The notes below the pieces were generated by a model, which saw only the letters and a program-made list of their open reading frames with translations, searched no databases and had not been told where the DNA came from. This document shows, one piece after another, positions 1 through 64,000 of a stretch of 64,000 bases of DNA (position 1 is the first letter of the stretch; each line of letters opens with the position of its first letter). Both the position numbers and the translations under genes were made by a program. Source of the DNA: Halorubrum aquaticum (GTDB lineage Archaea > Halobacteriota > Halobacteria > Halobacteriales > Haloferacaceae); contig NZ_FOPZ01000002.1 of the NCBI RefSeq assembly GCF_900113615.1, forward strand, positions 62,001 through 126,000, written 5' to 3'.

Positions 1-2
1 TC

Positions 3-1079
3 GACGAGAAGGAGGGGACCGTCGAGTTGGTGTTCACGCCGATCGTCGACGTCGACGACGACCCCGGAGACGTCTACGACGCGCTCGCCGAGGAGGCCGA
101 TCGCGTCGCGGCCGAACTCGCCGACGCCGACCCGCCGGACCCCGGCGGCGTCCGCGTACGGGAGGAGGAGGCGGACCCGCAGGAGGAGTACGAGGAGGCG
201 GTTCGAACCGCCAAGCGACACGTGCTCGACGGCGACATCTATCAGGGCGTGATCTCCCGGAGCCGACGGCTCCGGGGCGACGTCGACCCGCTCGGGCTGT
301 ACGCGGCGCTCCGGGACGTGAACCCCTCGCCGTACATGTACGTCCTCCGTCACGACGACCGAACGGTGGTCGGCGCGAGCCCGGAGACGCTCGTCTCGGT
401 GAAGGACGACCGGGTGGTGTCGAACCCGATCGCCGGTACCTGTCCCCGCGGAACGAGTCCGGTCGAGGACCGTCGGCTGGCCGGCGAGATGCTCGCTGAC
501 GGGAAGGAGCGCGCCGAACACACGATGCTCGTCGACCTCGCACGCAACGACGTTCGCCGGGTGTCGGAGCCGGGGTCCGTCCGCGTCGAGGAGTTCATGA
601 ACGTGTTGAAGTACAGCCACGTCCAGCACATCGAGTCGACGGTGACGGGGACGCTCGCGGCCGGCTGCGACCCGTTCGACGCGACGCGGGCGGCGTTCCC
701 TGCGGGGACGCTCACCGGCGCGCCGAAGGTGCGCGCGATGGAGATCATCGACGACCTCGAGACGACCCCGCGGGAGGCGTACGGCGGCGGCGTCGGCTAC
801 TACTCGTGGACCGGCGACGCCGACTTCGCGATCGTGATCCGGACGGCGACGCTGCGCGAGGGGGTCGGCGGAGTCGACGGCGAGGGCGACACCGACGGCG
901 AGGGCGACGCCGAGGACGGCGGCATCGACGAGATCACGGTCCGCGCCGGCGCGGGCCTCGTCGCTGACTCCGACCCGACCGCGGAGTACGAGGAGACCGA
1001 GCGCAAGATGGAGGGCGTCCTCGCCGCGATCGACCGGGTCCGCGAGGACGAACCCGCACTCGAGGGGATCGGGAGATGA
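3..1079 (+). CDS. trpE: Anthranilate synthase component I (TrpE), 5' end outside window
   Basis: This is the C-terminal part (about 358 residues) of the chorismate-binding subunit that converts chorismate to anthranilate, the first step of tryptophan synthesis. The frame is open to the first base of the window, so the true start lies upstream. Visible chorismate-binding-family signatures include IAGTCPRG, a DLARNDV segment, HVQHIESTVTG and the FPAGTLTGAPK stretch near the end of the domain. A short acidic insertion (GEGDTDGEGDAEDGG) interrupts the last strands, a typical halophile addition. The stop overlaps the start of trpG (ATGA), so the two subunits are translationally coupled and form the synthase/amidotransferase complex. 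Confidence 0.97.
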   Translation, partial: DEKEGTVELVFTPIVDVDDDPGDVYDALAEEADRVAAELADADPPDPGGVRVREEEADPQEEYEEAVRTAKRHVLDGDIYQGVISRSRRLRGDVDPLGLYAALRDVNPSPYMYVLRHDDRTVVGASPETLVSVKDDRVVSNPIAGTCPRGTSPVEDRRLAGEMLADGKERAEHTMLVDLARNDVRRVSEPGSVRVEEFMNVLKYSHVQHIESTVTGTLAAGCDPFDATRAAFPAGTLTGAPKVRAMEIIDDLETTPREAYGGGVGYYSWTGDADFAIVIRTATLREGVGGVDGEGDTDGEGDAEDGGIDEITVRAGAGLVADSDPTAEYEETERKMEGVLAAIDRVREDEPALEGIGR

Positions 1080-1711
1080 AGGTCGTCGTCGTCGACAACT
1101 TCGACTCGTTCACCTACAACCTCGTCGAGTACGTCTCGGAGCTGTCGATCGGTGACGGCGGTGGCGGCGAGGACGAGGGCAATGAGGGTGAGACCGACGG
1201 CGTCGACATCGCCGTGTTGAAGAACACTGCGTCGCTGTCGGCGGTCGAGGCCGAGGAGCCCGACGCCGTGCTGATAAGCCCCGGGCCGGGGCACCCGAGG
1301 AACGAGCGGGACGTGGGCGTCTCCGCGTCGGTGCTCCGGGAGCTGTCCCCCGACGTTCCCACCCTCGGGGTGTGTCTCGGGCTGGAGGCGGCCGTCCACG
1401 AGTACGGGGGCGCGATCGGACACGCGCCGGAGCCGGTCCACGGCAAGGCGTTCCCGGTCGACCACGACGGCGAGGGCGTGTTCGCCGGGCTCGAGCAGGG
1501 CTTTCGGGCGGGGCGGTATCACTCGCTCGTCGCCACCGAGGTGCCCGACTCCTTCGCGGTCACCGCGACGACCGACCACGACGGCGAGCCGATCGTGATG
1601 GGGATCCGGCACCGCGAGCACCCGATCGAGGCGGTCCAGTTCCACCCCGAGAGCGTCCTCACCGCGGTCGGCCACGACGTGATCCGGAACTTCCTCGAGT
1701 CGGTCGCGTAA
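1076..1711 (+). CDS. trpG: Anthranilate synthase component II, glutamine amidotransferase (TrpG)
   Basis: This class I glutamine amidotransferase supplies ammonia to TrpE. The 211-residue protein opens with the family signature VVVDNFDSFTYNLVEY. The oxyanion segment SPGPGHP, the nucleophile Cys in GVCLG, the YHSL segment and the C-terminal FHPES carrying the catalytic His and Glu are all present. After the nucleophile the motif reads CLGLE rather than the common CLGHQ. About 20 Gly/Glu/Asp-rich residues are inserted near position 25. The ATG overlaps the trpE stop, which fixes the start. The 3' end faces the convergent amidohydrolase only 17 bp away. Confidence 0.96.
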   Translation: MKVVVVDNFDSFTYNLVEYVSELSIGDGGGGEDEGNEGETDGVDIAVLKNTASLSAVEAEEPDAVLISPGPGHPRNERDVGVSASVLRELSPDVPTLGVCLGLEAAVHEYGGAIGHAPEPVHGKAFPVDHDGEGVFAGLEQGFRAGRYHSLVATEVPDSFAVTATTDHDGEPIVMGIRHREHPIEAVQFHPESVLTAVGHDVIRNFLESVA

Positions 1712-1728
1712 CCGTTTTCTGTCCGCTT
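1712..1728 (+). terminator. T-rich gap between convergent trpG and amidohydrolase genes
   Basis: The 17-bp gap between the two stop codons contains T-runs on the plus strand (CCGTTTTCTG then CTTTC). Archaeal termination commonly occurs at such oligo-T tracts without a hairpin. It is a plausible terminator for trpG; nothing comparable is seen for the opposite strand. Confidence 0.35.
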
Positions 1729-3345
1729 TCAGCGCGCGTCGTGAACGACCTCGCCGTCGACGACCGTCATCGCCACGTCGACGTCGCGGATCGATTCCGG
1801 GTTCTCCCACGGCGACTCCTCCAGAACGACGAAGTCGGCGCGCTTGCCGCGTTCGACGGTTCCCAGCCGGTCCTCGTCGAAGCCGGCGTACGCCGCTCCA
1901 CGGGTGTACGCGCGAAGCGCCTCGGTCACGGAGAGCCGCTGGCCCTCCGCGGGGGCGTTGACGGCGTGGTGGACGCCGAGGAGCGGCCCCATCGGCATCC
2001 CGTCGGAGCCGAACGCGAGCCGAACGCCCGAATCGAGCATCTCCCGGTAGCGGTTGGTCTCGGCGGTGCGCTCCTCGCCGAGACGCGCCTCGTAGAGCCC
2101 GTCCGCCCCCGCCCACTTCAGGAAGTTCGGCTGGACGCTCGCGACGACGCCGGTGTCGGCGAGCCGCTCGATCGCCTCGTCGTCGGCGAGTTCGACGTGT
2201 TCGATCCGGTGGCGGTCCGCGCCCGGATCGCCCGCTGCTACCCCCTCGTAGGCGTCGAGAGTCGCCCGGATCGCCTCGTCGCCGATGGCGTGTGCCGTGA
2301 ACTGGAATCCCGCTTCGGTGGCCTCGCGCACCCACTCGCGTAGCTCGTCCGGGTCGATCACCCACTGTCCGGTCTCGTCGGGATCGTCGGCGTACGGCTC
2401 GGAGAGTTTGGCGGTCCGCCCGCCGAAGCTCCCGTCGGTGAACGACTTGATCGCGCCCGTCTCGACGAACGCGGAGCCGGCGTTCGTCGCCAGCCCGACC
2501 TCCCGAAGCGCGTCCAAATGGTCGGTCCAGTAGTTGATCCGGACGCGCGCGGTCAGCTCGCCGGCCGCGTCGAGGTCGCGGTAGACCCGCGGGGCGTGTG
2601 AGTCCCGGACCATGTCGTGAAAGCCCGTGATCCCCCGCTCGGCACACAGCTCGAGGCCCGCCTCGACGGCCGCACGGGTCCCCGCCACTCCCGGCTCGAC
2701 CGCCTCGCGGATCGGGTCGATCGCGGCCTCGAGCAGGACGCCGGTCGGATCGCCCGCGTCGTCGGTCGGGACCGTCCGGTCGGGAGCCGCCTCGAGCGCG
2801 TCGGCGAACCGATCGAGGACGACCGCGTTGACCGCGGCGACGTGGAGGTCCTCGCGGAAGGCGACCACCGGGCGGTCGGTCGAGACGCGGTCGAGGTCGC
2901 CCCGCGTCAGGTACCGGTCCTCCGTCCACGTCGACTCGTCGTAGCCGTAGCCGATCACCCACTCGGAGGTGGGGTCGGCGTCGGCGGTGGCGGCGGCAGC
3001 GTCGACTTCGTCCGCGTCTCCGTCCGCTCTCTCGACCTCCTCGGCCCGTTCCGTCAACAGTCCGACCGCCTCCTTCGGCGAATCGGCAGCGGAGAGGTCA
3101 GCGTTGACGAGCGACCGCCCGACGGTCGTCAGGTGCGTGTGCGCGTCGATGAAGCCCGGCAGGAGGACCCGCCCCCCGAGGTCGACGACGTCGGTGTCGA
3201 CGCCGGCGAGGAACTCGACGTCGTACGTCCGGCCGAGCCGCACGACCTCCTCGTCTCGGACGGCGACGGCCTCGTGGGTCTCGTCGGGCTCGGCTAGCGT
3301 GTGGACCTCCCCGTTCAGGAAGACCCGGTCCGCGGCTTCGCTCAT
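1729..3345 (-). CDS. Amidohydrolase, YtcJ-like (Amidohydro_3) family
   Basis: A 538-residue metal-dependent hydrolase of the YtcJ/NfdA-like branch; the substrate cannot be read from sequence. The family layout is visible: an N-terminal beta-sandwich strand (FLNGEVHTL), the first metal motif in FIDAHTHL, a central TIM-barrel with HAIGDEA and RIEH His motifs, the late FGSDGMP aspartate, and the closing RADFVVL strand. The ATG at 3345 is chosen because a strong GGAGGAGGT lies five bases upstream and a TTAA element sits at about -26; the longer frame adds 31 low-quality residues. Acidic Asp/Glu/Ala runs interrupt the region after residue 70. It is monocistronic and convergent with trpG. Confidence 0.88.
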   Translation of the reverse strand: MSEAADRVFLNGEVHTLAEPDETHEAVAVRDEEVVRLGRTYDVEFLAGVDTDVVDLGGRVLLPGFIDAHTHLTTVGRSLVNADLSAADSPKEAVGLLTERAEEVERADGDADEVDAAAATADADPTSEWVIGYGYDESTWTEDRYLTRGDLDRVSTDRPVVAFREDLHVAAVNAVVLDRFADALEAAPDRTVPTDDAGDPTGVLLEAAIDPIREAVEPGVAGTRAAVEAGLELCAERGITGFHDMVRDSHAPRVYRDLDAAGELTARVRINYWTDHLDALREVGLATNAGSAFVETGAIKSFTDGSFGGRTAKLSEPYADDPDETGQWVIDPDELREWVREATEAGFQFTAHAIGDEAIRATLDAYEGVAAGDPGADRHRIEHVELADDEAIERLADTGVVASVQPNFLKWAGADGLYEARLGEERTAETNRYREMLDSGVRLAFGSDGMPMGPLLGVHHAVNAPAEGQRLSVTEALRAYTRGAAYAGFDEDRLGTVERGKRADFVVLEESPWENPESIRDVDVAMTVVDGEVVHDAR

Positions 3346-3352
3346 GGAACCT

Positions 3353-3368
3353 CCTCCCGCGCGGGAGG
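3353..3368 (-). promoter_or_regulatory. 16-bp palindrome overlapping the Shine-Dalgarno of the amidohydrolase
   Basis: CCTCCCGCGCGGGAGG is a perfect palindrome. Its start-proximal half is part of the GGAGGAGGT ribosome-binding site on the minus strand. A TTAA TATA-like core lies just upstream (3371-3374). If transcription begins before the palindrome, the SD could be sequestered; if the mRNA is leaderless, the palindrome is promoter DNA. Confidence 0.45.
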
Positions 3369-3438
3369 GATTAACCGTTTGGGGCGGACTCGATCGGATC
3401 TCCGGCCGACGGTCTCCCGATCCGGGAACCGGGCACAC

Positions 3439-3447
3439 GTTTTATTC
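3439..3447 (+). promoter_or_regulatory. TATA-like box of uspA-1
   Basis: GTTTTATTC is centred about 28 nt before the ATG at 3471. This spacing is typical of haloarchaeal leaderless transcripts, and no Shine-Dalgarno is visible. Confidence 0.6.
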
Positions 3448-3470
3448 GGTCGTCGGACGAACCCTCGCGT

Positions 3471-3920
3471 ATGTACGACCGGATACTGTTCCCGACGGAC
3501 GGCACGGAGGGCGTCGACCGCGCGACCGACCACGCCATCGACGCGGCCGATCGATACGACGCGACCCTCCACGTGCTCTACGTCGTCGACAGCGACGTCG
3601 TCAACGCCTACTCGGGCGACGAGTTCGTGGACGGATCGGAGGGAGCCGAGGAGACGCTCGAGGAGAACGGCCGCGAGGCGCTTGAGGCGGTCGCCGAGCG
3701 CGCGGAGAGCGCGGGCGTCGAGGTCGTGACCGAACTCGTGTACGGGAAGCCGGACGAATCGATCCTCCGGTACATCGACCGGGAGGACATCGACCTCACC
3801 GTGATGGGCTCGAAGACGCGATCGGGCGAGTACCGGCGGATGCTCGGCTCGGTCACGGAACGCGTCTCCCGGCAGTCGTCCGCGCCGGTGAGCATCGTGA
3901 AGACGACCGTCTCGGAGTGA
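3471..3920 (+). CDS. Universal stress protein, UspA family (copy 1)
   Basis: A 149-residue single-domain UspA protein. It begins with the family strand MYDRILFPTDGTEG and ends with the nucleotide-binding signature: a Gly at GSKTRSGEYRRM, then GSVTERV, then APVSIV. That G-2x-G-9x-G-(S/T)-like spacing is characteristic of ATP-binding members. The specific role is unknown; these proteins accompany stress responses. The middle (residues 50-75) is acidic. The start fits the TATA element 28 nt upstream. A second copy lies at 5048-5485; the pair is separated by a non-coding element and the cyclophilin gene. Confidence 0.92.
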   Translation: MYDRILFPTDGTEGVDRATDHAIDAADRYDATLHVLYVVDSDVVNAYSGDEFVDGSEGAEETLEENGREALEAVAERAESAGVEVVTELVYGKPDESILRYIDREDIDLTVMGSKTRSGEYRRMLGSVTERVSRQSSAPVSIVKTTVSE

Positions 3921-3930
3921 GCGAGGGGCG

Positions 3931-3950
3931 CGACCACGGCGCCGTGGTCG
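3931..3950. repeat. 20-bp perfect palindrome 3' of uspA-1
   Basis: CGACCACGGCGCCGTGGTCG reads identically on both strands and begins ten bases after the uspA stop. A T-rich stretch (ATATTTTCC) follows at about 3965-3973. It may be a 3' hairpin or protein-binding site; I cannot assign it. Confidence 0.5.
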
Positions 3951-4073
3951 GCTCCGTTACGATCATATTTTCCGGCACGTTTTCGTTCGAAACGACTGGC
4001 CGATGAAGAGTGCTACTAGTACGGTTGTTTCATTGATGATCGAGGTGAGGAGAAGAGGATCGTTGCTGGCGCG

Positions 4074-4340
4074 GTGACCGTTTTCAAAGCCCCAGTCGCG
4101 AGGACTCGGAGGCCTCGTTGTGCTCCTCGCTCGTTCGCTTCGCTCACTCGCTGCGGTGCGTACTTCGGCCGCCGTCGCCCTCGCTGCCGCTCGCGCTTTT
4201 CAAGCGTTCGCGGCGTCCCTCGCGGGCTCCTCGCGCCCTGTCGGGCGCTCGGAGGCGCAGGGCGAGAGCGAAGCTCTCGCTTGAAGCCGGCGGCAGAGCC
4301 GCCGGCGACGCCACCGCAATTGGTCGTTACTTCATCTGTA
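4074..4340. repeat. Structured non-coding repeat-like element between uspA-1 and the cyclophilin
   Basis: The gap from 3921 to 4400 holds no convincing gene. Short open frames cross it on the plus strand but are Arg/Ser/Pro/Ala-rich artefacts of GC-rich DNA. The stretch is full of short imperfect repeats of CTCGCT/TCGCTC type and two clean hairpins: 4262-4280 (8-bp stem, GAA loop) and 4286-4306 (9-bp stem, AGA loop). TTTTCAAAGC (4081) and CTTTTCAAGC (4196) are related sub-repeats. It resembles the dispersed structured intergenic sequences of haloarchaeal genomes or a decayed non-autonomous element. No transposase or clear terminal repeats are visible. Confidence 0.45.
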
Positions 4341-4400
4341 TGACCGCGACCAAGTCGGAACGAGATATCGACTGACGATGTCGACGGCGTTTCGCGGTCG

Positions 4401-4967
4401 TTACTCCTCGACCGTGACGCGGTCGATCGAGACCGTGTCGCGCGGATCGTCGTTGCGGCCGGTGGGAACCGAGCCGATCTCCTCGACGACGTCCATTCCG
4501 TCGATCACCTGGCCGAAGACGGCGTGTTTGCCGTCGAGGTGCGGGGTGGCGTCGAGCGTGATGAAGAACTGCGAGCCGTTGGTGTTCGGCCCGGAGTTGG
4601 CCATCGAGAGGATTCCGGGGCCGTCGTGGGTCAACTCGTCGTGGAACTCGTCGTCGAACTGGTAGCCGGGGCCGCCGCGACCGGATTCGAGCGGGTCGCC
4701 GCCCTGGATCATGAAGTCGTCGATGACGCGGTGGAAGACGTTGCCCTCGTACAGGGAGTCGCCGCGGACCTCGCCGCTCTCGGGGTCCTTCCACGTGTTG
4801 GTGTCGCGGGCGGGGTCGGCGTCCGCGGCGGGGTCGTGACGGGCCAGTCCGAGGAAGTTCTCGACCGTCCGCGGCGCGCGGTCGGCGAACAGCTCGACGA
4901 CGACGTCGCCGTGGTTGGTGTGAAGCGTCACCTGCGGGTTGTCCGGATCGTGGACGTCTCGTGCCAT
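4401..4967 (-). CDS. Peptidyl-prolyl cis-trans isomerase, cyclophilin type
   Basis: A 188-residue cyclophilin that isomerises proline peptide bonds during folding. The core is complete: TNHGDVVVELF, APRTVENFLGL, the active-site YEGNVFHRVIDDFMIQGGDP (catalytic Arg in FHRV), then MANSGPNTNGSQFFITL and HAVFGQVIDGMDVV. An acidic insert with Asp/Ala/Thr (residues 45-60) occurs where short cyclophilins have a loop. There is no signal peptide, so it is cytoplasmic. ATG at 4967 is chosen because the upstream in-frame residues are basic and overlap the promoter. It is divergent from uspA-2 across an unusual symmetric promoter. Confidence 0.95.
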   Translation of the reverse strand: MARDVHDPDNPQVTLHTNHGDVVVELFADRAPRTVENFLGLARHDPAADADPARDTNTWKDPESGEVRGDSLYEGNVFHRVIDDFMIQGGDPLESGRGGPGYQFDDEFHDELTHDGPGILSMANSGPNTNGSQFFITLDATPHLDGKHAVFGQVIDGMDVVEEIGSVPTGRNDDPRDTVSIDRVTVEE

Positions 4968-4992
4968 GCCTCGCGAGAGGGCCGCCCGCCGG

Positions 4993-5022
4993 AAAACGCT
5001 ACCCATCCGCCGGTAGCGTTTT
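4993..5022. promoter_or_regulatory. Symmetric divergent promoter: 11-bp perfect inverted repeat
   Basis: AAAACGCTACC (4993-5003) and GGTAGCGTTTT (5012-5022) are perfect complements around an 8-nt spacer. Each outer end carries the T-rich core placed about 28 nt from a start codon: the cyclophilin ATG at 4967 on one side, the uspA-2 ATG at 5048 on the other. The two promoters are therefore mirror images and a factor binding here could control both genes. Confidence 0.6.
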
Positions 5023-5047
5023 GCGCCCGGCGAGTCCATCTCCGATC

Positions 5048-5485
5048 ATGTACGACGACATCCTCCTGCCGGTCGCGCCGGGGAGCGCCGCGAACGACGC
5101 GGTCCCGCACGCCCGGAGCCTCGCCGAGCGCTACGGCGCGACGGTCCACGTCGTGAGCGCGGTCGACACGCTCGAACACACGCTCGCCGGCCCGCGTGCC
5201 GGTGCGTTCGCCGAGCGCGTCGAGGCCGGCGCCGAGCGGCGCGTCGAGACGGTGACCGAGGAGCTGACGGCCGCCGGGATCCACGCCGTCGGGAGCGTGA
5301 TCCACGGCGACCCCCTCCGAGTGATCGAGAACGCCATCGAGGACACCGGCGCCGACATCCTGGTGATGCCGACCCACACGCGGACGGGGCTCCAGCGCGT
5401 CCTCCTCGGGAGCGTCACGGAGAAGGTCGTACGCACGTCGCCGGTGCCGGTCGTCACGGTCCCGATGGCCGACGGCGAGGCGTGA
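5048..5485 (+). CDS. Universal stress protein, UspA family (copy 2)
   Basis: A 145-residue UspA-like protein starting MYDDILLPVAPGS and ending with MPTHTRTGLQRVLLGSVTEKVVRTSPVPVVTV, which carries the Gly-rich nucleotide-binding signature of the family. ATG at 5048 matches the start of copy 1 and lies about 28 nt after the T-rich end of the inverted-repeat promoter; the longer frame would run through that promoter. Its stop overlaps the GTG of truA (GTGA), so the two are probably co-transcribed, an arrangement with no obvious functional meaning. Sequence divergence from copy 1 suggests an old duplication rather than a recent one. Confidence 0.93.
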   Translation: MYDDILLPVAPGSAANDAVPHARSLAERYGATVHVVSAVDTLEHTLAGPRAGAFAERVEAGAERRVETVTEELTAAGIHAVGSVIHGDPLRVIENAIEDTGADILVMPTHTRTGLQRVLLGSVTEKVVRTSPVPVVTVPMADGEA

Positions 5486-6360
5486 TCCGGGCGTTCCGCG
5501 TCGCGTACGACGGCCGCGGGTATGCCGGGTTTCAGCGCCAGCCGCACGCCGAAACGGTCGAGGGGACGCTGCTCGCCGCGCTCTCGAGACACGGACTCGT
5601 CGCGCGCGGCGACGGTCCGACCCACGCGACGCCGCCGGGGTACGCCGCGGCCGGCCGGACGGACGCCGGCGTCTCCGCGGTGGCACAGACCGTCGCGTTC
5701 GAGGCTCCCGAGTGGCTCACTCCGCGGGCGTTCAACGGACGGCTCCCCGGATCGATCCGGGTGTGGGCGGCCGCCGACGTCGATCCCGACTTTCACGCCA
5801 CCCACGACGCGGTCCGCCGGACGTATCGGTACTTCCTGTACGCGCCGCCGACTGGATCGGGCGGGTTCGAGGCCGAACGCGCGACGGACGACGACGCGGT
5901 TCACGAGACGCTCGCGCGGCTCTCGGGCGAGCACGACTTCCACAACCTCACCAGCGACGACGCGGGAACGGTTCGAGAGCTCCGTGCGAGCGCGATCCGC
6001 GAGGGCGACTTCCTCGTCATCGAGGCGACCGCCGGCGGGTTCCCCCGGGCGCTCGTCCGCCGGCTCGTCGGGACGGTTGAGGCCGTCGGCCGGGGGACCG
6101 CGAGTCCGGACCTCGTCGACCGGCTGCTCGCCGACGATCCGGTTCCCGGCGAGTGCGGCGTCGGTCCCGCGCCGGCGGAGCCGCTCGTGTTGTGGGACGT
6201 CGAGTACGACGGCGTCGGCTTCGAAACCGACGAGGAGGCCGCGACGAGCGCGGTCGTCGCGTTCGGCGAGCGCCACCGAGACGCCCGCCGCGTCGCCGCG
6301 GCGACCGGCGCGATCCGGAACCGGATCGGGGGAACCGACGACGAGGCGTTCGAGGACTAG
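5482..6360 (+). CDS. truA: tRNA pseudouridine synthase A (TruA)
   Basis: A 292-residue TruA-family enzyme that isomerises uridines in the tRNA anticodon stem-loop (positions 38-40 in characterised homologues). FRVAYDGRGYAGFQRQ opens the protein, and AAAGRTDAGVSA carries the catalytic aspartate at residue 61. Further family blocks are FNGRLPGSIRV, HDAVRRTYRYFLY, EHDFHNLTS and GGFPRALVRRLVG. The start is GTG, overlapping the uspA-2 stop. The C-terminal 45 residues are an acidic, poorly conserved tail. The stop codon's CTAG overlaps the stop of the convergent regulator. Confidence 0.95.
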   Translation: MIRAFRVAYDGRGYAGFQRQPHAETVEGTLLAALSRHGLVARGDGPTHATPPGYAAAGRTDAGVSAVAQTVAFEAPEWLTPRAFNGRLPGSIRVWAAADVDPDFHATHDAVRRTYRYFLYAPPTGSGGFEAERATDDDAVHETLARLSGEHDFHNLTSDDAGTVRELRASAIREGDFLVIEATAGGFPRALVRRLVGTVEAVGRGTASPDLVDRLLADDPVPGECGVGPAPAEPLVLWDVEYDGVGFETDEEAATSAVVAFGERHRDARRVAAATGAIRNRIGGTDDEAFED

Positions 6361-6926
6361 TCGCTCGCGGACCGTCCCCCCATCGAGCCGACGGTCGCCT
6401 CCGTCGGGTCGGCGACCGTCTCCATCGATTCGACGCGAACCATGAGCGTGTCTCCGTCGACGTCGGCGGCGTCGACGACGCCGGACACGCGGAGCCCCGA
6501 GGCCGGCGTCGGCCCGACGGTCACGCGATCGCCCCGCTCGAGGGGACGAGCCGATCCGCACAACACGACCTCCGCGCGGCACAGCTCCGGATTGTTGACG
6601 CTCGAGAGTTCGATCTCGCGGACGGTGACGCCGTCGACCGGCGACCCGTCGTGGACGACGGGGACCGGCTCGGCGTCCTCCATCCGGTCCAGATCGAGGG
6701 TCTCGTAGGCGTCGCGAGTCGGCGTGTACCCCCCGTCCGGGCCGGGGACGCCCTCGACCAACTGGAGCGAGCGGAGGCTCCGCATCCGGTTGCGAACGGT
6801 TCCGGGGTTCCGGTCGATGTCCTCGGCGATCTTCCGCCCACAGACGACGCCGTCCTCGTCGTCGACGAGGTTCACGAGCGACGTGAGGATCCGTTTCTGA
6901 CTCGAGCTCAGCTGTATTGCGGACAT
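6357..6926 (-). CDS. Winged-helix transcriptional regulator of unknown ligand
   Basis: A 189-residue predicted DNA-binding protein. Residues 1-65 form a winged helix: LSSSQKRILTSLV, then GRKIAEDIDRNPGTVRNRM as recognition helix, then LVEGVPGPDGGYTPT. This resembles the N-terminal HTH of archaeal CBS-domain regulators (COG2524-like), but no CBS repeats follow. Instead there is a beta-rich C-terminal domain (ERGDRVTVGPTP, GVVDAADVDGDTLMV) that could bind a small molecule. ATG at 6926 fits a TATA-like element at about -28; longer starts cross that AT-rich promoter. Divergent from nadE and convergent, with stop overlap, to truA. Ligand and regulon are unknown. Confidence 0.8.
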   Translation of the reverse strand: MSAIQLSSSQKRILTSLVNLVDDEDGVVCGRKIAEDIDRNPGTVRNRMRSLRSLQLVEGVPGPDGGYTPTRDAYETLDLDRMEDAEPVPVVHDGSPVDGVTVREIELSSVNNPELCRAEVVLCGSARPLERGDRVTVGPTPASGLRVSGVVDAADVDGDTLMVRVESMETVADPTEATVGSMGGRSASD

Positions 6927-6941
6927 ATGTGCTTGGAACCG

Positions 6942-6988
6942 ATATTCTTGTATAAACGTTCGGTTATAAATACCTAATATACTTGTAT
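6942..6988. promoter_or_regulatory. AT-rich promoter of the winged-helix regulator with two 12-bp direct repeats
   Basis: On the minus strand GTTTATAC (6950-6957 complement) lies about 28 nt before the ATG at 6926. Two near-identical copies, ATATTCTTGTAT (6942-6953) and ATATACTTGTAT (6977-6988), flank and overlap this box 35 bp apart, one mismatch between them. They are candidate autoregulatory sites. Confidence 0.5.
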
Positions 6989-7228
6989 CTCTTTCTGATG
7001 CGAGATTATTCTTTACGATCAGCGTGTGTGATCGGAAGGAACGAACGTGTGGTTTTCCCCGCTCAGTCGGGTGATTTCCATCGACATCCGCCGGGAACGC
7101 CCCGACGCGTGATCGACCGACCGATCGCGGGGGTGTTTGGGGATCGGATTTCCACGCTCCGTGGAGAAACGACCTTAAACGATACCCACGGAGCGTATTT
7201 ACGTCTCCGTTCGGGACGGCGAACCGCC
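6989..7228. promoter_or_regulatory. nadE leader region; 11-bp inverted repeat and TATA-like box
   Basis: No gene is evident between 6927 and 7228. ACGCTCCGTGG (7154-7164) is repeated in perfect inverted orientation as CCACGGAGCGT (7186-7196), separated by 21 nt. The right arm runs directly into GTATTTACG (about 7195-7203), a TATA-like box about 30 nt before the nadE ATG. The inner part of the left arm also forms a small local palindrome (TCCACG-CTC-CGTGGA). This looks like an operator placed to control nadE. Confidence 0.5.
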
Positions 7229-8221
7229 ATGGACACCTCCACGCGTACCGACCCGGGGACGGGGGCGGCGAACGACGGCGGCGGGCCGTACACGTCCACC
7301 CGCGTCGAGTCCGATCGCGATCCGGACTCGGCTCCCGGGAACGGGGACGCACCGACGGACCACGCCGGCACCACTGGATCCGCCGATATCGCCGACCCCG
7401 ATGACGTCGGTGCCGACGACGTCGATGTCGATGCCATCGATCCGGGAGCGGAGCTGGAACGAGCCGTCTCGTTCGTCCGCGAGACGGTCTCGTCGGCGGG
7501 GGCCGACGGAGTCGTGGTCAACCTGAGCGGCGGGCTCGACTCGACGGTCACGGCCGCGATAGCGGTCGAGGCGCTCGGTTCCGACCGCGTCTACGGACTG
7601 ATCCTCCCGTGTAACAAGGTCGGTGCCCACCACGCGCGGGACGCCGAAGGGCTCGCCGAGGCGCTGGGGATCGAACACGACACGGTCCACCTCCAGCCGC
7701 TCCTCGCCCAGTTCGGGAGCGTCGCGCCCGACCGCTTCGGCCTCCACGACGAGCCCACGCTCGTGGGGAACGCGACCGCACGCCTGCGCATGACGCTGGC
7801 GTACCTCGCCGCCAACGCGACCGACCGACTCGTCTGTGGGACGACCAACCGGAGCGAGCGACTGCTCGGCTACGTGACGAAACACGGCGACGGAGCGGTC
7901 GACCTGCTCCCCATCGGACACCTCTACAAGACCGAGGTCCGGGCGCTCGCCGCGGAACTCGACGTTCCGAGGTTCGTCCTCGAGAAGCCGCCGACCGCCG
8001 GAGCGCTCGCCGGACAGCGCGACGCAGACGACCTCGGAGCCGACTACGACGTCGTCGACCCCGTGCTCCGGCTCGCGATCGACGAGGGGATCGCGACCGA
8101 CGCGATCGCCTCGCGGCTCGGTCTCGACCGGGAGGTCGTCGACGATCTCCTCGAGCGCCATCGGACGACCGAACACAAGCGGCACACGCCGCCGATGCCG
8201 ACCGATCGGCGATCGGCGTGA
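7229..8221 (+). CDS. nadE: NH3-dependent NAD(+) synthetase
   Basis: A 330-residue enzyme that amidates nicotinic acid adenine dinucleotide to NAD+ with ammonia and ATP. The ATP-pyrophosphatase loop NLSGGLDSTVTA sits near residue 95, followed by LPCNKVGAHHARDAEGLAEALGI, CGTTNRSERLLGYVTKHGDGAVDLLPIGHLYKTEV and EKPPTAG. There is no glutaminase domain, so free ammonia is the donor. The first 75-80 residues (Thr/Asp/Gly-rich, acidic) are an unusual N-terminal extension; ATG at 7229 is the only in-frame ATG before the catalytic core and matches the promoter. Transcribed alone, divergent from the winged-helix regulator. Confidence 0.94.
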   Translation: MDTSTRTDPGTGAANDGGGPYTSTRVESDRDPDSAPGNGDAPTDHAGTTGSADIADPDDVGADDVDVDAIDPGAELERAVSFVRETVSSAGADGVVVNLSGGLDSTVTAAIAVEALGSDRVYGLILPCNKVGAHHARDAEGLAEALGIEHDTVHLQPLLAQFGSVAPDRFGLHDEPTLVGNATARLRMTLAYLAANATDRLVCGTTNRSERLLGYVTKHGDGAVDLLPIGHLYKTEVRALAAELDVPRFVLEKPPTAGALAGQRDADDLGADYDVVDPVLRLAIDEGIATDAIASRLGLDREVVDDLLERHRTTEHKRHTPPMPTDRRSA

Positions 8222-8264
8222 CGCGCTTCGTCGCACCACGACCCGCGTCCCCCGACCCGTTTCG

Positions 8265-9668
8265 CTACTCCCACTCCGTCGGCCACAGGTCGGCCGCACG
8301 CATTCCCGTCTCGAAGTCCGTCTCCCGGAACGCGTCGGCGAGCGCGTCCGGGTCGATCCGCTCTGGATCGCGCTCTCCCGCCGCGAACTCGGCGACGAGC
8401 AGTGCCGTCAGCATCGCGTGTTCGCGCACGTTCCGGTCGTCCACCTTGTCGCGCGTGTCCGCGTGGGTGTGGCCCCACCCGCGCCCGCGCTCGCCGGAGT
8501 CGCTGTGGAGTTGGAGCGCGGGGATCCCCCGACGGACGAACGGCCACTGGTCGGAGAACGGGTGCGGGTCGGGGTCGATCTCGATCGGCTGGCGGGTCGC
8601 CGCCGACACCGCCGACGCGACCGATCGGGCCGTCTCGGAGGTGTGCGTCAGCGCCTTGAGGTCGCGGAACCGCCCCGCGCCGTCGACGTTGATCACGCCG
8701 CGGACGGCGTCGAGGTCGATCGTCTCCGCCAGCCGCTCGGCACCGAGCAGTCCGACCTCCTCACAGGCGACCGCGACGACGTCGACGCCGACCGGAAGCT
8801 CCGCCTCCGAGAGGATCCCCGCGGCGGTCACGACCGTGGCGATCCCGCAGCCGTTGTCGAGCGCCGCCTCCGCGATGTCGTGGCCGTCGTAGTGGGCTAA
8901 GAGGAGGAGCCGCTCGTCCGTGTCCGGCCCGACCCGCCCGATCACGTTTCGCGACTCCGCGGAGCGGAACGACGCCTCGACGGCGAGTTCGACGCTCGCG
9001 ACCGGTCCGTCCGCGTTCGCGGCGTACTCGCGGAGCCAGTCGCCGGTCTCCGCCGAGACGCCCGCCGCGGGGGCCGCCGCCGGCTCGCCGAACGTGAGCG
9101 AGCCCGTCGGGGGGAGTTGGCCCTCGAGGTGGTTGACGAAGACGAACCCGGCCGCGCCGGCCTCGACCGCGTGACCGAACGTCTCCATTCGGTGGACGAA
9201 CCGCGAGTCCGACGGGGTCGTCGTCGAGGCGACCGCGACCCGTCCCGCCACGTCCGCGTCGTTGATCTCCTCCGGCGTCCCGTACCCCACGTCGACCAGC
9301 TCGCCCTCGACCGTCTCCGACGGCGAGTACGGCAGCGCTAGCGCCTCGAACTCGCGGGTCCGCTCGGTGCCGTCCCGGCCGGGGACGCCGACCCGGAGGT
9401 CGGCCCCGCCGCGCTCCCACGCGGTCAGCTCGAAAGGGTCCGTCCGGACCTCGCGGAGCCCGGCGCGGTCGAACGCGTCGGCGACGAGTTCGGCCGCCCG
9501 TCGCTCCCCGTCGCTGCCGGCCATCCGACTCCCGATCGCGGTGAGATCGGTGACGAATCGCCACGGCTCCTCGGCCGCCCACGTTCGTGCGAGCGCGGGC
9601 GCGAGGTCGGCGTACCTCTCTCTCACTCGCTCGATCGCGTCCGGGTCCGCTCCGTCTGCGTCGTTCAT
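8265..9668 (-). CDS. M28 family zinc aminopeptidase-like protein with PA domain
   Basis: A 467-residue predicted di-zinc peptidase. Residues 90-245 resemble a protease-associated (PA) domain. The M28 core follows with the usual ligand order: His-Tyr-Asp in LAHYDGHD, Asp-Asn in LDNGCG, the catalytic Glu pair in CEEVGLLGAE, Asp in NVDGAG and a late His in WGHTHADTRDK. No Sec or Tat signal is visible, so a cytoplasmic role is likely despite the PA domain. ATG at 9668 gives a typical soluble N-terminus. The substrate cannot be inferred. Convergent with nadE across 43 bp. Confidence 0.88.
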   Translation of the reverse strand: MNDADGADPDAIERVRERYADLAPALARTWAAEEPWRFVTDLTAIGSRMAGSDGERRAAELVADAFDRAGLREVRTDPFELTAWERGGADLRVGVPGRDGTERTREFEALALPYSPSETVEGELVDVGYGTPEEINDADVAGRVAVASTTTPSDSRFVHRMETFGHAVEAGAAGFVFVNHLEGQLPPTGSLTFGEPAAAPAAGVSAETGDWLREYAANADGPVASVELAVEASFRSAESRNVIGRVGPDTDERLLLLAHYDGHDIAEAALDNGCGIATVVTAAGILSEAELPVGVDVVAVACEEVGLLGAERLAETIDLDAVRGVINVDGAGRFRDLKALTHTSETARSVASAVSAATRQPIEIDPDPHPFSDQWPFVRRGIPALQLHSDSGERGRGWGHTHADTRDKVDDRNVREHAMLTALLVAEFAAGERDPERIDPDALADAFRETDFETGMRAADLWPTEWE

Positions 9669-9790
9669 GCGGGCCCGTTCCCGGCGTCGGGGTTAATCCT
9701 GTGGGAACCGGTGGCGGGCGGTCGAGAACGCTCGACCGACGGCCCGTGAAACGCTACGTTCAAGTGGGAAGGTCAGGTAGTTGCTCACGA

Positions 9791-9861
9791 GCACCGTTGG
9801 TCCAGTGGTAGGACATTAGCTTCCCAAGCTAATAGCCCGGGTTCAATTCCCGGACGGTGCA
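9791..9861 (+). tRNA. tRNA-Gly (anticodon TCC)
   Basis: A complete 71-nt cloverleaf: acceptor GCACCGT/ACGGTGC with discriminator A, D arm GTCC-AGTGGTA-GGAC, anticodon arm TTAGC-TTCCCAA-GCTAA with TCC at the anticodon, and T arm CCGGG-TTCAATT-CCCGG. CCA is not encoded. No intron is present. It stands alone between the M28 peptidase and the KaiC-like ATPase. Confidence 0.97.
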
Positions 9862-9917
9862 TACTTGCGGCGAGCAATACTGCGAGCCGTGGGTATACAC
9901 CGTCCGGTGTGTTCGCC

Positions 9918-11324
9918 TCAGAAGATGTTCGCCTGTCGGTAGACGGAGATCCCGGCGTTCGTGATCTCGTATGGCTTCGTCTCCCGGGAGTGGTTCGCGT
10001 CGCGGATCTTCTGGATCTCGACGGCGAGACGCGTCTCCCGGAAGTCCGATCCGCGAACGTACTGGAGGACGAACACCCCGTCGGTCAGGTACTCGACGAG
10101 CCCGTACCGCGAGGCGTACGGCGTCTCGTCGCTCGCCTCCGAGGTGAGAAGCGTCGTCACGCCGGCCTCCTTCAGCAGGCGGGTGAACCCGAACACCTCG
10201 GAGCGCCGCTTGGCGGGATGGTCGTACATCATCTCGAGCAGCGAGACGGAGTCGAGCACGAGCCGGTCCGCGCCGAAGTCCGCGATGAGTCGAGTGAGGT
10301 CGTTGCGGATCGACGCCAGCGAGTTCGCCATCTCGATGGGATCGAGCGAGACGACGGCCAGCCGTCCCTCCTCGGCGTACTCGTGGAACGGCCAGCCCTT
10401 CTCCTCGGCGGTCGAGAGGATCGACTCCCGGCTCTGCTCGAGCGTGATGTACACTCCCCGCTCGTCCGACTCGAGCGCCTCGTTGAGGAACTGTAAGGAG
10501 AACGTGGTCTTGCCGGTCCCCGGTCCGCCGATGACCGTCAGGAGCGACCGACTCGGCACGCCTCCGAGGATCATCTCGTCGAGCCCAGCGATCCCGATGT
10601 CCGTCCGATCGATGTCGGAGTCGAACTCCTCGGCGGCCGTCTCGTCGAACCCGGTCGGCCCGTCCGCGGCGTCGCCGTCGCCGCCTCCGCCGAAGGGGCC
10701 CCCCTCGCCGAAGGAGCCACCACCGCCACCGCCTCCGCCGAACGGGTCATCCTCGCCGAAGGACCCTCCACCGCCGCCGAACGGGTCATCCTCGCCAAAG
10801 GATCCCCCGCCACCGCCGCCACCGCCTCCGCCGAACGGGTCGTCGTCGCCGAAGGACCCTCCACCGCCACCACCGCCGCCACCGCCGAAGGCGTCGTCGT
10901 CTCCGTCGTTCCCGGCAGGTCCGTCGTCGTCGCGTTCGCTTCGATAGCCGCCGAACGGGTCGGCGCTCTCCTTTCGTCCGGCGGCCTCATCGCTCCCCTC
11001 GACGCTCTCCGGAGGTCCCGGATCGACGCCGCCTTCGCTTCCGCGGTCGGCTTCGTCGTCTCCGCGGTCGGCTTCGTCGTCTCCGCGGTCGGCTTCGTCG
11101 TCTCCGCGCGTCTCGCCGTCGACGGTCGGCTCGGACCCGTCGGACTCGATCTCTCCTCCGTCGTCGCGGTCGCGCTCGTCGTCGCTCTCGTCCCCGTCGT
11201 CGGAATCGGACTCGTCGGCGGCCCCGGGTTCGTCGGTTTCGTCCGACTCGGCGGCGTCGCTCTCCTCGGATCCCTCGTCGAGCTCCCGTAGCGCTCGCTC
11301 GAACCAGTCATCCTCCTCGCTCAT
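9918..11324 (-). CDS. KaiC-like RecA-superfamily ATPase with acidic and glycine-repeat N-terminus
   Basis: A 468-residue protein in two halves. Residues 245-468 form one KaiC/RadA-like ATPase domain: GIAGLDEMILGGVP, Walker A GGPGTGKTT (266-274), GVYITLEQS and Walker B RLVLDSVS. Residues 1-240 are low complexity: a very acidic segment, an EADRGDD repeat (about 74-95), then five to six Gly-rich units built on DDPFGGGG...SFGE (147-216). The role is unknown; single-domain haloarchaeal KaiC-like proteins often act in signalling. ATG at 11324 is preferred because the 29 upstream residues overlap the divergent nadK leader. The tail may drive assembly or phase behaviour, which is speculation. Confidence 0.85.
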   Translation of the reverse strand: MSEEDDWFERALRELDEGSEESDAAESDETDEPGAADESDSDDGDESDDERDRDDGGEIESDGSEPTVDGETRGDDEADRGDDEADRGDDEADRGSEGGVDPGPPESVEGSDEAAGRKESADPFGGYRSERDDDGPAGNDGDDDAFGGGGGGGGGGSFGDDDPFGGGGGGGGGGSFGEDDPFGGGGGSFGEDDPFGGGGGGGGSFGEGGPFGGGGDGDAADGPTGFDETAAEEFDSDIDRTDIGIAGLDEMILGGVPSRSLLTVIGGPGTGKTTFSLQFLNEALESDERGVYITLEQSRESILSTAEEKGWPFHEYAEEGRLAVVSLDPIEMANSLASIRNDLTRLIADFGADRLVLDSVSLLEMMYDHPAKRRSEVFGFTRLLKEAGVTTLLTSEASDETPYASRYGLVEYLTDGVFVLQYVRGSDFRETRLAVEIQKIRDANHSRETKPYEITNAGISVYRQANIF

Positions 11325-11444
11325 GGTTCGGGGCGTCCGTTCGGGATCGCCATGTACCGGGGAAGGAGGGCCGCCGGCTTGAAACTTTCCGGCGGCCGCG
11401 ACGAGGTCCACACGCTTTTACTCGGCGGGGCGAAACCCGCGGAC

Positions 11445-12266
11445 ATGGAAGTCGGGATCGTGGCGCGGAAGGGAAACCCGGAGGCCGCGTCGGTCGCCGC
11501 CGGGATACGCGACGCCGTTCGGGACGCCGGGGCGACGGTCTGGATCGACGAGGAGACCGCGATCGACCTCGACGTCGAGGGACGGCCCGTCGACGCGCTC
11601 GCGGACTGCGATCTGGCGGTCGCGGTCGGCGGGGACGGGACGTTCCTGTTCGTCGCGCGCAACGCCGGCGACGCGCCGATCCTCGGGGTCAACCTCGGGG
11701 AGGTCGGGTTCCTCAACGCCGTCCCGCCCGGGGCCGCCGAGGAGGCGGTTCTCACGGCGGTCGAGGGGTTCCGCGACGGCGCGATGGCCGTCCGCGAAGT
11801 CCCGAGACTCGCCGCTCGAGCCGACGGCTGGGAGTCCGTCCCCGCGGCCAACGAGGTGGTCGTCCAGGGCGCTCGACGCGGTCCCGACGGCGGCGTCGAC
11901 TACGAGCTTCGCGTCGACGGCTCGCGGTACGCGAGCGGCCACGCCGACGGCGTCCTCGTGGCGACGCCCACCGGCTCCACCGCGTACAACCTCTCCGAGC
12001 GGGGGCCGCTCGTCCACCCCGACGTGGACGGCCTGATCGTCAACGAGATGGCTCCCGAGGAGGGAATGCCGCCGCTCGTGGTCGACGTCGACGCGACGGT
12101 CGCGGTCTCGGTGTCGGACCCCGACGGCGCGGTCGTCGTCAGCGACGGGCGGAACGCCCGGGAGTTTCCCGGGCCGATCGAGGTGACCGTCGAGCGGACC
12201 ACGCCGCCGATGCGGATCGCGGGCCCGGAGTCCGACTTCTTCGAGGCGCTGAAGAAGCTGTCCTGA
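11445..12266 (+). CDS. nadK: NAD(+) kinase
   Basis: A 273-residue NAD kinase that phosphorylates NAD+ to NADP+. The diagnostic GGDGT motif (AVGGDGTFLF, near residue 64), the GVNLGEVGFLN loop, NEVVV and the substrate segment GVLVATPTGSTAYNLS are all present. ATG at 11445 begins MEVGIVARKG, the usual first strand; the longer frame starts inside the promoter, where a CACGCTTTTACTC element lies about 28 nt upstream. It is divergent from the KaiC-like gene. nadE, the previous step in NAD metabolism, lies 3 kb away on the same strand but is not in the same operon. Confidence 0.95.
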   Translation: MEVGIVARKGNPEAASVAAGIRDAVRDAGATVWIDEETAIDLDVEGRPVDALADCDLAVAVGGDGTFLFVARNAGDAPILGVNLGEVGFLNAVPPGAAEEAVLTAVEGFRDGAMAVREVPRLAARADGWESVPAANEVVVQGARRGPDGGVDYELRVDGSRYASGHADGVLVATPTGSTAYNLSERGPLVHPDVDGLIVNEMAPEEGMPPLVVDVDATVAVSVSDPDGAVVVSDGRNAREFPGPIEVTVERTTPPMRIAGPESDFFEALKKLS

Positions 12267-12322
12267 GCGGGGTGACGGCTGACGCGCAACGTTCAACCCG
12301 TTACCGACCCGACCCGCGATCG

Positions 12323-12865
12323 ATGAACCTCCCGCTCGGGCTCGAACCGTTCGTCGATCAGTCCCCTCGCGATCACGCGCTCGTCCTCGCGTTCGGGGTG
12401 CTCGCGTGTCTCGTCGGCTACGTCGGTTCCGCCGCGCTGTTCTTCGGGTTCGGCGCGCTCGACCACGGCGGGCCGGCGGCCCCTCGGCGGGTCGCGTCCG
12501 TCTTCGCGTCGATGGCCTGCTGGGCCGTCTACGCCGTCGCGTTCGTGCGCGGGAAGGGCGGCCCGGTGACGGACGTGCTCGCGTACCCGATCGCGACGGT
12601 GGCGGCCGTCCCGTTCGCGGCCCGTTGGATCGCCTTCGGACCGGCGTGGGGGGCGCTTCGCGAGCGGCTCGGGTTCTTCCTCTTCCGCCCCGACCTCCTC
12701 GCCGACGCGGCCGCCCTCGTCGTTCCGGGGATCGCGCTCTGTGCGAGCCTGCTCACGCTGTGGGCGAGCCGGCTCGACGAGACGGAGGTCCGGGCGTGGC
12801 AGCGGCGGAACCTCTCCGCGGAGTTCCGCGAGGCCTTCGTCGACGAGGCCGACTTCGAGGGGTGA
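12323..12865 (+). CDS. Conserved haloarchaeal membrane protein, function unknown
   Basis: A 180-residue protein with about four hydrophobic segments: residues 20-45 (VLAFGVLACLVGYVGSAALFF), 55-75, 85-105 and 130-150. I do not recognise the family. The charged C-terminal 30 residues (LDETEVRAWQRRNLSAEFREAF) would lie in the cytoplasm. ATG at 12323 (MNLPLGLEPF) is preferred over an upstream ATG because it immediately precedes a conserved-looking amphipathic start. It follows nadK by 56 bp and precedes a VTT-domain protein, so a three-gene transcript is possible. Confidence 0.7.
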   Translation: MNLPLGLEPFVDQSPRDHALVLAFGVLACLVGYVGSAALFFGFGALDHGGPAAPRRVASVFASMACWAVYAVAFVRGKGGPVTDVLAYPIATVAAVPFAARWIAFGPAWGALRERLGFFLFRPDLLADAAALVVPGIALCASLLTLWASRLDETEVRAWQRRNLSAEFREAFVDEADFEG

Positions 12866-12946
12866 CGGCGCGGCCGGGACGGTCGCGTGACCGCATCCGG
12901 CGTTCGGTCCCACAAGGCGTTTACCACCGCCACCCGTCTCCCTGCC

Positions 12947-13615
12947 GTGAACCGTCGGAACGTCCTCGGCGGCGCCGTCGTCGCGGTCGCGGTCGTCCTC
13001 GCGTGGACCGCGTCGCCGGCGGCGGCGCTCGCGACCCTCGGGTGGCTCGCGGCCGACCCGCTCCGGTTCGGGGTCGCGCTCGTCGCGCTGGCGGCGGTCC
13101 GACCGTTTCTCGCGTGGCCCACGACCCTGATCGCGGTCGTCGCCGGGTTCGGGTACGGCTGGGCCGGCGTCCCGGTCGGCGCGGTTCTGCTCACGGCGAC
13201 GGCGGTCCCGCCCTACTGGCTCGCTCGGGCCGGCCGCGTCCGTCTCGTGAACGGTTCCCGAGCCGTCGAGCGCGTCTCGTCGGCCGGCGGACGGCTCGTC
13301 GACGACGCGGGCGCCCTCCGGGCGGTCGCCGGGACCCGGTTCCTGCCCGTGCCCGCCGACGCGGTTTCGGTGGCCGCCGGCGTGTCGAACGTCGGTCCTC
13401 GGGCGTTCCTCGCCGGGACCGCGATCGGCGAGTTTCCGTGGGTGGTCGCCGGCGTCGCGGTCGGCGTCTCCGCTGACCGACTCGCGAGCGAGGGCCCGGG
13501 GGTCGCCGACCCCGGCCTGCTCATCGCGTTCGGCCTCGCGGGCACGCTCCTGCTCGCGGGACCGTTGTATCGAGCGATCCAAAGCGGATCGGCGGACCGG
13601 GATGGCGGTCCGTGA
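12947..13615 (+). CDS. TVP38/TMEM64 (VTT domain) family membrane protein
   Basis: A 222-residue polytopic membrane protein with about five to six hydrophobic segments. The VTT/SNARE-associated signature is visible: FGYGWAGVPVGAVLL, then GTRFLPVPADAVSVAAGV, then FLAGTAIGEFPWVVAGVAVG. DedA/VTT proteins handle lipid or small-solute movement across membranes; the exact substrate is unknown here. The GTG start at 12947 is chosen because it gives a short basic N-terminus (VNRRNVL) before the first membrane helix, with TTTACC about 28 nt upstream. Confidence 0.8.
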   Translation: MNRRNVLGGAVVAVAVVLAWTASPAAALATLGWLAADPLRFGVALVALAAVRPFLAWPTTLIAVVAGFGYGWAGVPVGAVLLTATAVPPYWLARAGRVRLVNGSRAVERVSSAGGRLVDDAGALRAVAGTRFLPVPADAVSVAAGVSNVGPRAFLAGTAIGEFPWVVAGVAVGVSADRLASEGPGVADPGLLIAFGLAGTLLLAGPLYRAIQSGSADRDGGP

Positions 13616-13706
13616 CTCCGAGACGTCGAGGGCGGTCCGTGACCGGTCTTCGCTTCGATCGATCGCGGACGCTACCCATTTCCGCGTCGCGGCCGAACCG
13701 ACCACG

Positions 13707-15572
13707 ATGACCGACGACACCGGCGACCCCGCCGCCGGCGACGAGGAGGCCGACGCCGTGACGGACCTCCCGCTCGCCCGGTTTCACGAGGCGCTCGAGG
13801 CCGAGAAGCGTCCCGTCGCGACCGCCAGCGAGGTGGCCCGTCGGCTGGGGACGACGCAGGCCGCCGCCCGCGACGCGCTCGCCGACCTCGTCGAGCGCGG
13901 TGACGTGGACCGGCTCGACGTCGAGAGCGACCCCGTCGTCTTCTACCCGAGCGACTGGGGCGCGTTGGCGTCCCGCGAGCGCGTGGTCGTCTTCCCGAGT
14001 CGCCGGGAGATCGTCGTCGACCGACCGACGCAGTTCACCCGTGCGCGGCTCTCGCAGTTCGCGTACCTCGTCGACACCACGGGAACCGACCCCGGCACGC
14101 GGGGCTACCTCTACCGGATCCGCCAGGAGGACGTGTGGGCCGCGCCCTTCGAGGACGCCGACGGGCTGATAGCGAGCCTGCGGTCCGTCCTCCCCCGACG
14201 CGCCGAGCACCTCGAGGAGTGGATCCGCGACCAGTGGCGGCGCGCGCACCGCTTCCGGCTGTACACCCACGAGGACGGCTACGTCGTCCTCGCGGCCGCG
14301 AACGAGAGCCTGATGGGCAACGTCGCCGAGAGCCACCTCGAGGACGGCCAACTCCGCGCGCCGATCTCCGAGACGGAGGCGTGGGTGAACGAGGACGCCG
14401 TCGCGAGCGTCAAACGCGCGCTGTACGACGCGGGCTACCCCGTCGAGGACGACCGGGACCTCGAGACGGGCGACCCCGTGGACATCGAGCTCACGACGGA
14501 GCTCCGGGACTACCAGGAGACGTGGGTCGAGACCTTCCTCGAGTCCCGCTCGGGGGTGTACGTCGGGCCGCCGGGATCGGGCAAGACCGTCGCCGCCATC
14601 GCGACGATGGCGGCCGTCGGCGGCGAGACGCTGATCTTAGTCCCCTCGCGCGAACTCGCGGGCCAGTGGCGCGATGAACTCCTCGCCCACTCCACGGTCG
14701 ACCCCGCCGACGTGGGGCTGTACCACGGCGGGGAAAAGGAGATCCGGCCGGTCACGATCGCGACCTACCAGATCGCGGGGATGGACCGGCACCGAAGCCT
14801 GTTCGACTCCCGCGAGTGGGGGCTGATCTGTTTCGACGAGGCGCACCACGTCAGCGCTCCGGTGTACTCCCGCACCGCCGAGCTCCAGAGCAAACACCGG
14901 CTCGGGCTCTCGGCGACGCCGGTCCGCGAGACGGGAAGCGAGGAGGAGATCTACACCCTGATCGGCCAGCCGATCGGAGCCGACTGGGACGCGCTCTTCG
15001 AGGCCGGGTTCGTCCAGGAGCCGGAAGTCGAGATCCGGTACGTCCCGTGGCGCGAGGAGCTGGCGCGAAACGAGTACGCCAGCGCCGACGGCCGGGAGCG
15101 CCGCCGGCTCGCCGCCGAGAACCCGGCCAAGGTCGATGAGGTCCGCTACCTGCTCGCGGCCCACCGCGGGAAGAAGGCGCTCGTGTTCATCGAGTACCTC
15201 GACCACGGCGAGGCGATCGCCGACGCGATCGAGGTCCCCTTCATCAGCGGGGAGACGCCACACCGCGAGCGCGCGGAGCTGTTCCGGCGGTTCCGCGATG
15301 AGGACGGCGACCTCGACACGCTCGTCGTCTCGCGGGTCGGCGACGAGGGGATAGACCTGCCGAACGCGGAGCTCGCGATCGTCGCGAGCGGCCTCGGCGG
15401 GAGCCGTCGCCAGGGCTCCCAGCGCGCCGGCCGGACGATGCGTCCGGCGGGATCGGCGCTCGTGTACGTGCTCGCGACCCGCGGGACGAGCGAGGAGGAG
15501 TTCGCCCAGCGGCAGATGCGCCACCTCGCGCGCAAGGGCGTCCGGGTGCGCGAGACGAACGTGGCGGAATGA
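13707..15572 (+). CDS. XPB/Rad25-type DEAD/DEAH-box DNA helicase
   Basis: A 621-residue superfamily 2 helicase of archaeal XPB type, expected in nucleotide-excision repair or promoter opening. An N-terminal winged helix (VARRLGTTQAAARDALADL, residues 30-60) and a substrate-recognition-like region precede the helicase. Motif I GPPGSGKT is near residue 290, DEAH near 377, SAT in GLSATPVRE, motif V GDEGIDLPNA and motif VI QRAGRTMRP follow. Archaeal XPB usually pairs with the nuclease Bax1; no Bax1-like gene is adjacent. ATG at 13707 is used; the longer frame overlaps the preceding gene. Confidence 0.88.
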   Translation: MTDDTGDPAAGDEEADAVTDLPLARFHEALEAEKRPVATASEVARRLGTTQAAARDALADLVERGDVDRLDVESDPVVFYPSDWGALASRERVVVFPSRREIVVDRPTQFTRARLSQFAYLVDTTGTDPGTRGYLYRIRQEDVWAAPFEDADGLIASLRSVLPRRAEHLEEWIRDQWRRAHRFRLYTHEDGYVVLAAANESLMGNVAESHLEDGQLRAPISETEAWVNEDAVASVKRALYDAGYPVEDDRDLETGDPVDIELTTELRDYQETWVETFLESRSGVYVGPPGSGKTVAAIATMAAVGGETLILVPSRELAGQWRDELLAHSTVDPADVGLYHGGEKEIRPVTIATYQIAGMDRHRSLFDSREWGLICFDEAHHVSAPVYSRTAELQSKHRLGLSATPVRETGSEEEIYTLIGQPIGADWDALFEAGFVQEPEVEIRYVPWREELARNEYASADGRERRRLAAENPAKVDEVRYLLAAHRGKKALVFIEYLDHGEAIADAIEVPFISGETPHRERAELFRRFRDEDGDLDTLVVSRVGDEGIDLPNAELAIVASGLGGSRRQGSQRAGRTMRPAGSALVYVLATRGTSEEEFAQRQMRHLARKGVRVRETNVAE

Positions 15573-15667
15573 CGCACCGAGACGGCGGAGTGACGCGCCA
15601 CTCGATCGGGATGACGTAACGCGCCCCACAGCGAAGCTTTCAATTCCCGGTCGGTCGACGTCGTCGT

Positions 15668-17371
15668 ATGGACTCGACAGATGGTTCGACGAGGACGGTG
15701 GGCGAGGCGGTCGTGGACTGCCTGCTCGACCGCGGGATCGACACGGCCTTCGGCATCCCCGGCAAGCAGACGCTCCCGCTCAACCGGGCGTTCGCCGACC
15801 GGGACGCGCGGTTCGTCGTGGCGCGACACGAGACCGCGGTCACCCACCAGGCGTGGGGGTACGCGGAGACGAGCGAGCCCGGGACGATGGCCGCGACCGT
15901 GGTCGTCCCCGGCCCGGGCGACATGAACGCGATGAACGGGCTGAAGAACGCGCTCAACGACAACGTCCCGCTGCTCCACCTCGCGGTCGAGACCGAACGC
16001 GACGTGCGCGGCGGCGACGGGATCCACGAGACGCCCCCGGAGACGTACGACACGGTGGTGAAGGAGAACGTCCTCGTCGAGTCGCCGGCGGGCGCGGTCG
16101 CGGCCGTCGCCGACGCGATCCGCGTCGCCCGCGAGGCCCCGCAGGGGCCGGTCCGGGTCGGGATCCCCAAGGACGTCCTCGCGAGCCGGACGCCGCAGGC
16201 GACGCCGCCGGAGGACGACCCCGCGGAACCGCCGGAGCCGTCCGCGTCGTCGGTCGAGGCGGCCGCGGATCGCCTCCGCGACGCCGACGCGCCGGTCGTG
16301 ATCGCGGGCGGGGGCGTTCGCCGCGCCGGGGCGACCGATCACCTACGAGCGGTCGCGGAGGCGCTCGACGCGCCGGTCGTCACGACCTACAAGGGGAAGG
16401 GCGTCCTCCCGGAGACGCATCCGCTCTCGTCGGGGGTGCTCTGTGGCGGCGCGAGCACGGAGCTCCGCGAGCTGCTCGCCGAGGCGGACGCCGGACTGGT
16501 CGTCGGCTCGGACCTCGACGCCGTCTCGACCGCCAAGTGGTCGGTGTCGATGCCCGAGACGCTCGTCCACGTCACGCTCGACGGCGACGACATCGGGTTC
16601 GGTTACGAGGCGGACCTCGGCGTCGTCGCCGACGCGGACCGGTTCCTCGGCGCCCTCGCCGACCGGCTCGATGACGACACCCGCGGATCCGGAGCTGACG
16701 GCCCCGACGACGGCCCCGGCGCTGCTCGCGCGGCCTCGGTCCGCGAGGCCGACCGCGAGCGGTTCGACGCGATCGCGGCCGCACGCGACCCGGACACCCC
16801 GCTTAGCTCCGTCGAGGTGCTTCGGGCGGTCCACGACGTGCTGCCCGAAGAAACGGTCGTGGCCGCCGACGCGGGCGGATTCCGGCTGTGGACGCTCGTC
16901 TCTTTCCCGGCGGCCGGCCCGGAATCGTACGTCAATCCCGGGTCGTGGGCGACGATGGGAACGGGGCTTCCGTCGGCGATCGGCGCGAAGCTCGCGAACC
17001 CCGACGACGACGTGGTCGCGTTGACCGGCGACGGCGGGCTCATGATGTGTGTTCACGAGCTTCACACGCTGGCGTCCGAGGACGTCGACGTCACCGTGGT
17101 CGCGTTGAACAACGACGACTACGCGATCATCAGCGAGGAGGCCGAACGGACCTACGACTTCCCCGCGCAGGCGTACGGCTGGGTCGACACCGGGCTCGAC
17201 ATCGTGTCCATCGCCGCCGGGATGGGCGTGCGGGCCGAGCGCGTGAGCGACCTCGACGCCGTCGGCGACGCCGTCGACGACGCGCGCGCACACGACGGGC
17301 CGGCGCTCGTCGAGGTCGTCACCGATCCGGACGAGCCGCAGGCCAGCGAGTGGATGACTCGGGAGCGATAG
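15668..17371 (+). CDS. TPP-dependent enzyme, acetolactate synthase large-subunit family
   Basis: A 567-residue thiamine-diphosphate enzyme with the three-domain layout: Pyr domain with catalytic Glu55 (ARHETAV), a central Rossmann-like domain (IAGGGVRRAG, about 212) and a PP domain with the TPP/Mg motif from GDGG (454-457) to NN (481-482). Family members make acetolactate, decarboxylate 2-oxoacids or split oxalyl-CoA; the substrate here is undetermined. No small regulatory subunit gene is adjacent, which argues against the main branched-chain acetolactate synthase. The linker at 335-360 is acidic. ATG at 15668 follows the XPB gene by 95 bp. Confidence 0.87.
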   Translation: MDSTDGSTRTVGEAVVDCLLDRGIDTAFGIPGKQTLPLNRAFADRDARFVVARHETAVTHQAWGYAETSEPGTMAATVVVPGPGDMNAMNGLKNALNDNVPLLHLAVETERDVRGGDGIHETPPETYDTVVKENVLVESPAGAVAAVADAIRVAREAPQGPVRVGIPKDVLASRTPQATPPEDDPAEPPEPSASSVEAAADRLRDADAPVVIAGGGVRRAGATDHLRAVAEALDAPVVTTYKGKGVLPETHPLSSGVLCGGASTELRELLAEADAGLVVGSDLDAVSTAKWSVSMPETLVHVTLDGDDIGFGYEADLGVVADADRFLGALADRLDDDTRGSGADGPDDGPGAARAASVREADRERFDAIAAARDPDTPLSSVEVLRAVHDVLPEETVVAADAGGFRLWTLVSFPAAGPESYVNPGSWATMGTGLPSAIGAKLANPDDDVVALTGDGGLMMCVHELHTLASEDVDVTVVALNNDDYAIISEEAERTYDFPAQAYGWVDTGLDIVSIAAGMGVRAERVSDLDAVGDAVDDARAHDGPALVEVVTDPDEPQASEWMTRER

Positions 17372-17421
17372 GCCCGCGAAACGCGCGAGCGGCGAGGCGA
17401 TCCGTCGAGCGGCGGCGTCCC

Positions 17422-17443
17422 TCACGTTTCGGTCGGAACGTGA
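17422..17443. promoter_or_regulatory. 7-bp inverted repeat upstream of the Gfo/Idh gene
   Basis: TCACGTT and AACGTGA form perfect arms around 8 nt, immediately upstream of ATCTTAACA, a TATA-like box about 28-30 nt before the ATG at 17476. It is a candidate regulator site. Confidence 0.4.
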
Positions 17444-17475
17444 ATCTTAACAACACCCGTTGTGAATCTCGAGAC

Positions 17476-18540
17476 ATGACCAGCGCCAACGACGTCGCCG
17501 TCGGGATCGTCGGCCTCGGCGGCATCGGTACCCACCACGCGAGACAGTTCCTCGACCGGGACGCGAACCTCGTCGGCGGCATGGACATCGACGCCGATGC
17601 CCGCCGTCGCTTCCACGAGGAGTTCGACGTCCACGCCTACGAGGCGGCGGCGGACCTCTACGACGACTGCGAGGCCGTCCTGATCACCACGCCGAACCGG
17701 TTCCACGAGGAGTACGCGACGGAGGCGTTGGAGGCGGGTCTCGACGTGCTTCTGGAGAAGCCGCTCGCACACACCCTCGAGAGCGCCGAGCGGATCGCCG
17801 ACGCGGCGGCCGACGCGGAGGGGTTCTGTATGGTCGGGTTCAACAACCGCTTCCGGCATCCCGTCCGGGTCATCAAACACTACCAGGACGAGGGCCGCTT
17901 CGGCGAGACGAAACACGTCGAGGCGAACTACGTCCGTCGCCGGGGGATCCCGGGCCGCGGCTCCTGGTTCACCTCGAAGGGCGTCGCGGGCGGCGGGTCG
18001 CTCATCGACATCGGCGTTCACGCGATCGACCTGGCGCTGTACTTCCTCGATCACCCCGAGATCGTCGAGGTCACCGGCGAGGCACGCTCGGAGTTCGGCG
18101 GCCGCGAGGACTACGCGTACATCGACAGCTGGGGGGAGGACGCGGGGCCCGAGGGCTTCGACGTCGACGACTCCGCCTCGGCGTTCATCCGCGGGGCCGA
18201 CGGCAGCACCGTCTCCCTGGAGGTCGCGTGGGCGACGAACCGGCCGCCGACCGACGAGTTCATCGTCCGGGGCAGCGAGGCGGGCGCGACGTTCGACCGC
18301 GGCCGCGACGAGCTCACCCTTCACGAGGCGAGCGTCGGCGGCGGACACCACCTCACGGACACCGAGGTGGAGACCCGCGACGACAACAGCCACGGGGTCG
18401 AACAGGACGTCTTCCTCGAGGCCGTCGCGGCGGGCGAACCGCCCGCGATCAACACGGTCGAGGAGGGGCTGGCCGTCCAGCGCGTGATCGACGCGATCTA
18501 CCGGTCCTCGGAGTCCGGCCGCGCGGTCCAGTTGGACTGA
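17476..18540 (+). CDS. Gfo/Idh/MocA family NAD(P)-dependent oxidoreductase
   Basis: A 354-residue dehydrogenase of the glucose-fructose oxidoreductase/inositol dehydrogenase family. The Rossmann motif GIVGLGGIGTHHARQF starts at residue 10, the ITTPNRFHEEYA segment follows, and the signature EKPLA carries the catalytic Lys near 96. GGSLIDIGVHAIDL contains the family's Asp-His pair. The substrate, probably a sugar or cyclitol, cannot be deduced. ATG at 17476 is supported by the promoter elements immediately upstream. It lies on the same strand as the TPP enzyme but with its own promoter. Confidence 0.9.
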   Translation: MTSANDVAVGIVGLGGIGTHHARQFLDRDANLVGGMDIDADARRRFHEEFDVHAYEAAADLYDDCEAVLITTPNRFHEEYATEALEAGLDVLLEKPLAHTLESAERIADAAADAEGFCMVGFNNRFRHPVRVIKHYQDEGRFGETKHVEANYVRRRGIPGRGSWFTSKGVAGGGSLIDIGVHAIDLALYFLDHPEIVEVTGEARSEFGGREDYAYIDSWGEDAGPEGFDVDDSASAFIRGADGSTVSLEVAWATNRPPTDEFIVRGSEAGATFDRGRDELTLHEASVGGGHHLTDTEVETRDDNSHGVEQDVFLEAVAAGEPPAINTVEEGLAVQRVIDAIYRSSESGRAVQLD

Positions 18541-18613
18541 GAGGAGGGGCGGAGGTCGACCGTCGACCGGATCACGAACCTATTCGTCGCTGTAGTCCGT
18601 GGACCCGCGTATC

Positions 18614-19804
18614 GTGAGCGACTCGCCCGAACCGACCCCGCCCTCCGAACGCATCGTCAGCCTCGACGCGCTCCGCGGGGTGGCCGTCCTCGGCATCCTC
18701 GTGATCAACGTTCGGGTGTTCTCGATGCCCGAGACGACGCTCCTCAACCCCACGGTCTTCGGCGACTTCACCGGAGCGAACTACTGGGCGTGGCTCGTCG
18801 GGCACGTCCTCGCCGAACAGAAGTTCATCACCCTCTTCTCGGCGCTGTTCGGGGCGGGGATCGTCCTCTTCATCGAGAGCAAGGAGCGGAAGGACCAGCC
18901 CGCCATGCCGCTTCACTACCGCCGGACCGCCTGGCTGATCGCCATCGGGCTGGCGCACGCGTACCTGCTCTGGTACGGGGACGTCCTCGTCGCCTACGGC
19001 TTCTGCGGGCTGGCGCTCGTCTTCGCGTACGAGTGGGAGCCGCGGGCGCTCGCCGGGCTGGCGACCGTCTTCCTGCTCGTCACGCCCCTACTGGAGGTGT
19101 TCGCGGGCCTCACCGTCGGGGGCGAGGCGATAGCGGGCCAGTGGGCGCCCGCCGAGTCGGTCCTCCGCGCCGAGGTCGAGACGTATCGGAGCGGCTGGAT
19201 CGAACAGCTCGACCACCGCGTCCCCACCGCCTTCGAGCGCCAGACCCTCGGCTTCCTCGGCGGGACGTTCTGGCGGGTCGGCGGGACCGTCCTGCTCGGG
19301 ATGGCGCTCTACAAGTGGGGCGTGTTGACCGGCGAGCGCTCCTCGGCGTTCTACCGTCGGCTCGTCGGCCTCGGACTCGTCGGCGTCGCCGTCGTCCTCG
19401 CGGGCGTCTGGTACATCGAGGCCAACGACTGGGGCGCGGGCGCGGCGCTGTTCTGGCGGCAGTTCAACTACGTCGGCAGCCTCCTCGTCGCCGGCGGCTA
19501 CGTCGGGGCCGTCACCCTCTACGTACGGTGGCGGCCGAACGGGCCCGCGACCCGGGCGTTCGCGGCGGTCGGCCGGACCGCGTTCACCAACTACCTCCTC
19601 CAGACCGTGGTCGCGACCACGGTCTTCTACGGGCACGGGCTCGGGCTCTTCGGGTCGGTGAGCCGGATCGAGGCGCTGGGGATGGTGGTCGCCTTCTGGG
19701 CGATACAGGTGGTCCTCTCCGTGTTGTGGCTCCGCCGGTACCGGTTCGGCCCCGTCGAGTGGCTCTGGCGGACGCTCACCTACGGCGAGCGCCAGCCGAT
19801 GTGA
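18614..19804 (+). CDS. DUF418 family polytopic membrane protein
   Basis: A 396-residue membrane protein with about ten hydrophobic segments. It opens with the family signature ERIVSLDALRGVAVLGIL and ends with the DUF418 C-terminal pattern (RYRFGPVEWLWRTLTYGERQP). Its biochemical function is unknown. Two in-frame GTG codons (18599 and 18614) could start translation; 18614 gives MSDSPEPTPPSERIV, the commoner form, but 18599 is nearly as likely. No obvious partner gene is adjacent. Confidence 0.85.
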   Translation: MSDSPEPTPPSERIVSLDALRGVAVLGILVINVRVFSMPETTLLNPTVFGDFTGANYWAWLVGHVLAEQKFITLFSALFGAGIVLFIESKERKDQPAMPLHYRRTAWLIAIGLAHAYLLWYGDVLVAYGFCGLALVFAYEWEPRALAGLATVFLLVTPLLEVFAGLTVGGEAIAGQWAPAESVLRAEVETYRSGWIEQLDHRVPTAFERQTLGFLGGTFWRVGGTVLLGMALYKWGVLTGERSSAFYRRLVGLGLVGVAVVLAGVWYIEANDWGAGAALFWRQFNYVGSLLVAGGYVGAVTLYVRWRPNGPATRAFAAVGRTAFTNYLLQTVVATTVFYGHGLGLFGSVSRIEALGMVVAFWAIQVVLSVLWLRRYRFGPVEWLWRTLTYGERQPM

Positions 19805-19825
19805 GGCGGTCGGGATCCTACGCCC

Positions 19826-20554
19826 CTACTCCGAGTTCGACCCGGCCACGACCCGGTTCGAGAGCGTCCCGACGCCCTCGTAGGTTATCTCCACGCGCTC
19901 GCCCGGCTCGACGAGTCCGGGGTTCGCGGGGCTCCCGAACGCGACGCAGTCGCCCGGGCGGAGGGTGAACCGCCTGGAGAGGTACGAGACGACCTCGTAC
20001 GGGTCGAACAGCATGAGGTCCGTGTTCGCCTCTTGGCGGCGCTCCCCGCCGACCGTCGTCGACATCTCCATGCCCGTGGGGTCGACGTCGGTCTCGATCC
20101 AGGGGCCGAGCGGCGCGGAGCCGTCGAACGCCTTCCGCGCGGTCCGCCCCTGCTGGTCGAGCGCGTCGAGGTCGTTCATGACCGTGTACCCGCGGACCAC
20201 GTCCGGCACGTCCTCGGGTTCGAGGTCGGGACAGCGCTCGTCGATCACGGCGACGAGCTCGCCGGCGTAGGTCAGCTCGTCGGTCCACTCGGGGTGGCGG
20301 ACCGTCCGGCCGTGCCCGAGGAGGCTCGCGGGCGGCTTGATGAAGAAGTCGGGCTCCTCGGGCCGCTCGTACTCCATCTGCTCGAGCGTCTCCGCGTAGT
20401 TCCGGCCGACGCAGTAGAGCGCTTCGGGCTCACACGGCGGGAGGAGTCGGCCGTCGCGGCCGACCTCGTACCGGCCGTCATCGGCGTGAACGGTTCCGTC
20501 CTCGTACCGACCGGCGACCGGTCCCTCGGGCGTGGACAGACGGGCGAGTCGCAT
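19826..20554 (-). CDS. Fumarylacetoacetate hydrolase (FAH) family protein
   Basis: A 242-residue single-domain FAH-family protein. The fold signatures YCVGRNYAET, FFIKPPASLLGHG, TYAGELVAVIDE, VRGYTVMNDLDALDQQG, PLGPWIETD and the closing RPGDCVAFGSP/GERVEITYEGVG are visible. Members hydrolyse or decarboxylate 2-oxo acids; the specific reaction is unknown. The first metal-ligand position, often Glu-x-Glu, reads AGE here, so metal binding may differ. ATG at 20554 is chosen because the upstream 66 residues of the frame are Arg-rich nonsense in the promoter. Convergent with the DUF418 gene. Confidence 0.88.
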   Translation of the reverse strand: MRLARLSTPEGPVAGRYEDGTVHADDGRYEVGRDGRLLPPCEPEALYCVGRNYAETLEQMEYERPEEPDFFIKPPASLLGHGRTVRHPEWTDELTYAGELVAVIDERCPDLEPEDVPDVVRGYTVMNDLDALDQQGRTARKAFDGSAPLGPWIETDVDPTGMEMSTTVGGERRQEANTDLMLFDPYEVVSYLSRRFTLRPGDCVAFGSPANPGLVEPGERVEITYEGVGTLSNRVVAGSNSE

Positions 20555-20658
20555 GCGGATCCGTCCTCGGTCGGGCGAGAAAGGTCCGTCGGTGCGGTCC
20601 GTGGTTCGGGGCGGTCGTCGGCGTCGTGGACGCCGTCGCCGACTCGGCTCCCCCCGCG

Positions 20659-21057
20659 TCACTCCTCGATCCCGTCGACCCCGATCACGACCGCCGACCG
20701 GATCTCGAGGGCGGTCTCGAACTCCGCGCGTCGGTCGGTCGTCGCCCCCCACCGCTCGACCGCGGTCTCGTGGGCGCGGGCGACCGCGTCGCGCTCGCGG
20801 TCGGCGAGGTCGAGCCGCGCGCCGACGTCCTCCCAGTGGTCGGGCTCGACGAGGAACGTCTCCCGGTCGGGCGCGGCCTCGATCCGCTCGTATCGGCGCC
20901 GGTACTCGTCGATCCGTGGTCCGAGATCGGTTTGGACGCGCGCCAGCAGCGCCGGGAGCCGGTCGGCGGGAACGCTCGCGAGCGCCGCGGTCTTCAGGAG
21001 CGCGGTCCCGTCGATCGGATGGTCCTCGCCGCCGTTTCCCGTCGATTCCATAGCCAT
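20659..21057 (-). CDS. Conserved hypothetical protein coupled to the MoaD-like gene
   Basis: A 132-residue acidic soluble protein; I do not recognise a family. Predicted mostly alpha-helical (LLKTAALASVPADRLPALLARVQTDL, then YRRRYERIEAAPDRETFL), with a short beta ending (IRSAVVIGVDGIEE). Its start codon shares one base with the stop of the upstream MoaD-like gene (TGATG), so the two are translationally coupled and likely act together. A second ATG two codons later (21051) is also possible. No Cys, so a metal or thiol role is unlikely. Confidence 0.75.
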   Translation of the reverse strand: MAMESTGNGGEDHPIDGTALLKTAALASVPADRLPALLARVQTDLGPRIDEYRRRYERIEAAPDRETFLVEPDHWEDVGARLDLADRERDAVARAHETAVERWGATTDRRAEFETALEIRSAVVIGVDGIEE

Positions 21058-21731
21058 CAGCCGCCCGCGCGCATCGCCTTCCGTTCGAACTTCGGGAGGA
21101 GCTCCTCGAGGACCGACTCCTCGCCCGCGAACGACACCGTCACCTCGGTGAGCGTGATCGACGCCGCCGCGGTCACCGTCGCCGCGGCCAGCGTCGCCCG
21201 CCAGCCCTCGCCGTCGACGCGCGTCGCCGCCGCGGGGTCGTCGGTGCCGACGAGATCGCCGCCGAGGTTCGTGAGATAGTGGGCCGCGAGCCGCCGGGAT
21301 ATCCCCCGGTACGCGACCTCCCGGCGGACCCACCCCGGCTCGGCGGACGGTTCGGTCGGCGGTTCCTCGCCGTCCGCGGCGTCGTCGTTGTCGCCGTCAC
21401 CGTTGCCGTCGGCGTCACCGCCCCCCGAGTCGCCGGCGGCGTCCGCGTCGGTCGTCCCGCCGGCGACGGGCGGGAAGACGGAGAGCCGGTCGCCGTCGGC
21501 GAGGTCGGTGTCGAGCCCCTGGAGGTGTAACACCTCTCGTCCGTTCTTCAGGACGTTGATCTGGGGGGCGAGGCCGCCGTCGACGATCAGTCGGCCGTCC
21601 ATCCCGTCGTACTCGTCCTCCAGGGCGCGAAGCACGTCACCGACGTCGGAGCCGTCCGCGAACTCGCGGACGACGGTCTTTCCCCCGGCGGCCTCCCGAA
21701 ACGTCGCGAAGAACCGCAACTCCAGTTCCAT
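21057..21731 (-). CDS. MoaD/ThiS-like ubiquitin-fold protein with C-terminal extension
   Basis: A 224-residue fusion. Residues 1-92 form a MoaD/ThiS beta-grasp domain: MELELRFFATFREAAGG, then INVLKNGREVLHLQGL, then DGDRLSVFPPVAGG. The Gly-Gly that is normally the reactive C-terminus lies at 91-92, inside the chain. An Asp/Gly/Glu linker (93-130) leads to a second domain (132-224) with a DUF1952-like look (EVAYRGISRRLAAHYLTNLGG). Such fusions occur in archaeal and Thermus-type MoaD relatives in molybdopterin synthesis; use of the internal Gly-Gly would need cleavage. Promoter GGCTTAAAAACG (about 21750) precedes ATG 21731. Confidence 0.82.
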   Translation of the reverse strand: MELELRFFATFREAAGGKTVVREFADGSDVGDVLRALEDEYDGMDGRLIVDGGLAPQINVLKNGREVLHLQGLDTDLADGDRLSVFPPVAGGTTDADAAGDSGGGDADGNGDGDNDDAADGEEPPTEPSAEPGWVRREVAYRGISRRLAAHYLTNLGGDLVGTDDPAAATRVDGEGWRATLAAATVTAAASITLTEVTVSFAGEESVLEELLPKFERKAMRAGG

Positions 21732-21773
21732 GTCGGTCCGGTCGGGCCGCGGCGGCTTAAAAACGGGCGTCAC

Positions 21774-22170
21774 CGGTGGTACTGTCGGATGCGGTCGAGA
21801 CGTCGCTCGACGTGTGGCGGCCGCCTCGCTCGGTGCGGTCGTGCGCGCGGCTCTCGACGATCGGAGTGGTGGCTCGGTGGAAACCCGTCGTCACAAGGGG
21901 CTCAGTGGGGGTAACACGTCGTCACGGCCACCACACACGAGGTAACTCGTTGACGGCTATAAACAACCCGTGATCCACGCCCCCGTCGTGTAGAAGGTGA
22001 GTCCGTCCCTTCTCGGACGTCGGAACGGGCCGTCCCGTACTGACGATGTGCCTTCCCGTACCGACGAGTGCGACCATCACGGTCGTTCTGCGGACGAAAC
22101 CGTTTGTCCGTTCACACCCTCGCTCGGAGCACGCGAGGCCGTTCGACGGAGAGTACTCCGCCGTGGCGTG
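21774..22170. other. 397-bp intergenic region with no recognised gene
   Basis: This gap separates the core-like MoaD operon from the nirK block. Short open frames cross it, but none has a halophile-like acidic composition or recognisable motif. It is somewhat richer in A/T than its neighbours. No tRNA, terminal repeats or integrase remnant is visible to me. It may mark the edge of the accessory block. Confidence 0.5.
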
Positions 22171-23019
22171 TCACGCTTCGTCAGGCCGACCCCATAGACT
22201 CGCGACCGGCCCCGAAACGACGAGACTGACGAGTCCGAACGCGACGGTGATCGTGAGAACGCCCGGATCGCGGAAACTCGTCGTGGCGATGAGCAACGCG
22301 ATGGCCACGTTTCGCGCGGCGGTCGTCGTCGCGAGGACTTCCCGCGTGGACTTCTCGGGGCCACCGAGGGCGTACCCCAGTAGTAACGAACCGACGACGA
22401 CGACGACCGAAATAAATAGCGTCCCGGTACCGACCAACTGGCGCATTTCGCCGGCATAGAGGACCGTCAAGAGGACGACCAGGAGAACGAGCAGGTACGT
22501 CGAGAGGCGCTGGATCGGTGGATGGAGGCGTGTCGCAACGGGCTGATAGCGTGCCCTGACGCCGAGCCCACCGATCAGGGGGACCAACTGCGTCACGACG
22601 ACGATCCGGGCGATCCCGAGCGGGTCGGCGGCGACGTCGCCGGGCATGAGAAGGGCCACCGTGATCGGTATCGTCGCGACGGAGACGACGCCCAGAACGG
22701 CCATCAGACCGCTCGCGAACGCGACGTCACTTTTCGAGATCTCGGCCAGTTTCGGCCCGAAGGGCGCTCCCGGTGCCATGGCGATCAACAGGAGACCGAT
22801 GACGTGACCGGTCTCCATCGGAACCGCGAGGACGAACGCGAACGCCAGCAGCGGGACGAGTATGAGGTTCACCAACAGCGATTTCGCCATCAGCCGACGT
22901 CGCCCGATCGCTTCGAGGACCTCGGCGGTCGTCAGCGCCAGCCCCATGGAGAACATCGTCGCGAGCACGAAGACGACCGTGACGAGATCGATGACTGCGG
23001 TGGGCGTTATCGGTCCCAT
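22171..23019 (-). CDS. SBF (bile acid:Na+ symporter) family transporter
   Basis: A 282-residue polytopic protein with about nine hydrophobic segments, of the SBF/BASS superfamily. Signature-like stretches are the N-terminal FVLATMFSMGLALT, the conserved LLIAMAPGAPFGPKLAE and the second repeat ATTTAARNVAIALLI. Members move organic acids or, in the Acr3 branch, arsenite with Na+ or H+; the substrate here is not known. ATG at 23019 begins directly before the first membrane helix. It lies downstream of the cupin pair on the same strand, 228 bp away. Confidence 0.8.
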   Translation of the reverse strand: MGPITPTAVIDLVTVVFVLATMFSMGLALTTAEVLEAIGRRRLMAKSLLVNLILVPLLAFAFVLAVPMETGHVIGLLLIAMAPGAPFGPKLAEISKSDVAFASGLMAVLGVVSVATIPITVALLMPGDVAADPLGIARIVVVTQLVPLIGGLGVRARYQPVATRLHPPIQRLSTYLLVLLVVLLTVLYAGEMRQLVGTGTLFISVVVVVGSLLLGYALGGPEKSTREVLATTTAARNVAIALLIATTSFRDPGVLTITVAFGLVSLVVSGPVASLWGRPDEA

Positions 23020-23246
23020 TCGTCAGTGAAATCGCTTCGTGATTCGGAGAGAAAAGTGGCCCGTCTGTCGATCGTCACCGCCTTTCCATCGATGAACTAC
23101 GCGTTCGCACACGGCTGCTGGGACGTCCTATCTTCCGAACAGAAGATCGTCGGATCCCGAAGTCGCTCGTCCGGATCACCGTCGTCGTCGAGCGCCTTGA
23201 GGGCGCTACCGAGAGGGACAAAGGCCGTCCGCTCGCCGGCCTCCGG
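23020..23246. terminator. Gap after the cupin genes, with two small hairpins
   Basis: No gene is seen. AGCGCC-TTGAG-GGCGCT (23191-23207) and ATCTTC-CGAACA-GAAGAT (about 23131-23148) can form hairpins downstream of the cupin stop and upstream of the transporter. They might separate the transcripts, but archaeal terminators rarely need hairpins, so the assignment is weak. Confidence 0.3.
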
Positions 23247-23552
23247 CTACTCGTCGGACCGGGACGCCAGGACGACCAGGGCGGTGCTCTCCTCGACGGC
23301 ACGGGGGGCGATATCCCGGTCGCCGTCGAAGCGGGCCACGTCACCCGCCGACAGCTCGTGTGTCTCGTCGCCGAGTTCCAACTCGATCCTTCCCTCGACG
23401 AGATAGAAGACGATCTCGCGGTCGGGATGCGAGTGAGATGCCACTTCGTCACCCGCATCGAGTGTGAGTCTGATCGTCTTCGGTTCCGCGTCGGGGAAGA
23501 CGTTGGCGTGGGGCCGTCCGTCCAGCTCGTCGAGGGCGTGTATCGTCGTCAT
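23247..23552 (-). CDS. Single-domain cupin protein (1)
   Basis: A 101-residue cupin. The first cupin motif is recognisable as HSHPDREIVFYLVEGRIELELG (His, His, Glu pattern). The second motif is weaker (SAGDVARFDGDRDIAPRAVEE) and the usual final His is absent, so the metal site may be incomplete. Function unknown; small cupins bind metals or small acids. The ATG overlaps the stop of the upstream cupin gene (ATGA), so the two are coupled. It is the second gene of a pair lying downstream of nirK. Confidence 0.82.
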   Translation of the reverse strand: MTTIHALDELDGRPHANVFPDAEPKTIRLTLDAGDEVASHSHPDREIVFYLVEGRIELELGDETHELSAGDVARFDGDRDIAPRAVEESTALVVLASRSDE

Positions 23553-23929
23553 GGATCGGTGGGATCGAACTCGTCGGTTCGAAGTCCCCGGCGGACCGGT
23601 TCGTGCTCGGCGTCGGTCGGCGGCGGTGCGGTGACGAGCAGCGCCTCGAGCCGCGAATCGTCGTCGGCCTTGACACCGCGATCGGTATCCGCCTCGACGG
23701 TCACGACGTCTCCCGGTTCGACGCGGCGTTCCTCATCGCCGTCGCGGACGAGTCCGGTACCGGAACGAACGTCGATCACCACGTCACTGGACGGGGCGTG
23801 AACCGGGATGAACTGTCCCGGTTCGAAGTAGCCGCAGACGACCTTCATCCGGTCGCTCCGGAACGCCTCGACCGCCGAGAACTTCTCGTCGTCGTACGTC
23901 CGTTCCGCCTCGAGGTCGATGGCGGTCAT
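23549..23929 (-). CDS. Single-domain cupin protein (2)
   Basis: A 126-residue cupin-like protein: EPGQFIPVHAPSSDVVIDVRSG corresponds to the first cupin motif and VEPGDVVTVEADTDRGVKAD to the second. Only one His is kept, so metal binding is doubtful. One Cys (VVCGYF) lies in the first strand. It is translationally coupled to cupin 1. nirK ends 202 bp upstream on the same strand, so read-through is possible. Cupins recur near nirK-type genes, but their role there is unknown to me. Confidence 0.75.
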   Translation of the reverse strand: MTAIDLEAERTYDDEKFSAVEAFRSDRMKVVCGYFEPGQFIPVHAPSSDVVIDVRSGTGLVRDGDEERRVEPGDVVTVEADTDRGVKADDDSRLEALLVTAPPPTDAEHEPVRRGLRTDEFDPTDP

Positions 23930-23936
23930 ATTGACC

Positions 23937-23953
23937 CACCCGTTCGACGGGTG
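23937..23953. promoter_or_regulatory. 6-bp-stem inverted repeat just upstream of the cupin operon
   Basis: CACCCG-TTCGA-CGGGTG lies 8 bp before the cupin-2 ATG (minus strand). It is either a 5'-leader hairpin or an operator. Confidence 0.35.
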
Positions 23954-24131
23954 TCACGACAGTTCGATCGGACGGCGAGTCGCGTGACGACGACTGACGA
24001 TTCGATCGTTCGCTCTGGTTTAGGCTGACCAAAATCCATGTGTTTCGATCTGTAGCGAGGAGGCACAATAGGGTTGAGCCGAACACGTTCCCGTCGGATC
24101 GGCCCGATCGACGAACCGGAACCGTCGGCGT

Positions 24132-25235
24132 TCACTCACCGGAACTCGGGTCGTACACGTCCGGGTTCGGCTCGCCCTCGACGTCGACCACCGCGAGCGC
24201 ACCCCGGCGTCCCGCCCGCGAGAGCGCGTGGTCCACGACCTTGATCGGACCCGGGACCACGAGGTCCATCTCGCCGACCGTCGCCGTGCCCGGCGCGACC
24301 GGCGTGGTCTCGACGTACCGGGCCGGTGACGAGACGAGGTCGCCGTCGCGGTACAGTCGCGACCAGACGTTGCCGATCGGGTGCCACGAGCTGGACTGGT
24401 TCGGCCCGCCGTTGACGAAGAACACGCGGACGGTCTCGCCCACCTCGGCGCCTATCGGCCCGAGCCGGTCGTCGGTGAAGCCGTGGTGTTCGCCGTTGAA
24501 GACGACGTACGTCGGGTCCTCGTCCACCATCGCGCCCTGGTCGAAGGCGTGGTGACCCTTCTCGCCGAGGTCGCCCGTGGTGTACAGTTCGTGCTGGCCG
24601 AGGTAGATCTCGCGGTCCACCGCCGGCAGTCCCTCCTCGGGCTCGACGAGGATCGCGCCGAACATCCCGGCGCTGACGTGGTGGTCCATCGCGGGCACCG
24701 CGCAGTGATAGGTGAACAGGCCGGGGTACTCCGCGCGGAAGCTGAGCTCCGCCGCGTCGTCGCCGGGGACGAGCGTCGTGTCGACGGCCCCGCCGCCGGG
24801 TCCGTACACGGCGTGGAAGTCAACGTTGTGGATGTCGCTGTTGTCCTCGGCGGGCACCTCGAACCGGAGGTTCACGGTGTCGCCCCGGCGAACCCGGATC
24901 ATCGGTCCGGGGACCTGTCCCTCGAACGTCATGTATTTGAACGTGACGCCGGGTTCGATCTCCGCGACGAGCTCCTTCGTTCGGAGGGTGACGTCGTGTT
25001 CCCGCGGTTCGTCCCAGTCGACCGGTTCGGGGACATCCGTCGGGTCGGCCGCTATCCGGTCGACGTCGACGTCGCGTGCGGGGTCCAGTTCGGGTTCGGC
25101 CGCGACCTGCTCGGTAACGGCCTCCGGCGGCGGGGTCTCCGCGTTCACCGGTGCGCCGATACAGCCGGCGACCGCGCCGACCGCACCGATCCCGAGTGCC
25201 GCAACCATCTTCCGTCTGCTGAGGTCTCGTGACAT
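24132..25235 (-). CDS. nirK: Copper-containing nitrite reductase (NirK), exported
   Basis: A 367-residue NO-forming nitrite reductase, the key step of denitrification. The N-terminus has a Tat-like SRRKMV motif and a lipobox-like GAVAGC, so it is exported and probably lipid-anchored. Type 1 Cu ligands are His136, Cys178, His186 and Met191, with the short C-to-H loop of the AniA-like class. Type 2 ligands are His141, His177 and His285 (SSWHPIGN); Asp139 (NVDFH) is catalytic, and a second active-site His may come from FNGEHHG. An SD GGAGGAGGT (25246-25254) and a TATA-like tract (25270-25284) precede ATG 25235. Two cupins follow and a DtxR-type regulator lies upstream. Confidence 0.95.
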   Translation of the reverse strand: MSRDLSRRKMVAALGIGAVGAVAGCIGAPVNAETPPPEAVTEQVAAEPELDPARDVDVDRIAADPTDVPEPVDWDEPREHDVTLRTKELVAEIEPGVTFKYMTFEGQVPGPMIRVRRGDTVNLRFEVPAEDNSDIHNVDFHAVYGPGGGAVDTTLVPGDDAAELSFRAEYPGLFTYHCAVPAMDHHVSAGMFGAILVEPEEGLPAVDREIYLGQHELYTTGDLGEKGHHAFDQGAMVDEDPTYVVFNGEHHGFTDDRLGPIGAEVGETVRVFFVNGGPNQSSSWHPIGNVWSRLYRDGDLVSSPARYVETTPVAPGTATVGEMDLVVPGPIKVVDHALSRAGRRGALAVVDVEGEPNPDVYDPSSGE

Positions 25236-25269
25236 GATCTTCCCTACCTCCTCCGAGGTGCCCTGATGA

Positions 25270-25284
25270 CATATATGATATATA
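25270..25284 (-). promoter_or_regulatory. TATA-like tract of nirK
   Basis: On the minus strand the sequence reads approximately TATATATCATATATG, 35-49 nt upstream of the ATG. With the SD at 25246-25254 this indicates a leadered nirK mRNA starting near 25245-25255. Confidence 0.55.
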
Positions 25285-25319
25285 CTGTTCCCTAATATCG
25301 GGGCGAAAACGCCGCTCTA

Positions 25320-25333
25320 CCCTCATATGAGGG
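25320..25333. promoter_or_regulatory. 14-bp perfect palindrome upstream of nirK
   Basis: CCCTCATATGAGGG is perfectly self-complementary and lies about 40 bp upstream of the nirK TATA tract, within the 170-bp gap between nirK and the DtxR-type gene. It is the best candidate operator for control of nirK. Confidence 0.5.
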
Positions 25334-25405
25334 AGGTTAAGTACTCAAATCGATCCGATACGACGGAAACCGGTCGGAACCGTTCGGGAACGGCCCCGGC
25401 GGGAT

Positions 25406-25888
25406 TCAACACTCGAGTTCCGCGAACGGACACCGTTCGGCCCCGTTCGGTGGCGTCACGGAGCACGCGTTCGACGTCCCGTCTACGAGCACTCGCAGGC
25501 GCTCGATCGCCTCGTCCGGAAGGACGTATCCGATCCGGTAGCCCGCCTCGAGGGGCATGTCGAACCCCGTTCGACGGCGAAAGAACGTTCGGACGGCACA
25601 CTGGCGCGCTTCCAGTTCCAACGCGACTTCCCGCCCTCGATCGGTGAGGACGACGCCTTCCCGCTTCTCGTATCGGAGGAGTCCGTCGGCAGCGAGCCGC
25701 TCGAACATCTCCGTCACGCTCGACGGCGCGACGTCGAGACGATCGCTCACCTCTCCGGTCCGAACCCGCTCATCGCGACCGGAGCCGACCCGTCCGACGA
25801 CGACGAGATACAGTCCCTCGTTCCGATCGACGCAGGCGGTCGGCCGCACGCAGCCGCAGACGTCCGCCCGCGAGTGGTCGATGGCCAT
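25406..25888 (-). CDS. DtxR/MntR-type metal-dependent regulator with Cys-rich ends
   Basis: A 160-residue regulator. Residues 25-85 hold a winged helix of DtxR type (TGEVSDRLDVAPSSVTEMFERLAADGLLRYEKREGVVLTDRG), followed by a dimerisation region containing ARQCAVRTFF. Members repress metal uptake when loaded with Fe or Mn. Unusually, three Cys (11, 13, 19) precede the helix-turn-helix and three more sit in the tail (NACS, RCPF, LEC), suggesting an extra metal or redox site. ATG at 25888 abuts the P-type ATPase remnant. The gene is upstream of nirK in the same orientation. Confidence 0.85.
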   Translation of the reverse strand: MAIDHSRADVCGCVRPTACVDRNEGLYLVVVGRVGSGRDERVRTGEVSDRLDVAPSSVTEMFERLAADGLLRYEKREGVVLTDRGREVALELEARQCAVRTFFRRRTGFDMPLEAGYRIGYVLPDEAIERLRVLVDGTSNACSVTPPNGAERCPFAELEC

Positions 25889-26294
25889 TGCCGTACGTTC
25901 GACACGCTCCGGGCATGAGCGTCCGTCCGAACATGTTCTCGCCCGTCGTCGTCGGTCGGCGTCCCGTCTCGAAACCCGAGGGTGTACCCGTAGCCGGAGA
26001 GGGCTTCCGGGAGTTCCTTCCGTTCGATCTCCTCCGGGTCGTAGACGACTCGGGCGGTCTCCGTGCCGTAGTTCGCTTCCACGGCGCGGATCCCCGCCCG
26101 ATCGTCGCCGTGTAGGGCGAGGAACGACTCACAGGTCGTACAGTACATCCCGTCTCGACGGCATCCGCGACGTCCGCGTCGTCGAGGCGACGGGTCACCT
26201 CCAGGCAGCCGCGACAGCAGAACTCGCCGTCGACGTCGGCCGCCGTGACGGGTGGGTTCGAAGTCGGAAGGCCACAGAGACGGCAGTCGCTCAT
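25889..26294 (-). pseudogene. Frameshifted N-terminal remnant of a heavy-metal P-type ATPase
   Basis: Translation from 26294 gives the zinc-finger-like head of haloarchaeal copper-type ATPases (MSDCRLCGLPTSNPPV, then GEFCCRGCLEV). At about 26150 the frame is lost; the next frame gives the metal-binding domain (MYCTTCESFLALHG, then VVYDPEEIERKELPEALSGYGY). One extra G in the ACGGGATG run would fuse the two frames as ETG-MYC. After about 130 residues homology stops; the membrane and phosphorylation domains are absent and the DtxR gene begins at 25888. This is a decayed gene or a deletion joint. A sequencing error could explain the frameshift but not the missing 600 or so residues. Confidence 0.72.
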
Positions 26295-26439
26295 CGACCG
26301 TGATCGGTCGGCGACCCGGGAGTCCCTATCCGCGAACGTGTTCGGGACGGGGCGTCACATCCCGTCGGATCGGGTCCGTCATCGTCTCCACACGGGTCGA
26401 CGCGGCGTTCGTCTCCGTCCGGGCAGGACGGCCACGGCC

Positions 26440-26462
26440 GGGGGAAGGGGAGGGAGAAGGGG
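26440..26462 (+). other. G-quadruplex-type purine tract before the NnrS-like gene
   Basis: Four G-runs (5, 4, 3 and 4 G) are separated by AA, A and AGAA, giving a strand that fits the G3+N1-7 pattern, about 48 bp before the ATG at 26511. The gap 26295-26510 holds nothing else recognisable apart from this. Confidence 0.4.
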
Positions 26463-26510
26463 AACATCTTCGGTGGTATCGTCAGGTGTCCGGAGACCGT
26501 ACCCGATCCC

Positions 26511-27869
26511 ATGGGAGCCATCCCGGGTACCATCGAGACGGACCGACAGCCCCCCATGACGGTCCCGTTACGTCACTTCCTCGTCGGACTCGTCTTTCTG
26601 GTCGCGGGGATCGGAGTCGGGATCGGCTTACACCTGAACGTCGTGCCGGGGCTGGGACGGCTCGCTCACGTCCATCTCCTGTTGGCCGGGTGGATCTGTC
26701 TCACGATCATGGGGGCGATGACGCAGTTCGTGCCCGTCTGGTCGGGCGTGACCCTCCACTCGCGGCGTCTCGCGAACGTACAGTTGGGGCTGGTCGTCGC
26801 CGGTCTCTCCGGGTTCGTCGTCGCGTTTCTCCTGGTCGAGACGACGTGGCTGATCCCGTTCGCGGCGCTCATGCTCGTCGGCTTCTGGGTCTTCGCGTAC
26901 AACATCGTCCGAACGCTCGGCACGGTCGATGAGTACGACGTCACCGAACGCCACTTCCTCGGCGCGCTCGGCTTCTTCCTCGCGTTGACCGTTCTCGGCG
27001 TCCTCCTCGCGATCGACTTCACGGTTCCGACGTTCTCGCGGGTCGGCGTCGGTCGGTCCGGGGTAGTGGGCGCCCACGCGACCCTCGCGGTCTTCGGTGC
27101 CGTTCTCACGACGGTGTACGGGGCGCTGTATCAGCTCGGAACGATGTTCACGCAGACGGAACTACACGGGATCGACCACCGGCTTCGGGCCGTCGAGGAG
27201 GTCGCACATCCCGTCGGCGTGGTCGTCCTCGCCGCCGGTCGGCTCGCGGCCAACGCTCCCGCCGCGCGGGTCGGCGGCCTGTTGGTCCTGCTCGCCGCGT
27301 CGGCGATCTGTCTCGTTCTGGCACGCAAACTGTACGAGATGCGGGTCGAACGGACTCCGATGCACACGCGATACGTCGTGGCGGTGGGGGCACTCGCGCT
27401 GTGGGTCGCCGTCTCAGCGCCCGCATGGACGTCCGACCCGTTGACGCGTGAGCATCTGCTCGGGGGGGCGAACGCCGGCCACCTGATGTTGTTGGGAGCG
27501 ATCGGGTTCGTCGTCGTAGGGACGCTCTATCACGTCATCCCCTTCGTCGTCTGGGTCAACCGGTACAGCGATCTGTTGGGATTGGAGGACGTCCCGATGA
27601 TCGACGACCTCTACGACGACCGGATCGCCGCGATCGACGGGCTGCTCCTCGGGGGCGGAAGCGCGCTGATCGTGGGCGCGAACCTGTCGTCGGTCGCCGG
27701 AGTCCCGGTGCTCCTCGGCGGCCTGCTGGTGGGCGTCGGCGTCGTGGCGTTCGTGTCCAACGTGGTCCTCGTGTTGGTCCGTCACAGCCCCCACCCGATC
27801 GACCGGATCGTCCTGGGGGCGTTCTCGCCGCGTCGAGCGCGCGGTCCCGATGGGGCGGTCGAGGAGTAG
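26511..27869 (+). CDS. Polytopic membrane protein, haem-copper-oxidase subunit I-like / NnrS-like
   Basis: A 452-residue protein with about twelve hydrophobic segments. Several membrane His (HVHLLLAGW, AHATLAVFG, NAGHLMLLG, LYHVIPF) sit in patterns reminiscent of cytochrome oxidase subunit I and of NnrS proteins of denitrifiers. The full catalytic His set is not evident, so I call it related rather than an oxidase. The position beside nirK suggests a role in NO or nitrite metabolism or copper/haem handling. Starts at 26511 and 26556 (MTVPLRHFLV) are both possible; the latter gives a more usual N-terminus. It is divergent from the ATPase remnant. Confidence 0.72.
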   Translation: MGAIPGTIETDRQPPMTVPLRHFLVGLVFLVAGIGVGIGLHLNVVPGLGRLAHVHLLLAGWICLTIMGAMTQFVPVWSGVTLHSRRLANVQLGLVVAGLSGFVVAFLLVETTWLIPFAALMLVGFWVFAYNIVRTLGTVDEYDVTERHFLGALGFFLALTVLGVLLAIDFTVPTFSRVGVGRSGVVGAHATLAVFGAVLTTVYGALYQLGTMFTQTELHGIDHRLRAVEEVAHPVGVVVLAAGRLAANAPAARVGGLLVLLAASAICLVLARKLYEMRVERTPMHTRYVVAVGALALWVAVSAPAWTSDPLTREHLLGGANAGHLMLLGAIGFVVVGTLYHVIPFVVWVNRYSDLLGLEDVPMIDDLYDDRIAAIDGLLLGGGSALIVGANLSSVAGVPVLLGGLLVGVGVVAFVSNVVLVLVRHSPHPIDRIVLGAFSPRRARGPDGAVEE

Positions 27870-27941
27870 GACGAGTCGAGACGCGCGGGATCGAACATGT
27901 ACGGGAACAGGAGTACCCTTCCCGATCTCGAACGGACGCGT

Positions 27942-28577
27942 ATGCCCAGCTTTCCGTCTCCGTTCGGCTCCGACGACGGCGATCTGTTCGACGGATACGA
28001 CGAGTTCGTGTCGGACCACGTCCCGAGACCGGGCGAGTTCCTCGAGCCTCACGACCTGCTCACCGGGGAGGACCACGTCGCGTTTCACCGCCTCACTCGC
28101 GACTGCTTCGAGGACCGGAAGGTGTACGACATGACGTTCAACTACAACCTCGCCCGGCTGAACCTCGACACCCGCCACACGGGCGCCGGCTACCGCTACG
28201 CCGTCGAACGTGGCGACGCCGCCGACGCTGACACCGACGCCGTCGAAGCGGTGGACGCCGACCGCGTGCTCCGCGCGGAGTTCACGCCGACGACCCCGTT
28301 CTGTCCGCAGACCCACACGCTGACGATCGGGTCGTTCCGGGCGTGGAACGGGCTCTCGGACCGACACGAGTACGACCTCGTCCGCGTCCGTGCGGCGTCC
28401 ATGCACCATCAGAGCGAGGCGATCAACGAGCAGCTCGCTGAGCTCGAGCGGACGTATCTCGAGACCGGAGACGTGACCGCCGTTCCCGAGGGAGGGAGCG
28501 AGATCGGCTCGAACCCCATGGAACGGTCGATGGAGAACGAGGCCCCGAGTCGTGGATCGACCGACGCCCCGTTCTGA
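27942..28577 (+). CDS. Small protein with a DUF59-like core, denitrification neighbourhood
   Basis: A 211-residue acidic protein, or 226 residues if the ATG at 27897 is used. The central part (VLRAEFTPTTPFCPQTHTLTIGSF) resembles the Cys-containing strand-turn of DUF59/PaaD-like Fe-S-assembly proteins; MHHQSEAINEQLAELE follows. N- and C-terminal parts are low complexity and Asp/Glu/Ser-rich. No membrane segment. It follows the NnrS-like gene by 72 bp on the same strand, so co-expression is likely. A role in metal-centre maturation for the nirK block is an inference only. Confidence 0.6.
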   Translation: MPSFPSPFGSDDGDLFDGYDEFVSDHVPRPGEFLEPHDLLTGEDHVAFHRLTRDCFEDRKVYDMTFNYNLARLNLDTRHTGAGYRYAVERGDAADADTDAVEAVDADRVLRAEFTPTTPFCPQTHTLTIGSFRAWNGLSDRHEYDLVRVRAASMHHQSEAINEQLAELERTYLETGDVTAVPEGGSEIGSNPMERSMENEAPSRGSTDAPF

Positions 28578-28707
28578 ACTCTCCGGGTCACCCGCGTCGT
28601 CGTTCGCGGACGGAGTCACGTTTCGCGGACGGGGATCGCGTTCCCGTGCCCGATCGCTTCCGTCACGCGAAGGTTGATCACCCTGGAGGGAGAACCGCGG
28701 ACGACGG

Positions 28708-30186
28708 ATGTCACTCGATACCACGCCACCGTGGGAGGACGTACGGAACTACGTCGACGGGACCTGGCGAACGCCGACCGGCGACGACGGGCAGGACGTC
28801 GTCGACCCGGGGACCGGCGAGACGCTCACGCGCGTCGGCTTCAGCTCCGACGACGACGTCGACGCGGCGGTCCGGGCCGGACGGGCGGCGTTCGACGACT
28901 GGTCGAGCACGCCGGTCGAAGCGCGCATCCAGCCGCTCTTCGAGCTCAAGCGGCTCCTCGAGGAGCACCAGGACGACCTCGCCGAGGTGCTGGTCCGCGA
29001 ACACGGCAAGACGCTCGCGGAGGCGCGGGGCGAGCTCCGACGCGGCATCGAGAACGTCGAGGTCGCCTGCGGGATCCCCTCGATGACCCAGGCGGGCCAC
29101 CTGCCGAACGCCGCGCCGGAGATCGACGAGACCGCGGTCCGCAAGCCGCTCGGCGTCTTCGCGGCGATCACGCCGTTCAACTTCCCCGGGATGATCCCCC
29201 TGTGGTTCCTCCCGTACGCGGTCGCGACGGGGAACGCGTTCGTCCTCAAACCCAGCGAGCGGGACCCCGTCGTCGCCCAGCGGCTCTTCGAGCTGATCGA
29301 CGAGGCCGGCTTCCCCGACGGCGTCGTCCAGCTCGTCCACGGGAGCGCCGACACGGTGAACGCGATCCTCGACCACGACGGGGTCGAGGGCGCGTCGTTC
29401 GTCGGCAGCACCCCCGTCGCGAGACACGTCTACGCGCGCGCCGCCGAGAACGGGAAGCGCGTCCAGGCGCAGGGCGGCGCGAAGAACCACGTGATCGTCA
29501 CCGAGTCGGCCGACCTCGAGTTCGCCGCGCGCAAGACGGTGTCGTCCGCGTACGCCTGCGGCGGCGAGCGCTGTCTCGCGAACGACGTGGTCGTCGTCGA
29601 GGAGGGCGTCTACGACGAGTTCGTCGACCGCGTCCTCGCGGAGGCGCGGTCGCGAACGGTCGGGTACGGCCTCGACGAGGGAACCGACATCGGCGCGCTG
29701 ATCACGCCCGAACACGAGGAACGGGTCCGCGAGCTGATCGCGACCGGGATCGAGGAGGGGGCGGAGCTCCTCCTCGACGGCCGCGACGTCGAGGTCGACG
29801 GCCACGAGGCGGGCAACTTCCTCGGGCCGACCGTGTTCGGCGGGATCGACCCCGGGATGACCGTCGCTCGCGAGGAGATATTCGGTCCCGTCCTCGGCCT
29901 GCTGTCGGTCGCGGACCTCGAGGAGGCGATCGACGTGGTGAACCGGAGCGACTTCGGCAACGCGGCGAGCCTCTTCACCGCGAGCGGGGCCGACGCGCGG
30001 AAGGTCCGCCACGAGGCGGACGTCGGGAACCTCGGCGTGAACGCCGGGACCGCCGCGCCGATGGCCTTCTTCCACTTCGGGGGCCGCAAGGACTCCTTCT
30101 TCGGCGACCTCCACGCGCAGGGCGACGACATGATCCGATTCTACACCGACGAGACGGTCTACATCGAGCGGTGGCCGGACGCCTGA
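28708..30186 (+). CDS. Aldehyde dehydrogenase, methylmalonate-semialdehyde dehydrogenase type
   Basis: A 492-residue NAD-dependent aldehyde dehydrogenase. The catalytic Cys is residue 289 in GGERCLAN. The cofactor and fold motifs ITPFNFPGMIPLWFLPYA, KPSERDP, FVGSTPVARHVY and EEIFGPVL are present. QAQGGAKNHVIV, in place of the usual ELGGK glutamate motif, is characteristic of the MmsA/IolA (CoA-acylating) branch used in valine, beta-alanine or inositol breakdown. The substrate is not proven. ATG at 28708 gives an N-terminus typical of the family. It is followed 41 bp later by a CocE-type hydrolase. Confidence 0.9.
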   Translation: MSLDTTPPWEDVRNYVDGTWRTPTGDDGQDVVDPGTGETLTRVGFSSDDDVDAAVRAGRAAFDDWSSTPVEARIQPLFELKRLLEEHQDDLAEVLVREHGKTLAEARGELRRGIENVEVACGIPSMTQAGHLPNAAPEIDETAVRKPLGVFAAITPFNFPGMIPLWFLPYAVATGNAFVLKPSERDPVVAQRLFELIDEAGFPDGVVQLVHGSADTVNAILDHDGVEGASFVGSTPVARHVYARAAENGKRVQAQGGAKNHVIVTESADLEFAARKTVSSAYACGGERCLANDVVVVEEGVYDEFVDRVLAEARSRTVGYGLDEGTDIGALITPEHEERVRELIATGIEEGAELLLDGRDVEVDGHEAGNFLGPTVFGGIDPGMTVAREEIFGPVLGLLSVADLEEAIDVVNRSDFGNAASLFTASGADARKVRHEADVGNLGVNAGTAAPMAFFHFGGRKDSFFGDLHAQGDDMIRFYTDETVYIERWPDA

Positions 30187-30227
30187 GCCGGGGCAAGGTT
30201 CAACACCCTCGTCCGAAAGCGTGACGT

Positions 30228-32105
30228 ATGGTATCAACGCCCGAATACGGAGTGGCGGTGCGCCACGACGCGACGGTGGAGACCCGCGACGGCGTCGCAC
30301 TCGCGACCGACGTGTATCGGCCGGCCGACCCGGAGACCGGCGAGCCGATCGACGAGCCGAAGCCGGCGCTGCTCGTCCGCACCCCCTACGACAAGCGCGC
30401 CCGCGAGCGCGTCGAGCAGGCCGGAAACTGGTACGCCGAGCGCGGCTACGTCGTCGCGCTCCAGGACGTCCGCGGCCGGTACGCGAGCGACGGCGAGTTC
30501 TACCTCCTCGTCAACGAGGCGGAGGACGGCGCGGACACGGTCGAGTGGCTGGCCGACCGGCCGTACTGTGACGGGCAGGTCGGGACGATGGGCACCTCCT
30601 ACATGGCGTGGGTCCAGAACGCGCTGGCGACGCAGCGGCCGCGGGGGCTGGCGGCGATGTTCGTCAACCAGGGGGCGGCGAACGCGTGGAAGGCGACGCT
30701 GCGTCACCACGGGGCCTTCGAACTGCGGTGGCTCACGTGGTCGCTGACGATCGGCGGCGGGTTCGCGAAGCGCGTCCTCGAGGACGAGGACCTGCGTCGA
30801 CGGATCGCCGACGTCGACACGCGCGACATGCTCGCGAACGAGCCAGTGCTCCCCGGCCAGTCGCCGCTCTCACACCTCCCGAACTACGAGGAGTACGTCT
30901 TCGACTTCGCGCGGACGCCCGGCGACGACGAGTTCTGGACGGACCCGAGCGTCAACTTCGAGGCGCACTACGACGAGAGCGCCGACGTGCCGACCGTCTA
31001 CGCCGGGTCGTGGTACGACTCCTACGCGAAGGCGACTTGCGACAACTTCGAGGCGCTCTCGGACCGGAAGGCGAGCGACCACTTCCTGCTCATGGGCGCG
31101 TGGACCCACGGCGGCCAGTCCACCTGGACCAAACCGTACTCCGGGGAGACCGCGTTCGGCGACGCGATGAAACGGGACTACCTCGAAACGAAGCTCCGCT
31201 TCTTCGACCACTACCTCAAGGACCGGGAGACGTGGGACGAGCCGCGAGTCCAGTACTTCCGGATGGGGTCCGGCGACGGCTCCGCGACCGGGGACGGGAA
31301 GCTCCGCCACGGCGGGGAGTGGAAGGCGGGGATCGACTGGCCGCTGCCCGACACGTCGTTCACGGCCTACTACGCGCACGGCGACGGCACGCTCGCGACC
31401 GATCCGCCCGAGGCCGTCGGCGCGTCGACGACCTACGAGTTCGACCCGCGGGACCCGGTGCCGACCCTCGGCGGGAACTGCTCGTCGTACTACACCTTCG
31501 AGCCCCGCGAGGAGCGGATCGAGGACCTCCCGCTTTCCGAGAGACCGACGGTGAGCATCACGGGTCGCGGCGGCTACGACCAGCGGACGCGCCCGGAGAC
31601 GTTCGGAGCCGATCCGCCCTACGGCCCGCTGGAGGAGCGGAACGACGTGCTCGTCTTCCGGACGCCGCCGCTTGAGGAACCCGTCGAGGTCGCTGGGCCG
31701 ATCCGCGTCCGCCTCTACGGCTCGACCGACGCCCCGGACACCGACTTCACCGCGAAGCTGATAGACGAGTACCCGGCGAGCGAGGAGTTCCCCTCCGGGT
31801 TCGCGCTCAACCTCACCGACTCGATCTGCCGGGGTCGCTACCGGAACTACCGGACCGAGCCGGACCTCCTCGAGTCCGACGAGGTGTACGAGTTCGAACT
31901 GGAGCTGTATCCGACGGCGAACGTGTTCAAACCGGGCCACCGGATCCGCCTCGACGTCTCGTCGTCGAACTACCCGCGGTACGACGTCAACCACAACACG
32001 GGCGGCGACCTCTACGGCGACCGCGAGTACCGGACCGCGACGAACACGATCCACCACGGGGCCGATCACCCGACGCACGTGGAACTGCCGGTCCGACCCA
32101 CATGA
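30228..32105 (+). CDS. CocE/NonD family hydrolase (X-Pro dipeptidyl-peptidase-like)
   Basis: A 625-residue alpha/beta-hydrolase with C-terminal jelly roll. VETRDGVALATDVYRP and TPYDKR open the protein. The nucleophile is Ser124 in GTMGTSYMAW, and the galactose-binding-like C-terminal domain ends with FKPGHRIRLDVSSSNYPRYDVN. Related enzymes hydrolyse acyl esters such as cocaine or release X-Pro dipeptides; the substrate here is open. No signal peptide, so cytoplasmic. It may share a transcript with the aldehyde dehydrogenase, and the next gene starts 5 bp after its stop. Confidence 0.9.
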   Translation: MVSTPEYGVAVRHDATVETRDGVALATDVYRPADPETGEPIDEPKPALLVRTPYDKRARERVEQAGNWYAERGYVVALQDVRGRYASDGEFYLLVNEAEDGADTVEWLADRPYCDGQVGTMGTSYMAWVQNALATQRPRGLAAMFVNQGAANAWKATLRHHGAFELRWLTWSLTIGGGFAKRVLEDEDLRRRIADVDTRDMLANEPVLPGQSPLSHLPNYEEYVFDFARTPGDDEFWTDPSVNFEAHYDESADVPTVYAGSWYDSYAKATCDNFEALSDRKASDHFLLMGAWTHGGQSTWTKPYSGETAFGDAMKRDYLETKLRFFDHYLKDRETWDEPRVQYFRMGSGDGSATGDGKLRHGGEWKAGIDWPLPDTSFTAYYAHGDGTLATDPPEAVGASTTYEFDPRDPVPTLGGNCSSYYTFEPREERIEDLPLSERPTVSITGRGGYDQRTRPETFGADPPYGPLEERNDVLVFRTPPLEEPVEVAGPIRVRLYGSTDAPDTDFTAKLIDEYPASEEFPSGFALNLTDSICRGRYRNYRTEPDLLESDEVYEFELELYPTANVFKPGHRIRLDVSSSNYPRYDVNHNTGGDLYGDREYRTATNTIHHGADHPTHVELPVRPT

Positions 32106-32109
32106 ACGC

Positions 32110-32625
32110 ATGACTTCCGACGGCGGCGACGACCGACGCGAGAGCGACGTCGACCGCGACGCCGAGAGCGACTCGGACGACGCCGAGAGCGACGACGACC
32201 CGGCCGGGGAGATGACGCTCGTCTTCACGCTCGGAGCCGCCCGATCGCTCGCCGACCCGGCGGCCGCGTTCGCGGACGCGCGTCGCTGGAGCGCGCACGT
32301 GGGGGTCGTCGCCAACGACACGAGCGCGGTCGACGCGTTCTGTGACCGCCACGACCTCGAGAACGACTACGCGCTGCGCGACTGGGACAAGTGGGGGACG
32401 TTGGCCGACGTCCGGGAGTCGACGGACACCCCGCGGCACGTGTTCGTCGGCACCTCCGGGGAGGACCGCCGGCTGGCGGACACCGTCGGCTGGGAGTTCC
32501 GCACGGCGCGGGAGGCGGCCGAGAGGGCCGGGTGGGAACTCGGCAACCCCGACCCGCCCGACCGCGAGGCCGACGCGGGGATCCTCACGCGTCTCCGCCG
32601 GGCGGTGCTCGACCGACTTCACTGA
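32110..32625 (+). CDS. Conserved haloarchaeal protein of unknown function
   Basis: A 171-residue soluble protein. The first 40 residues are Asp/Ser/Glu repeats; the remainder is compact (MTLVFTLGAARSLADPAAAFADARRWSAHVGVVAND, then RDWDKWGTLADVRESTDTPRHVFVGTSGEDRRLADTVGWEF). A Rossmann-like alternation of strands and helices is possible. I do not recognise a domain with known activity. It starts 5 bp after the CocE stop, so it is probably co-transcribed, although no functional link is known. Confidence 0.72.
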   Translation: MTSDGGDDRRESDVDRDAESDSDDAESDDDPAGEMTLVFTLGAARSLADPAAAFADARRWSAHVGVVANDTSAVDAFCDRHDLENDYALRDWDKWGTLADVRESTDTPRHVFVGTSGEDRRLADTVGWEFRTAREAAERAGWELGNPDPPDREADAGILTRLRRAVLDRLH

Positions 32626-32753
32626 TCGGCCGGCTTCACTGATCGGCCCTCGATGGCCGCCGAAGTAATCCGATCCGGTTACTTCGATCTCGAACGTGCC
32701 GCGAGACGGTTACCGACAACCCTCAAGTCCGTCTACCGATTTCCTCGGGACGA

Positions 32754-33848
32754 ATGGGCTATTTCGGCGGAACGTCCGATCGATCGCGGCTCGAGTTCGA
32801 CCGCGGAGAGCTCACCGGGGCGATAGGGGATTCGATTACGGTGATCCCGCTCGTCGTTGCGCTGGCGCTGTTGACGGACGTGTCGCTCCCGCACGTGCTC
32901 GTCGCCTTCAGCGTCTTCCAGGTCGTCTGGGGGGTCGCCTACGGGCTCCCCGTCTCGGTGGAGCCGATGAAGGCGCTCGCGGCCCTGGCCATCGCCGGGG
33001 CGCTCACCTACGCCGAACTGGCGCTCGCCGGGATCGTGTTGGCCGTCGTCCTGCTCGCGATCGGGCTCTCCGGGACCCTCGCGGCCGTCGGCCGCTGGAT
33101 CGGCGACCCGGTCGTCCGCGGCGTCCAGTTCGCGGTCGGACTCATCCTCCTCGAGACGGGGATCCGGCTCGGGCTTGAGGACCCGCTTTTCGGGGCCGCG
33201 GGACTCGCGATCGCGGGAGCGGCCATCGCCGTCGGCCGCCGAGAGGCGGGCGGACTCGCCGTCGTGGCGGCCTGCGTCGCGGTGGCGGCGTGGACGGCGG
33301 GGGTGCCGACACCGACGCTTCCGGGGACGCCGCCGGTCCCGGACCTCGCGTCCGCGATCGGGTGGAACGTCGCGGAGGGCGCGTTCGCCCAGTTGGCGAT
33401 GACGGTCGGCAACGCCGCGCTGGCGACCTCGCTGTTATTCGCCGACCGGTTCGACGCCGACGTGCCCGCGGACGATCTCTCGACGAGCATGGGCGTGACG
33501 AACCTGTTCGCCGTGCCGATGGGCGGGATCCCGATGTGTCACGGCTGTGACGGCGTCGCGGGAAAACACGCCTTCGGCGCGCGGACCGGCGGGGCGAACG
33601 TCCTGATCGGCGTCGGTTACTTCGGGGCCGCGCTCGTCGCGACGCCGGCGCTGCTCGCGGCGTTCCCGCTCTCGATGGTCGGCGCGGTCCTCGCGGTGGT
33701 CGCGGTTTCGCTCGGACGCGCCGTCGAGGAGTCCTCGAACCTCCCGCTGTCGGTGGGAATCGGCGTCCTCGCGCTGGCCACGAACCTCGGGCTCGCGTTC
33801 CTCGTCGGGGTCGCGGTCGACCTCGCGTGGGAGCGAACGGGACGGTGA
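32754..33848 (+). CDS. Sulfate/molybdate transporter, MOT1-like (SulP-related)
   Basis: A 364-residue membrane protein with about ten hydrophobic segments. GAIGDSITVIPLVVALAL near the start and the signature PMGGIPMCHGCDGVAGKHAFGARTGG match the duplicated motif of MOT1-type molybdate transporters, a branch of the SulP fold. Molybdate is therefore the likeliest substrate, sulfate the alternative. A role in cofactor supply would fit the MoaD-like gene elsewhere in the window. ATG at 32754; CAACCCTCAAG lies about 30 nt upstream as a weak promoter. Confidence 0.82.
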   Translation: MGYFGGTSDRSRLEFDRGELTGAIGDSITVIPLVVALALLTDVSLPHVLVAFSVFQVVWGVAYGLPVSVEPMKALAALAIAGALTYAELALAGIVLAVVLLAIGLSGTLAAVGRWIGDPVVRGVQFAVGLILLETGIRLGLEDPLFGAAGLAIAGAAIAVGRREAGGLAVVAACVAVAAWTAGVPTPTLPGTPPVPDLASAIGWNVAEGAFAQLAMTVGNAALATSLLFADRFDADVPADDLSTSMGVTNLFAVPMGGIPMCHGCDGVAGKHAFGARTGGANVLIGVGYFGAALVATPALLAAFPLSMVGAVLAVVAVSLGRAVEESSNLPLSVGIGVLALATNLGLAFLVGVAVDLAWERTGR

Positions 33849-33891
33849 ATCGGTCCCGATCGCGAGTCGATCGCCCGGCCGTGGCGACCGC

Positions 33892-34854
33892 TCAGACGCC
33901 GTCCGCGATCCGGCGTGCGACGCGGTCACGGTCCTCCCGGATCCGGTCGACGACGGTCGCGACGGACGCCAACACCGGGTGGTTCGGTCCGTCCATCGGC
34001 GCGTAGAGGTACTCGTAGAACCCGGTCTCGCAGTCGCCGGCGACCCGCTCCGGGGACATCGGCGGGTCCCGAAGCGTCGACTGGCGGTCGGCCGCGACGG
34101 CGTCGCACTCCGACTCGAGGTCGTCGAGCCGCTCCCAGACGTCGATCGAGGCGTCGGCCCGCCTCCCGTGTGGGATCCCGTCGAGATGCTGGTTCAATCG
34201 GCTCCGTCGGCGATCGATCCCAGAGAGGCTCTCCTCGGCGTCGGCGAGCGCGTCGAGTTCGACGTCGATGGCGTCGGCGAGCGACCGTCTCGCGGCCGCC
34301 GCCCGCCGACTCCGGTCGACGAGTGCGGACTGTAACGCCGGCGAGAGCGTCCCGTTCGACGCCAGCGACACGGTCGTGTCCGGTCCCAACTCCGCCGCGA
34401 GGCTCTCCGCGACGGTCTCGTCGTACTCCTCGCTGTAGTGAGGTAACGACATCACGGTGTCGCGGTACGTGTCGAGGACGCGCCTGAGGCGGACGTCGCC
34501 GACCGCGCGCCCGCCGCCGTTCCGACGCGTGCCGACCAACTGGCTCGGGGCGGCCGCGGACGGCTCAGTCGTCTCGGTCGGGCACGGATCGAGCGCCGCG
34601 ACGCGGTCGGCGAACTCCTCGAACGCGTCGTGTTCGTCCGTGACGCGTCGGCGCTCGCGACGGCAGACCGTCTCTGCGTCGCGGACGTACGCGAACGTGA
34701 CGAGCGCGAGCAGCCCCGCGATCGCGACGGCGGTGACGACGCCGGGTTCGGTCGCCGCCGCCGACAGCTCACACGAGAGGCTCGTACACTCGGGTTCCAG
34801 GGCGGGCTCGCTCGGGATCCGGAAGGCGACGTCGCCGCCCCGATTCACGCTCAT
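33892..34854 (-). CDS. Conserved haloarchaeal membrane-anchored protein, probably coiled coil
   Basis: A 320-residue protein with one N-terminal hydrophobic segment (VVTAVAIAGLLALVTFAYV, residues 37-57) preceded by a Cys-containing short outside part. The rest is charged and helical (RRAAAARRSLADAIDVELDALADAEESL), suggesting a cytoplasmic coiled coil. I recognise only that such proteins are common in haloarchaea. ATG at 34854 is preferred to the 71-residue upstream extension because an AT-rich element (AATTTCGTTAAC) sits immediately upstream. The function is unknown. Confidence 0.75.
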   Translation of the reverse strand: MSVNRGGDVAFRIPSEPALEPECTSLSCELSAAATEPGVVTAVAIAGLLALVTFAYVRDAETVCRRERRRVTDEHDAFEEFADRVAALDPCPTETTEPSAAAPSQLVGTRRNGGGRAVGDVRLRRVLDTYRDTVMSLPHYSEEYDETVAESLAAELGPDTTVSLASNGTLSPALQSALVDRSRRAAAARRSLADAIDVELDALADAEESLSGIDRRRSRLNQHLDGIPHGRRADASIDVWERLDDLESECDAVAADRQSTLRDPPMSPERVAGDCETGFYEYLYAPMDGPNHPVLASVATVVDRIREDRDRVARRIADGV

Positions 34855-35044
34855 AATTTCGTTAACACATCGCACATTCAAAACCGTTTTGGCAGGTGTC
34901 ACGCCGTGAACATCGGATCGGGGTTCGGGAACCGAACGGCTCGAGTACGGCCCGTTCGTGGGCCGAACTCGGGCGACGCCGGTTCGGTCCACCGATACGA
35001 ACTCGGGCGACAGCGATTTGATCCTCCGAGCCGAACCGTCGGGC

Positions 35045-36007
35045 GTGACCACGCAGACGCCGGGCATCCATCACGCCACCGGGATCGTCGGTGACGCTCA
35101 GACGAGCGTCGACTTCTACGCGGGGACGCTCGGGCTCCGGCTGCTCCGGACGACGGTGAACTACGAGGACCTCCTCCAGCACCACCTCTACTTCGGCACC
35201 GGGTCCGGCCGTCCCGGGTCGGTCCTCACAGTCTTCCCCGACCCGGAGGGCGCTCCGGGGCGATCCGGAAAGCCGGGATACGAGTCGGTCTCGTTTGCCG
35301 TCCCGCGCGACTCGCTCGAGTACTGGCACGATCGGCTGACCGACCGCGGAGTCGACGTCGAGCGGATCCGCCCCGACGAGCGGTTCGGCGACCGCGGATT
35401 CATCCTATCCGATCCCGCCGGGACCGCGATCGAACTCGTCGCGACCGACGACCCCTCCGAGCCGTGGACCGGGGGGTCGGTCCCCGAATCGGCGGCGATC
35501 CGGGGACTGTACGGCGCGACCGCGACGCCGACGGACCCGTACGGTGCCGCGAGCGTCCTCGAGACGCTCGGGTTCGAGTACGAGGCCGAGACCGGGGACC
35601 GGATCCGGTACCGCGCGCCGGGCGATCGGGCGACCGCCGTCGACCTCCTCACGCGGGACGCGCCCTACCTCCGTGAGGGTCCCGGAACGCTCCATCACGT
35701 CGCGGTGCGGGTCCCGGGCCGCGAGGCGCTTCTCGGCTGGCACGACCTGTTCCGCGAGCGGGGGTACGAGGTCTCCCGGGTGAAGGACCGGCACTTCTTC
35801 CACTCGCTGTACGTCCGCGGACCCGGCGGGCTCCTCGTGGAGCTCGCCACGGAGGAACCGACCCCGGACGGTCCGCAGGAGCCGGGACTGGCCGACTCCG
35901 ATGCGGACGACCACGCGACCGACCTGTATCTCCCGGACCGGTTCGCGGGCGACCGGGAACTGATCGAGCGTCAGCTACCGCGGATCGATCCGCCCAACCG
36001 GCCATGA
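35045..36007 (+). CDS. VOC/glyoxalase-family ring-cleaving dioxygenase-like protein (MhqO-like)
   Basis: A 320-residue protein with two vicinal-oxygen-chelate modules. The first begins PGIHHATGIVGDAQTSVDFYAGTLGLRLLRTTVNYED and the second contains TLHHVAVRVPGRE; the metal-ligand His occur in IHHAT and LHHVA, with Glu in GGLLVELATEE. HHLYFGTGSGRPGSVLTVFP matches the MhqO branch linked to quinone/hydroquinone detoxification in Bacillus. GTG at 35045 gives the family N-terminus. The following esterase gene is 17 bp away, the same pairing as mhqO/mhqD genes. Confidence 0.86.
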   Translation: MTTQTPGIHHATGIVGDAQTSVDFYAGTLGLRLLRTTVNYEDLLQHHLYFGTGSGRPGSVLTVFPDPEGAPGRSGKPGYESVSFAVPRDSLEYWHDRLTDRGVDVERIRPDERFGDRGFILSDPAGTAIELVATDDPSEPWTGGSVPESAAIRGLYGATATPTDPYGAASVLETLGFEYEAETGDRIRYRAPGDRATAVDLLTRDAPYLREGPGTLHHVAVRVPGREALLGWHDLFRERGYEVSRVKDRHFFHSLYVRGPGGLLVELATEEPTPDGPQEPGLADSDADDHATDLYLPDRFAGDRELIERQLPRIDPPNRP

Positions 36008-36023
36008 CCCGGACGCCGTCGGA

Positions 36024-36716
36024 ATGACCCGAACGCTGTCGGGGGTCGAGGGACCACACGCCGACGCTCGACTCGTCGTCGGCGGCGCGCCCGCCGCGGC
36101 CGCCGAGGTCGCGGTCGTCCTCCTCCACGGGCGCGGTGGCACCGCGGAGGGGATCGTCCGGCTGGCCGACGAGTTCTACCGCCCGGGCGCCACGCTCCTC
36201 GCGCCCGCGGCGCGGCGGTCGAACTGGTTCCCGGCGGGACACGACGCGCCGCTCCCGGCCAACGAGCCCGCGTTGTCCTCGGCGGTCGACTGCGTCGCCG
36301 GCGCGGTCGCGGCCGCGGGCGACGTGGGGATCCCCCCGGAGCGAACGCTCCTCGTCGGGGTCTCACAGGGCGGGTGCGTCCTCGCGGAGTTCCTGCGTCG
36401 TCGCCCGCGGCGGTTCGGCGGGGCCGTCGTCGCCTCGGCGGCGCTCCCGGGCGAGCGTCTCGAAAGGAGGCGGGTCGCGGGCGTCGACGTCGACGGCGAC
36501 GGCGACTCCACCACCCCGCTCTCCGGGACTCCCGTCTCGCTCGAGTCGAGTGAGTCGGACCCGTACGTCCCGTCCGCGCGGGTGCGCGAGACCGGCCGGG
36601 TCCTCGAGGCGGGCGGCGCGGCCGTCGAGGTCCGGATCGATCCCGGGTCGGGTCACGGGCTCTCGGCGGGGACGATCGGGCGGATCGGCGACCGGCTCGA
36701 CGCGCTCACTCCCTGA
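36024..36716 (+). CDS. Alpha/beta-hydrolase, phospholipase/carboxylesterase type (MhqD-like)
   Basis: A 230-residue esterase. AVVLLHGRGGTAEGI holds the oxyanion strand, GVSQGG the nucleophile Ser, and GSGHGLSAG the catalytic His; the Asp is likely in SESDPYVP. Family size is about 200-230 residues. A short acidic insertion (VDVDGDGDSTT) interrupts the lid region. It is probably co-transcribed with the upstream VOC protein. The last 11 bases overlap the convergent eIF2B-like gene, so antisense interference at the ends is possible. Confidence 0.87.
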   Translation: MTRTLSGVEGPHADARLVVGGAPAAAAEVAVVLLHGRGGTAEGIVRLADEFYRPGATLLAPAARRSNWFPAGHDAPLPANEPALSSAVDCVAGAVAAAGDVGIPPERTLLVGVSQGGCVLAEFLRRRPRRFGGAVVASAALPGERLERRRVAGVDVDGDGDSTTPLSGTPVSLESSESDPYVPSARVRETGRVLEAGGAAVEVRIDPGSGHGLSAGTIGRIGDRLDALTP

Positions 36717-37548
36717 CGCCGTCGTCGGTGATCACGGTGTCGATCATCCCGACGGGAGTCGCGTCGTAGCTCGGGTTCTCGATCGTCACGCCCTCGACCG
36801 GCTCGCGCATCACCTCCACGGCGTCGCGGAACTCGTTCTCGAAGCGGAACTCCTCTATCGTCTTCGCGCCGGAGCCGACCGCGGTGACGGGGACCCCGAG
36901 CTCGCGGGCGGTCACGACGAGCGGGAAGGTACCGACGCGGTTGTAGTAGGTGCCGCCGGTGATGCACGTGATCCCGAGCAGCACGCGGTCGCAGTCGCGG
37001 AGCGCGTACCCCATCGCGCCGTCGACGACCATCCGCGTGTCGACGCGGTCCATCCCGGCGAGCGCGCGCGCGGTCTTCCGGCCGAGCGTTCGCGGGCGCG
37101 CCTCGGTCACGTACACCGTCAGGTGGGCTCCCTCGCTGGCGGCGGTCTCGATGGACTCGAGGACGGTCGTGGAGTAGTCGTGGACCAGCAGGGTGTCGCC
37201 GTCGACGATCCGCTCGGCGGCGTTGGCCGCGGCGGCCGCCTTCGAGGTCTCGACGTCCGCGACGACGCGGCCGATCACGTCCTCGAGGAGCTGTTTGGCC
37301 CCCTCGACCGTAGTCGGCTCGCCGACGATCGACCGCTCGACCTCGCGCATCGCGTTGTGGAGCGCGGCGTGTGAGGGGTTCGACCGGCGCAACACGCCCG
37401 CGTTGTGTTCGAGGTCGCGCTCGAACTCGTCGACGGTGACGTACTCGCGGTCGAGCAGTTCCGCGAGCGACTCCGTCGCCTTCACGGCCACCGCGGAGGT
37501 GCTGTGGGTCCGCATCGCCCGGATCTCGGCGACCGTCTCGTCGATCAT
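36706..37548 (-). CDS. eIF2B alpha/beta/delta-like protein, probable ribose 1,5-bisphosphate isomerase
   Basis: A 280-residue protein of the eIF2B/MTNA superfamily. The N-terminal helical domain (IRAMRTHSTSAVAVKATESLAELL) and the Rossmann-like C-terminal domain with ITCITGGTYYNRVGTFPLVVTARELGVPVTAVG are visible. In archaea this group includes R15P isomerase of the AMP/pentose-bisphosphate pathway; the RAMRTHS segment resembles that of haloarchaeal R15P isomerases, but a regulatory eIF2B-like role is possible. ATG at 37548 with TTTTAA about 26 nt upstream. It is divergent from the aminotransferase. Confidence 0.8.
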   Translation of the reverse strand: MIDETVAEIRAMRTHSTSAVAVKATESLAELLDREYVTVDEFERDLEHNAGVLRRSNPSHAALHNAMREVERSIVGEPTTVEGAKQLLEDVIGRVVADVETSKAAAAANAAERIVDGDTLLVHDYSTTVLESIETAASEGAHLTVYVTEARPRTLGRKTARALAGMDRVDTRMVVDGAMGYALRDCDRVLLGITCITGGTYYNRVGTFPLVVTARELGVPVTAVGSGAKTIEEFRFENEFRDAVEVMREPVEGVTIENPSYDATPVGMIDTVITDDGVRE

Positions 37549-37609
37549 GTCCGGAGAGTCGACGCCCCCGTTAAAAGGGGTTGCGGGGTTTCGTTCCCCC
37601 GCCAGCAGG

Positions 37610-37617
37610 CTTATATC
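37610..37617 (+). promoter_or_regulatory. TATA-like box of the aminotransferase
   Basis: CTTATATC is centred about 29 nt before the ATG at 37643. A TTTTAA element on the opposite strand (about 37571-37576) serves the divergent gene, so this 94-bp gap holds two back-to-back leaderless promoters. Confidence 0.6.
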
Positions 37618-37642
37618 GGTGAGCGAACGTGTGGTACACGAG

Positions 37643-38881
37643 ATGAGCGAGAGCGACGGATCCGACGGGTACGAGCGACTCTTCGCCGACCCCGTCCGAG
37701 AAACGATGGACGGTGCCACCTACGGAACGTGGCGAGCGATCACGGCCCCGGACGCGGTGTCGCTCGCGTTCGGGTTCCCGTATCCCGACGCGTTACCGAA
37801 CGGGAAGATCAACGAGGCGGTCGACGCGCTGCTGGAGGCCGACCACGAGGACGCGCTCCAGTACGCCGGCGGCGACTACGCCGACGCGATCACGGAGACC
37901 GTGGTCGAACGGACCCGCGCCCGCGGGATCGAGTGTACCGAGGCGGAGGTCCACGTGACGAACGGCGCGACGCACGCGCTCGACACGGTCGCACAGACCT
38001 TCCTCGATCCCGACGACACCATCGCCGTCGAGGCGCCGAGCTACATGGGCGCGCTGCGGCTGTTCCGCAACTACGGCGTCGACATCGAGGGGTACACCAT
38101 GGACGAGGACGGCCTCGACGTCGAGGCGTTCGCCGCGGACCTCGCGGCCCGCGAGGAGGCCGGCGACGCGCTTCCGAAGTTCCTGTACACGGTCCCCGAC
38201 TTCCAGAACCCGACCGGCGTGACGCTGTCGGTCGACCGCCGGAAGCGGCTCCTCGAGCTGGCGGAGACGTACGACTTCCTGATCGTCGAGGACGACCCGT
38301 ACGGGCAGCTCCGATACGACGGCACCACGCCGGAGCCGATCAAGTCGCTCGATACGGACGGCCGCGTCGTTCGCGTCGACACGTTCTCGAAGACGATCGC
38401 GCCCGGGATCCGGACCGGATGGGTCGTCGCGGACGAGGCGATCGTCCGGGAACTCGACCGGATCAACGCGGGCGGCGAGAACGTGTTCACGCTCGGGCTC
38501 ATCGCCCGCTACTGCGAGGCGACCGACTTCGAGGCCGACCTCGACGACCTGCGCGCGGGCTACCGGGAGCGACGGGACCGCATGCTCGACGCGCTCGAGG
38601 AGCGGATGCCCGCCGAGGTGGACTGGAGCGAGCCCGAGGGCGGCTTCTTCGTCTGGGTCGAGTTCCCCGAGGGGATCGACGCCGAGGAGCTGCTCGAGAC
38701 GGCGGCCGACGAGGGCGTGACCTACCTCCCCGGGTCCTACTTCTTCCACGACCACCGCGGGAGCCGACACGCCCGGCTCTCCTTCAGTTACGTCACCCCC
38801 GAGGAGATCGACGAGGGGGTCGCGGCGCTCGCGAGGGCGACGCGCGCGGAGCTGCCGGCGGTCGAGGCGTCCGACGACTGA
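37643..38881 (+). CDS. Fold-type I PLP-dependent aminotransferase (class I/II)
   Basis: A 412-residue aminotransferase of the 2-aminoadipate/valine-type (MocR-related) subgroup. QYAGGDYADAI, VTNGATHALDTVAQTFLDPDD, PDFQNPTGVTLS, VEDDPYGQLRYDG and TFSKTIAPGIRTGW, with the PLP Lys near residue 250, are all present, as is the C-terminal Arg region SRHARLSFS. The amino acid partner cannot be assigned. ATG at 37643 fits the TATA box 29 nt upstream. No HTH domain is fused, so it is a plain enzyme. Confidence 0.9.
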   Translation: MSESDGSDGYERLFADPVRETMDGATYGTWRAITAPDAVSLAFGFPYPDALPNGKINEAVDALLEADHEDALQYAGGDYADAITETVVERTRARGIECTEAEVHVTNGATHALDTVAQTFLDPDDTIAVEAPSYMGALRLFRNYGVDIEGYTMDEDGLDVEAFAADLAAREEAGDALPKFLYTVPDFQNPTGVTLSVDRRKRLLELAETYDFLIVEDDPYGQLRYDGTTPEPIKSLDTDGRVVRVDTFSKTIAPGIRTGWVVADEAIVRELDRINAGGENVFTLGLIARYCEATDFEADLDDLRAGYRERRDRMLDALEERMPAEVDWSEPEGGFFVWVEFPEGIDAEELLETAADEGVTYLPGSYFFHDHRGSRHARLSFSYVTPEEIDEGVAALARATRAELPAVEASDD

Positions 38882-38945
38882 CACGCTCCGTTCCGCCCCG
38901 CCCCGTCGCCGACGGGTGTTTATCGCCTCCGGCCGTACCCGTCGT

Positions 38946-39344
38946 ATGGGCTACCCCGTCACCTACCACTGTCCGCGCTGTGAGACGATCGTCGAGATCG
39001 AACGCGAGGGCTACCTCGCGGACAAGGCGGTGCGGCCGTACCCCTTCGAGGGCTGGACGTACGCCGCCCCCGACGAGCCGTTCGAGGACGACGCGGCCGA
39101 CGGCGTTCGGTTCGTCTGCGGCGAGAGCGACAGCGTCGTCTGGGATCCGCACGAGAACGGAGGTGAGAACGACGATAGCGACGAGGACGCCGACGGCTGC
39201 GGAGAACCCTTCTACCTCTCGTTCGTTCGTTACGAGGAGGGGAAAGAGATCGATCCGCGCCCCGAAAGCGAGTTCGTGACGATCGACCCGAGCACGCGGC
39301 CGTCGGGACCGACGGGGCCGGGCGGCCCCGGCGGCTTCCGGTGA
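38946..39344 (+). CDS. Small haloarchaeal protein with zinc-ribbon-like Cys pairs
   Basis: A 132-residue acidic protein. YHCPRCE near the start gives one CxxC; single Cys occur later in FVCGE and DGCGEPF, so a complete zinc site would need distant pairs. The C-terminal tail is Pro/Gly-rich (PSGPTGPGGPGGF). I do not recognise the family. TTTATC lies about 28 nt upstream of ATG 38946, indicating its own promoter. Convergent with the Tat-exported protein gene. Confidence 0.7.
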   Translation: MGYPVTYHCPRCETIVEIEREGYLADKAVRPYPFEGWTYAAPDEPFEDDAADGVRFVCGESDSVVWDPHENGGENDDSDEDADGCGEPFYLSFVRYEEGKEIDPRPESEFVTIDPSTRPSGPTGPGGPGGFR

Positions 39345-39371
39345 CGGAACCCGGGGCTCCCTTCCGGTACG

Positions 39372-40478
39372 TCAGACCTCCTCGAAGTCCTCGAGGACGA
39401 CGGCGATCGCGTCCTTGGACGGGAGGTCCCGAACGCTGTAGCCGTGTGGATGTCGGAGGTCGTGTGGGTACGCTCCCGGCTGCGGGACGTCGTACTTCTC
39501 GGTTCCGTCGAAGCCCTCGAGGAACTCGAGAGTGACCATCGGTTCGACGAACGCCAGCCGCGACCCCTCCTCGTCGCCGACGAACCCCTGGATGAGCGTG
39601 TTGCTGAACCGATCGGGATCGCCCACGTCGTCGGGGCCGTCCGGGAGTTCGGGAGCGTCAGACGGCGCGGTGTGTTCGCCCATATCACGGATGTACCGCT
39701 GGTCGGCGACGGGAGCCGGGGGGCGTTCGTACCCCTCCGGGAGTTGATCGAAATCGAAGTTCGTCTCGGTAACCTCGCCGTCCGGATCCGGATCCCAAGG
39801 ATCGGAATTCGATCCATCCTCCGACGTGTACTCGTCGTTGCCGGTGTCGTACGGCGGGAGTCCCGGTCCCTCGATGGCGTCGACCGTCGCCGGCTCGAGC
39901 ATGTGGAAGTGGACGTCGAAGTGGGGTTTCAACCACGCGCCCTTGCCGCCGAAGTGGCCGCCCGGGTTCCAGTTGAGTCCGAGGAAGGTGAACGGCGTCT
40001 CCGCCGCGTCCGGGAACGGCACGAAGAACTGGAGCGATTCCTTGAAGTGGACGGTCGCCGCCTGGCCGTCCTCCCGGTACTTGTCCGTCTCCGCCCGGTT
40101 GTCGGCGTCCGCGAGGTCCTCCGCTTTCGGCAGGCCGTCGAACGCGTCGCGGTCGAACTCGACGCCGTGATACTTCGGTTCGCCGGACGGCGTCTCGCTG
40201 GTGAACGTTCGCACTCGGCCGTCCCCGAGGTTCACGGCCCGCCCGTATTCGGTGATCCCGTCGGGCGGGAACCCGCCCGAACCGTCGTTGCCGTCCTCGT
40301 TACCCTTTCCCCTCCCCTTGCCGTTGCCCTGTCCCGCCACCCCGGTGACGCCGATGCCGCCGAGAAGCGCGCTTCCCGCGACGGCGGACCCGAGCAGCGT
40401 CCGCCGGTCGGGCGTGAAGCGACGGCCGTCAGTCGAGTCGTTCTCCCCGTCGTGCGCAGGATCGGATCGGTCCGACAT
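39372..40478 (-). CDS. Tat-exported protein, TTHB210-like, function unknown
   Basis: A 368-residue exported protein. Residues 20-48 form a Tat signal (DRRTLLGSAVAGSALLGGIG, Arg25-Arg26), then a Gly/Lys/Asn-rich linker. The mature part has a His-rich motif HFDVHFHM (186-193) and NWNPGGHFGG just before it, likely a metal site. The layout resembles the TTHB210-like/DUF5602 family, whose role is unknown. ATG at 40478 is used; a GTG three codons earlier is possible. The upstream 70 bp are very AT-rich (AATAATAACTGGATTATT), a strong promoter-like tract. Confidence 0.72.
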   Translation of the reverse strand: MSDRSDPAHDGENDSTDGRRFTPDRRTLLGSAVAGSALLGGIGVTGVAGQGNGKGRGKGNEDGNDGSGGFPPDGITEYGRAVNLGDGRVRTFTSETPSGEPKYHGVEFDRDAFDGLPKAEDLADADNRAETDKYREDGQAATVHFKESLQFFVPFPDAAETPFTFLGLNWNPGGHFGGKGAWLKPHFDVHFHMLEPATVDAIEGPGLPPYDTGNDEYTSEDGSNSDPWDPDPDGEVTETNFDFDQLPEGYERPPAPVADQRYIRDMGEHTAPSDAPELPDGPDDVGDPDRFSNTLIQGFVGDEEGSRLAFVEPMVTLEFLEGFDGTEKYDVPQPGAYPHDLRHPHGYSVRDLPSKDAIAVVLEDFEEV

Positions 40479-40678
40479 ACGGGACACGTCATTAATTTCG
40501 AGAATAAAATAATAACTGGATTATTATTTTCTATAGACTATAAATTAATGCCATCACGTGTATGGGATATACGAACGATTCCCGTCGTGGACCCGTCGGC
40601 GCGGATCCCGGGGTGACCCGCCCCGATCCCGCGGCCGCGACCGGCAAGCCCCTTAGGTGGGGACGCGAAAGGGGGCGT

Positions 40679-41617
40679 ATGGAGAGCATCAACCGGACCG
40701 CGATCGAGCTCGTCGACGAGGCGCTCGACTTCGCGGGCGAGCTCGACGTGGCGGGCTACGAGTTGGAGAACGGGGCGACCGTCGTGGACTTCGGCGTCGA
40801 GGCCAACGGCGGGGTCGAGGCCGGCCTGTTGTTGACCGAGATCCAGACGGCCGGACTGGCGAGCGTGAACACGCGCATGGGCGAGGTCGCCGGCGCACCA
40901 CGCGGATACGTCGAGCTGTCGACGGACCACCCCGCGGTCGCGCTGTTGTGCTCCCAGAAGGCCGGTTGGGAGCTGGCGTTCGAGAGCGGCTTCGAGGGGC
41001 TCGGCTCCGGGCCCGCGCGCGCGCTCGTCGGACAGGAGACGGAGTTCGAGCGCGTCGGCTACTACGACTCCTCGGAGTTCGCTACGCTCGCGATCGAGTC
41101 CACGTCGCTGCCCGACGAGGAGGTCGCCGAGCACGTCGCCGACCTCGCCGAGGTCGACCCCGAGGGCGTCTTCCTCCCGACGTACGCCACCGGGTCCACG
41201 GCGGGGTCGGTCTCGACCGCCGCGCGCGCGGCAGAGCTCGCGGTCTTCCGCCTGCTCGAGATCGGCTACGAGCCGACCGACGTGCTCCACGCCTCCGGGA
41301 GCGCGCCGATCGCGCCCGTCACCCGCGACGAGGACCTCGCGATGGGCCGGACGAACGACGCGTTGGCGTACGGCGGGGAGGTCCACCTCCAGGTCGCGCG
41401 CGACGACGACCGATTCGACGAGATCGTCTCCACCGTCCGCGACGACTACGGGACGCCGTTCGTCGAGGTGTTCGAGGACGCCGGCTGGGACTTCTACGAG
41501 GTCCCCGAGAGCGTGTTCGCGCCCGCACAGGTCACCGTCGACGTGGTCGACGGGCCCGTCTACACGGTCGGCGAGACCGACGAGGAGCTGCTCGCGGAGT
41601 CGTTCGGCTACCGCTGA
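40679..41617 (+). CDS. mch: Methenyltetrahydromethanopterin cyclohydrolase
   Basis: A 312-residue Mch homologue. In methanogens it interconverts methenyl- and formyl-tetrahydromethanopterin. The family features MESINRTAIELVDEAL, ATVVDFGVEANGGVEAGLLLTEI, LSTDHPAVALLCSQKAGWEL and the late SGSAPIAPV...MGRTNDALAYGG are all present and the length is normal. Haloarchaea are not methanogens and are thought to use folate-type C1 carriers, so the physiological substrate is unclear. ATG at 40679. The stop overlaps the next gene (TGATG). Confidence 0.93.
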   Translation: MESINRTAIELVDEALDFAGELDVAGYELENGATVVDFGVEANGGVEAGLLLTEIQTAGLASVNTRMGEVAGAPRGYVELSTDHPAVALLCSQKAGWELAFESGFEGLGSGPARALVGQETEFERVGYYDSSEFATLAIESTSLPDEEVAEHVADLAEVDPEGVFLPTYATGSTAGSVSTAARAAELAVFRLLEIGYEPTDVLHASGSAPIAPVTRDEDLAMGRTNDALAYGGEVHLQVARDDDRFDEIVSTVRDDYGTPFVEVFEDAGWDFYEVPESVFAPAQVTVDVVDGPVYTVGETDEELLAESFGYR

Positions 41618-42162
41618 TGCGGCTCAAGCCGGTCCCCGAACCGCCGGCGGAGCTCGCGGCGCTGACCGAGTTCCAGCGGGCGGTCCCGCTCGTGCCGGGG
41701 AGCACCGACGACTGCTGTGCCCGCCTGCGGGATCGGTGTGACCTCCCGAACCGCCAGCGCGCGAACGACTGGCTCGCGTTCCTCCGGACGCTCGGGCTCG
41801 TCCGGGAGACGGATCGGGGGTTCGTCCGAACCGACGCGGAGCCGACCCCCGAACGCGTCCGCGAGGGGCTCCGCGAGGGCGTCCTCCACGTTCCCGAGGC
41901 GCTCTCGTCGTTGCGAGCGGCGTCGCCGGCGGAGCCGGTGACCGCGGACGCGCTCTTCGACGCCACCCGCGACTCCGTCCCCCGCCACGACCGCGCGCGG
42001 GACGCGGACTGGGAGCGGTCCTGGCGCGACCGGGCGGACCGGCTCCTCCGGTGGCTCGTCCTCGTCGATCTGGCCGCTCCGGTCGACGACGGTCGTTCGA
42101 GGTCCGCCGACGGCGACGGCGAACGCGGGTACGTCGCGGGCGACGCCCTCGCGGACGCGTGA
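41617..42162 (+). CDS. Conserved hypothetical protein coupled to mch
   Basis: A 181-residue soluble protein; no recognised domain. RQRANDWLAFLRTLGLVRETDRGFVRTD resembles a winged-helix recognition region, so a DNA-binding role is possible. A Cys pair occurs in DDCCARLRDRCDLPN. The ATG shares a base with the mch stop, so expression is coupled. The C-terminal end is acidic and Ser-rich. Confidence 0.72.
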   Translation: MRLKPVPEPPAELAALTEFQRAVPLVPGSTDDCCARLRDRCDLPNRQRANDWLAFLRTLGLVRETDRGFVRTDAEPTPERVREGLREGVLHVPEALSSLRAASPAEPVTADALFDATRDSVPRHDRARDADWERSWRDRADRLLRWLVLVDLAAPVDDGRSRSADGDGERGYVAGDALADA

Positions 42163-42204
42163 CCCCGTGACAAGCCTTTTGCCCGGAGCCGGAGACAATT
42201 CGAT

Positions 42205-43410
42205 ATGGGACGATTCCACGGGCGGAGGCCACCGGAGACGGTGTCGTACGAGCCCGCGAGCGTGAAGGACCTCCTCGTGGAGATGAAGGACACGGCGGAG
42301 CTCCTCATCGACCTGTCGTACTCCGCGGTGCTCCACGCGAGCCCCTCGGTCGCACGCGAGGTCGTCGAGCTCGAACACCGGATGGACGTCCTCCAGATGC
42401 GCGCCCGGATGAGCCTCATGCTCGCGGCGCGAAACCCCAACGAGGCGGAGACGCTCGCCCCCGTGCTCGGCGTCGTCGGCGCCGCCGACAAGGTATCCGA
42501 TGCCGCCGGCGACATCGCGAAGATCGTGCTCGAGGAGATCGGGCTCCCGGACGCGATGCGCGGCGCGCTCACCGAGGGCGTCGAGACGCTCGTCCGCGGC
42601 ACCGTCGCCGGTGACTCCCCCTACGACGGCCGCACGCTGAAGGACATCGACCTGGAGTCGAAGACGGGCGTTCGGGTCATCGCGATCCGCCGGGACGACG
42701 ACTGGATACTCAACCCCGGCCCGAGGACCCGGCTGAACGGCGGCGACGTGACGCTGCTCCGCGGCCCCGAGACCGGGGTCGCGGAGGCGTACCCGATCCT
42801 GACCGGCGAGCCGTTCGAGGCGGACGAGCCCGTCGAGCCCGCGATCGACGACCTCGAGCGCGCGGTCGACTCGATCGTGTTGATGAAGAACCTCTCGGAA
42901 CTCGCCGTCGACCTGGCGTACGGCTCCGTGCTTTTCGACAACGAGGAGCTCGCCGAGGAGGTGAGCAACCTCGAGATCGAGGTCGACGCGCTCCAGTCGC
43001 GGTTCGAGGCGTGGACGCTCCGGGCGGCGAAGGCGGCCGAGGACCCGGTTTCGCTCCGGGGGCTCATCCACCTCGGGGTCGCGACCGAGGAGATCTCGGA
43101 CGCCGCCCTCGAGATCACCGAGGGCGTGATCCGCGACATCGGCGTCCACCCCGTCGTCGAGATGGCCGTCAAGGAGTCCGACGAGATCATCACGCGAACC
43201 CGAGTCGGCCGGGGAAGCGACCTCGCGGGAACGCGGGTCGCCTCCGGCGTCCCCGCGACCGAGATCGCCACGAGCGTGCTCGCGATCCGCCGCCCGGAGG
43301 AGGGGTGGCTCGTCGGACCGGACCTCGACACCACCGTCCGCGCCGGCGACGTGATCATCTCGAAGGGGACGCGGACCTCCGCCGCGGAGTTCGCGGAACT
43401 CGCGTCGTGA
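42205..43410 (+). CDS. Duplicated PhoU/TrkA-C regulatory protein, probable K+ transport regulator
   Basis: A 401-residue protein built as two tandem repeats. Each has a PhoU-like helical module (KDLLVEMKDTAELLIDLSYSAV, then VDSIVLMKNLSELAVDLAYGSV in the second) followed by a TrkA-C domain (TGVRVIAIRRDDDWILNPGP and ATSVLAIRRPEEGWLVGPDLD). No membrane segment is present. Such proteins sense ligands for cation transporters or channels. TTTTGCC lies about 28 nt upstream of ATG 42205. The stop overlaps the GTG of the next gene. Confidence 0.85.
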   Translation: MGRFHGRRPPETVSYEPASVKDLLVEMKDTAELLIDLSYSAVLHASPSVAREVVELEHRMDVLQMRARMSLMLAARNPNEAETLAPVLGVVGAADKVSDAAGDIAKIVLEEIGLPDAMRGALTEGVETLVRGTVAGDSPYDGRTLKDIDLESKTGVRVIAIRRDDDWILNPGPRTRLNGGDVTLLRGPETGVAEAYPILTGEPFEADEPVEPAIDDLERAVDSIVLMKNLSELAVDLAYGSVLFDNEELAEEVSNLEIEVDALQSRFEAWTLRAAKAAEDPVSLRGLIHLGVATEEISDAALEITEGVIRDIGVHPVVEMAVKESDEIITRTRVGRGSDLAGTRVASGVPATEIATSVLAIRRPEEGWLVGPDLDTTVRAGDVIISKGTRTSAAEFAELAS

Positions 43411-43784
43411 CCCGGGCGACCCGGCCCGCCCGTGCCTACTACGGGGCGATGGACGCCGGCGACTACGGCCGGCTCGCCGACCTCCTCGATCCGGCGTTCG
43501 TCCACGAACGTCCGGACCGAACCCTCGAGGGACGCGAGCGGTTCGTCGCGTTCATGCGCGACGAGCGGCCGATGACCGACACCGAACACGTCGTCGACGC
43601 GGTGTACGAGTCGGATCCCGGCGCGGGCGACGACCCGCCGGAGCCCGCCGGGTCCACCGGCGTGGCGGTCCAGGGGAGACTCCTCGACGCCGACGGCGAC
43701 GAGCTGTTCGCGTTCGTCGACGTCTTCACCGTCGAGGAGGGTCGACTGACCGAGTTGCGGACGTACGCCCGGACGGACGGATAG
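43407..43784 (+). CDS. SnoaL/NTF2-like protein of unknown function
   Basis: A 125-residue protein with an NTF2-like fold pattern: RAYYGAMDAGDYGRLADLLDPAFVHERPDRTLEGRERFVAFM, then VQGRLLDADGDELFAFVDVFTVEEGRLTELRTYAR. Family members are small enzymes or ligand pockets; no function can be assigned. The GTG start overlaps the stop of the PhoU/TrkA-C gene (GTGA). The end is 34 bp from the convergent arcS. Confidence 0.82.
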   Translation: MTRATRPARAYYGAMDAGDYGRLADLLDPAFVHERPDRTLEGRERFVAFMRDERPMTDTEHVVDAVYESDPGAGDDPPEPAGSTGVAVQGRLLDADGDELFAFVDVFTVEEGRLTELRTYARTDG

Positions 43785-43817
43785 CGCGGAACCTCTCCTC
43801 GGCCGCGGAGCAGTCCC

Positions 43818-45641
43818 CTACTTCTCGTCGACGTGGCGCACCTCGCTGGCGACGCCGCGGGTCGACTCGACCATCTCCGGTCCGGACATCTCCGCGCGGC
43901 CGACCGCGAACGCCCTCGGTCCCTCGATGACGACCTCGTCGCCGACGCGGATCCCGTCGTCGGCGTCGACGACGCCCGGCGCGAGCACGGAGCCGTGTGG
44001 GACGAACCCGTCGATCTCGACTCGTTTGGTGGGAGCGTCGCTCTCGACCCATCGCCGCGCCCCTTCGAGCGTGAACGAGAGCGTGCCGTACTGTGGGACC
44101 ATGGTCGCGAGCTGTGCGCCCGGCTCGCCCTCGCGGCCGGCGTCCGGGTCGTCGCCCCACACCTGGAGCTTGGGATAGCGGCCCGTGGTCCGGATCGCGT
44201 CGCCACCTCCGTCGGTCGCGCCGCTCCCGGAGCCGCCGAACAGGTCGTCGCCCGCGCCGTCGCCGATCAGGTAGTCGGCGATCGCCCGGACCGTGTTGTG
44301 CTCGCGCTCGCGCTTGCTGTAGGCGGGCTCGCCGGAGAGCGCGGCGTTCAGCTCCCCGAGCGACTCGTCGGTCGTGGGGTGGTCGACGCAGGTGTACTCG
44401 AAGTCGACGTCGATCCCGGGGTCGGCCTCGACGCGCTCGCAGACCTCGCGGTAGCCGTGTTCCGGGACGTGCGCGACGACCCTGGAGTAGTCGTTGCGCG
44501 TCAGATACCGGCGGAGCACCTCGGCGACGAAGCCGATCTCGTCCTCGCTCCAGTCGCCGGTGACGACGGAGTCGTAGTGCTGGGCGGGGTAGGTCGTCTC
44601 CAGCTCCTGCGGGACGACCCCGATCGGCGAGGTCATCGAGACTGTGTGGCCGCGCCACTTCACCGCGTCGTGGAACTGCCGGTGGCTCTGGGAGTCGCTG
44701 TACGGCTTCGTCGCCGAACAGGGCACCAACACCAGCGGCTGGTCGGAAAAGCGGTTCCGGTAGCGGCTCGTCACGCGGTCCGCGAACCGCCGGATCTCGA
44801 CGCGGTCGAGCGTCTCGGCGGTCGCGGCCGTCACCTCGGCGTCGCGCATCAGCGGGGTCCGCTCCTCGAGGTAGCCCCACTGGTCGTCGAACTCGCGGAA
44901 CGCGGCGGTGAGCCACTGCTCGTGACGCGCCTGTCCCTCGATGTAGTCCCGCAGACGACCCGCCCGGATCCGCTCGCGGACGCGGCGGAGTTCGGCCTCC
45001 AGCGCGTTCACGTTGTGCTCGGCGCAGTCGGCGCGGGTGAACTCCTCGCGGGGAGTCGCACAGGCCGGACAGGCACAGGGGAGCTCCTCGAGGTCCTCGA
45101 GGAAGTGCTCGGCGTCGGCGGTGAGGTACCTCCCCTGCGTCCCCTTCGTTCGCGCGAGCGAGGCGTCGACGAGGTCGACGCCGGCGTACGCGAGGAGGGC
45201 GACGTTCAGCGGCGTGGCGACGCCGGAGAGGAGGAGCGCGGTGTCGGCCGGCAGCGCCGACTTCGCCGACAGGACCGCGTCGCGGAACGCCTCGCCGTGG
45301 CCGACGAACCCCGCGGCGTCGGCGAGGACGTAGGCGTCAGCACCCACGTCACGGGGGGCCTCGCCGTCGACGACCGCGGCGGTCGGCGCGTCGATCGCGG
45401 GGTGATCCACCCGGAACGACTCGCGCACCTCATCGCGGGTCCCCGCCGGAAACGATCGGTGCGGCAACACGGTGAGCGACGCCTCGTCGCCCTCGGGCAC
45501 CTCGCGGTCGGCGGTCCAGAGGCTTCCCGCGTCGACGAGGAAGGGGTCCGCGAGCGCCGGCGTGGTCACCGGGTCGGCGAGCCGGAGCTCCCCGATCCGG
45601 GCCGCGCCGTCGCGGTCGTGGACCTCGAAGTGGTCGGTCAT
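43818..45641 (-). CDS. arcS: Archaeosine synthase (ArcS)
   Basis: A 607-residue TGT-like paralogue that completes archaeosine formation at tRNA position 15. The ArcS signature PCSATKPYSDSQSH is at 307-320. A zinc-type Cys set (Cys189, 191, 194, 206, with His209) and a C-terminal PUA domain (ATMVPQYGTLSF, then EIDGFVPHGSVLAPGVV) are present. Canonical TGT catalytic parts are reduced, as expected. ATG at 45641 gives MTDHFEVHDRDG; the 30 upstream residues are charged and overlap idsA-side DNA. It is the third gene after rnj and idsA on the same strand, 52 bp from idsA. Confidence 0.92.
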   Translation of the reverse strand: MTDHFEVHDRDGAARIGELRLADPVTTPALADPFLVDAGSLWTADREVPEGDEASLTVLPHRSFPAGTRDEVRESFRVDHPAIDAPTAAVVDGEAPRDVGADAYVLADAAGFVGHGEAFRDAVLSAKSALPADTALLLSGVATPLNVALLAYAGVDLVDASLARTKGTQGRYLTADAEHFLEDLEELPCACPACATPREEFTRADCAEHNVNALEAELRRVRERIRAGRLRDYIEGQARHEQWLTAAFREFDDQWGYLEERTPLMRDAEVTAATAETLDRVEIRRFADRVTSRYRNRFSDQPLVLVPCSATKPYSDSQSHRQFHDAVKWRGHTVSMTSPIGVVPQELETTYPAQHYDSVVTGDWSEDEIGFVAEVLRRYLTRNDYSRVVAHVPEHGYREVCERVEADPGIDVDFEYTCVDHPTTDESLGELNAALSGEPAYSKREREHNTVRAIADYLIGDGAGDDLFGGSGSGATDGGGDAIRTTGRYPKLQVWGDDPDAGREGEPGAQLATMVPQYGTLSFTLEGARRWVESDAPTKRVEIDGFVPHGSVLAPGVVDADDGIRVGDEVVIEGPRAFAVGRAEMSGPEMVESTRGVASEVRHVDEK

Positions 45642-45693
45642 ACGTCCCCTCGCCGGGGGACGCTCAACTCTCTTGTGTTCCGCGTCCGACCGG

Positions 45694-46740
45694 TCAGTAC
45701 CCGCGCGTGATGAGGTAGTCCGCGAGGTCACGGAGGAGCGCCCGCGAGTCGCTCTCGGGCAGCACTTGGAGGTGTTCCTTCGAGCGGGCGGTGAGGTCCG
45801 CCGCGGTCTCGCGCGCGTACTCGATCGAGCCGGCCGCCTCGAGGACGGCCACCGCCTCGTCGACCTCCGCCTCCGTCACCTCGGCGGGCGTCTCGGCGTC
45901 GACGAGCCCGTCGACGTCCACGCCCTCCTGGCGGGCGTGAAGCGTGATCAGCGTCTCCTTGCCCTCGACGAGGTCCGAACCGCGCTGTTTGCCCAGTTCC
46001 TCGGAGGGGACGGTGAGATCGAGCACGTCGTCCTGGATCTGGAAGGCCCGACCGGAGTCGATCCCGTACTGATACAGGGCGTCCGCGATCTCGTCGTCGG
46101 CGCCGAGCAGGACCGCCGCCGTCGAGGCCGCGGCCCCGTACAACACGGCGGTCTTCAACTCGACCATCTCGAGGTACTCCTCGGGAAGGATGTCGTCGCG
46201 GGACTCGAAGGCGACGTCGAGGGCCTGCCCCTCGCAGATCTCCGTACAGGTCGACGCGAGAAGCCGCATCGCCTCGAGGCCGTCGGCCGGGTCGGCCCCG
46301 GTCTCGCTCATGATCTCGAACGCCTTCGAGTACAGCGTGTCGCCGGCGAGGATCGCCGTCGACACGTCGTACTTCTCGTGGACGGCCGGCACGCCGCGCC
46401 GGAGGTCGTCCTCGTCCATGATGTCGTCGTGGATCAGCGTGAACGACTGGATCACCTCGATCGCGACGGCCGCGCGCATGACGTCGACGGGCTCGCCGGA
46501 GAGCGCGTCGAACTCCCGGAAGTCGGCGCTCATCGGCGCGATCCCGGCGACGGCTTCCGCCGCCAGCGTCGTGACCGTCGGTCGGAGCCGCTTGCCGCCC
46601 GCCTCGAGGATGTATCGGGACGCCTCGTAGAGCCGTTCCGGGCGCTGTACGGGTAACTCCTCGTCGATAGCGGCGTTGACCAGATCGCGCCGCTCGCGGA
46701 TGGCGTCGAGCACCCGCGCCTCCGTCGTCTCGGTCGTCAT
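45694..46740 (-). CDS. idsA: Geranylgeranyl/farnesyl diphosphate synthase (prenyltransferase)
   Basis: A 348-residue trans-prenyl diphosphate synthase providing isoprenoid chains for archaeal lipids. The first Asp-rich motif is in [15 protein letters not shown], the second in [10 protein letters not shown]; the substrate-binding GGKRLRP is near residue 50. Chain length cannot be set from sequence alone, but C20 is usual for haloarchaeal lipid synthesis. The start overlaps the rnj stop (ATGA). The rnj-idsA order is common in archaea. Confidence 0.93.
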
Positions 46741-48089
46741 TCGACTATCTGGACGGTGTTGCCGTTCTGCGTGACGTGGAGGTCACGACCGAGCTTGTAC
46801 CCCTGCGACTTCGCGAGGTCGACGTACGGCGAGCGACCCTTGAGGTCCTGGTGGCCGGGAATGACGTTCTGCGGCTGGAGCGTGTCGAGCATCTCGTAGT
46901 GGCCCTCCTCGCGGAGGTGGCCGGAGACGTGGATGTCGTCGAAGATGCGAGCGCCCTGCATCCGGAGCAGCTGCTCGGACTGGTACCGCTGGCCCTCGTT
47001 GGTCGGTTCGGGGATGATCCCCGCGCTGAAGACGACCTTGTCGCCGTTCTCCAGCTCGTAGGGCGTCTCGCCGCGACCCATCCGGGTCAACATCGCGCGC
47101 GGCTCGCCCTGGTGGCCCGTCACGATGGGGAGGAAGTTGCCCTTCCCCTCCTTCATGATCCGCTTGAACGCGCGGTCGACGGACTTCCGGTGGCCGTACA
47201 TGCCGACGTCGCCCTGGAAGTCGACGAAGTCGAGCCGTTCGGCGGTGCCCGAGTACTTCTCCATCGAGCGGCCGAGCAGCACGGGCTGGCGGCCGATCTC
47301 GCGGGCGAACTCGACGAGCGACTTCACCCGGGCGATGTGCGAGGAGAACGTCGTGGCGACGATCCCGCCGGAGTAGTCCTCGACCGAGTTGAGGGTGTCG
47401 TGGAGGTGCTTGCGAGCGACCGACTCGGAGGGCGTCCGGCCCTTCCGGCCCGCGTTCGTACAGTCCTCGATGTAACAGAGGACGCCCTCGTCCTGGCGGC
47501 CGATCTCGGCGAAGCGGTCCATGTCGATCGGGTCGCCGATGACGGGCGTGTGGTCCATCCGCTTGTCGAGCCCGTAGACGATCGCGCCCTCGGGCGTGTG
47601 GAGGACCGGGTTGATCGCGTCGATGATCGAGTGGGTGACGTTGACGAACTCCATTTCGACCTGCTCGGAGTCGCCGATGGCCATCGTGCCGCCCGCCTCC
47701 ATCTTCACGAGGTCGTTGTCGACCTGGAACTTGCCCTCGTCGGAGATCTGCTGTTTGACGAGCTCGATCGTGTACGGGGAGGCGACGACCGGCGCGTCGT
47801 ACCGGTGTGCGAGCTTCGGGATCGCCGCGATGTGGTCGAGGTGCCCGTGCGTCGGGACGATCGCCTGGACGTCGCCCTCCAGGTCGCTCATGATCCGGTC
47901 GTCCGGGATCGCTCCCATGTCGATCAGATCGAGGCTGTGCATCTTCTCGGTCTCCACGTTGTCGTGGATGAGGACCTTACTGAGGTTCAGGCCCATGTCG
48001 AAGATGACGATGTCCTCGCCCGCACGGACCGCCGTCATCTGTCGACCGACCTCTTCGTATCCGCCGATTGTCGCGATTTCGATTTCCAT
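46737..48089 (-). CDS. rnj: Archaeal RNase J (beta-CASP ribonuclease)
   Basis: A 450-residue metallo-beta-lactamase/beta-CASP exoribonuclease expected to degrade RNA 5' to 3'. The HGHLDH zinc motif is near residue 80 ([14 protein letters not shown]). Other metal ligands are in FVNVTHSI and YGLDKRMDH, and beta-CASP motifs in [10 protein letters not shown] and [11 protein letters not shown]. No KH domain, as in aRNase J rather than aCPSF1. ATG at 48089 is the first Met of the conserved strand [15 protein letters not shown]. It is the first gene of the rnj-idsA-arcS run. Confidence 0.94.
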
Positions 48090-48354
48090 GGTGTGTGTTC
48101 TCGAACGCCGCCTTCCGGCGCTCTATCACTGATTCCCCGCAAAGGAGCCGTCAGCCCCGGCGTCTAACCGCGTGTCGGTGAAGGCCCCGCTACGGCCGAG
48201 CCGGCGTCGGCTCACCGTGTCCCGCGGGAGTGTGGTGTCCGCCGATACACCGCGGCGTGTTAAAAACGTCCGGGTTCGACGGCGCAGCGCGGGAACGGAG
48301 CGAAAACCCGGCTCGGACGCCTCGCGTTCCGTCGGAACCGTCCGCCTCCCGGTA
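48090..48354. other. Divergent intergenic region between rnj and lsm
   Basis: About 265 bp with no gene. It includes GTGTTAAAAACG (about 48257-48268), a promoter-like element far from either start, and GC-rich DNA without obvious repeats. The lsm promoter lies at its right end. Upstream leader RNA for rnj is possible. Confidence 0.4.
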
Positions 48355-48363
48355 TTTTTAATA
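48355..48363 (+). promoter_or_regulatory. TATA-like box and SD of lsm
   Basis: TTTTTAATA is centred 29 nt before the ATG at 48388. A GGAGG (48372-48376) lies 11 nt before the ATG, so translation may not be purely leaderless. Confidence 0.6.
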
Positions 48364-48387
48364 GTGCGACGGGAGGCGGTAGGGACA

Positions 48388-48630
48388 ATGAGTGGACGAC
48401 CCCTCGACGTGCTCGAAGCGTCGCTCGAGGATCCGGTGACGGTACACCTCAAGGACGGTACGACCTACTACGGAATTCTGGCCGGCTACGACCAGCACAT
48501 GAACGTCGTCATCGAACCCGAGGAGGGCGTAAACGACCGCGTCGAGGGCGATCTCGACGGCGAGTTCGCGGTCGCGATCGAAGACACAACGATTATACGC
48601 GGCGATAACGTCGTTTCCATCAAAGCATGA
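48388..48630 (+). CDS. lsm: Lsm (Sm-like archaeal protein)
   Basis: An 80-residue Sm-fold RNA chaperone, forming heptameric rings in archaea. Sm1 ([26 protein letters not shown]) and Sm2 (IRGDNVVSI) are clear. It is the usual length for the family. Its stop overlaps the ATG of rpl37e (ATGA), the conserved lsm-rpl37e pairing of haloarchaea. Confidence 0.97.
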
Positions 48631-48803
48631 CCGGCTCCGGTACGCCCTCTCAGGGGAAAAAGAACAAGACGGTTCACGTGAAGTGCCGCCGCTGCGGCGA
48701 GAAGTCCTACCACCTCACGAAGGAGCGGTGCTCCTCGTGCGGGTTCGGGAAGTCCGCGAAGCGCCGCGACTACGCCTGGCAGTCGAAGGCCGGCGACAAC
48801 TGA
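48627..48803 (+). CDS. rpl37e: Ribosomal protein L37e
   Basis: A 58-residue zinc-ribbon ribosomal protein. Two CxxC pairs ([11 protein letters not shown] and RCSSCGFG) form the zinc site, followed by [13 protein letters not shown]. It starts inside the lsm stop codon (ATGA), so the two are translated together. At 58 residues it is typical of archaeal L37e. Confidence 0.96.
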
Positions 48804-48953
48804 GGTTTCGCCGCTTCTCCGTCTCGATCCACCTCCCCGTTAGCCCCCGCTCCGCCTCGATCCGCCGTCTCGAACGCCTCGTCGTCGTCCCGGATCACCC
48901 ACCGAGCCCGCCGCGAGCCCAACCGTTAACGGCGGGAGCCTCCGAGTCCGGAC

Positions 48954-49985
48954 ATGGACCTGTCCATCGTCGACCTCTCGCCCATCCCCGAGGGCGGGAC
49001 CGCCGCCGACGCCTACGCCGACACCGTCGAGACCGCCGAGCGAGCGGAGCGACTCGGCTACTCGCGGTTCTGGGTCGCCGAACACCACGGGATGGGCGAC
49101 CGGCTCGCGGGAACGACCCCGGAGGTGGTCCTCGGACGGCTCGCCGCCGCCACGGACTCGATCCGGATCGGGTCGGGGGCCGTCCTCCTCAACCACTACA
49201 GCCCGTTCAAGGTCGCCGAGGTCTTCGGCGCGCTCGACGGGCTCGCCCCGGGGCGGATCGACGCCGGGCTGGGTCGAGCCAACGGGTCGCCCGCGGCCGA
49301 CCGCGCGCTCGGCACCGATCGACGGGTCGCGGATCCGGACGGCGACCACACCGAGAAGATCCGTGCGGTCATCAGCCACCTGTACGACGCCTTCCCCGCG
49401 GACCACGCGTACGCCGACCTCGAGGTTCCCCGATCCGGGGCGGCTCCGCCCGTCCCCTGGGTGCTCGGGTCGAGCCCGTCGAGCGCGGAGATCGCCGGAA
49501 AGCTCGGCGCGCGGTACTGCTTCGCGGCGTTCATCCGTCCCGGCCACGCCGAGTCCGCCTTCGAGACGTACCGCGAACACTTCGAGCCCTCCGAGTTGAC
49601 CGACGGCCCCGACGAGCCGCAGGGGATGCTCGCGGTCAACGCCGTCGCGGGCGAGACCGACGCGGCCGCGGCCCGACGGCGCGCGCCCGCGGAGGCGACC
49701 TACAAACGGATGCAACGCGGCGTGATCGGGTCGACGCCGTCGGTCGAGGAGGCGGTGGACGAACTGGGCGGCGCTCCCGAGCCGACTCCGGAAACGCTCG
49801 ACCCCGGCGAGTGGCCGCGGGCGATCTCCGGCGGTCCGGAGACGATCGACGGCCTGCTGTCCCAGCTCGCCGACCGCGTCGGCGTCGACGAGGTGATGAT
49901 CCAACACGTTGTTCCCGACCACGAGGACGCGCTGCGGTCACACGAGTTGCTTGCGGAGGCCGTCGGGATCGACGCGCGGGAGTGA
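48954..49985 (+). CDS. LLM-class flavin-dependent oxidoreductase
   Basis: A 343-residue luciferase-like monooxygenase of the YhbW-type subgroup. Characteristic blocks are LSIVDLSPIPEGGTAADAYADTVETAERAERLGYSRFWVAEHHGM, RIGSGAVLLNHYSPFKVAEVF, GRIDAGLGRANG and WVLGSSPSSAEIAGKLG. It binds FMN or F420; haloarchaea make F420, but the cofactor is not decided. The substrate is unknown. ATG at 48954 with CCGTTAACGG about 28 nt upstream as a TATA-like element. Confidence 0.9.
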   Translation: MDLSIVDLSPIPEGGTAADAYADTVETAERAERLGYSRFWVAEHHGMGDRLAGTTPEVVLGRLAAATDSIRIGSGAVLLNHYSPFKVAEVFGALDGLAPGRIDAGLGRANGSPAADRALGTDRRVADPDGDHTEKIRAVISHLYDAFPADHAYADLEVPRSGAAPPVPWVLGSSPSSAEIAGKLGARYCFAAFIRPGHAESAFETYREHFEPSELTDGPDEPQGMLAVNAVAGETDAAAARRRAPAEATYKRMQRGVIGSTPSVEEAVDELGGAPEPTPETLDPGEWPRAISGGPETIDGLLSQLADRVGVDEVMIQHVVPDHEDALRSHELLAEAVGIDARE

Positions 49986-50028
49986 CCGATCGACGCCCGC
50001 TCGATCCGGCGGAAACGACGATCCGCAC

Positions 50029-50244
50029 TCACCCGTCCTCGGGCGGGTTCACGAAGAGGCCCTCGAGCATCAAGGGCACACAGGCGGTCGAGGCGGTCGC
50101 GGTGGCGGCGGGCCAGCCCTCGAACGCAAGCGCGCCGACGCCGTAGCCCCCGAGGAACAGGAGCGGCATACAGACGAGGATCAGGTCGGCCCGCGAGAGT
50201 CCCTCGGAGAACGCCGTCGGGCGTTCCTCGAGCGTTCGGGTCAC
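50029..50244 (-). CDS. Small two-TM membrane protein
   Basis: A 71-residue protein with two hydrophobic segments (LILVCMPLLFLGGYGVGALAF and ATATASTACVPLMLEGLF). Function unknown. The GTG start overlaps the stop of the upstream CopG-like gene (GTGA), indicating a coupled pair. It is too short for homology judgement by eye. Confidence 0.68.
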   Translation of the reverse strand: MTRTLEERPTAFSEGLSRADLILVCMPLLFLGGYGVGALAFEGWPAATATASTACVPLMLEGLFVNPPEDG

Positions 50245-50441
50245 TCCATGTACCCCAACTCGCGGAGCTTTCGGGCGATCTGCTTCGCCTCCGCCTCGCC
50301 GATCTCGTCGTCCGACTCCATCTCCCGGACGACGACGTGTTTCACGAACTCCTTCACCGAGCCGAACGGCTCGTCCTCGATGTACTCCTCGACGTCCGCG
50401 ACGAACTCCTTGCGCAGCGATATCGTCGTGTACTCGCTCAT
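50241..50441 (-). CDS. Ribbon-helix-helix (CopG/AbrB-size) DNA-binding protein
   Basis: A 66-residue protein beginning MSEYTTISLRKEFVADVEEYIED, the pattern of an RHH strand plus helix, followed by a helix-rich charged part (FGSVKEFVKHVVVREMESDD). Such proteins are small regulators or antitoxins. ATG at 50441 is chosen over the longer frame because it starts the conserved strand and follows AAATTTAATTACATC, an AT-rich promoter. The two-TM gene is coupled after it. Toxin partners are not seen. Confidence 0.75.
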   Translation of the reverse strand: MSEYTTISLRKEFVADVEEYIEDEPFGSVKEFVKHVVVREMESDDEIGEAEAKQIARKLRELGYME

Positions 50442-50503
50442 GTGCCGGACGAGTCCGCCCGCCCACAAAAATTTAATTACATCTAATTACGGCCCGCCGC
50501 GGG

Positions 50504-51559
50504 TCACTCCACCCGCTCGCGGGCGGCGGCCACCAGAAGCGGCAGCATCACCGTCGCGTCGCCGTAGACGGAGGCGTTTCGCGCGTCCGTCTCCAGTTTG
50601 CCCCACGAGCGAGCCTCCTCGAGGGTCGCCCCCGAGAGCCCGCCGGTCGAGGGCGGGTCCATCGTGACCTGGACCGCGTAGTCGTACGCCCGCGGCGTGA
50701 CGAGCATCGTCTGGAGCGTGAAGTTCTTCGGGACGCCGCCGCCGACGAGCAGACAGCCCGCGTCGTCGGCCTCGAACGCGAGGTCCGTGAGCGGCGTCAT
50801 GTCGGCGAGCGCGTCGAGCGTGAAGTCGCCCGTCTGGGCGTACATCCACGCCTGGAGGCCCAACACGGAGTCCTGGACGGCCGGACAGTAGACGGGGACG
50901 TCCGACTCGTAGGCCGCGGCGGCGACGCCGGCGTCCTCGGCGACCCCCTCGCGTTCGTTCACCGCGGCGTTCGCCCGACCCAGCTCCGCACACAGCTCCG
51001 CGATCGATACCGATCCCTCGCCCTCGAGCGCCGGGAACACCTCCTCGCGGAGGTGTCCCTCGAACTCGGCGAAGTGCTCCTGTGGGAGGTACACGTTGTA
51101 GATGCGGTCGACGCCCTCCTCGCGGAGGCCCTCGTCGTGTTCCCGGGCCGTCTTCTCGGGGTCGTGCGTGCGGCCGTGGTGGTGTTTCCCGCCGATCGCC
51201 TCGATCGTGTCGTGGGTGAGGTTCGCGCCCGTCGTCACCAGCGCGTCGACGTAGCCGTCGCGGATCAGCTCCGAGACGATCCCGCGCATCCCCGCGGGGA
51301 CCATCGCGCCCGCGAGCGAGAGGAAGACCGTACAGTCGTCGTTCCCGAACATCTCCGCGAGCACGTCGCCGGCCTCGTGGACGTCGGCCGCGCCGATCCC
51401 CGCCTCGCCGTACGTCTCGAGGAGCTCGCCGACGGTCATCCCCCCCTCGACGCGCGCGTGTCCGACCGGGTCCTCGTGGAACTCCTCGCGGTGGGGGTGG
51501 TCGTCGCGTTCCGCCGCGTCCCCCTCGTCGTCCACGTCCGCTTCGTGGTCGTCGCTCAT
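50504..51559 (-). CDS. dys: Deoxyhypusine synthase
   Basis: A 351-residue enzyme that moves the aminobutyl group of spermidine onto aIF5A. The catalytic Lys is residue 278 in VGGGVPKNFTLQ. Other family blocks are FLSLAGAMVPAGMRGIVSELI, ALVTTGANLTHDTIEAIGGKHHHG, VPVYCPAVQDSVLGLQAWM and VQVTMDPPSTGGLSGATLEEARSWGK. The His-rich and acidic N-terminal 35 residues are a halophile extension. ATG at 51559; a GTG three codons upstream is possible. Confidence 0.95.
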   Translation of the reverse strand: MSDDHEADVDDEGDAAERDDHPHREEFHEDPVGHARVEGGMTVGELLETYGEAGIGAADVHEAGDVLAEMFGNDDCTVFLSLAGAMVPAGMRGIVSELIRDGYVDALVTTGANLTHDTIEAIGGKHHHGRTHDPEKTAREHDEGLREEGVDRIYNVYLPQEHFAEFEGHLREEVFPALEGEGSVSIAELCAELGRANAAVNEREGVAEDAGVAAAAYESDVPVYCPAVQDSVLGLQAWMYAQTGDFTLDALADMTPLTDLAFEADDAGCLLVGGGVPKNFTLQTMLVTPRAYDYAVQVTMDPPSTGGLSGATLEEARSWGKLETDARNASVYGDATVMLPLLVAAARERVE

Positions 51560-51649
51560 GTCCGTCACTGCGACGCGCGACCGTTTGAAACGACCGATCG
51601 GCCTCGGCGAGGCTGGTCGAGGCCGAACGCCGTCCGCCGGTGAGACCCC

Positions 51650-51922
51650 CTACCCGCCGCTCACCGGCGGGAACAGCGCGAGCTCGTCGCCGGCCTCGAG
51701 TCTCGTCTCCATCCCGTCGTCGTGATGGACGTTGCTCCCGTTGCGGAGCACGTTGATGTGGTCCGCCACCTCGCCGTCGTCGAGGACGCGGTCACGAAGT
51801 CCCGGGTGTGCCTCGAGCAGGTCCCCGAGGGCGTCTCCGACCGTCTCGCCCGGATCGGTATCGACCGCGACGACGCGGTCGCCGGCGATCTCTGCGAGGT
51901 CCGCGAACAGCTTCCACTCCAT
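51650..51922 (-). CDS. samp1: Small archaeal modifier protein 1 (SAMP1), MoaD-like
   Basis: A 90-residue ubiquitin-fold protein ending in Gly-Gly (LFPPVSGG). MEWKLFADLAEIAG, VGDALGDLLEAHPGLRDRVL and DHINVLRNG match SAMP1 of Haloferax volcanii, which is conjugated to lysines and also acts as MoaD. Activation by UbaA would occur at the C-terminal Gly. Compared with the fused MoaD-like protein at 21057-21731, this one ends directly after the Gly-Gly. Located between deoxyhypusine synthase and the TrkA-C genes, with 90 bp and 25 bp gaps. Confidence 0.93.
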   Translation of the reverse strand: MEWKLFADLAEIAGDRVVAVDTDPGETVGDALGDLLEAHPGLRDRVLDDGEVADHINVLRNGSNVHHDDGMETRLEAGDELALFPPVSGG

Positions 51923-51947
51923 ACGTGATCCCCGGGGGGCCGCGTCA

Positions 51948-53276
51948 TTAGCGTTGTGTCACGTCCTCGCTCGCCGAACCGCTCTCGGCGTCCACCGCGT
52001 CGTCGTCGGCCGTGGAGTCCGGTCCGGAGGCAGGACCGCCGTCCCCGGTTCCGTCGTCCTCGACGCGTTTCGCGTCCGCCTCGAACCGCCGGATCGCGTC
52101 CGGTCGTCCGACGAGAAACGCGGTGTCGCCGGCCGCGAACGCGTACGCCCGTCGCGGTATCGGCTGGACCGACCCCTCGCCGGGCCGGACCGCGGCGACG
52201 ACCGCGCTCACCTCGCCGACGGTCGTGCCGACGAGTTCGCTCCCGTCCTCGACGGTCACCGTCGCCATCGTCTCGTCGGCGTTGCGGAGCAGCGAGGCGA
52301 ACTCGCGGTCCGCCTGCGGCTCCGCTGGGAGCGTCACCAGCCGGTAGCCCCCCTCGAGCGAGAGCTTCTCGGCGTCCGACTCGTCGAGCGCGACCGTGGC
52401 GACGTCGCCGACGACGCCCCGCAGCTCCCCGGTCGCGACGCGGTCCGGCTCGGGCTCCGCCCGCCAGATCTGGACCATGTCGCCGGCGGTGGCGTTGTTG
52501 GGGGGATCCGCGGAGAGCGCGACCGCGACCCGCCCGGGCGCGAGCGTCGGGCCGAGTCCGGTCACCCGCGAACCGACCGCGAAGTACTCGAGCGTGCCGT
52601 CCTCGGCGACGTCGACGTCGACGTAGCCGACCCCGTAGTCCGTCTTCACCCGCTCGATGAGTCGCTCGCGGAGCGCTTCGACCGTGAGGCCGCGACCGAA
52701 CACCAGCGTCCGGTCGGCCATCTCGGCCTTCTTCTCCGGAGACACCGGCTCGTAGGTGTCCATGTCCTCGATGTCCTCGGGGGCCGGCAGCGTCACGGGC
52801 GTCACCCGGCCCACGCTCCTGACGAACCGGCTCATCTCCCCCTCGATGCCCTTCATCCCCGACAGCGCGAAGACGTCGACGGCGAGCCGGTCCCCCGCGT
52901 ACCTGCCGACCGGGGAGACGACGGCCGCGAGCGCGAGCGCGGTCACGTTGAAGACGACGGCCTCGACGGTGAGCAGCTCGGCGGTCTCCGCGCTGACGAG
53001 CACCCCGAGCGACGTGGTGTTGAGGTACAACGCGACGATGGAGACGCCGAGCAGGACCGCGACGCCCTCCGGGATCTCGGTCCGGAAGTACCACCGGTAG
53101 AGGAGCGCGCCCGTCGCCGAGACGACCGTGGCGAGGACCGCGAACGTGACGAGCGTGATCGCCGCGGCGCGCGGATCGCCGAACCCCACGCCGCTTCCGG
53201 CCACCACCGTCCCCGAGACGCCGGAGATTCCGGAGATCCCGGGGACGCCGGAGACGCCGAAGACGGTCCCCGTCAC
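51948..53276 (-). CDS. Membrane protein with TrkA-C domains (cation transport regulator-like)
   Basis: A 442-residue protein. A glycine/serine-rich start (GVSGVPGISGISGVSG) precedes three hydrophobic segments (residues 35-125), then cytoplasmic RCK/TrkA-C-like domains (YFAVGSRVTGLGP, VTVEDGSELVGTTVGEVS, RAYAFAAGDTAFLVGRP). The C-terminal 40 residues are Asp/Gly/Ser-rich. GTG at 53276 overlaps the stop of the upstream partner gene (GTGA). A much longer open frame extends upstream but covers that partner, so it is not used. The pair faces a K+ channel gene. Confidence 0.82.
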   Translation of the reverse strand: MTGTVFGVSGVPGISGISGVSGTVVAGSGVGFGDPRAAAITLVTFAVLATVVSATGALLYRWYFRTEIPEGVAVLLGVSIVALYLNTTSLGVLVSAETAELLTVEAVVFNVTALALAAVVSPVGRYAGDRLAVDVFALSGMKGIEGEMSRFVRSVGRVTPVTLPAPEDIEDMDTYEPVSPEKKAEMADRTLVFGRGLTVEALRERLIERVKTDYGVGYVDVDVAEDGTLEYFAVGSRVTGLGPTLAPGRVAVALSADPPNNATAGDMVQIWRAEPEPDRVATGELRGVVGDVATVALDESDAEKLSLEGGYRLVTLPAEPQADREFASLLRNADETMATVTVEDGSELVGTTVGEVSAVVAAVRPGEGSVQPIPRRAYAFAAGDTAFLVGRPDAIRRFEADAKRVEDDGTGDGGPASGPDSTADDDAVDAESGSASEDVTQR

Positions 53277-54568
53277 GCCGCCACCTCCCCGAACCGGTCG
53301 AGCGCCTCGTGGGTGCCGACGACGAACAGCTCGTCGCCCGCCGAGAGCGACTGGCTCCCGCTCGGCGCGACGGTCCACTTCGCGTCGTGGCGCGCCGCCA
53401 GCACCGCCACGTCGTACGCCTCGCGGACGCTGGCCTCGCCGATGGTGTGGCCGTCGAGCGCGCCGCCGGCGACGACGCTCACCTTCCGGAACCGCTTGCC
53501 AGCCCGGCGCAGCAGCGTCGTCAGCTCGAACTCCCGGCGCGTCCCGCGCGAGCACACGAGCACCCGTCCCCGCCCGGCCCGCAGGAGCGGGCCCGCCTCG
53601 GAGCGGTCGACCGCGACGGTCACGCGACCCTCGCCGCCGGTCGTGGTCCCCGTCGTCGGGGGCGCCACGGGGGTCGCAGCCGGCTCGCCGCCGTCGGTAC
53701 GGGGGTCCTCCGCCCGTCCCTCCGCGGGGCGCGCCTCCGCTTCCGGGTCGTCGCCACCCTCCGCGGACGCGGTCGCGCCCGCTCCGGTCCCTTCGGCGGG
53801 TTTCCCGCCGGATCTGGCCGCGAGGAGCGTCCCCTCGACCGTGAGGTCGGGCGTGCGGACCTTGACGACGTCCCCGCGGGCGAGCCCGGTCGGGACGAGC
53901 GCCGGAACCGACACGGCTCGCTTTCCCTTCGGAACGCGCTTCGAGAGCCCGCCCGTCGGCGGGGCCGCGGTCACCGTCGCGCGCGCCTCCTCGTCGATGC
54001 GGACGCTGACGTCGGCGAGCTCGAGCTCCGTCTTCAGCCGCTCGGCGAACCGCGTCTCCAGCTCCGCGAGCGGGATATCGGCGGGGAACGTCCACTCCCC
54101 CTCGGCGATCGACCGACGGGTCTCGGCGGGCAGCGGGGGGTACCCCTCCATGTCGCCGACCTCGCCGGCGACGGTGACGCGGACCTGACCGCGCCCGCCC
54201 ACGAGCTCGACGACGTCGGTCGAGAGGGTGCGTTCACGGAGCTTCCGGAAGGAGACGCGTTTGGGAACGTTCGCGCCGAGCTTGTCCCCCTGTGCGTGCG
54301 CGTACAGCGAGAGCATCAACACGACGAGGATCGCGGTGAGGATCGCCGGCGCGCGGTCGGAGCTGCGGATCGTCTGGTCGTTCAGCGCGAGCAGTCCGCC
54401 GTTGACCCCCGCTATCGCCAGCGCGAGCGCGACGACGCCGAGCCCGGGGATCGTCACCCCGGTGAAGTACTTGAAGATGAACCCTAACACCCCGGCGATC
54501 AGCGCGGGGACGATCCCCGTGAGGACCCCCAGGTAGATGCCGAACAGGATCTCGACGGGCAGAGCCAT
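53273..54568 (-). CDS. Membrane protein with TrkA-C domain, partner of the downstream TrkA-C protein
   Basis: A 431-residue protein with three to four N-terminal hydrophobic segments (IYLGVLTGIVPALIAGVLGFIF, then VVALALAIAGVNGGLLAL, then ILTAILVVLMLSL), a charged cytoplasmic part, a Gly/Pro/Glu linker (residues 255-315) and a C-terminal TrkA-C domain (GHTIGEASVREAYDVAVLAARHDAKWTVAPSGSQSLSAGDELFVVGT). It is coupled to the next gene by overlapping start and stop. The divergent K+ channel, 116 bp away, suggests a shared K+ role. Confidence 0.83.
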   Translation of the reverse strand: MALPVEILFGIYLGVLTGIVPALIAGVLGFIFKYFTGVTIPGLGVVALALAIAGVNGGLLALNDQTIRSSDRAPAILTAILVVLMLSLYAHAQGDKLGANVPKRVSFRKLRERTLSTDVVELVGGRGQVRVTVAGEVGDMEGYPPLPAETRRSIAEGEWTFPADIPLAELETRFAERLKTELELADVSVRIDEEARATVTAAPPTGGLSKRVPKGKRAVSVPALVPTGLARGDVVKVRTPDLTVEGTLLAARSGGKPAEGTGAGATASAEGGDDPEAEARPAEGRAEDPRTDGGEPAATPVAPPTTGTTTGGEGRVTVAVDRSEAGPLLRAGRGRVLVCSRGTRREFELTTLLRRAGKRFRKVSVVAGGALDGHTIGEASVREAYDVAVLAARHDAKWTVAPSGSQSLSAGDELFVVGTHEALDRFGEVAA

Positions 54569-54684
54569 ATCCGGATGATTCCCGGAGAGGTTAAACCAGT
54601 ACCGCCCCGGTCGGGAGTTCCGACCCTCCGGATCCGCGCGCCGTCCACGAGGGATTTAAGTCCGGTGTCGGCCACCGGAGGGCT

Positions 54685-55851
54685 ATGGAGCGGATTCGCG
54701 AGTGGGTCTCGGTTCGAGCCTCGGTGTTCCTGACGTTCGCCGTGGCGCTCCTCTCCATCGTCGTCGGGCTGTTACACATCAGCGGCTTCAGCGTTCAAGG
54801 CCCCCTCTCGCCGTTCATTCCCGAGTTCGTCCGCCGCACCGTCGGATTCACGGGGACGATCACCGGCTTCGCGATGCTCGGGAGCGGCTTCGCGCTCAGG
54901 CGAGGGTACCGGGTCGGCTGGCACTCCACGGCGGTCCTGCTCCCGCTGACCGCGATCCAGGGGCTGTTACAGGTGTCGGTGTTCTCGCTGCCGCTCGTCG
55001 CCCTCTCGCTCGTCTCCGTCCCGGCGCTCGTGATAAATCGGGGACGGTTCGACCGGGACTTCACCCCCTCGCCGACGCAGCTCGCCGCCGGCGCGTCGCT
55101 CGCCGCCGCCATCTCGTACGGGACCGTCGGCTCCTACGCGCTCCGCGACGAGTTCGGCGGCGTCGACACGATCGTCGACGCGTTCTACTTCACCGTCGTC
55201 ACCGCCTCGACGGTCGGCTACGGCGACGTGACCCCGGACACGGGGATCGCCAAGCTGTTCGTGCTCTCCGCGCTCGTGATGAACGTCGCCGCGTTCGCGG
55301 TCGCGCTCGGCGTCCTCCTCACGCCCGCGATCGAGGCGCAGCTCTCCAAGGCGCTCGGAAAGATGACAGAGAAACAGTTCGACCTCCTCGACGGCCACGT
55401 CCTCGTGTTGGGATACGGGGACCTGACGGAACCGATACTCGAAGAACTCGCCGAGCGGGACGGCGTCGAATACGCCGTCGTGACGACCGACGAAACCGCC
55501 GCGCGGCGGCTCGACGAGCGGTCCATCCCCGTGCTCACCGCGGACCCGAGCGACGTGGAGCCGCTCCATCGCGCGCACATCGAGGACGCCCGCGCCGTCG
55601 TGGTCGCGACCGACGACGACGCCCGCGACGCGCTCGCGATCCTCACCGCCCGCCAGCTCAACCCGGACGTCCGGATCGTCGCGGCCGCGACCCAGCGGGA
55701 GAACATCGACAAGCTCCGGCGGGCGGGCGCTGACCAGGTGATATCGCCGACGACGCTCGGCGGACACATCCTCATCGACTGCGCGTTCGGCGAGAACGGC
55801 GATTCGATCGGAGGGATCGTCGACGACGCGTTCGACTCGGGCACGGAGTAG
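54685..55851 (+). CDS. K+ channel with TrkA-N (RCK) domain
   Basis: A 388-residue potassium channel. About six hydrophobic segments precede the pore; the selectivity filter is in ASTVGYGDVTPDTGIAKL. After a membrane helix, the RCK domain starts VLVLGYGDLTEPILEEL with a Rossmann Gly motif and continues VVVATDDDARDALAILTARQLNP. Extra hydrophobic segments before the pore make it longer than MthK (two-TM) types. ATTTAAG lies about 28 nt upstream of ATG 54685. Divergent from two TrkA-C proteins. Confidence 0.9.
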   Translation: MERIREWVSVRASVFLTFAVALLSIVVGLLHISGFSVQGPLSPFIPEFVRRTVGFTGTITGFAMLGSGFALRRGYRVGWHSTAVLLPLTAIQGLLQVSVFSLPLVALSLVSVPALVINRGRFDRDFTPSPTQLAAGASLAAAISYGTVGSYALRDEFGGVDTIVDAFYFTVVTASTVGYGDVTPDTGIAKLFVLSALVMNVAAFAVALGVLLTPAIEAQLSKALGKMTEKQFDLLDGHVLVLGYGDLTEPILEELAERDGVEYAVVTTDETAARRLDERSIPVLTADPSDVEPLHRAHIEDARAVVVATDDDARDALAILTARQLNPDVRIVAAATQRENIDKLRRAGADQVISPTTLGGHILIDCAFGENGDSIGGIVDDAFDSGTE

Positions 55852-55882
55852 CGGTCCGGCCTCGATTCGTTCCCCAGCCCGG

Positions 55883-56536
55883 TTACCGACTTCGCCGTCC
55901 CTTCGTCTGCCGGTAGTCCCGGCTCAACACGTTCTCGCGCATGTGTTCGATGAACGCCGTCGCCTCCGCGTCGGTCATCGAGTCCGGATCGTACATCGGA
56001 ACGATCTCGAAGCCGCGCCCGCGGATCGTCGTCGCGTGCTCGGCCTCGACGTCGAACGAGTCCGGCCGGCGGGTCGTGTACGCCACCGCGAGCTCGCGGA
56101 GCGCGCGTTCGCCGACGGCGACGATGATCTGTGGGTTGATCATCCGGACCTCCGCGTTGAGGAATGGCTCACAGGTCGTCACCTCCTCGTCGGTCGGCTC
56201 CCGATCCGGGTGTCGACAGCGCGTCAGGTTCGTGAAGAAGACGTTCTGTACGTCGGGTTCGGTCGCGTCCGGCGGCGATCTCACGAAGCCGAGTTCGGCG
56301 AAGATCGACTGAACGCGCTCGCCGCCGCCCTCGCCGGTGAAGGGGACGCCGTTGTGCTCGGCGGCCGACGTGGGTCGTTCGCCGACGACGAGGAACTCCG
56401 CGCCCACGTCGCCGTACCCGTGAACCACCCGGTCGCGACGGCCACACAGCTCGGGACAGTTCTCGCAGTCGGGGTCCATCGCGAACGGGTTCGCGAACTC
56501 CTCCTGGGTTGCGTCCACGACCGTACTGCGGCTCAC
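55883..56536 (-). CDS. Uracil-DNA glycosylase superfamily protein (family 4-like)
   Basis: A 217-residue glycosylase-like protein for removing uracil from DNA. The first motif is VGERPTSAAEHNGVPFTGEGGG, a variant of the GEAPG motif. Cys in DCENCPELC and in TRCRH...TTCEPFL could hold the family's Fe-S cluster. NVFFTNLTRCRHP and IIVAVGERALREL match other blocks. GTG at 56536 is used. The late HP(S)-type motif is replaced by PMYDPDS, so activity may differ from classical family 4. Convergent with the K+ channel. Confidence 0.82.
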   Translation of the reverse strand: MSRSTVVDATQEEFANPFAMDPDCENCPELCGRRDRVVHGYGDVGAEFLVVGERPTSAAEHNGVPFTGEGGGERVQSIFAELGFVRSPPDATEPDVQNVFFTNLTRCRHPDREPTDEEVTTCEPFLNAEVRMINPQIIVAVGERALRELAVAYTTRRPDSFDVEAEHATTIRGRGFEIVPMYDPDSMTDAEATAFIEHMRENVLSRDYRQTKGRRSR

Positions 56537-56598
56537 GGCGACCTAAATCCTGCGGGGCGTCGCCGGGCGCGGTACCGAGGGGAGCGAACTGCGACGCC

Positions 56599-56826
56599 TC
56601 AGGTCAGCGTGTAGGCGTCGCCGTCGCGGTCGACCATGTCCTGTTTGCGCAGCGTCTTCAGGATGCTGTACAGCGACATCTTCTTCATGCCGAGCGAGTC
56701 GCCCATCTCCGCGACCGTCGCGTGCCCGTTGGTCGTCAGATAGAGGTACACCAGCTTCGCGCGCGGCGACTGTAACTCCGGCGGGAGCGCGGGGGCCGCC
56801 GAGTACGCCGTCTCCGTCTCTAACAT
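56599..56826 (-). CDS. Small winged-helix (MarR-like) regulator
   Basis: A 75-residue single-domain DNA-binding protein: PPELQSPRAKLVYLYLTTNGHATVAEMGDSLGMKKMSLYSILKTLRKQDMVDRDGDAYTL. It is the common haloarchaeal one-domain winged helix. ATG at 56826 fits the AT-rich element (AATAAATCCC) about 28 nt upstream; a GTG five codons earlier (56841) is possible. No ligand domain. Target unknown. Confidence 0.85.
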   Translation of the reverse strand: MLETETAYSAAPALPPELQSPRAKLVYLYLTTNGHATVAEMGDSLGMKKMSLYSILKTLRKQDMVDRDGDAYTLT

Positions 56827-56841
56827 CTTACTCGGGACCAC

Positions 56842-57054
56842 GGATTCGACGATAATAAATCCCTATTTCAACGATCGTCGAAACACCGAGAAGAATCGTC
56901 AGAGACCTCATCGAGGCGCGTAGTGCCGGATACCGTCACGATCGATGGACGCGAAGCGCGGCGGATGCGACCGGATCCGGCCCGGAATTTCGACCGTCGA
57001 CGCATAGGAAACCGTGAACGATTCGCGGGGCGGGACGGAGGTCCGAGGTCGTCG
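56842..57054. other. 213-bp gap between the winged-helix gene and sdhA
   Basis: Contains the promoter of the winged-helix gene near 56850-56860 (AATAAATCCCTA). I see no gene or repeat in the remainder; sdhA ends at 57055. Confidence 0.45.
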
Positions 57055-58884
57055 TCAGTACGACCGGACCTTCGGCTCGTACGTCTTCGCCTCGCCCTCG
57101 AGAATGGCGGGCTTGTACCAGAGTTCGGGCTCGCCGTCGTTCCACGAGACGAGCGTGTGTTTCAGCCAGTTCTCGTCGTCGCGCTCCTGACGCTCCTTGC
57201 GCCAGTGGGCACCGCGGAACTCCCGGCGGGCGAGCGCACCCATCGTCAGCGCCTCCGCGATGTCGAGGACGTTCCGCGTCTCCATCGTGTGGATGAGGTC
57301 CGTGTTGAACGTCCGCGACGGGTCCGAGACGGCCACGTCCGTGTACGCCTCGCGCGCCTCACGCAGGTCCGAGAGCGACTGCTTGAGCCCCTCCTCCTCG
57401 CGGAACACGTTGACGTTCGCCGTCATCGTCTTCTGGACCTTCGAGCGGATCTCCGCGTGGTTGCGACCCTTGCGTGCGAGCAGGTCCTCGACGCGCTCGC
57501 GGGCGCGTTCGATCTCCGCCTCGAGCAGCCCCTCCGCGTCCGACGCCACCGCGCCGCCGTCGGCGGCCGCCGGTCCGCGGTCGCCGACCGTGCCGACGGC
57601 GACCTCGAACTCGTACTCCGCGGGCTCCCAGTCGCCGGACTTCCCGGTCGGGATCTCGGGCTCGCCCATCTCCTTGCCGGCCGCGTGGTGGCCCGCGCGC
57701 TTGCCGAAGACGATGAGCTCGGGGAGCGCGTTCCCGCCGAGGCGGTTGCCGCCGTGGACGGAGACGCAGGCGCACTCGCCGGCGGCGTAGAGCCCGTCGA
57801 TGGCGGTCTCGCCGTGCTCGTTCGTCTCGATGCCGCCCATCGCGTAGTGCTGGCCCGGCTTGACCGGCATCGGCTCCGTGAGCCCGTCCGCGCCCTCGAA
57901 GTCCTCCGCGAGGTGGAGGATGTTCTCCAGGCGGTCGAGGATGCGCTCCTCGCCTAAATGCCGCATGTCGAGGTGGACGTACTCGTCCTCGATGCCGCGG
58001 CCCTCGTTGACCTCGGTCAGCTCGGCGCGCGAGACCACGTCGCGGGAGGCGAGCTCCCCGTCGTTGTTCGCGTAGCCGTGCTCGAACATGAAGCGCTCGC
58101 CCTTCTCGTTGTAGAGGATGCCGCCCTCGCCGCGGACCCCCTCCGAGATCAACACGCCCGTCGAGGGGAGCGTCGTCGGGTGGAACTGGATGAACTCCAT
58201 GTCCTCCATCGGGACGCCGGCGCGGTAGGCCATCGCGACGCCGTCGCCGGTGTTGGCCACCGCGTTCGTGGTGTGGTCGAACACCTGTCCCATCCCGCCG
58301 GTGGCGAGGATCACGCCGCCGCTCGCGCGGAACCCGTCGACCTCGCCGCGCTGGATGTCGTAGGCGACGACGCCGTGACAGGTCCGGTCGGCGGGGTCCT
58401 CCTCGTCGGTGACGGCCAGGTCCATCACGTGCCACTCGTCGTAGACCGTGATCCCGCGTTTGACCACCTGCTCGTACATCGTGTGGAGCATCTGGTGGCC
58501 GGTCTCCGCGCCCGCATATGTCGTCCGCGGGAACGAGAGTCCCCCGAAGGGGCGCTGGGAGACGCGTCCGTCCTCCTCGCGCGAGAACGGCATCCCCCAG
58601 TGTTCGAGCTGGATCACTTCCTCGGGGCTCTCCTTACAGAGCGCCTCGACCGCGGGCGCGTCCCCGAGGTAGTCGGATCCCTTCATCGTGTCGTACGCGT
58701 GGTCCTCCCAGGAGTCCCCGTCCCGGAGCGCCGCGTTGATCCCGCCCTCCGCCGCGCCCGTGTGCGACCGCACCGGGTGTAGCTTCGAGACGATCGCCAC
58801 GTCGGCTCCCTCCTCTTGTGCCGCTATCGCCGCGCGGAGGCCCGCTCCGCCCGCGCCGACGACGACGACGTCGTGTTCGTGCAT
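57055..58884 (-). CDS. sdhA: Succinate dehydrogenase flavoprotein subunit (SdhA)
   Basis: A 609-residue flavoprotein that oxidises succinate to fumarate in the TCA cycle and the respiratory chain. The FAD-binding start VVVGAGGAGLRAAIAAQ and the SHTGAAEGGINAAL segment (FAD-linked His in the family) are present, as are the substrate loop FHPTTLPSTGVLISEGVRGEGG, HYAMGGIETNEHGE and the C-terminal ALARREFRGAHWR. A short acidic insertion (AAADGGAVASDAE) lies near 445. Last gene of sdhCDBA, 40 bp after sdhB. Confidence 0.97.
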   Translation of the reverse strand: MHEHDVVVVGAGGAGLRAAIAAQEEGADVAIVSKLHPVRSHTGAAEGGINAALRDGDSWEDHAYDTMKGSDYLGDAPAVEALCKESPEEVIQLEHWGMPFSREEDGRVSQRPFGGLSFPRTTYAGAETGHQMLHTMYEQVVKRGITVYDEWHVMDLAVTDEEDPADRTCHGVVAYDIQRGEVDGFRASGGVILATGGMGQVFDHTTNAVANTGDGVAMAYRAGVPMEDMEFIQFHPTTLPSTGVLISEGVRGEGGILYNEKGERFMFEHGYANNDGELASRDVVSRAELTEVNEGRGIEDEYVHLDMRHLGEERILDRLENILHLAEDFEGADGLTEPMPVKPGQHYAMGGIETNEHGETAIDGLYAAGECACVSVHGGNRLGGNALPELIVFGKRAGHHAAGKEMGEPEIPTGKSGDWEPAEYEFEVAVGTVGDRGPAAADGGAVASDAEGLLEAEIERARERVEDLLARKGRNHAEIRSKVQKTMTANVNVFREEEGLKQSLSDLREAREAYTDVAVSDPSRTFNTDLIHTMETRNVLDIAEALTMGALARREFRGAHWRKERQERDDENWLKHTLVSWNDGEPELWYKPAILEGEAKTYEPKVRSY

Positions 58885-58924
58885 GGTGTTGTGGTAGTGT
58901 GGTGGTGATTTCGTGTCCGGTCAG

Positions 58925-59821
58925 TTACCAGAACTTCAGGTTGTTCTTGACCGCCTCGCGTTTCAGCTCCTGGATGTGCTCGGTGAGCGGGATGTCCTTC
59001 GGACACACCTCCGTACAGGAGAACTGGGTCTGACACCGCCAGACGCCGTGTTCCTGCTCGATGATCTCCAGGCGCTTCTGTTTGACGTCCTCGCCCTCCC
59101 GCTCGTCCATCGCGAACCGGTACGCCTTGTTGATCGCGGCCGGCCCGAGGTACTCGTTGTCGCCGGCGGCGATGTTACACGAGGACATGCACGCGCTACA
59201 CCAGATACACCGGGTCGACATCTTGATCTTCTCGCGGTTCTCCCGGGTCTGGCGCTGCTCCTCGAGCTCGCCGTCGGGGTACTCGTTCGTCTGGAAGTAC
59301 GGCTCGACCGCCTCCATCTGGTCGTAGAAGTGCTCCAGGTCGACGACGAGGTCCTTCGTCACCTCGGCGTGCGGGAGCGGCTCCACGCGGATCGGCTCCT
59401 CGAGCTCGTCGATCTGGGTCTTACACGCGAGCTTCTGTCCGCCGTTGACGAACATCGCGTCGGAGCCGCAGACCGCCTGCCGGCAGGAGTGCCGGAAGGT
59501 GAGCGAGGAGTCGTACGTGTCCCGCGAGTACATCAGCGCGTCGAGGACGGTCATCCCCTTCGTGAAGGGGACGTGGAACGTGTCGAACCGGGGTTCCTGT
59601 TTCCCCTCGACGTCGGGGTCGTACCGGAACACCCGCAGTTCCACGGTGTTCTCGTCGGCCGCCGCCCGTTCGGCCTCCTCGGCCTCGCGCTGGCGACGCT
59701 GCTCGTCCGCGCGTCGACGCTTCTCGGCCCGGCGTTCGTCGCCCTTCGAGGGCGCTTCCGACTCGGTTTCGGCCGCCGTCTCGTCCGCTTTCTCGGTCTG
59801 TTTGGGTATCTGCGTGCTCAT
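58925..59821 (-). CDS. sdhB: Succinate dehydrogenase iron-sulfur subunit (SdhB)
   Basis: A 298-residue Fe-S protein carrying electrons from SdhA to quinone. The [2Fe-2S] Cys are in RHSCRQAVCGSDAMFVNGG...LAC; the [4Fe-4S] and [3Fe-4S] clusters use CIWCSACMSSC and CQTQFSCTEVCPKDI. An N-terminal 57-residue extension is strikingly charged (AEKRRRADEQRRQREAEEAERAA), unlike bacterial SdhB. ATG at 59821. It overlaps nothing; sdhD ends 7 bp upstream. Confidence 0.97.
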   Translation of the reverse strand: MSTQIPKQTEKADETAAETESEAPSKGDERRAEKRRRADEQRRQREAEEAERAAADENTVELRVFRYDPDVEGKQEPRFDTFHVPFTKGMTVLDALMYSRDTYDSSLTFRHSCRQAVCGSDAMFVNGGQKLACKTQIDELEEPIRVEPLPHAEVTKDLVVDLEHFYDQMEAVEPYFQTNEYPDGELEEQRQTRENREKIKMSTRCIWCSACMSSCNIAAGDNEYLGPAAINKAYRFAMDEREGEDVKQKRLEIIEQEHGVWRCQTQFSCTEVCPKDIPLTEHIQELKREAVKNNLKFW

Positions 59822-59828
59822 GGTTCGA

Positions 59829-60200
59829 TCAGTAAAGCGGGATCCCCGCCCACGCGTTCGCGGTCCGGATCCCCTGGAGTATCAACACGACGCTCGCGGC
59901 GACGAGCGTCCACTTGATGACGGTGCGTTTCGTGCCCGTGAGTCCCTGATTGACGAGCGCGTTGTAGACGCCGTTGACGCCGTGGAACGTCGCCGTCAGG
60001 AGGAACAACACCATGAGCGAGTAGTAGCTCATGGTCTCCATCCGGCCGGCGCTCATCAGGAAGGACACCTCGTCGGCGTGGTGGACGAAGTGTAACAGGA
60101 AGAAGTGGAACGCCAACACGACGAGTAAGAACGCGGCCGTGACCCGCTGGAGGAGCCACATCCGCCCGCCCTTCTCGAAGGAGGAGTAGCGCTGTGCCAT
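59829..60200 (-). CDS. sdhD: Succinate dehydrogenase membrane anchor (SdhD)
   Basis: A 123-residue membrane anchor with three hydrophobic segments: VTAAFLLVVLAFHFFLLHFV (haem or quinone His), MVLFLLTATFHGVNGVYNALV and VIKWTLVAASVVLILQGI. It pairs with SdhC to bind haem and quinone. ATG at 60200 lies 1 bp from the sdhC stop, so coupling is tight. Confidence 0.9.
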   Translation of the reverse strand: MAQRYSSFEKGGRMWLLQRVTAAFLLVVLAFHFFLLHFVHHADEVSFLMSAGRMETMSYYSLMVLFLLTATFHGVNGVYNALVNQGLTGTKRTVIKWTLVAASVVLILQGIRTANAWAGIPLY

Positions 60201-60201
60201 C

Positions 60202-60627
60202 TCAGAAGGCCCCCGCGATGAACGTCGGCACCGACGCGACCGTGATGGCCCCCGTCAGGACCAGCGACGCGTAGAAGCTCTTGTCCTGTGACTCCAACCC
60301 GACGCCGAGGTCGACCAGCAGCAGGCGCGCGCCGTTGAGCATGTGGAACACCGCGACGGCGAGCAGCCCGACCTCGAGGACCCGAACCAGCAACAGCCCC
60401 TCGAGGGAGACGATCGTCTGGGTGTACACGTCGTTTCCCGCCTGAAGCACGGCGGTCTCCGCGCCCGACGCGGGGATCGCCGTGCTCAGGACCGCGATGT
60501 GGGTGAAGAGGTACCCGATGAGCACCCACCCCGTAAACTTATGAAATATCCACGCCCACATCCCGGCCTCGAACTCCCGCCACCGACTGAAGTCCTCGAT
60601 GAGGCCTCGATTGTACGACTGACTCAT
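60202..60627 (-). CDS. sdhC: Succinate dehydrogenase cytochrome b subunit (SdhC)
   Basis: A 141-residue cytochrome b-type membrane anchor. [21 protein letters not shown] holds the first helix with candidate haem His; [17 protein letters not shown] and [21 protein letters not shown] follow. First gene of the operon; ATG at 60627 has a TATA-like TACTATAC about 25-30 nt upstream and a tandem repeat just beyond it. Confidence 0.92.
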
Positions 60628-60661
60628 ACGTAGGGCCTCGGTACCGGGGTCGTATAGTAGT

Positions 60662-60703
60662 TACTACCACGGCCTATCGTGATACTACCACGGCCGATCG
60701 TGA
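60662..60703. repeat. Tandem 21-bp direct repeat upstream of sdhC
   Basis: Two adjacent 21-bp copies (60662-60682 and 60683-60703) match at 20 of 21 positions; each begins TACTACCACGGCC and ends ATCGTGA. They lie directly upstream of the sdhC TATA-like box (about 60650-60657). A 21-bp period is two helical turns, so two protein molecules could bind the same DNA face. Confidence 0.6.
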
Positions 60704-60791
60704 CCCCTCCCCGCGACCGTCCGTCCCGTTCGCGCTCGCGGTTCGGTCCCGTGTGACAGTCGTTGTCTCGGACGGACGGCTCGCGGAAGCC

Positions 60792-60800
60792 TTTTATGTA
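60792..60800 (+). promoter_or_regulatory. TATA-like box of cspA
   Basis: TTTTATGTA is centred 28 nt before the ATG at 60824 with no SD, a leaderless promoter. It shares the 196-bp divergent region with the sdh promoter. Confidence 0.6.
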
Positions 60801-60823
60801 CTCCACCCGGCTGTACGGACGCA

Positions 60824-61018
60824 ATGGCGAAAGGCGAAGTTGACTTCTTCAACGACACTGGCGGCTACGGATTCATCGAGACTGACGACGCGGACGAGGA
60901 CGTGTTCTTCCACATGGAGGACGTCGGCGGCCCGGACCTGGAGGAAGGTCAGGAAGTCGAGTTCGACATCGAGGAGGCGGACAAGGGTCCGCGCGCGACG
61001 AACGTCACCCGTCTGTAA
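60824..61018 (+). CDS. cspA: Cold shock protein (CspA family)
   Basis: A 64-residue OB-fold RNA/DNA-binding protein. RNP1-like GGYGFIE and RNP2-like DVFFHMED motifs are visible, and the closing KGPRATNVTRL matches the family. It is unusually acidic, as expected in a halophile. It is monocistronic and divergent from sdhC. Confidence 0.96.
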   Translation: MAKGEVDFFNDTGGYGFIETDDADEDVFFHMEDVGGPDLEEGQEVEFDIEEADKGPRATNVTRL

Positions 61019-61176
61019 GGCGTCGAGTCGTTCTGTTGTATCGGCTTTTCGACCGTTCTACACCCGATAGCGACCGCCCCGTGCCGAGTTTCGACGAACG
61101 CCCGTCCAGCGAACTCGTCCGCTACCGACCGGTTCCGGCGAGAAGCACCGCTCACCGATAGGGCTTTGGGCCTTGC

Positions 61177-61194
61177 TGACTGACCGGTCAGTCA
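61177..61194. promoter_or_regulatory. 18-bp perfect palindrome abutting the TetR start codon
   Basis: TGACTGACCGGTCAGTCA is perfectly self-complementary and ends one base before the ATG at 61195. TGACCGGTCA-type palindromes are typical operators of TetR-family repressors, so this is the probable autoregulatory site controlling tetR and the MFS gene. Confidence 0.7.
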
Positions 61195-61944
61195 ATGAGC
61201 GAGCAGCCGGGCGCGGCCGACGAGATCATGGACGGCGTCTACCGGGCGCTGTGTAGACACGGCTACGCGGGGCTGACGATGCAGGACATCGCCGACGAGT
61301 GCTCGAAGAGCAAGTCGCTGCTCCACTACCACTACGACACGAAGGAAGACCTCCTCGTGGCGTTCCTCTCGCGGGTGATCTCCGACTTCGAGCGTCGCGT
61401 GACGCGTGGCGCGGACGCGCCCCCGGTCGAGCGACTCGTCGCGTTCGTCGGCTGGTTCGTCTTCGAGCCGGCCGAAACCGAGCGCGAGTCGTTCCACATC
61501 GGACTGCTCGAGATGCGGTCTCAAGGACCGTTCAACGACCGGATCCGCGAACAGTTGCTCCGGAGCGACCGGCTCCTGCGTGAGACCGCCGCGGACGTCC
61601 TCTCGGCCGGGATCGACGCCGGCGTCTTCCGCGAGGTCGACGTCGACGAGACGGCCGCGCTCCTCGTGGCGACGCTGGACGGCGCGCGGACCAGACAGAT
61701 CACCCTCGGAACCGGCCTCGGTGGCGAGGACAGCGAGGCCTCCGAGGCCGACATCGCGTACACCCGGACGGTCGCGGAGGCGACGCTCCGGCGGATCGTC
61801 GAGCCGCTGCTCGCCGAGGGGGTGGCCCTCCCGTCCCTCGATGAAACGCTCGAGAAGCTCACGGCTCGGACCGGAGAGAACCCCGCCGGCGGGAGCCCGG
61901 GAGCGGCACGGGACTCCGAGCCGGGAAACGGAACGGGAACATGA
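61195..61944 (+). CDS. TetR/AcrR-family transcriptional regulator
   Basis: A 249-residue repressor-type protein. The N-terminal HTH is HGYAGLTMQDIADECSKSKSLLHYHYDTKEDLLVAFL; the ligand-binding C-terminal part is helical, and the last 30 residues are Gly/Ala/Glu-rich. It lies directly behind an 18-bp palindrome that is its likely operator. An MFS transporter follows after 47 bp; the pair fits a local efflux pump control. The inducer is unknown. Confidence 0.9.
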   Translation: MSEQPGAADEIMDGVYRALCRHGYAGLTMQDIADECSKSKSLLHYHYDTKEDLLVAFLSRVISDFERRVTRGADAPPVERLVAFVGWFVFEPAETERESFHIGLLEMRSQGPFNDRIREQLLRSDRLLRETAADVLSAGIDAGVFREVDVDETAALLVATLDGARTRQITLGTGLGGEDSEASEADIAYTRTVAEATLRRIVEPLLAEGVALPSLDETLEKLTARTGENPAGGSPGAARDSEPGNGTGT

Positions 61945-61991
61945 CGCGGTCGCACTCGACGTGTCCGGCCCGTCGCGCGGGTTCGTAACCG

Positions 61992-63374
61992 ATGTCCCGG
62001 CTCCCCTCGATCGGCCTCTCCGAGTTCCCGGCGGTGCTGCTCGCGGTGATCGCCAGCACGTTCTTCGTCGGGTTCGGCGGCGGCGTCGTCTTCCCCATCC
62101 TCCCGAACCTCGGCGCGGTCCTCGGCATCTCCGCGTTCATGGTCGGCGTGATCCTCTCCGCGAACCGTTGGGTCCGGCTCGTCGCCAACGCGCCCGCGGG
62201 CGCGCTCGTCGACCGGTACGGGACGCGGAAGCCCTTCGTCGCCGGGCTGTTCATCGAGGGGGTCGCCACCCTCGGATACGTCGTCGCGATCGCGTTGCCG
62301 CCGGCGGAGTCGTTCCGTCCGGTCGCGACGGGACTGCCGGCGATATCGGTCGGATCGTTCGCGGTCGGCTCCAACGAGTGGTTCGCTGCCGTCGCGCTCG
62401 CGGTCGCGCCCGAGACGTGGTTCCTGCTCGCGCGCGTCCTCTGGGGCGTCGGGTCCGCCGCGGTGTTCGCGACCGCCTACACCATCGCCGCGGACGTCTC
62501 CGACAGCGGCTCGCGGGGGACGAACATGGGGGTCGTCCGCGGCGGCATCACGATGGGCTTTCCGGCGGGGCTCGTGCTCGGAGGCGTCGTCTCCTCCGTC
62601 GCGGGCAACGTCGCGGCGTTCGTCGTCGCCGCCGCGTTCGCCCTCCTCGCAAGCGTCGTCGCGTACCGACTCGTCCCCGAGACGCACGTGACGACCGACG
62701 GCGAGAAGCAGTCGGTCAAGCCGTGGGACATCGACACCTCGACGCCGGCGGTGACCGTCGGGCTCGTGAACTTCGGGCTCATGTTCGCGTACATCGGGGC
62801 GCTCTTCGCCACCCTCGTGTTGTTCCTCGGCGAGACCGACATCTCGCTTCTGGGACTCGACCCGCAGGGCACCTCGGGGCTGTTCATGGCCGGAACCGTG
62901 GTCTCCGCGTCGGTGTTCATGTTCGCCGGCGGCCGGGTCTCCGACTCCCGCGAGTCGCGGACGCCGATCCTCCTGGGGTTCCTCGTCGTCTCGTTCGTCG
63001 GCTTCCTGCTCCTCGCACGGGCCGGCTCGTCGCTCGAACTCGGCGTGGCCTGTATCGCCATCGGGGCGGGCCAGGGCGGGACGAGCGGGCCCATGATGGC
63101 GCTCTTGGCCGATCTGACGCCCGACGAGCGGATGGGGCGGGCCTCCGGCACCAACAACGTCTTCGGCGACGTCGGGGGCGGACTGGGACCGATGGTGTCG
63201 CTCCCGCTCGTCGAGAGCGTCGGATTCGCGCCGGTGTACGCGGCGTGTGCGGCGGTCCCGCTCGCCGCCGGGATCGCGCTGCTCGTCGGCGTCCGACGGG
63301 AGACGGGGACGTTCGTCCCCGGCCGCGACGCCGGCGAGTCGACCGGAGGAGAGGCCGCACCGACCGAGGCGTGA
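61992..63374 (+). CDS. MFS transporter, probable drug/metabolite efflux
   Basis: A 460-residue major facilitator protein with about 12 hydrophobic segments. The loop 2-3 motif is SANRWVRLVANAPAGALVDRYGTRKPFV, close to the GxxxDRxGRR/K signature. A mid-chain acidic cytoplasmic loop (THVTTDGEKQSVKP) separates the halves. Substrate unknown; the upstream TetR suggests induction by its substrate. The C-terminus is acidic. Confidence 0.88.
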   Translation: MSRLPSIGLSEFPAVLLAVIASTFFVGFGGGVVFPILPNLGAVLGISAFMVGVILSANRWVRLVANAPAGALVDRYGTRKPFVAGLFIEGVATLGYVVAIALPPAESFRPVATGLPAISVGSFAVGSNEWFAAVALAVAPETWFLLARVLWGVGSAAVFATAYTIAADVSDSGSRGTNMGVVRGGITMGFPAGLVLGGVVSSVAGNVAAFVVAAAFALLASVVAYRLVPETHVTTDGEKQSVKPWDIDTSTPAVTVGLVNFGLMFAYIGALFATLVLFLGETDISLLGLDPQGTSGLFMAGTVVSASVFMFAGGRVSDSRESRTPILLGFLVVSFVGFLLLARAGSSLELGVACIAIGAGQGGTSGPMMALLADLTPDERMGRASGTNNVFGDVGGGLGPMVSLPLVESVGFAPVYAACAAVPLAAGIALLVGVRRETGTFVPGRDAGESTGGEAAPTEA

Positions 63375-63440
63375 GTCGCGGGTCCGGCCGACGGACCGCC
63401 GTATGCGAACCGCTCGCGCCCGCTGGGCGAAAGAACAACC

Positions 63441-63449
63441 GTTAAAAGT
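63441..63449 (+). promoter_or_regulatory. TATA-like box of rpl11
   Basis: GTTAAAAGT is centred 26 nt before the ATG at 63471, consistent with a leaderless ribosomal protein transcript. Confidence 0.6.
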
Positions 63450-63470
63450 CATCGGCGGGTTCGTACGGAC

Positions 63471-63947
63471 ATGGCTGGAACCATCGAAGCGCTCGTCCCC
63501 GGCGGGCAGGCCAACCCCGGTCCGCCGCTCGGCCCGGAACTCGGCCCGACGCCGGTGGACGTGCAGGACGTCGTGAACCGGATCAACGAGGAGACCGCCG
63601 CGTTCGACGGCATGGAGGTCCCCGTCACCGTCGAGTACGACGACGACGGCTCCTTCACGATCGAGGTCGGCGTCCCGCCGACCGCGGAGCTGATCAAGGA
63701 CGAGGCCGGCTTCGAGACGGGCTCCGGCGAGCCCCAGGAGGACTTCGTCGCCGACATGTCCGTCGAGCAGGTGAAGAAGGTCGCCGAACAGAAGTCGAGC
63801 GACCTGCTGGCGTACGACACGAAGAACGCCGCCAAGGAGGTCGGCGGCACCTGCGCCTCCCTCGGCGTCACCATCGAGGGCGAGGACGCCCGGACGTTCG
63901 ACGACCGCGTCGACGCCGGCGACTACGACGACGTCCTCGAGGCGTAA
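63471..63947 (+). CDS. rpl11: Ribosomal protein L11
   Basis: A 158-residue L11 that binds the GTPase-associated region of 23S rRNA. VPGGQANPGPPLGPELGPTPVDVQDVVNRINEETAAFDGMEVPVTV is the conserved N-terminal domain; VGGTCASLGVTIEGEDARTF is in the rRNA-binding C-terminal domain. An rplA/rplJ cluster often follows in archaea, but the window ends 53 bp after the stop and shows none. Confidence 0.97.
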   Translation: MAGTIEALVPGGQANPGPPLGPELGPTPVDVQDVVNRINEETAAFDGMEVPVTVEYDDDGSFTIEVGVPPTAELIKDEAGFETGSGEPQEDFVADMSVEQVKKVAEQKSSDLLAYDTKNAAKEVGGTCASLGVTIEGEDARTFDDRVDAGDYDDVLEA

Positions 63948-64000
63948 CGCTCCGGTTCCTTCGGTCACGCTTCCCGCGGCTTTTCGCTCGTTTCCGATCC

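Follow-up and report, generated by a model that had tools for sequence, protein, structure and literature searches.

A probable accessory gene module for nitrite and nitric oxide respiration beside nirK in Halorubrum aquaticum

In a window of 64,000 nucleotides of Halorubrum aquaticum (contig NZ_FOPZ01000002.1, positions 62,001 to 126,000), the copper nitrite reductase gene nirK lies within a block of accessory genes and promoter elements (Table 1). All genes named in a preliminary description of this block were found in the window, and the nitrite reductase is, as described there, complete and exported: the protein exceeds the curated TIGR02376 cutoff of 296.3 bits, has a Tat/lipobox export signal and shows readable T1 and T2 copper ligands (HNVDFHA, YHCAVP, DHHVSAGM, SSWHPIG and VDHALSRA). 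The two cupin genes overlap by 4 nt. The DtxR-type regulator passes PF01325 (N-terminal winged-helix DNA-binding domain, cutoff 26 bits) and stays under the cutoff for PF02742 (C-terminal metal-binding and dimerisation domain, 13.2 against 27 bits), and its cysteine pattern is kept in the nirK-linked Halorubrum copies. The P-type ATPase reported as a remnant is indeed one, since it amounts to about 168 of 868 residues with an internal deletion and aligns, in two frames, to residues 2–56 and 100–168 of an intact 868-aa congener protein and to nothing further; intact P-type ATPases (50–53% identity) are encoded elsewhere in the same genome. We regard the SBF transporter, seen at only two of the compared loci and with no feature in common with the block, as a bystander, and we also rejected an MMSDH-type aldehyde dehydrogenase and a ThiS protein as members, neither of which recurs or has a promoter box. 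For the DUF59-like gene the conserved start is 27942 and not 27897, which falls within the promoter box.

Table 1. Genes and promoter elements of the nirK block, in window coordinates.
Feature	Position	Strand	Evidence or remark
SBF transporter	22171-23019	-	present
cupA, small single-domain cupin, gene 2 of two-cupin operon	23247..23552	-	Cupin_2 44.7 bits
cupB, small single-domain cupin	23549..23929	-	Cupin_2 30.5 bits
DtxR/IdeR-type palindrome 5' of cupB, TTTGGTCAGCCTAA	24020..24033 (approximate to a few bases)	-	consensus TTAGGN4CCTAA
Denitrification-type box of cupB, GGAACGTGTTCG	24080..24091	-	2 mismatches; position kept in the Halorubrum alignment
nirK, exported copper nitrite reductase, complete	24132..25235	-	TIGR02376 364.8 bits
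Palindrome of nirK promoter, CCCTCATATGAGGG	25323..25336	.	replaces usual box; conserved in Halorubrum nirK promoters
DtxR-type (winged-helix) regulator, Cys-rich, N-terminal CGCxRPTxC cluster	25406..25888	-	Fe_dep_repress 42.9 bits
Denitrification-type box of DtxR-type gene, AGAACATGTTCG	25928..25939	-	promoter scan
Cu-type P-type ATPase, frameshifted N-terminal stub	25948..26294	-	tblastn, intact L145 homologue as query
Denitrification-type box of ATPase stub, CGAACACGTTCG	26333..26344	-	promoter scan
Denitrification-type box of COX1L, GGAACATCTTCG	26461..26472	+	2 mismatches; conserved position
COX1L, 12-TM polytopic COX1-like protein	26511..27869	+	AF2 model, PDB fold matches, His columns
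Denitrification-type box of DUF59-like gene, CGAACATGTACG	27892..27903	+	promoter scan
DUF59/MIP18-like small protein	27942..28577	+	AF2 model, PDB matches, invariant Cys

The published haloarchaeal denitrification box, CGAAYATDKTYG (NarO-type regulon, H. mediterranei nir-nor island), was counted in promoters with at most one mismatch, against a background of 6–10%. It was present in 71 of 96 COX1L promoters (70 matches within a single 20-nt bin), 53 of 78 for the DUF59-like gene, 53 of 112 for nirK, 24 of 32 for cupB, 14 of 17 for the ATPase and 11 of 20 for the DtxR-type gene. Dereplicated counts (COX1L 59/75, DUF59-like 49/71, nirK 44/100, cupB 20/27, ATPase 12/15, DtxR 10/18) exceeded permuted-motif control means of 0.1–1.9. 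The box stands at a fixed conserved position for COX1L, the DUF59-like gene, cupB, the DtxR-type gene and the ATPase. This arrangement resembles that of H. mediterranei, with the same box at a similar distance from the start codon (66–79 nt published, ~40–60 nt here), but the window's own nirK promoter differs, having no CGAAYATDKTYG box and a palindrome of another kind in this clade. The H. mediterranei island also has Nor, halocyanins and DUF2249 genes, all three of which the window block lacks. The DtxR/IdeR-type palindrome was found in 12 of 32 cupB promoters against a background of 0.8%, and no more than once in the promoters of other genes.

Phyletic profiles over 293 haloarchaeal genomes (raw counts, kinship ignored) link COX1L to the DUF59-like gene above all: 169 genomes have both, 115 neither, and 4 and 5 only one of the two (Fisher P 1.6e-69, kinship ignored), and of the 131 genomes where both were located, 99 (76%) have the two genes no more than 10 kb apart. 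COX1L occurs in 134 of 148 genomes with nirK; by class, it is found in 101/106 genomes with nirK and the quinol NO reductase qNor, 33/42 with nirK and without qNor, 27/47 with qNor and without nirK, and 12/98 with neither. Because 39 genomes have COX1L without nirK (12 of them also without qNor), its role is not specific to NirK. Both cupins track the same pattern; cupA was found in 165 of the 293 genomes and cupB in 97, 95 of which have COX1L, and cupA lies within 10 kb of COX1L in 66 of 122 genomes and within 3 kb in 54. Order-level counts centred on nirK alone would miss the link between COX1L and the DUF59-like gene.

The preliminary description would have treated the block as chance if its flanking genes lay mostly away from nirK in related genomes, and here the outcome is divided: COX1L, the DUF59-like gene and cupB are more than 10 kb from nirK in about two thirds of the genomes with both, yet they are within 10 kb of it in 27–35%, against ~0.6% by chance, and they keep together when away from it. 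That unrelated genes merely happen to sit by nirK suits the SBF transporter and the aldehyde dehydrogenase, with their lack of box and recurrence, but as an account of the block it is most improbable in the face of this proximity, of co-occurrence P values of 1e-17 to 1e-69 across gene pairs (kinship ignored) and of the conserved boxes common to its genes. Chance is refuted for COX1L, the DUF59-like gene, both cupins, the DtxR-type gene and the ATPase. Neighbourhoods, profiles and the common denitrification box together back the original view of a denitrification-linked accessory block with uncharacterised partners; its natural core is the pair of COX1L and the DUF59-like gene, not nirK.

COX1L had been called polytopic and oxidase-like or NnrS-like. 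The first label is borne out: 24 of 29 family members match PF00115 (best E 1.2e-12), and the AF2 model (pLDDT 91.3, high confidence) has the fold of heme-copper oxidase subunit I, its predicted 12-TM architecture being shared over ~390 residues (Z 34–38.6) with catalytic subunits such as CcoN of the cbb3 oxidase (Z 38.6 over 394 residues) and cNorB (Z 35.4). NnrS resembles it in being polytopic and linked to NO and denitrification, but we rejected this identity by sequence, as PF05940 matches only 2 of the 29 members with E values of 0.04 at best. COX1L differs from CcoN and cNorB in its low identity (16–18%) and in lacking, in all 29 aligned members, both the TM7 His pair (CuB/FeB) and the TM10 His-x-His. 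Invariant histidines are confined to positions 44, 178, 330 and 414, and both TM2 and TM6 carry invariant His. In TM10, the counterpart of a heme ligand is His in 19/29 members only. A profile search of the COX1L alignment against PDB sequences gave no relatives; hhalign against haloarchaeal oxidases and NO reductases was not significant and placed COX1L TM2 on the oxidase TM10 motif. To our knowledge, no characterised heme-copper oxygen or NO reductase works without the residues missing from TM7 and TM10, and because of this COX1L is probably neither a terminal oxidase nor a NO reductase.

The preliminary statement that no nitrate, NO or N2O reductase is present holds for the block but fails genome-wide, where NosZ is encoded (TIGR04244, 699.7 against 625 bits); since it is, a "nitrite-only" module is a wrong description of this genome. 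Genome-wide, NarG was not found (the only molybdopterin oxidoreductase detected was formate dehydrogenase alpha), qNor was absent, and the COX1 cutoff was passed by the aa3 and ba3 oxidases only, with no extra COX1-family protein. No recognised NO reductase was found in this 40-contig draft, from which one could simply be missing. A genome with NirK and NosZ but without a known NO reductase raises the concrete question of the fate of its NO. An answer in which COX1L is an unorthodox NO-reducing or NO-consuming enzyme standing in for NorB would agree with this gene content, with the 33 of 42 qNor-less nirK genomes that carry it and with its closeness in fold to cNorB, but we consider it quite unlikely given the absent histidine ligands and the possible gap in the draft; moreover, COX1L is no simple replacement for qNor, because the two co-occur in 101/106 nirK genomes with qNor.

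The partner of COX1L is tentatively a DUF59/MIP18/SufT/CIAO2-type protein. Its AF2 model (pLDDT 81.3) predicts an alpha-beta topology like that of this family, and its top PDB matches all belong to it (CIAO2B/FAM96A/DUF59), the best being CIAO2B at a borderline Z of 8.3; the loop TPTTxFCPQ holds a cysteine (Cys121 of the model) invariant in 36/36 members. It differs from the family in its greater length, in disordered tails at both termini and in additional invariant His, Arg and Asp residues. PF01883 gave no match above the Pfam cutoff (1 of 36 members, E 0.062), and a profile search of the alignment against PDB sequences found no relatives, so that the assignment is one of fold and a single invariant Cys.

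Copper delivery to NirK, the other function suggested earlier, is unsupported in H. aquaticum, where the Cu-ATPase of the block is reduced to a stub. A wider version, in which a Cu P-type ATPase, copper-binding proteins and COX1L bring copper to NirK and NosZ, draws on the congeners, where an intact Cu-type P-type ATPase near nirK has the same promoter box and a laccase-like multicopper oxidase adjoins nirK. It seems unlikely all the same: the laccase is absent from the window block, outside the genus the ATPase adjoins nirK at only 4 of 80 loci although the COX1L/DUF59-like pair is widespread, and the additional element in the cupin promoter is of the iron type and not of the copper type.

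Parts of this system have been met before in Haloferax. The denitrifying membrane proteome of H. mediterranei includes HFX_2180, a COX-domain protein of 440 aa encoded near nirK (PMC7754194), and E6P09_RS00790, described in the same terms and, from that description, apparently the same gene, has a denitrification box in its promoter (PMC10062603); most genes of the nir-nor island are induced (PMC11218638). With these shared traits, and with Haloferax COX1L 3–4 kb from nirK, this gene is very probably the COX1L orthologue. The Haloferax orthologue is thus already known as a candidate. Neither PMC7754194 nor PMC10062603 mentions the obligate DUF59-like partner, the missing ligands or the order-wide distribution, and the cupins are unmentioned in the cited Haloferax denitrification papers. 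The role proposed for HFX_2180, a membrane protein that transfers electrons (quinol to halocyanin) or scavenges oxygen and so feeds NirK/Nor, can point to its proteomic enrichment, to the invariant histidines on TM2 and TM6 and to halocyanins in some neighbourhoods. We hold it possible but doubtful: scavenging oxygen requires the binuclear site that COX1L lacks, the TM10 heme-ligand position is not always His, and the near-obligate tie to a soluble DUF59-like protein is left unexplained.

We favour, with a probability of about 0.6, an accessory module for nitrite and nitric oxide respiration in haloarchaea, here located beside nirK. Its core would be the co-inherited pair of COX1L and the soluble DUF59/MIP18-like protein with its one invariant cysteine, and its regulon would take in the small-cupin operon, the DtxR-type regulator and, in relatives, the Cu P-type ATPase, presumably induced together once oxygen drops and nitrite or NO appears. 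The module as such is well supported; the biochemical roles of its proteins are best guesses. COX1L is most likely a putative b-heme or metal-binding membrane protein that would handle NO or feed electrons near the NirK/Nor chain and would itself reduce neither O2 nor NO, and the DUF59-like protein may insert or repair metal centres (Fe-S or heme) under NO stress. Because the cupB promoter has an IdeR-like box, we propose the cupins as iron-responsive small metal-binding proteins. A bolder and rather unlikely version makes COX1L and the DUF59-like protein a new two-component NO-handling system, in which a heme-copper oxidase scaffold without a binuclear site would act with a DUF59-type metal-centre factor and let genomes that encode NirK and NosZ, and in which no NO reductase is recognised, tolerate or convert NO.

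The module offers defined, jointly regulated gene targets for haloarchaeal NO handling and for the supply or protection of denitrification metal centres, and Haloferax is a genetically tractable host in which its genes can be studied. The COX1L/DUF59-like pair itself, annotated as hypothetical where checked, is present in more than half of the sampled haloarchaeal genomes and follows NO metabolism closely.

Besides an exported and complete NirK, the block contains genes for an SBF-family transporter, two small cupins that overlap (cupA and cupB), a DtxR-type regulator rich in Cys, what is left of a Cu-type P-type ATPase, COX1L (COX1-like, 12-TM) and a small DUF59-like protein, for which conserved alignments indicate a corrected start at 27942. 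The ATPase remnant aligns in two frames to residues 2–56 and 100–168 of an intact 868-residue protein from another Halorubrum and then stops; further P-type ATPases that the genome encodes are intact, yet just 50–53% identical. The transporter gene lies downstream of the cupins, has no denitrification box and turned up at just two of the loci fetched; it is probably a bystander.

Coordinates of the features (L numbers denote loci outside the window)
Feature	Locus	Position	Strand
SBF transporter	window	22171–23019	
cupA	window	23247–23552	-
cupB	window	23549–23929	-
TTAGG-N4-CCTAA site	window	about 24012–24041	
nirK	window	24132–25235	-
CATATG palindrome	window	25323–25336	
COX1L	window	26511–27869	+
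DUF59-like gene	window	27942–28577	+
Multicopper oxidase	L139	7377–9212	
574-aa oxidase	L145	13040–14758	
Second nirK	L152	9402–10529	
NosZ	L241	1492–3630	

The preliminary description asked whether the cupins and the DUF59-like gene recur near nirK, and they do: among 100 nirK loci the DUF59-like gene was found in 36, cupA in 32, COX1L in 31 and cupB in 18 (29, 24, 24 and 9, respectively, of the 80 loci outside the genus). In subsets located among the matches listed, COX1L, the DUF59-like gene and cupB lie within 10 kb of nirK in 35%, 33% and 27% of genomes, where chance would give ~0.6%. In such subsets cupB and COX1L are within 10 kb in 31%, cupA and COX1L within 3 kb in 54 of 122 genomes, and in 76% no more than 10 kb separates COX1L from the DUF59-like gene. 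Across the 293 haloarchaeal genomes surveyed, counted singly and ignoring kinship, these two genes occur together in 169, alone in 4 and 5, and neither in 115, while 95 of the 97 genomes with cupB also carry COX1L. Taking a TIGR02376 match at E 1e-50 or better as nirK+ (148 genomes, 143 passing the curated cutoff; 42 of the 148 lack the quinol NO reductase qNor), COX1L was carried by 101/106 nirK+qNor+, 33/42 nirK+qNor-, 27/47 nirK-qNor+ and 12/98 nirK-qNor- genomes.

AlphaFold2 gives a confident model of COX1L (pLDDT 91.3), which can be overlaid on CcoN from the cbb3 oxidase (Z 38.6 over 394 residues) and on cNorB (Z 35.4). Catalytic heme-copper reductases require a His pair in TM7 and His-x-His in TM10. 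Neither was present in any of 29 diverse aligned members, whose only invariant histidines are 44 (TM2), 178 (TM6), 330 (TM10) and 414; His 313 of TM10 is kept in 19. Because these ligands are missing from the sequences, COX1L is unlikely to be a terminal oxidase or a conventional NO reductase. The best 80 loci listed from the genome collection, under strict patterns, are all haloarchaeal, and annotated plasmid records label the product 'hypothetical protein'. HFX_2180 of H. mediterranei, probably its orthologue, was detected in the denitrifying membrane proteome and suggested to be an electron donor or oxygen scavenger (PMC7754194); E6P09_RS00790, a hypothetical protein described similarly, is among the genes bearing the box (PMC10062603).

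The model of the DUF59-like protein (pLDDT 81.3) best matches CIAO2B, FAM96A and DUF59 structures (Z 8.3 and below), and the cysteine of F-C-P-Q is kept in every family member. Given these matches and the invariant cysteine, yet no recognised Pfam match, homology to the DUF59 family appears likely, not proven.

The motif CGAAYATDKTYG is the denitrification box published for H. mediterranei (PMC10062603, PMC11218638). Candidates for binding it in Halorubrum would be NarO or another protein of the bacterioopsin-activator type; H. mediterranei is reported to have no narO gene (PMC10062603). Eleven near matches to the motif occur in the window, counting both strands (1.9 expected), three of them inside the block. 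Against a background of 6–10% of promoters, the box holds a fixed position in orthologous promoters of COX1L (71/96), the DUF59-like gene (53/78), nirK (53/112), cupB (24/32), the ATPase (14/17) and DtxR (11/20). The signal survives dereplication and 40 permuted motifs (COX1L 59/75 vs a permuted mean of 0.6), and Halorubrum promoters drift while their boxes stay conserved. In Halorubrum nirK promoters a CCC-N-CATATG-N-GGG palindrome (CCCNCATATGNGGG) replaces the usual box, and GAACAGTATATAT forms a second conserved element. Upstream of cupB, alongside the box, stands a TTAGG-N4-CCTAA site (12/32 vs 0.8%; several genera), which resembles the DtxR/IdeR operator.

Beyond the directly supported co-inheritance, proximity, common promoter box, fold and lost ligands, the module genes would be induced jointly under anaerobiosis. 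On the most likely reading, COX1L would be a heme or metal membrane protein that handles NO or transfers electrons in the vicinity of the NirK/Nor chain. The DUF59-like protein would supply or repair metal centres under NO, and the cupins would be metal proteins responding to iron. The DtxR-type protein, whose CGCxRPTxC cluster is conserved among nirK-linked Halorubrum copies, may sense metal or NO for the module. The motif was already known, and COX1L had been named as a candidate for an accessory role. What the present analysis adds is that COX1L has a near-obligate partner in the DUF59-like protein, that NO metabolism is tracked across the whole order, that the boxes on the accessory genes are conserved and that the catalytic ligands are missing.

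Elsewhere, the genome encodes a NosZ over the curated cutoff. As far as a 40-contig draft can show, it combines NirK and NosZ without a recognised NO reductase or NarG: it contains no qNor, no oxidases other than the aa3 and ba3 types exceed the COX1 cutoff, and formate dehydrogenase alpha is its sole PF00384 protein. At several loci in Halorubrum, and at others besides, nirK and an intact Cu P-type ATPase have an unusual 574-aa heme-copper oxidase nearby, one not found in this genome. In other Halorubrum nirK adjoins a gene that the window block lacks, for a laccase-like multicopper oxidase exported by Tat, and several Halorubrum genomes carry a second nirK, ~63% identical and often near an intact Cu-ATPase.
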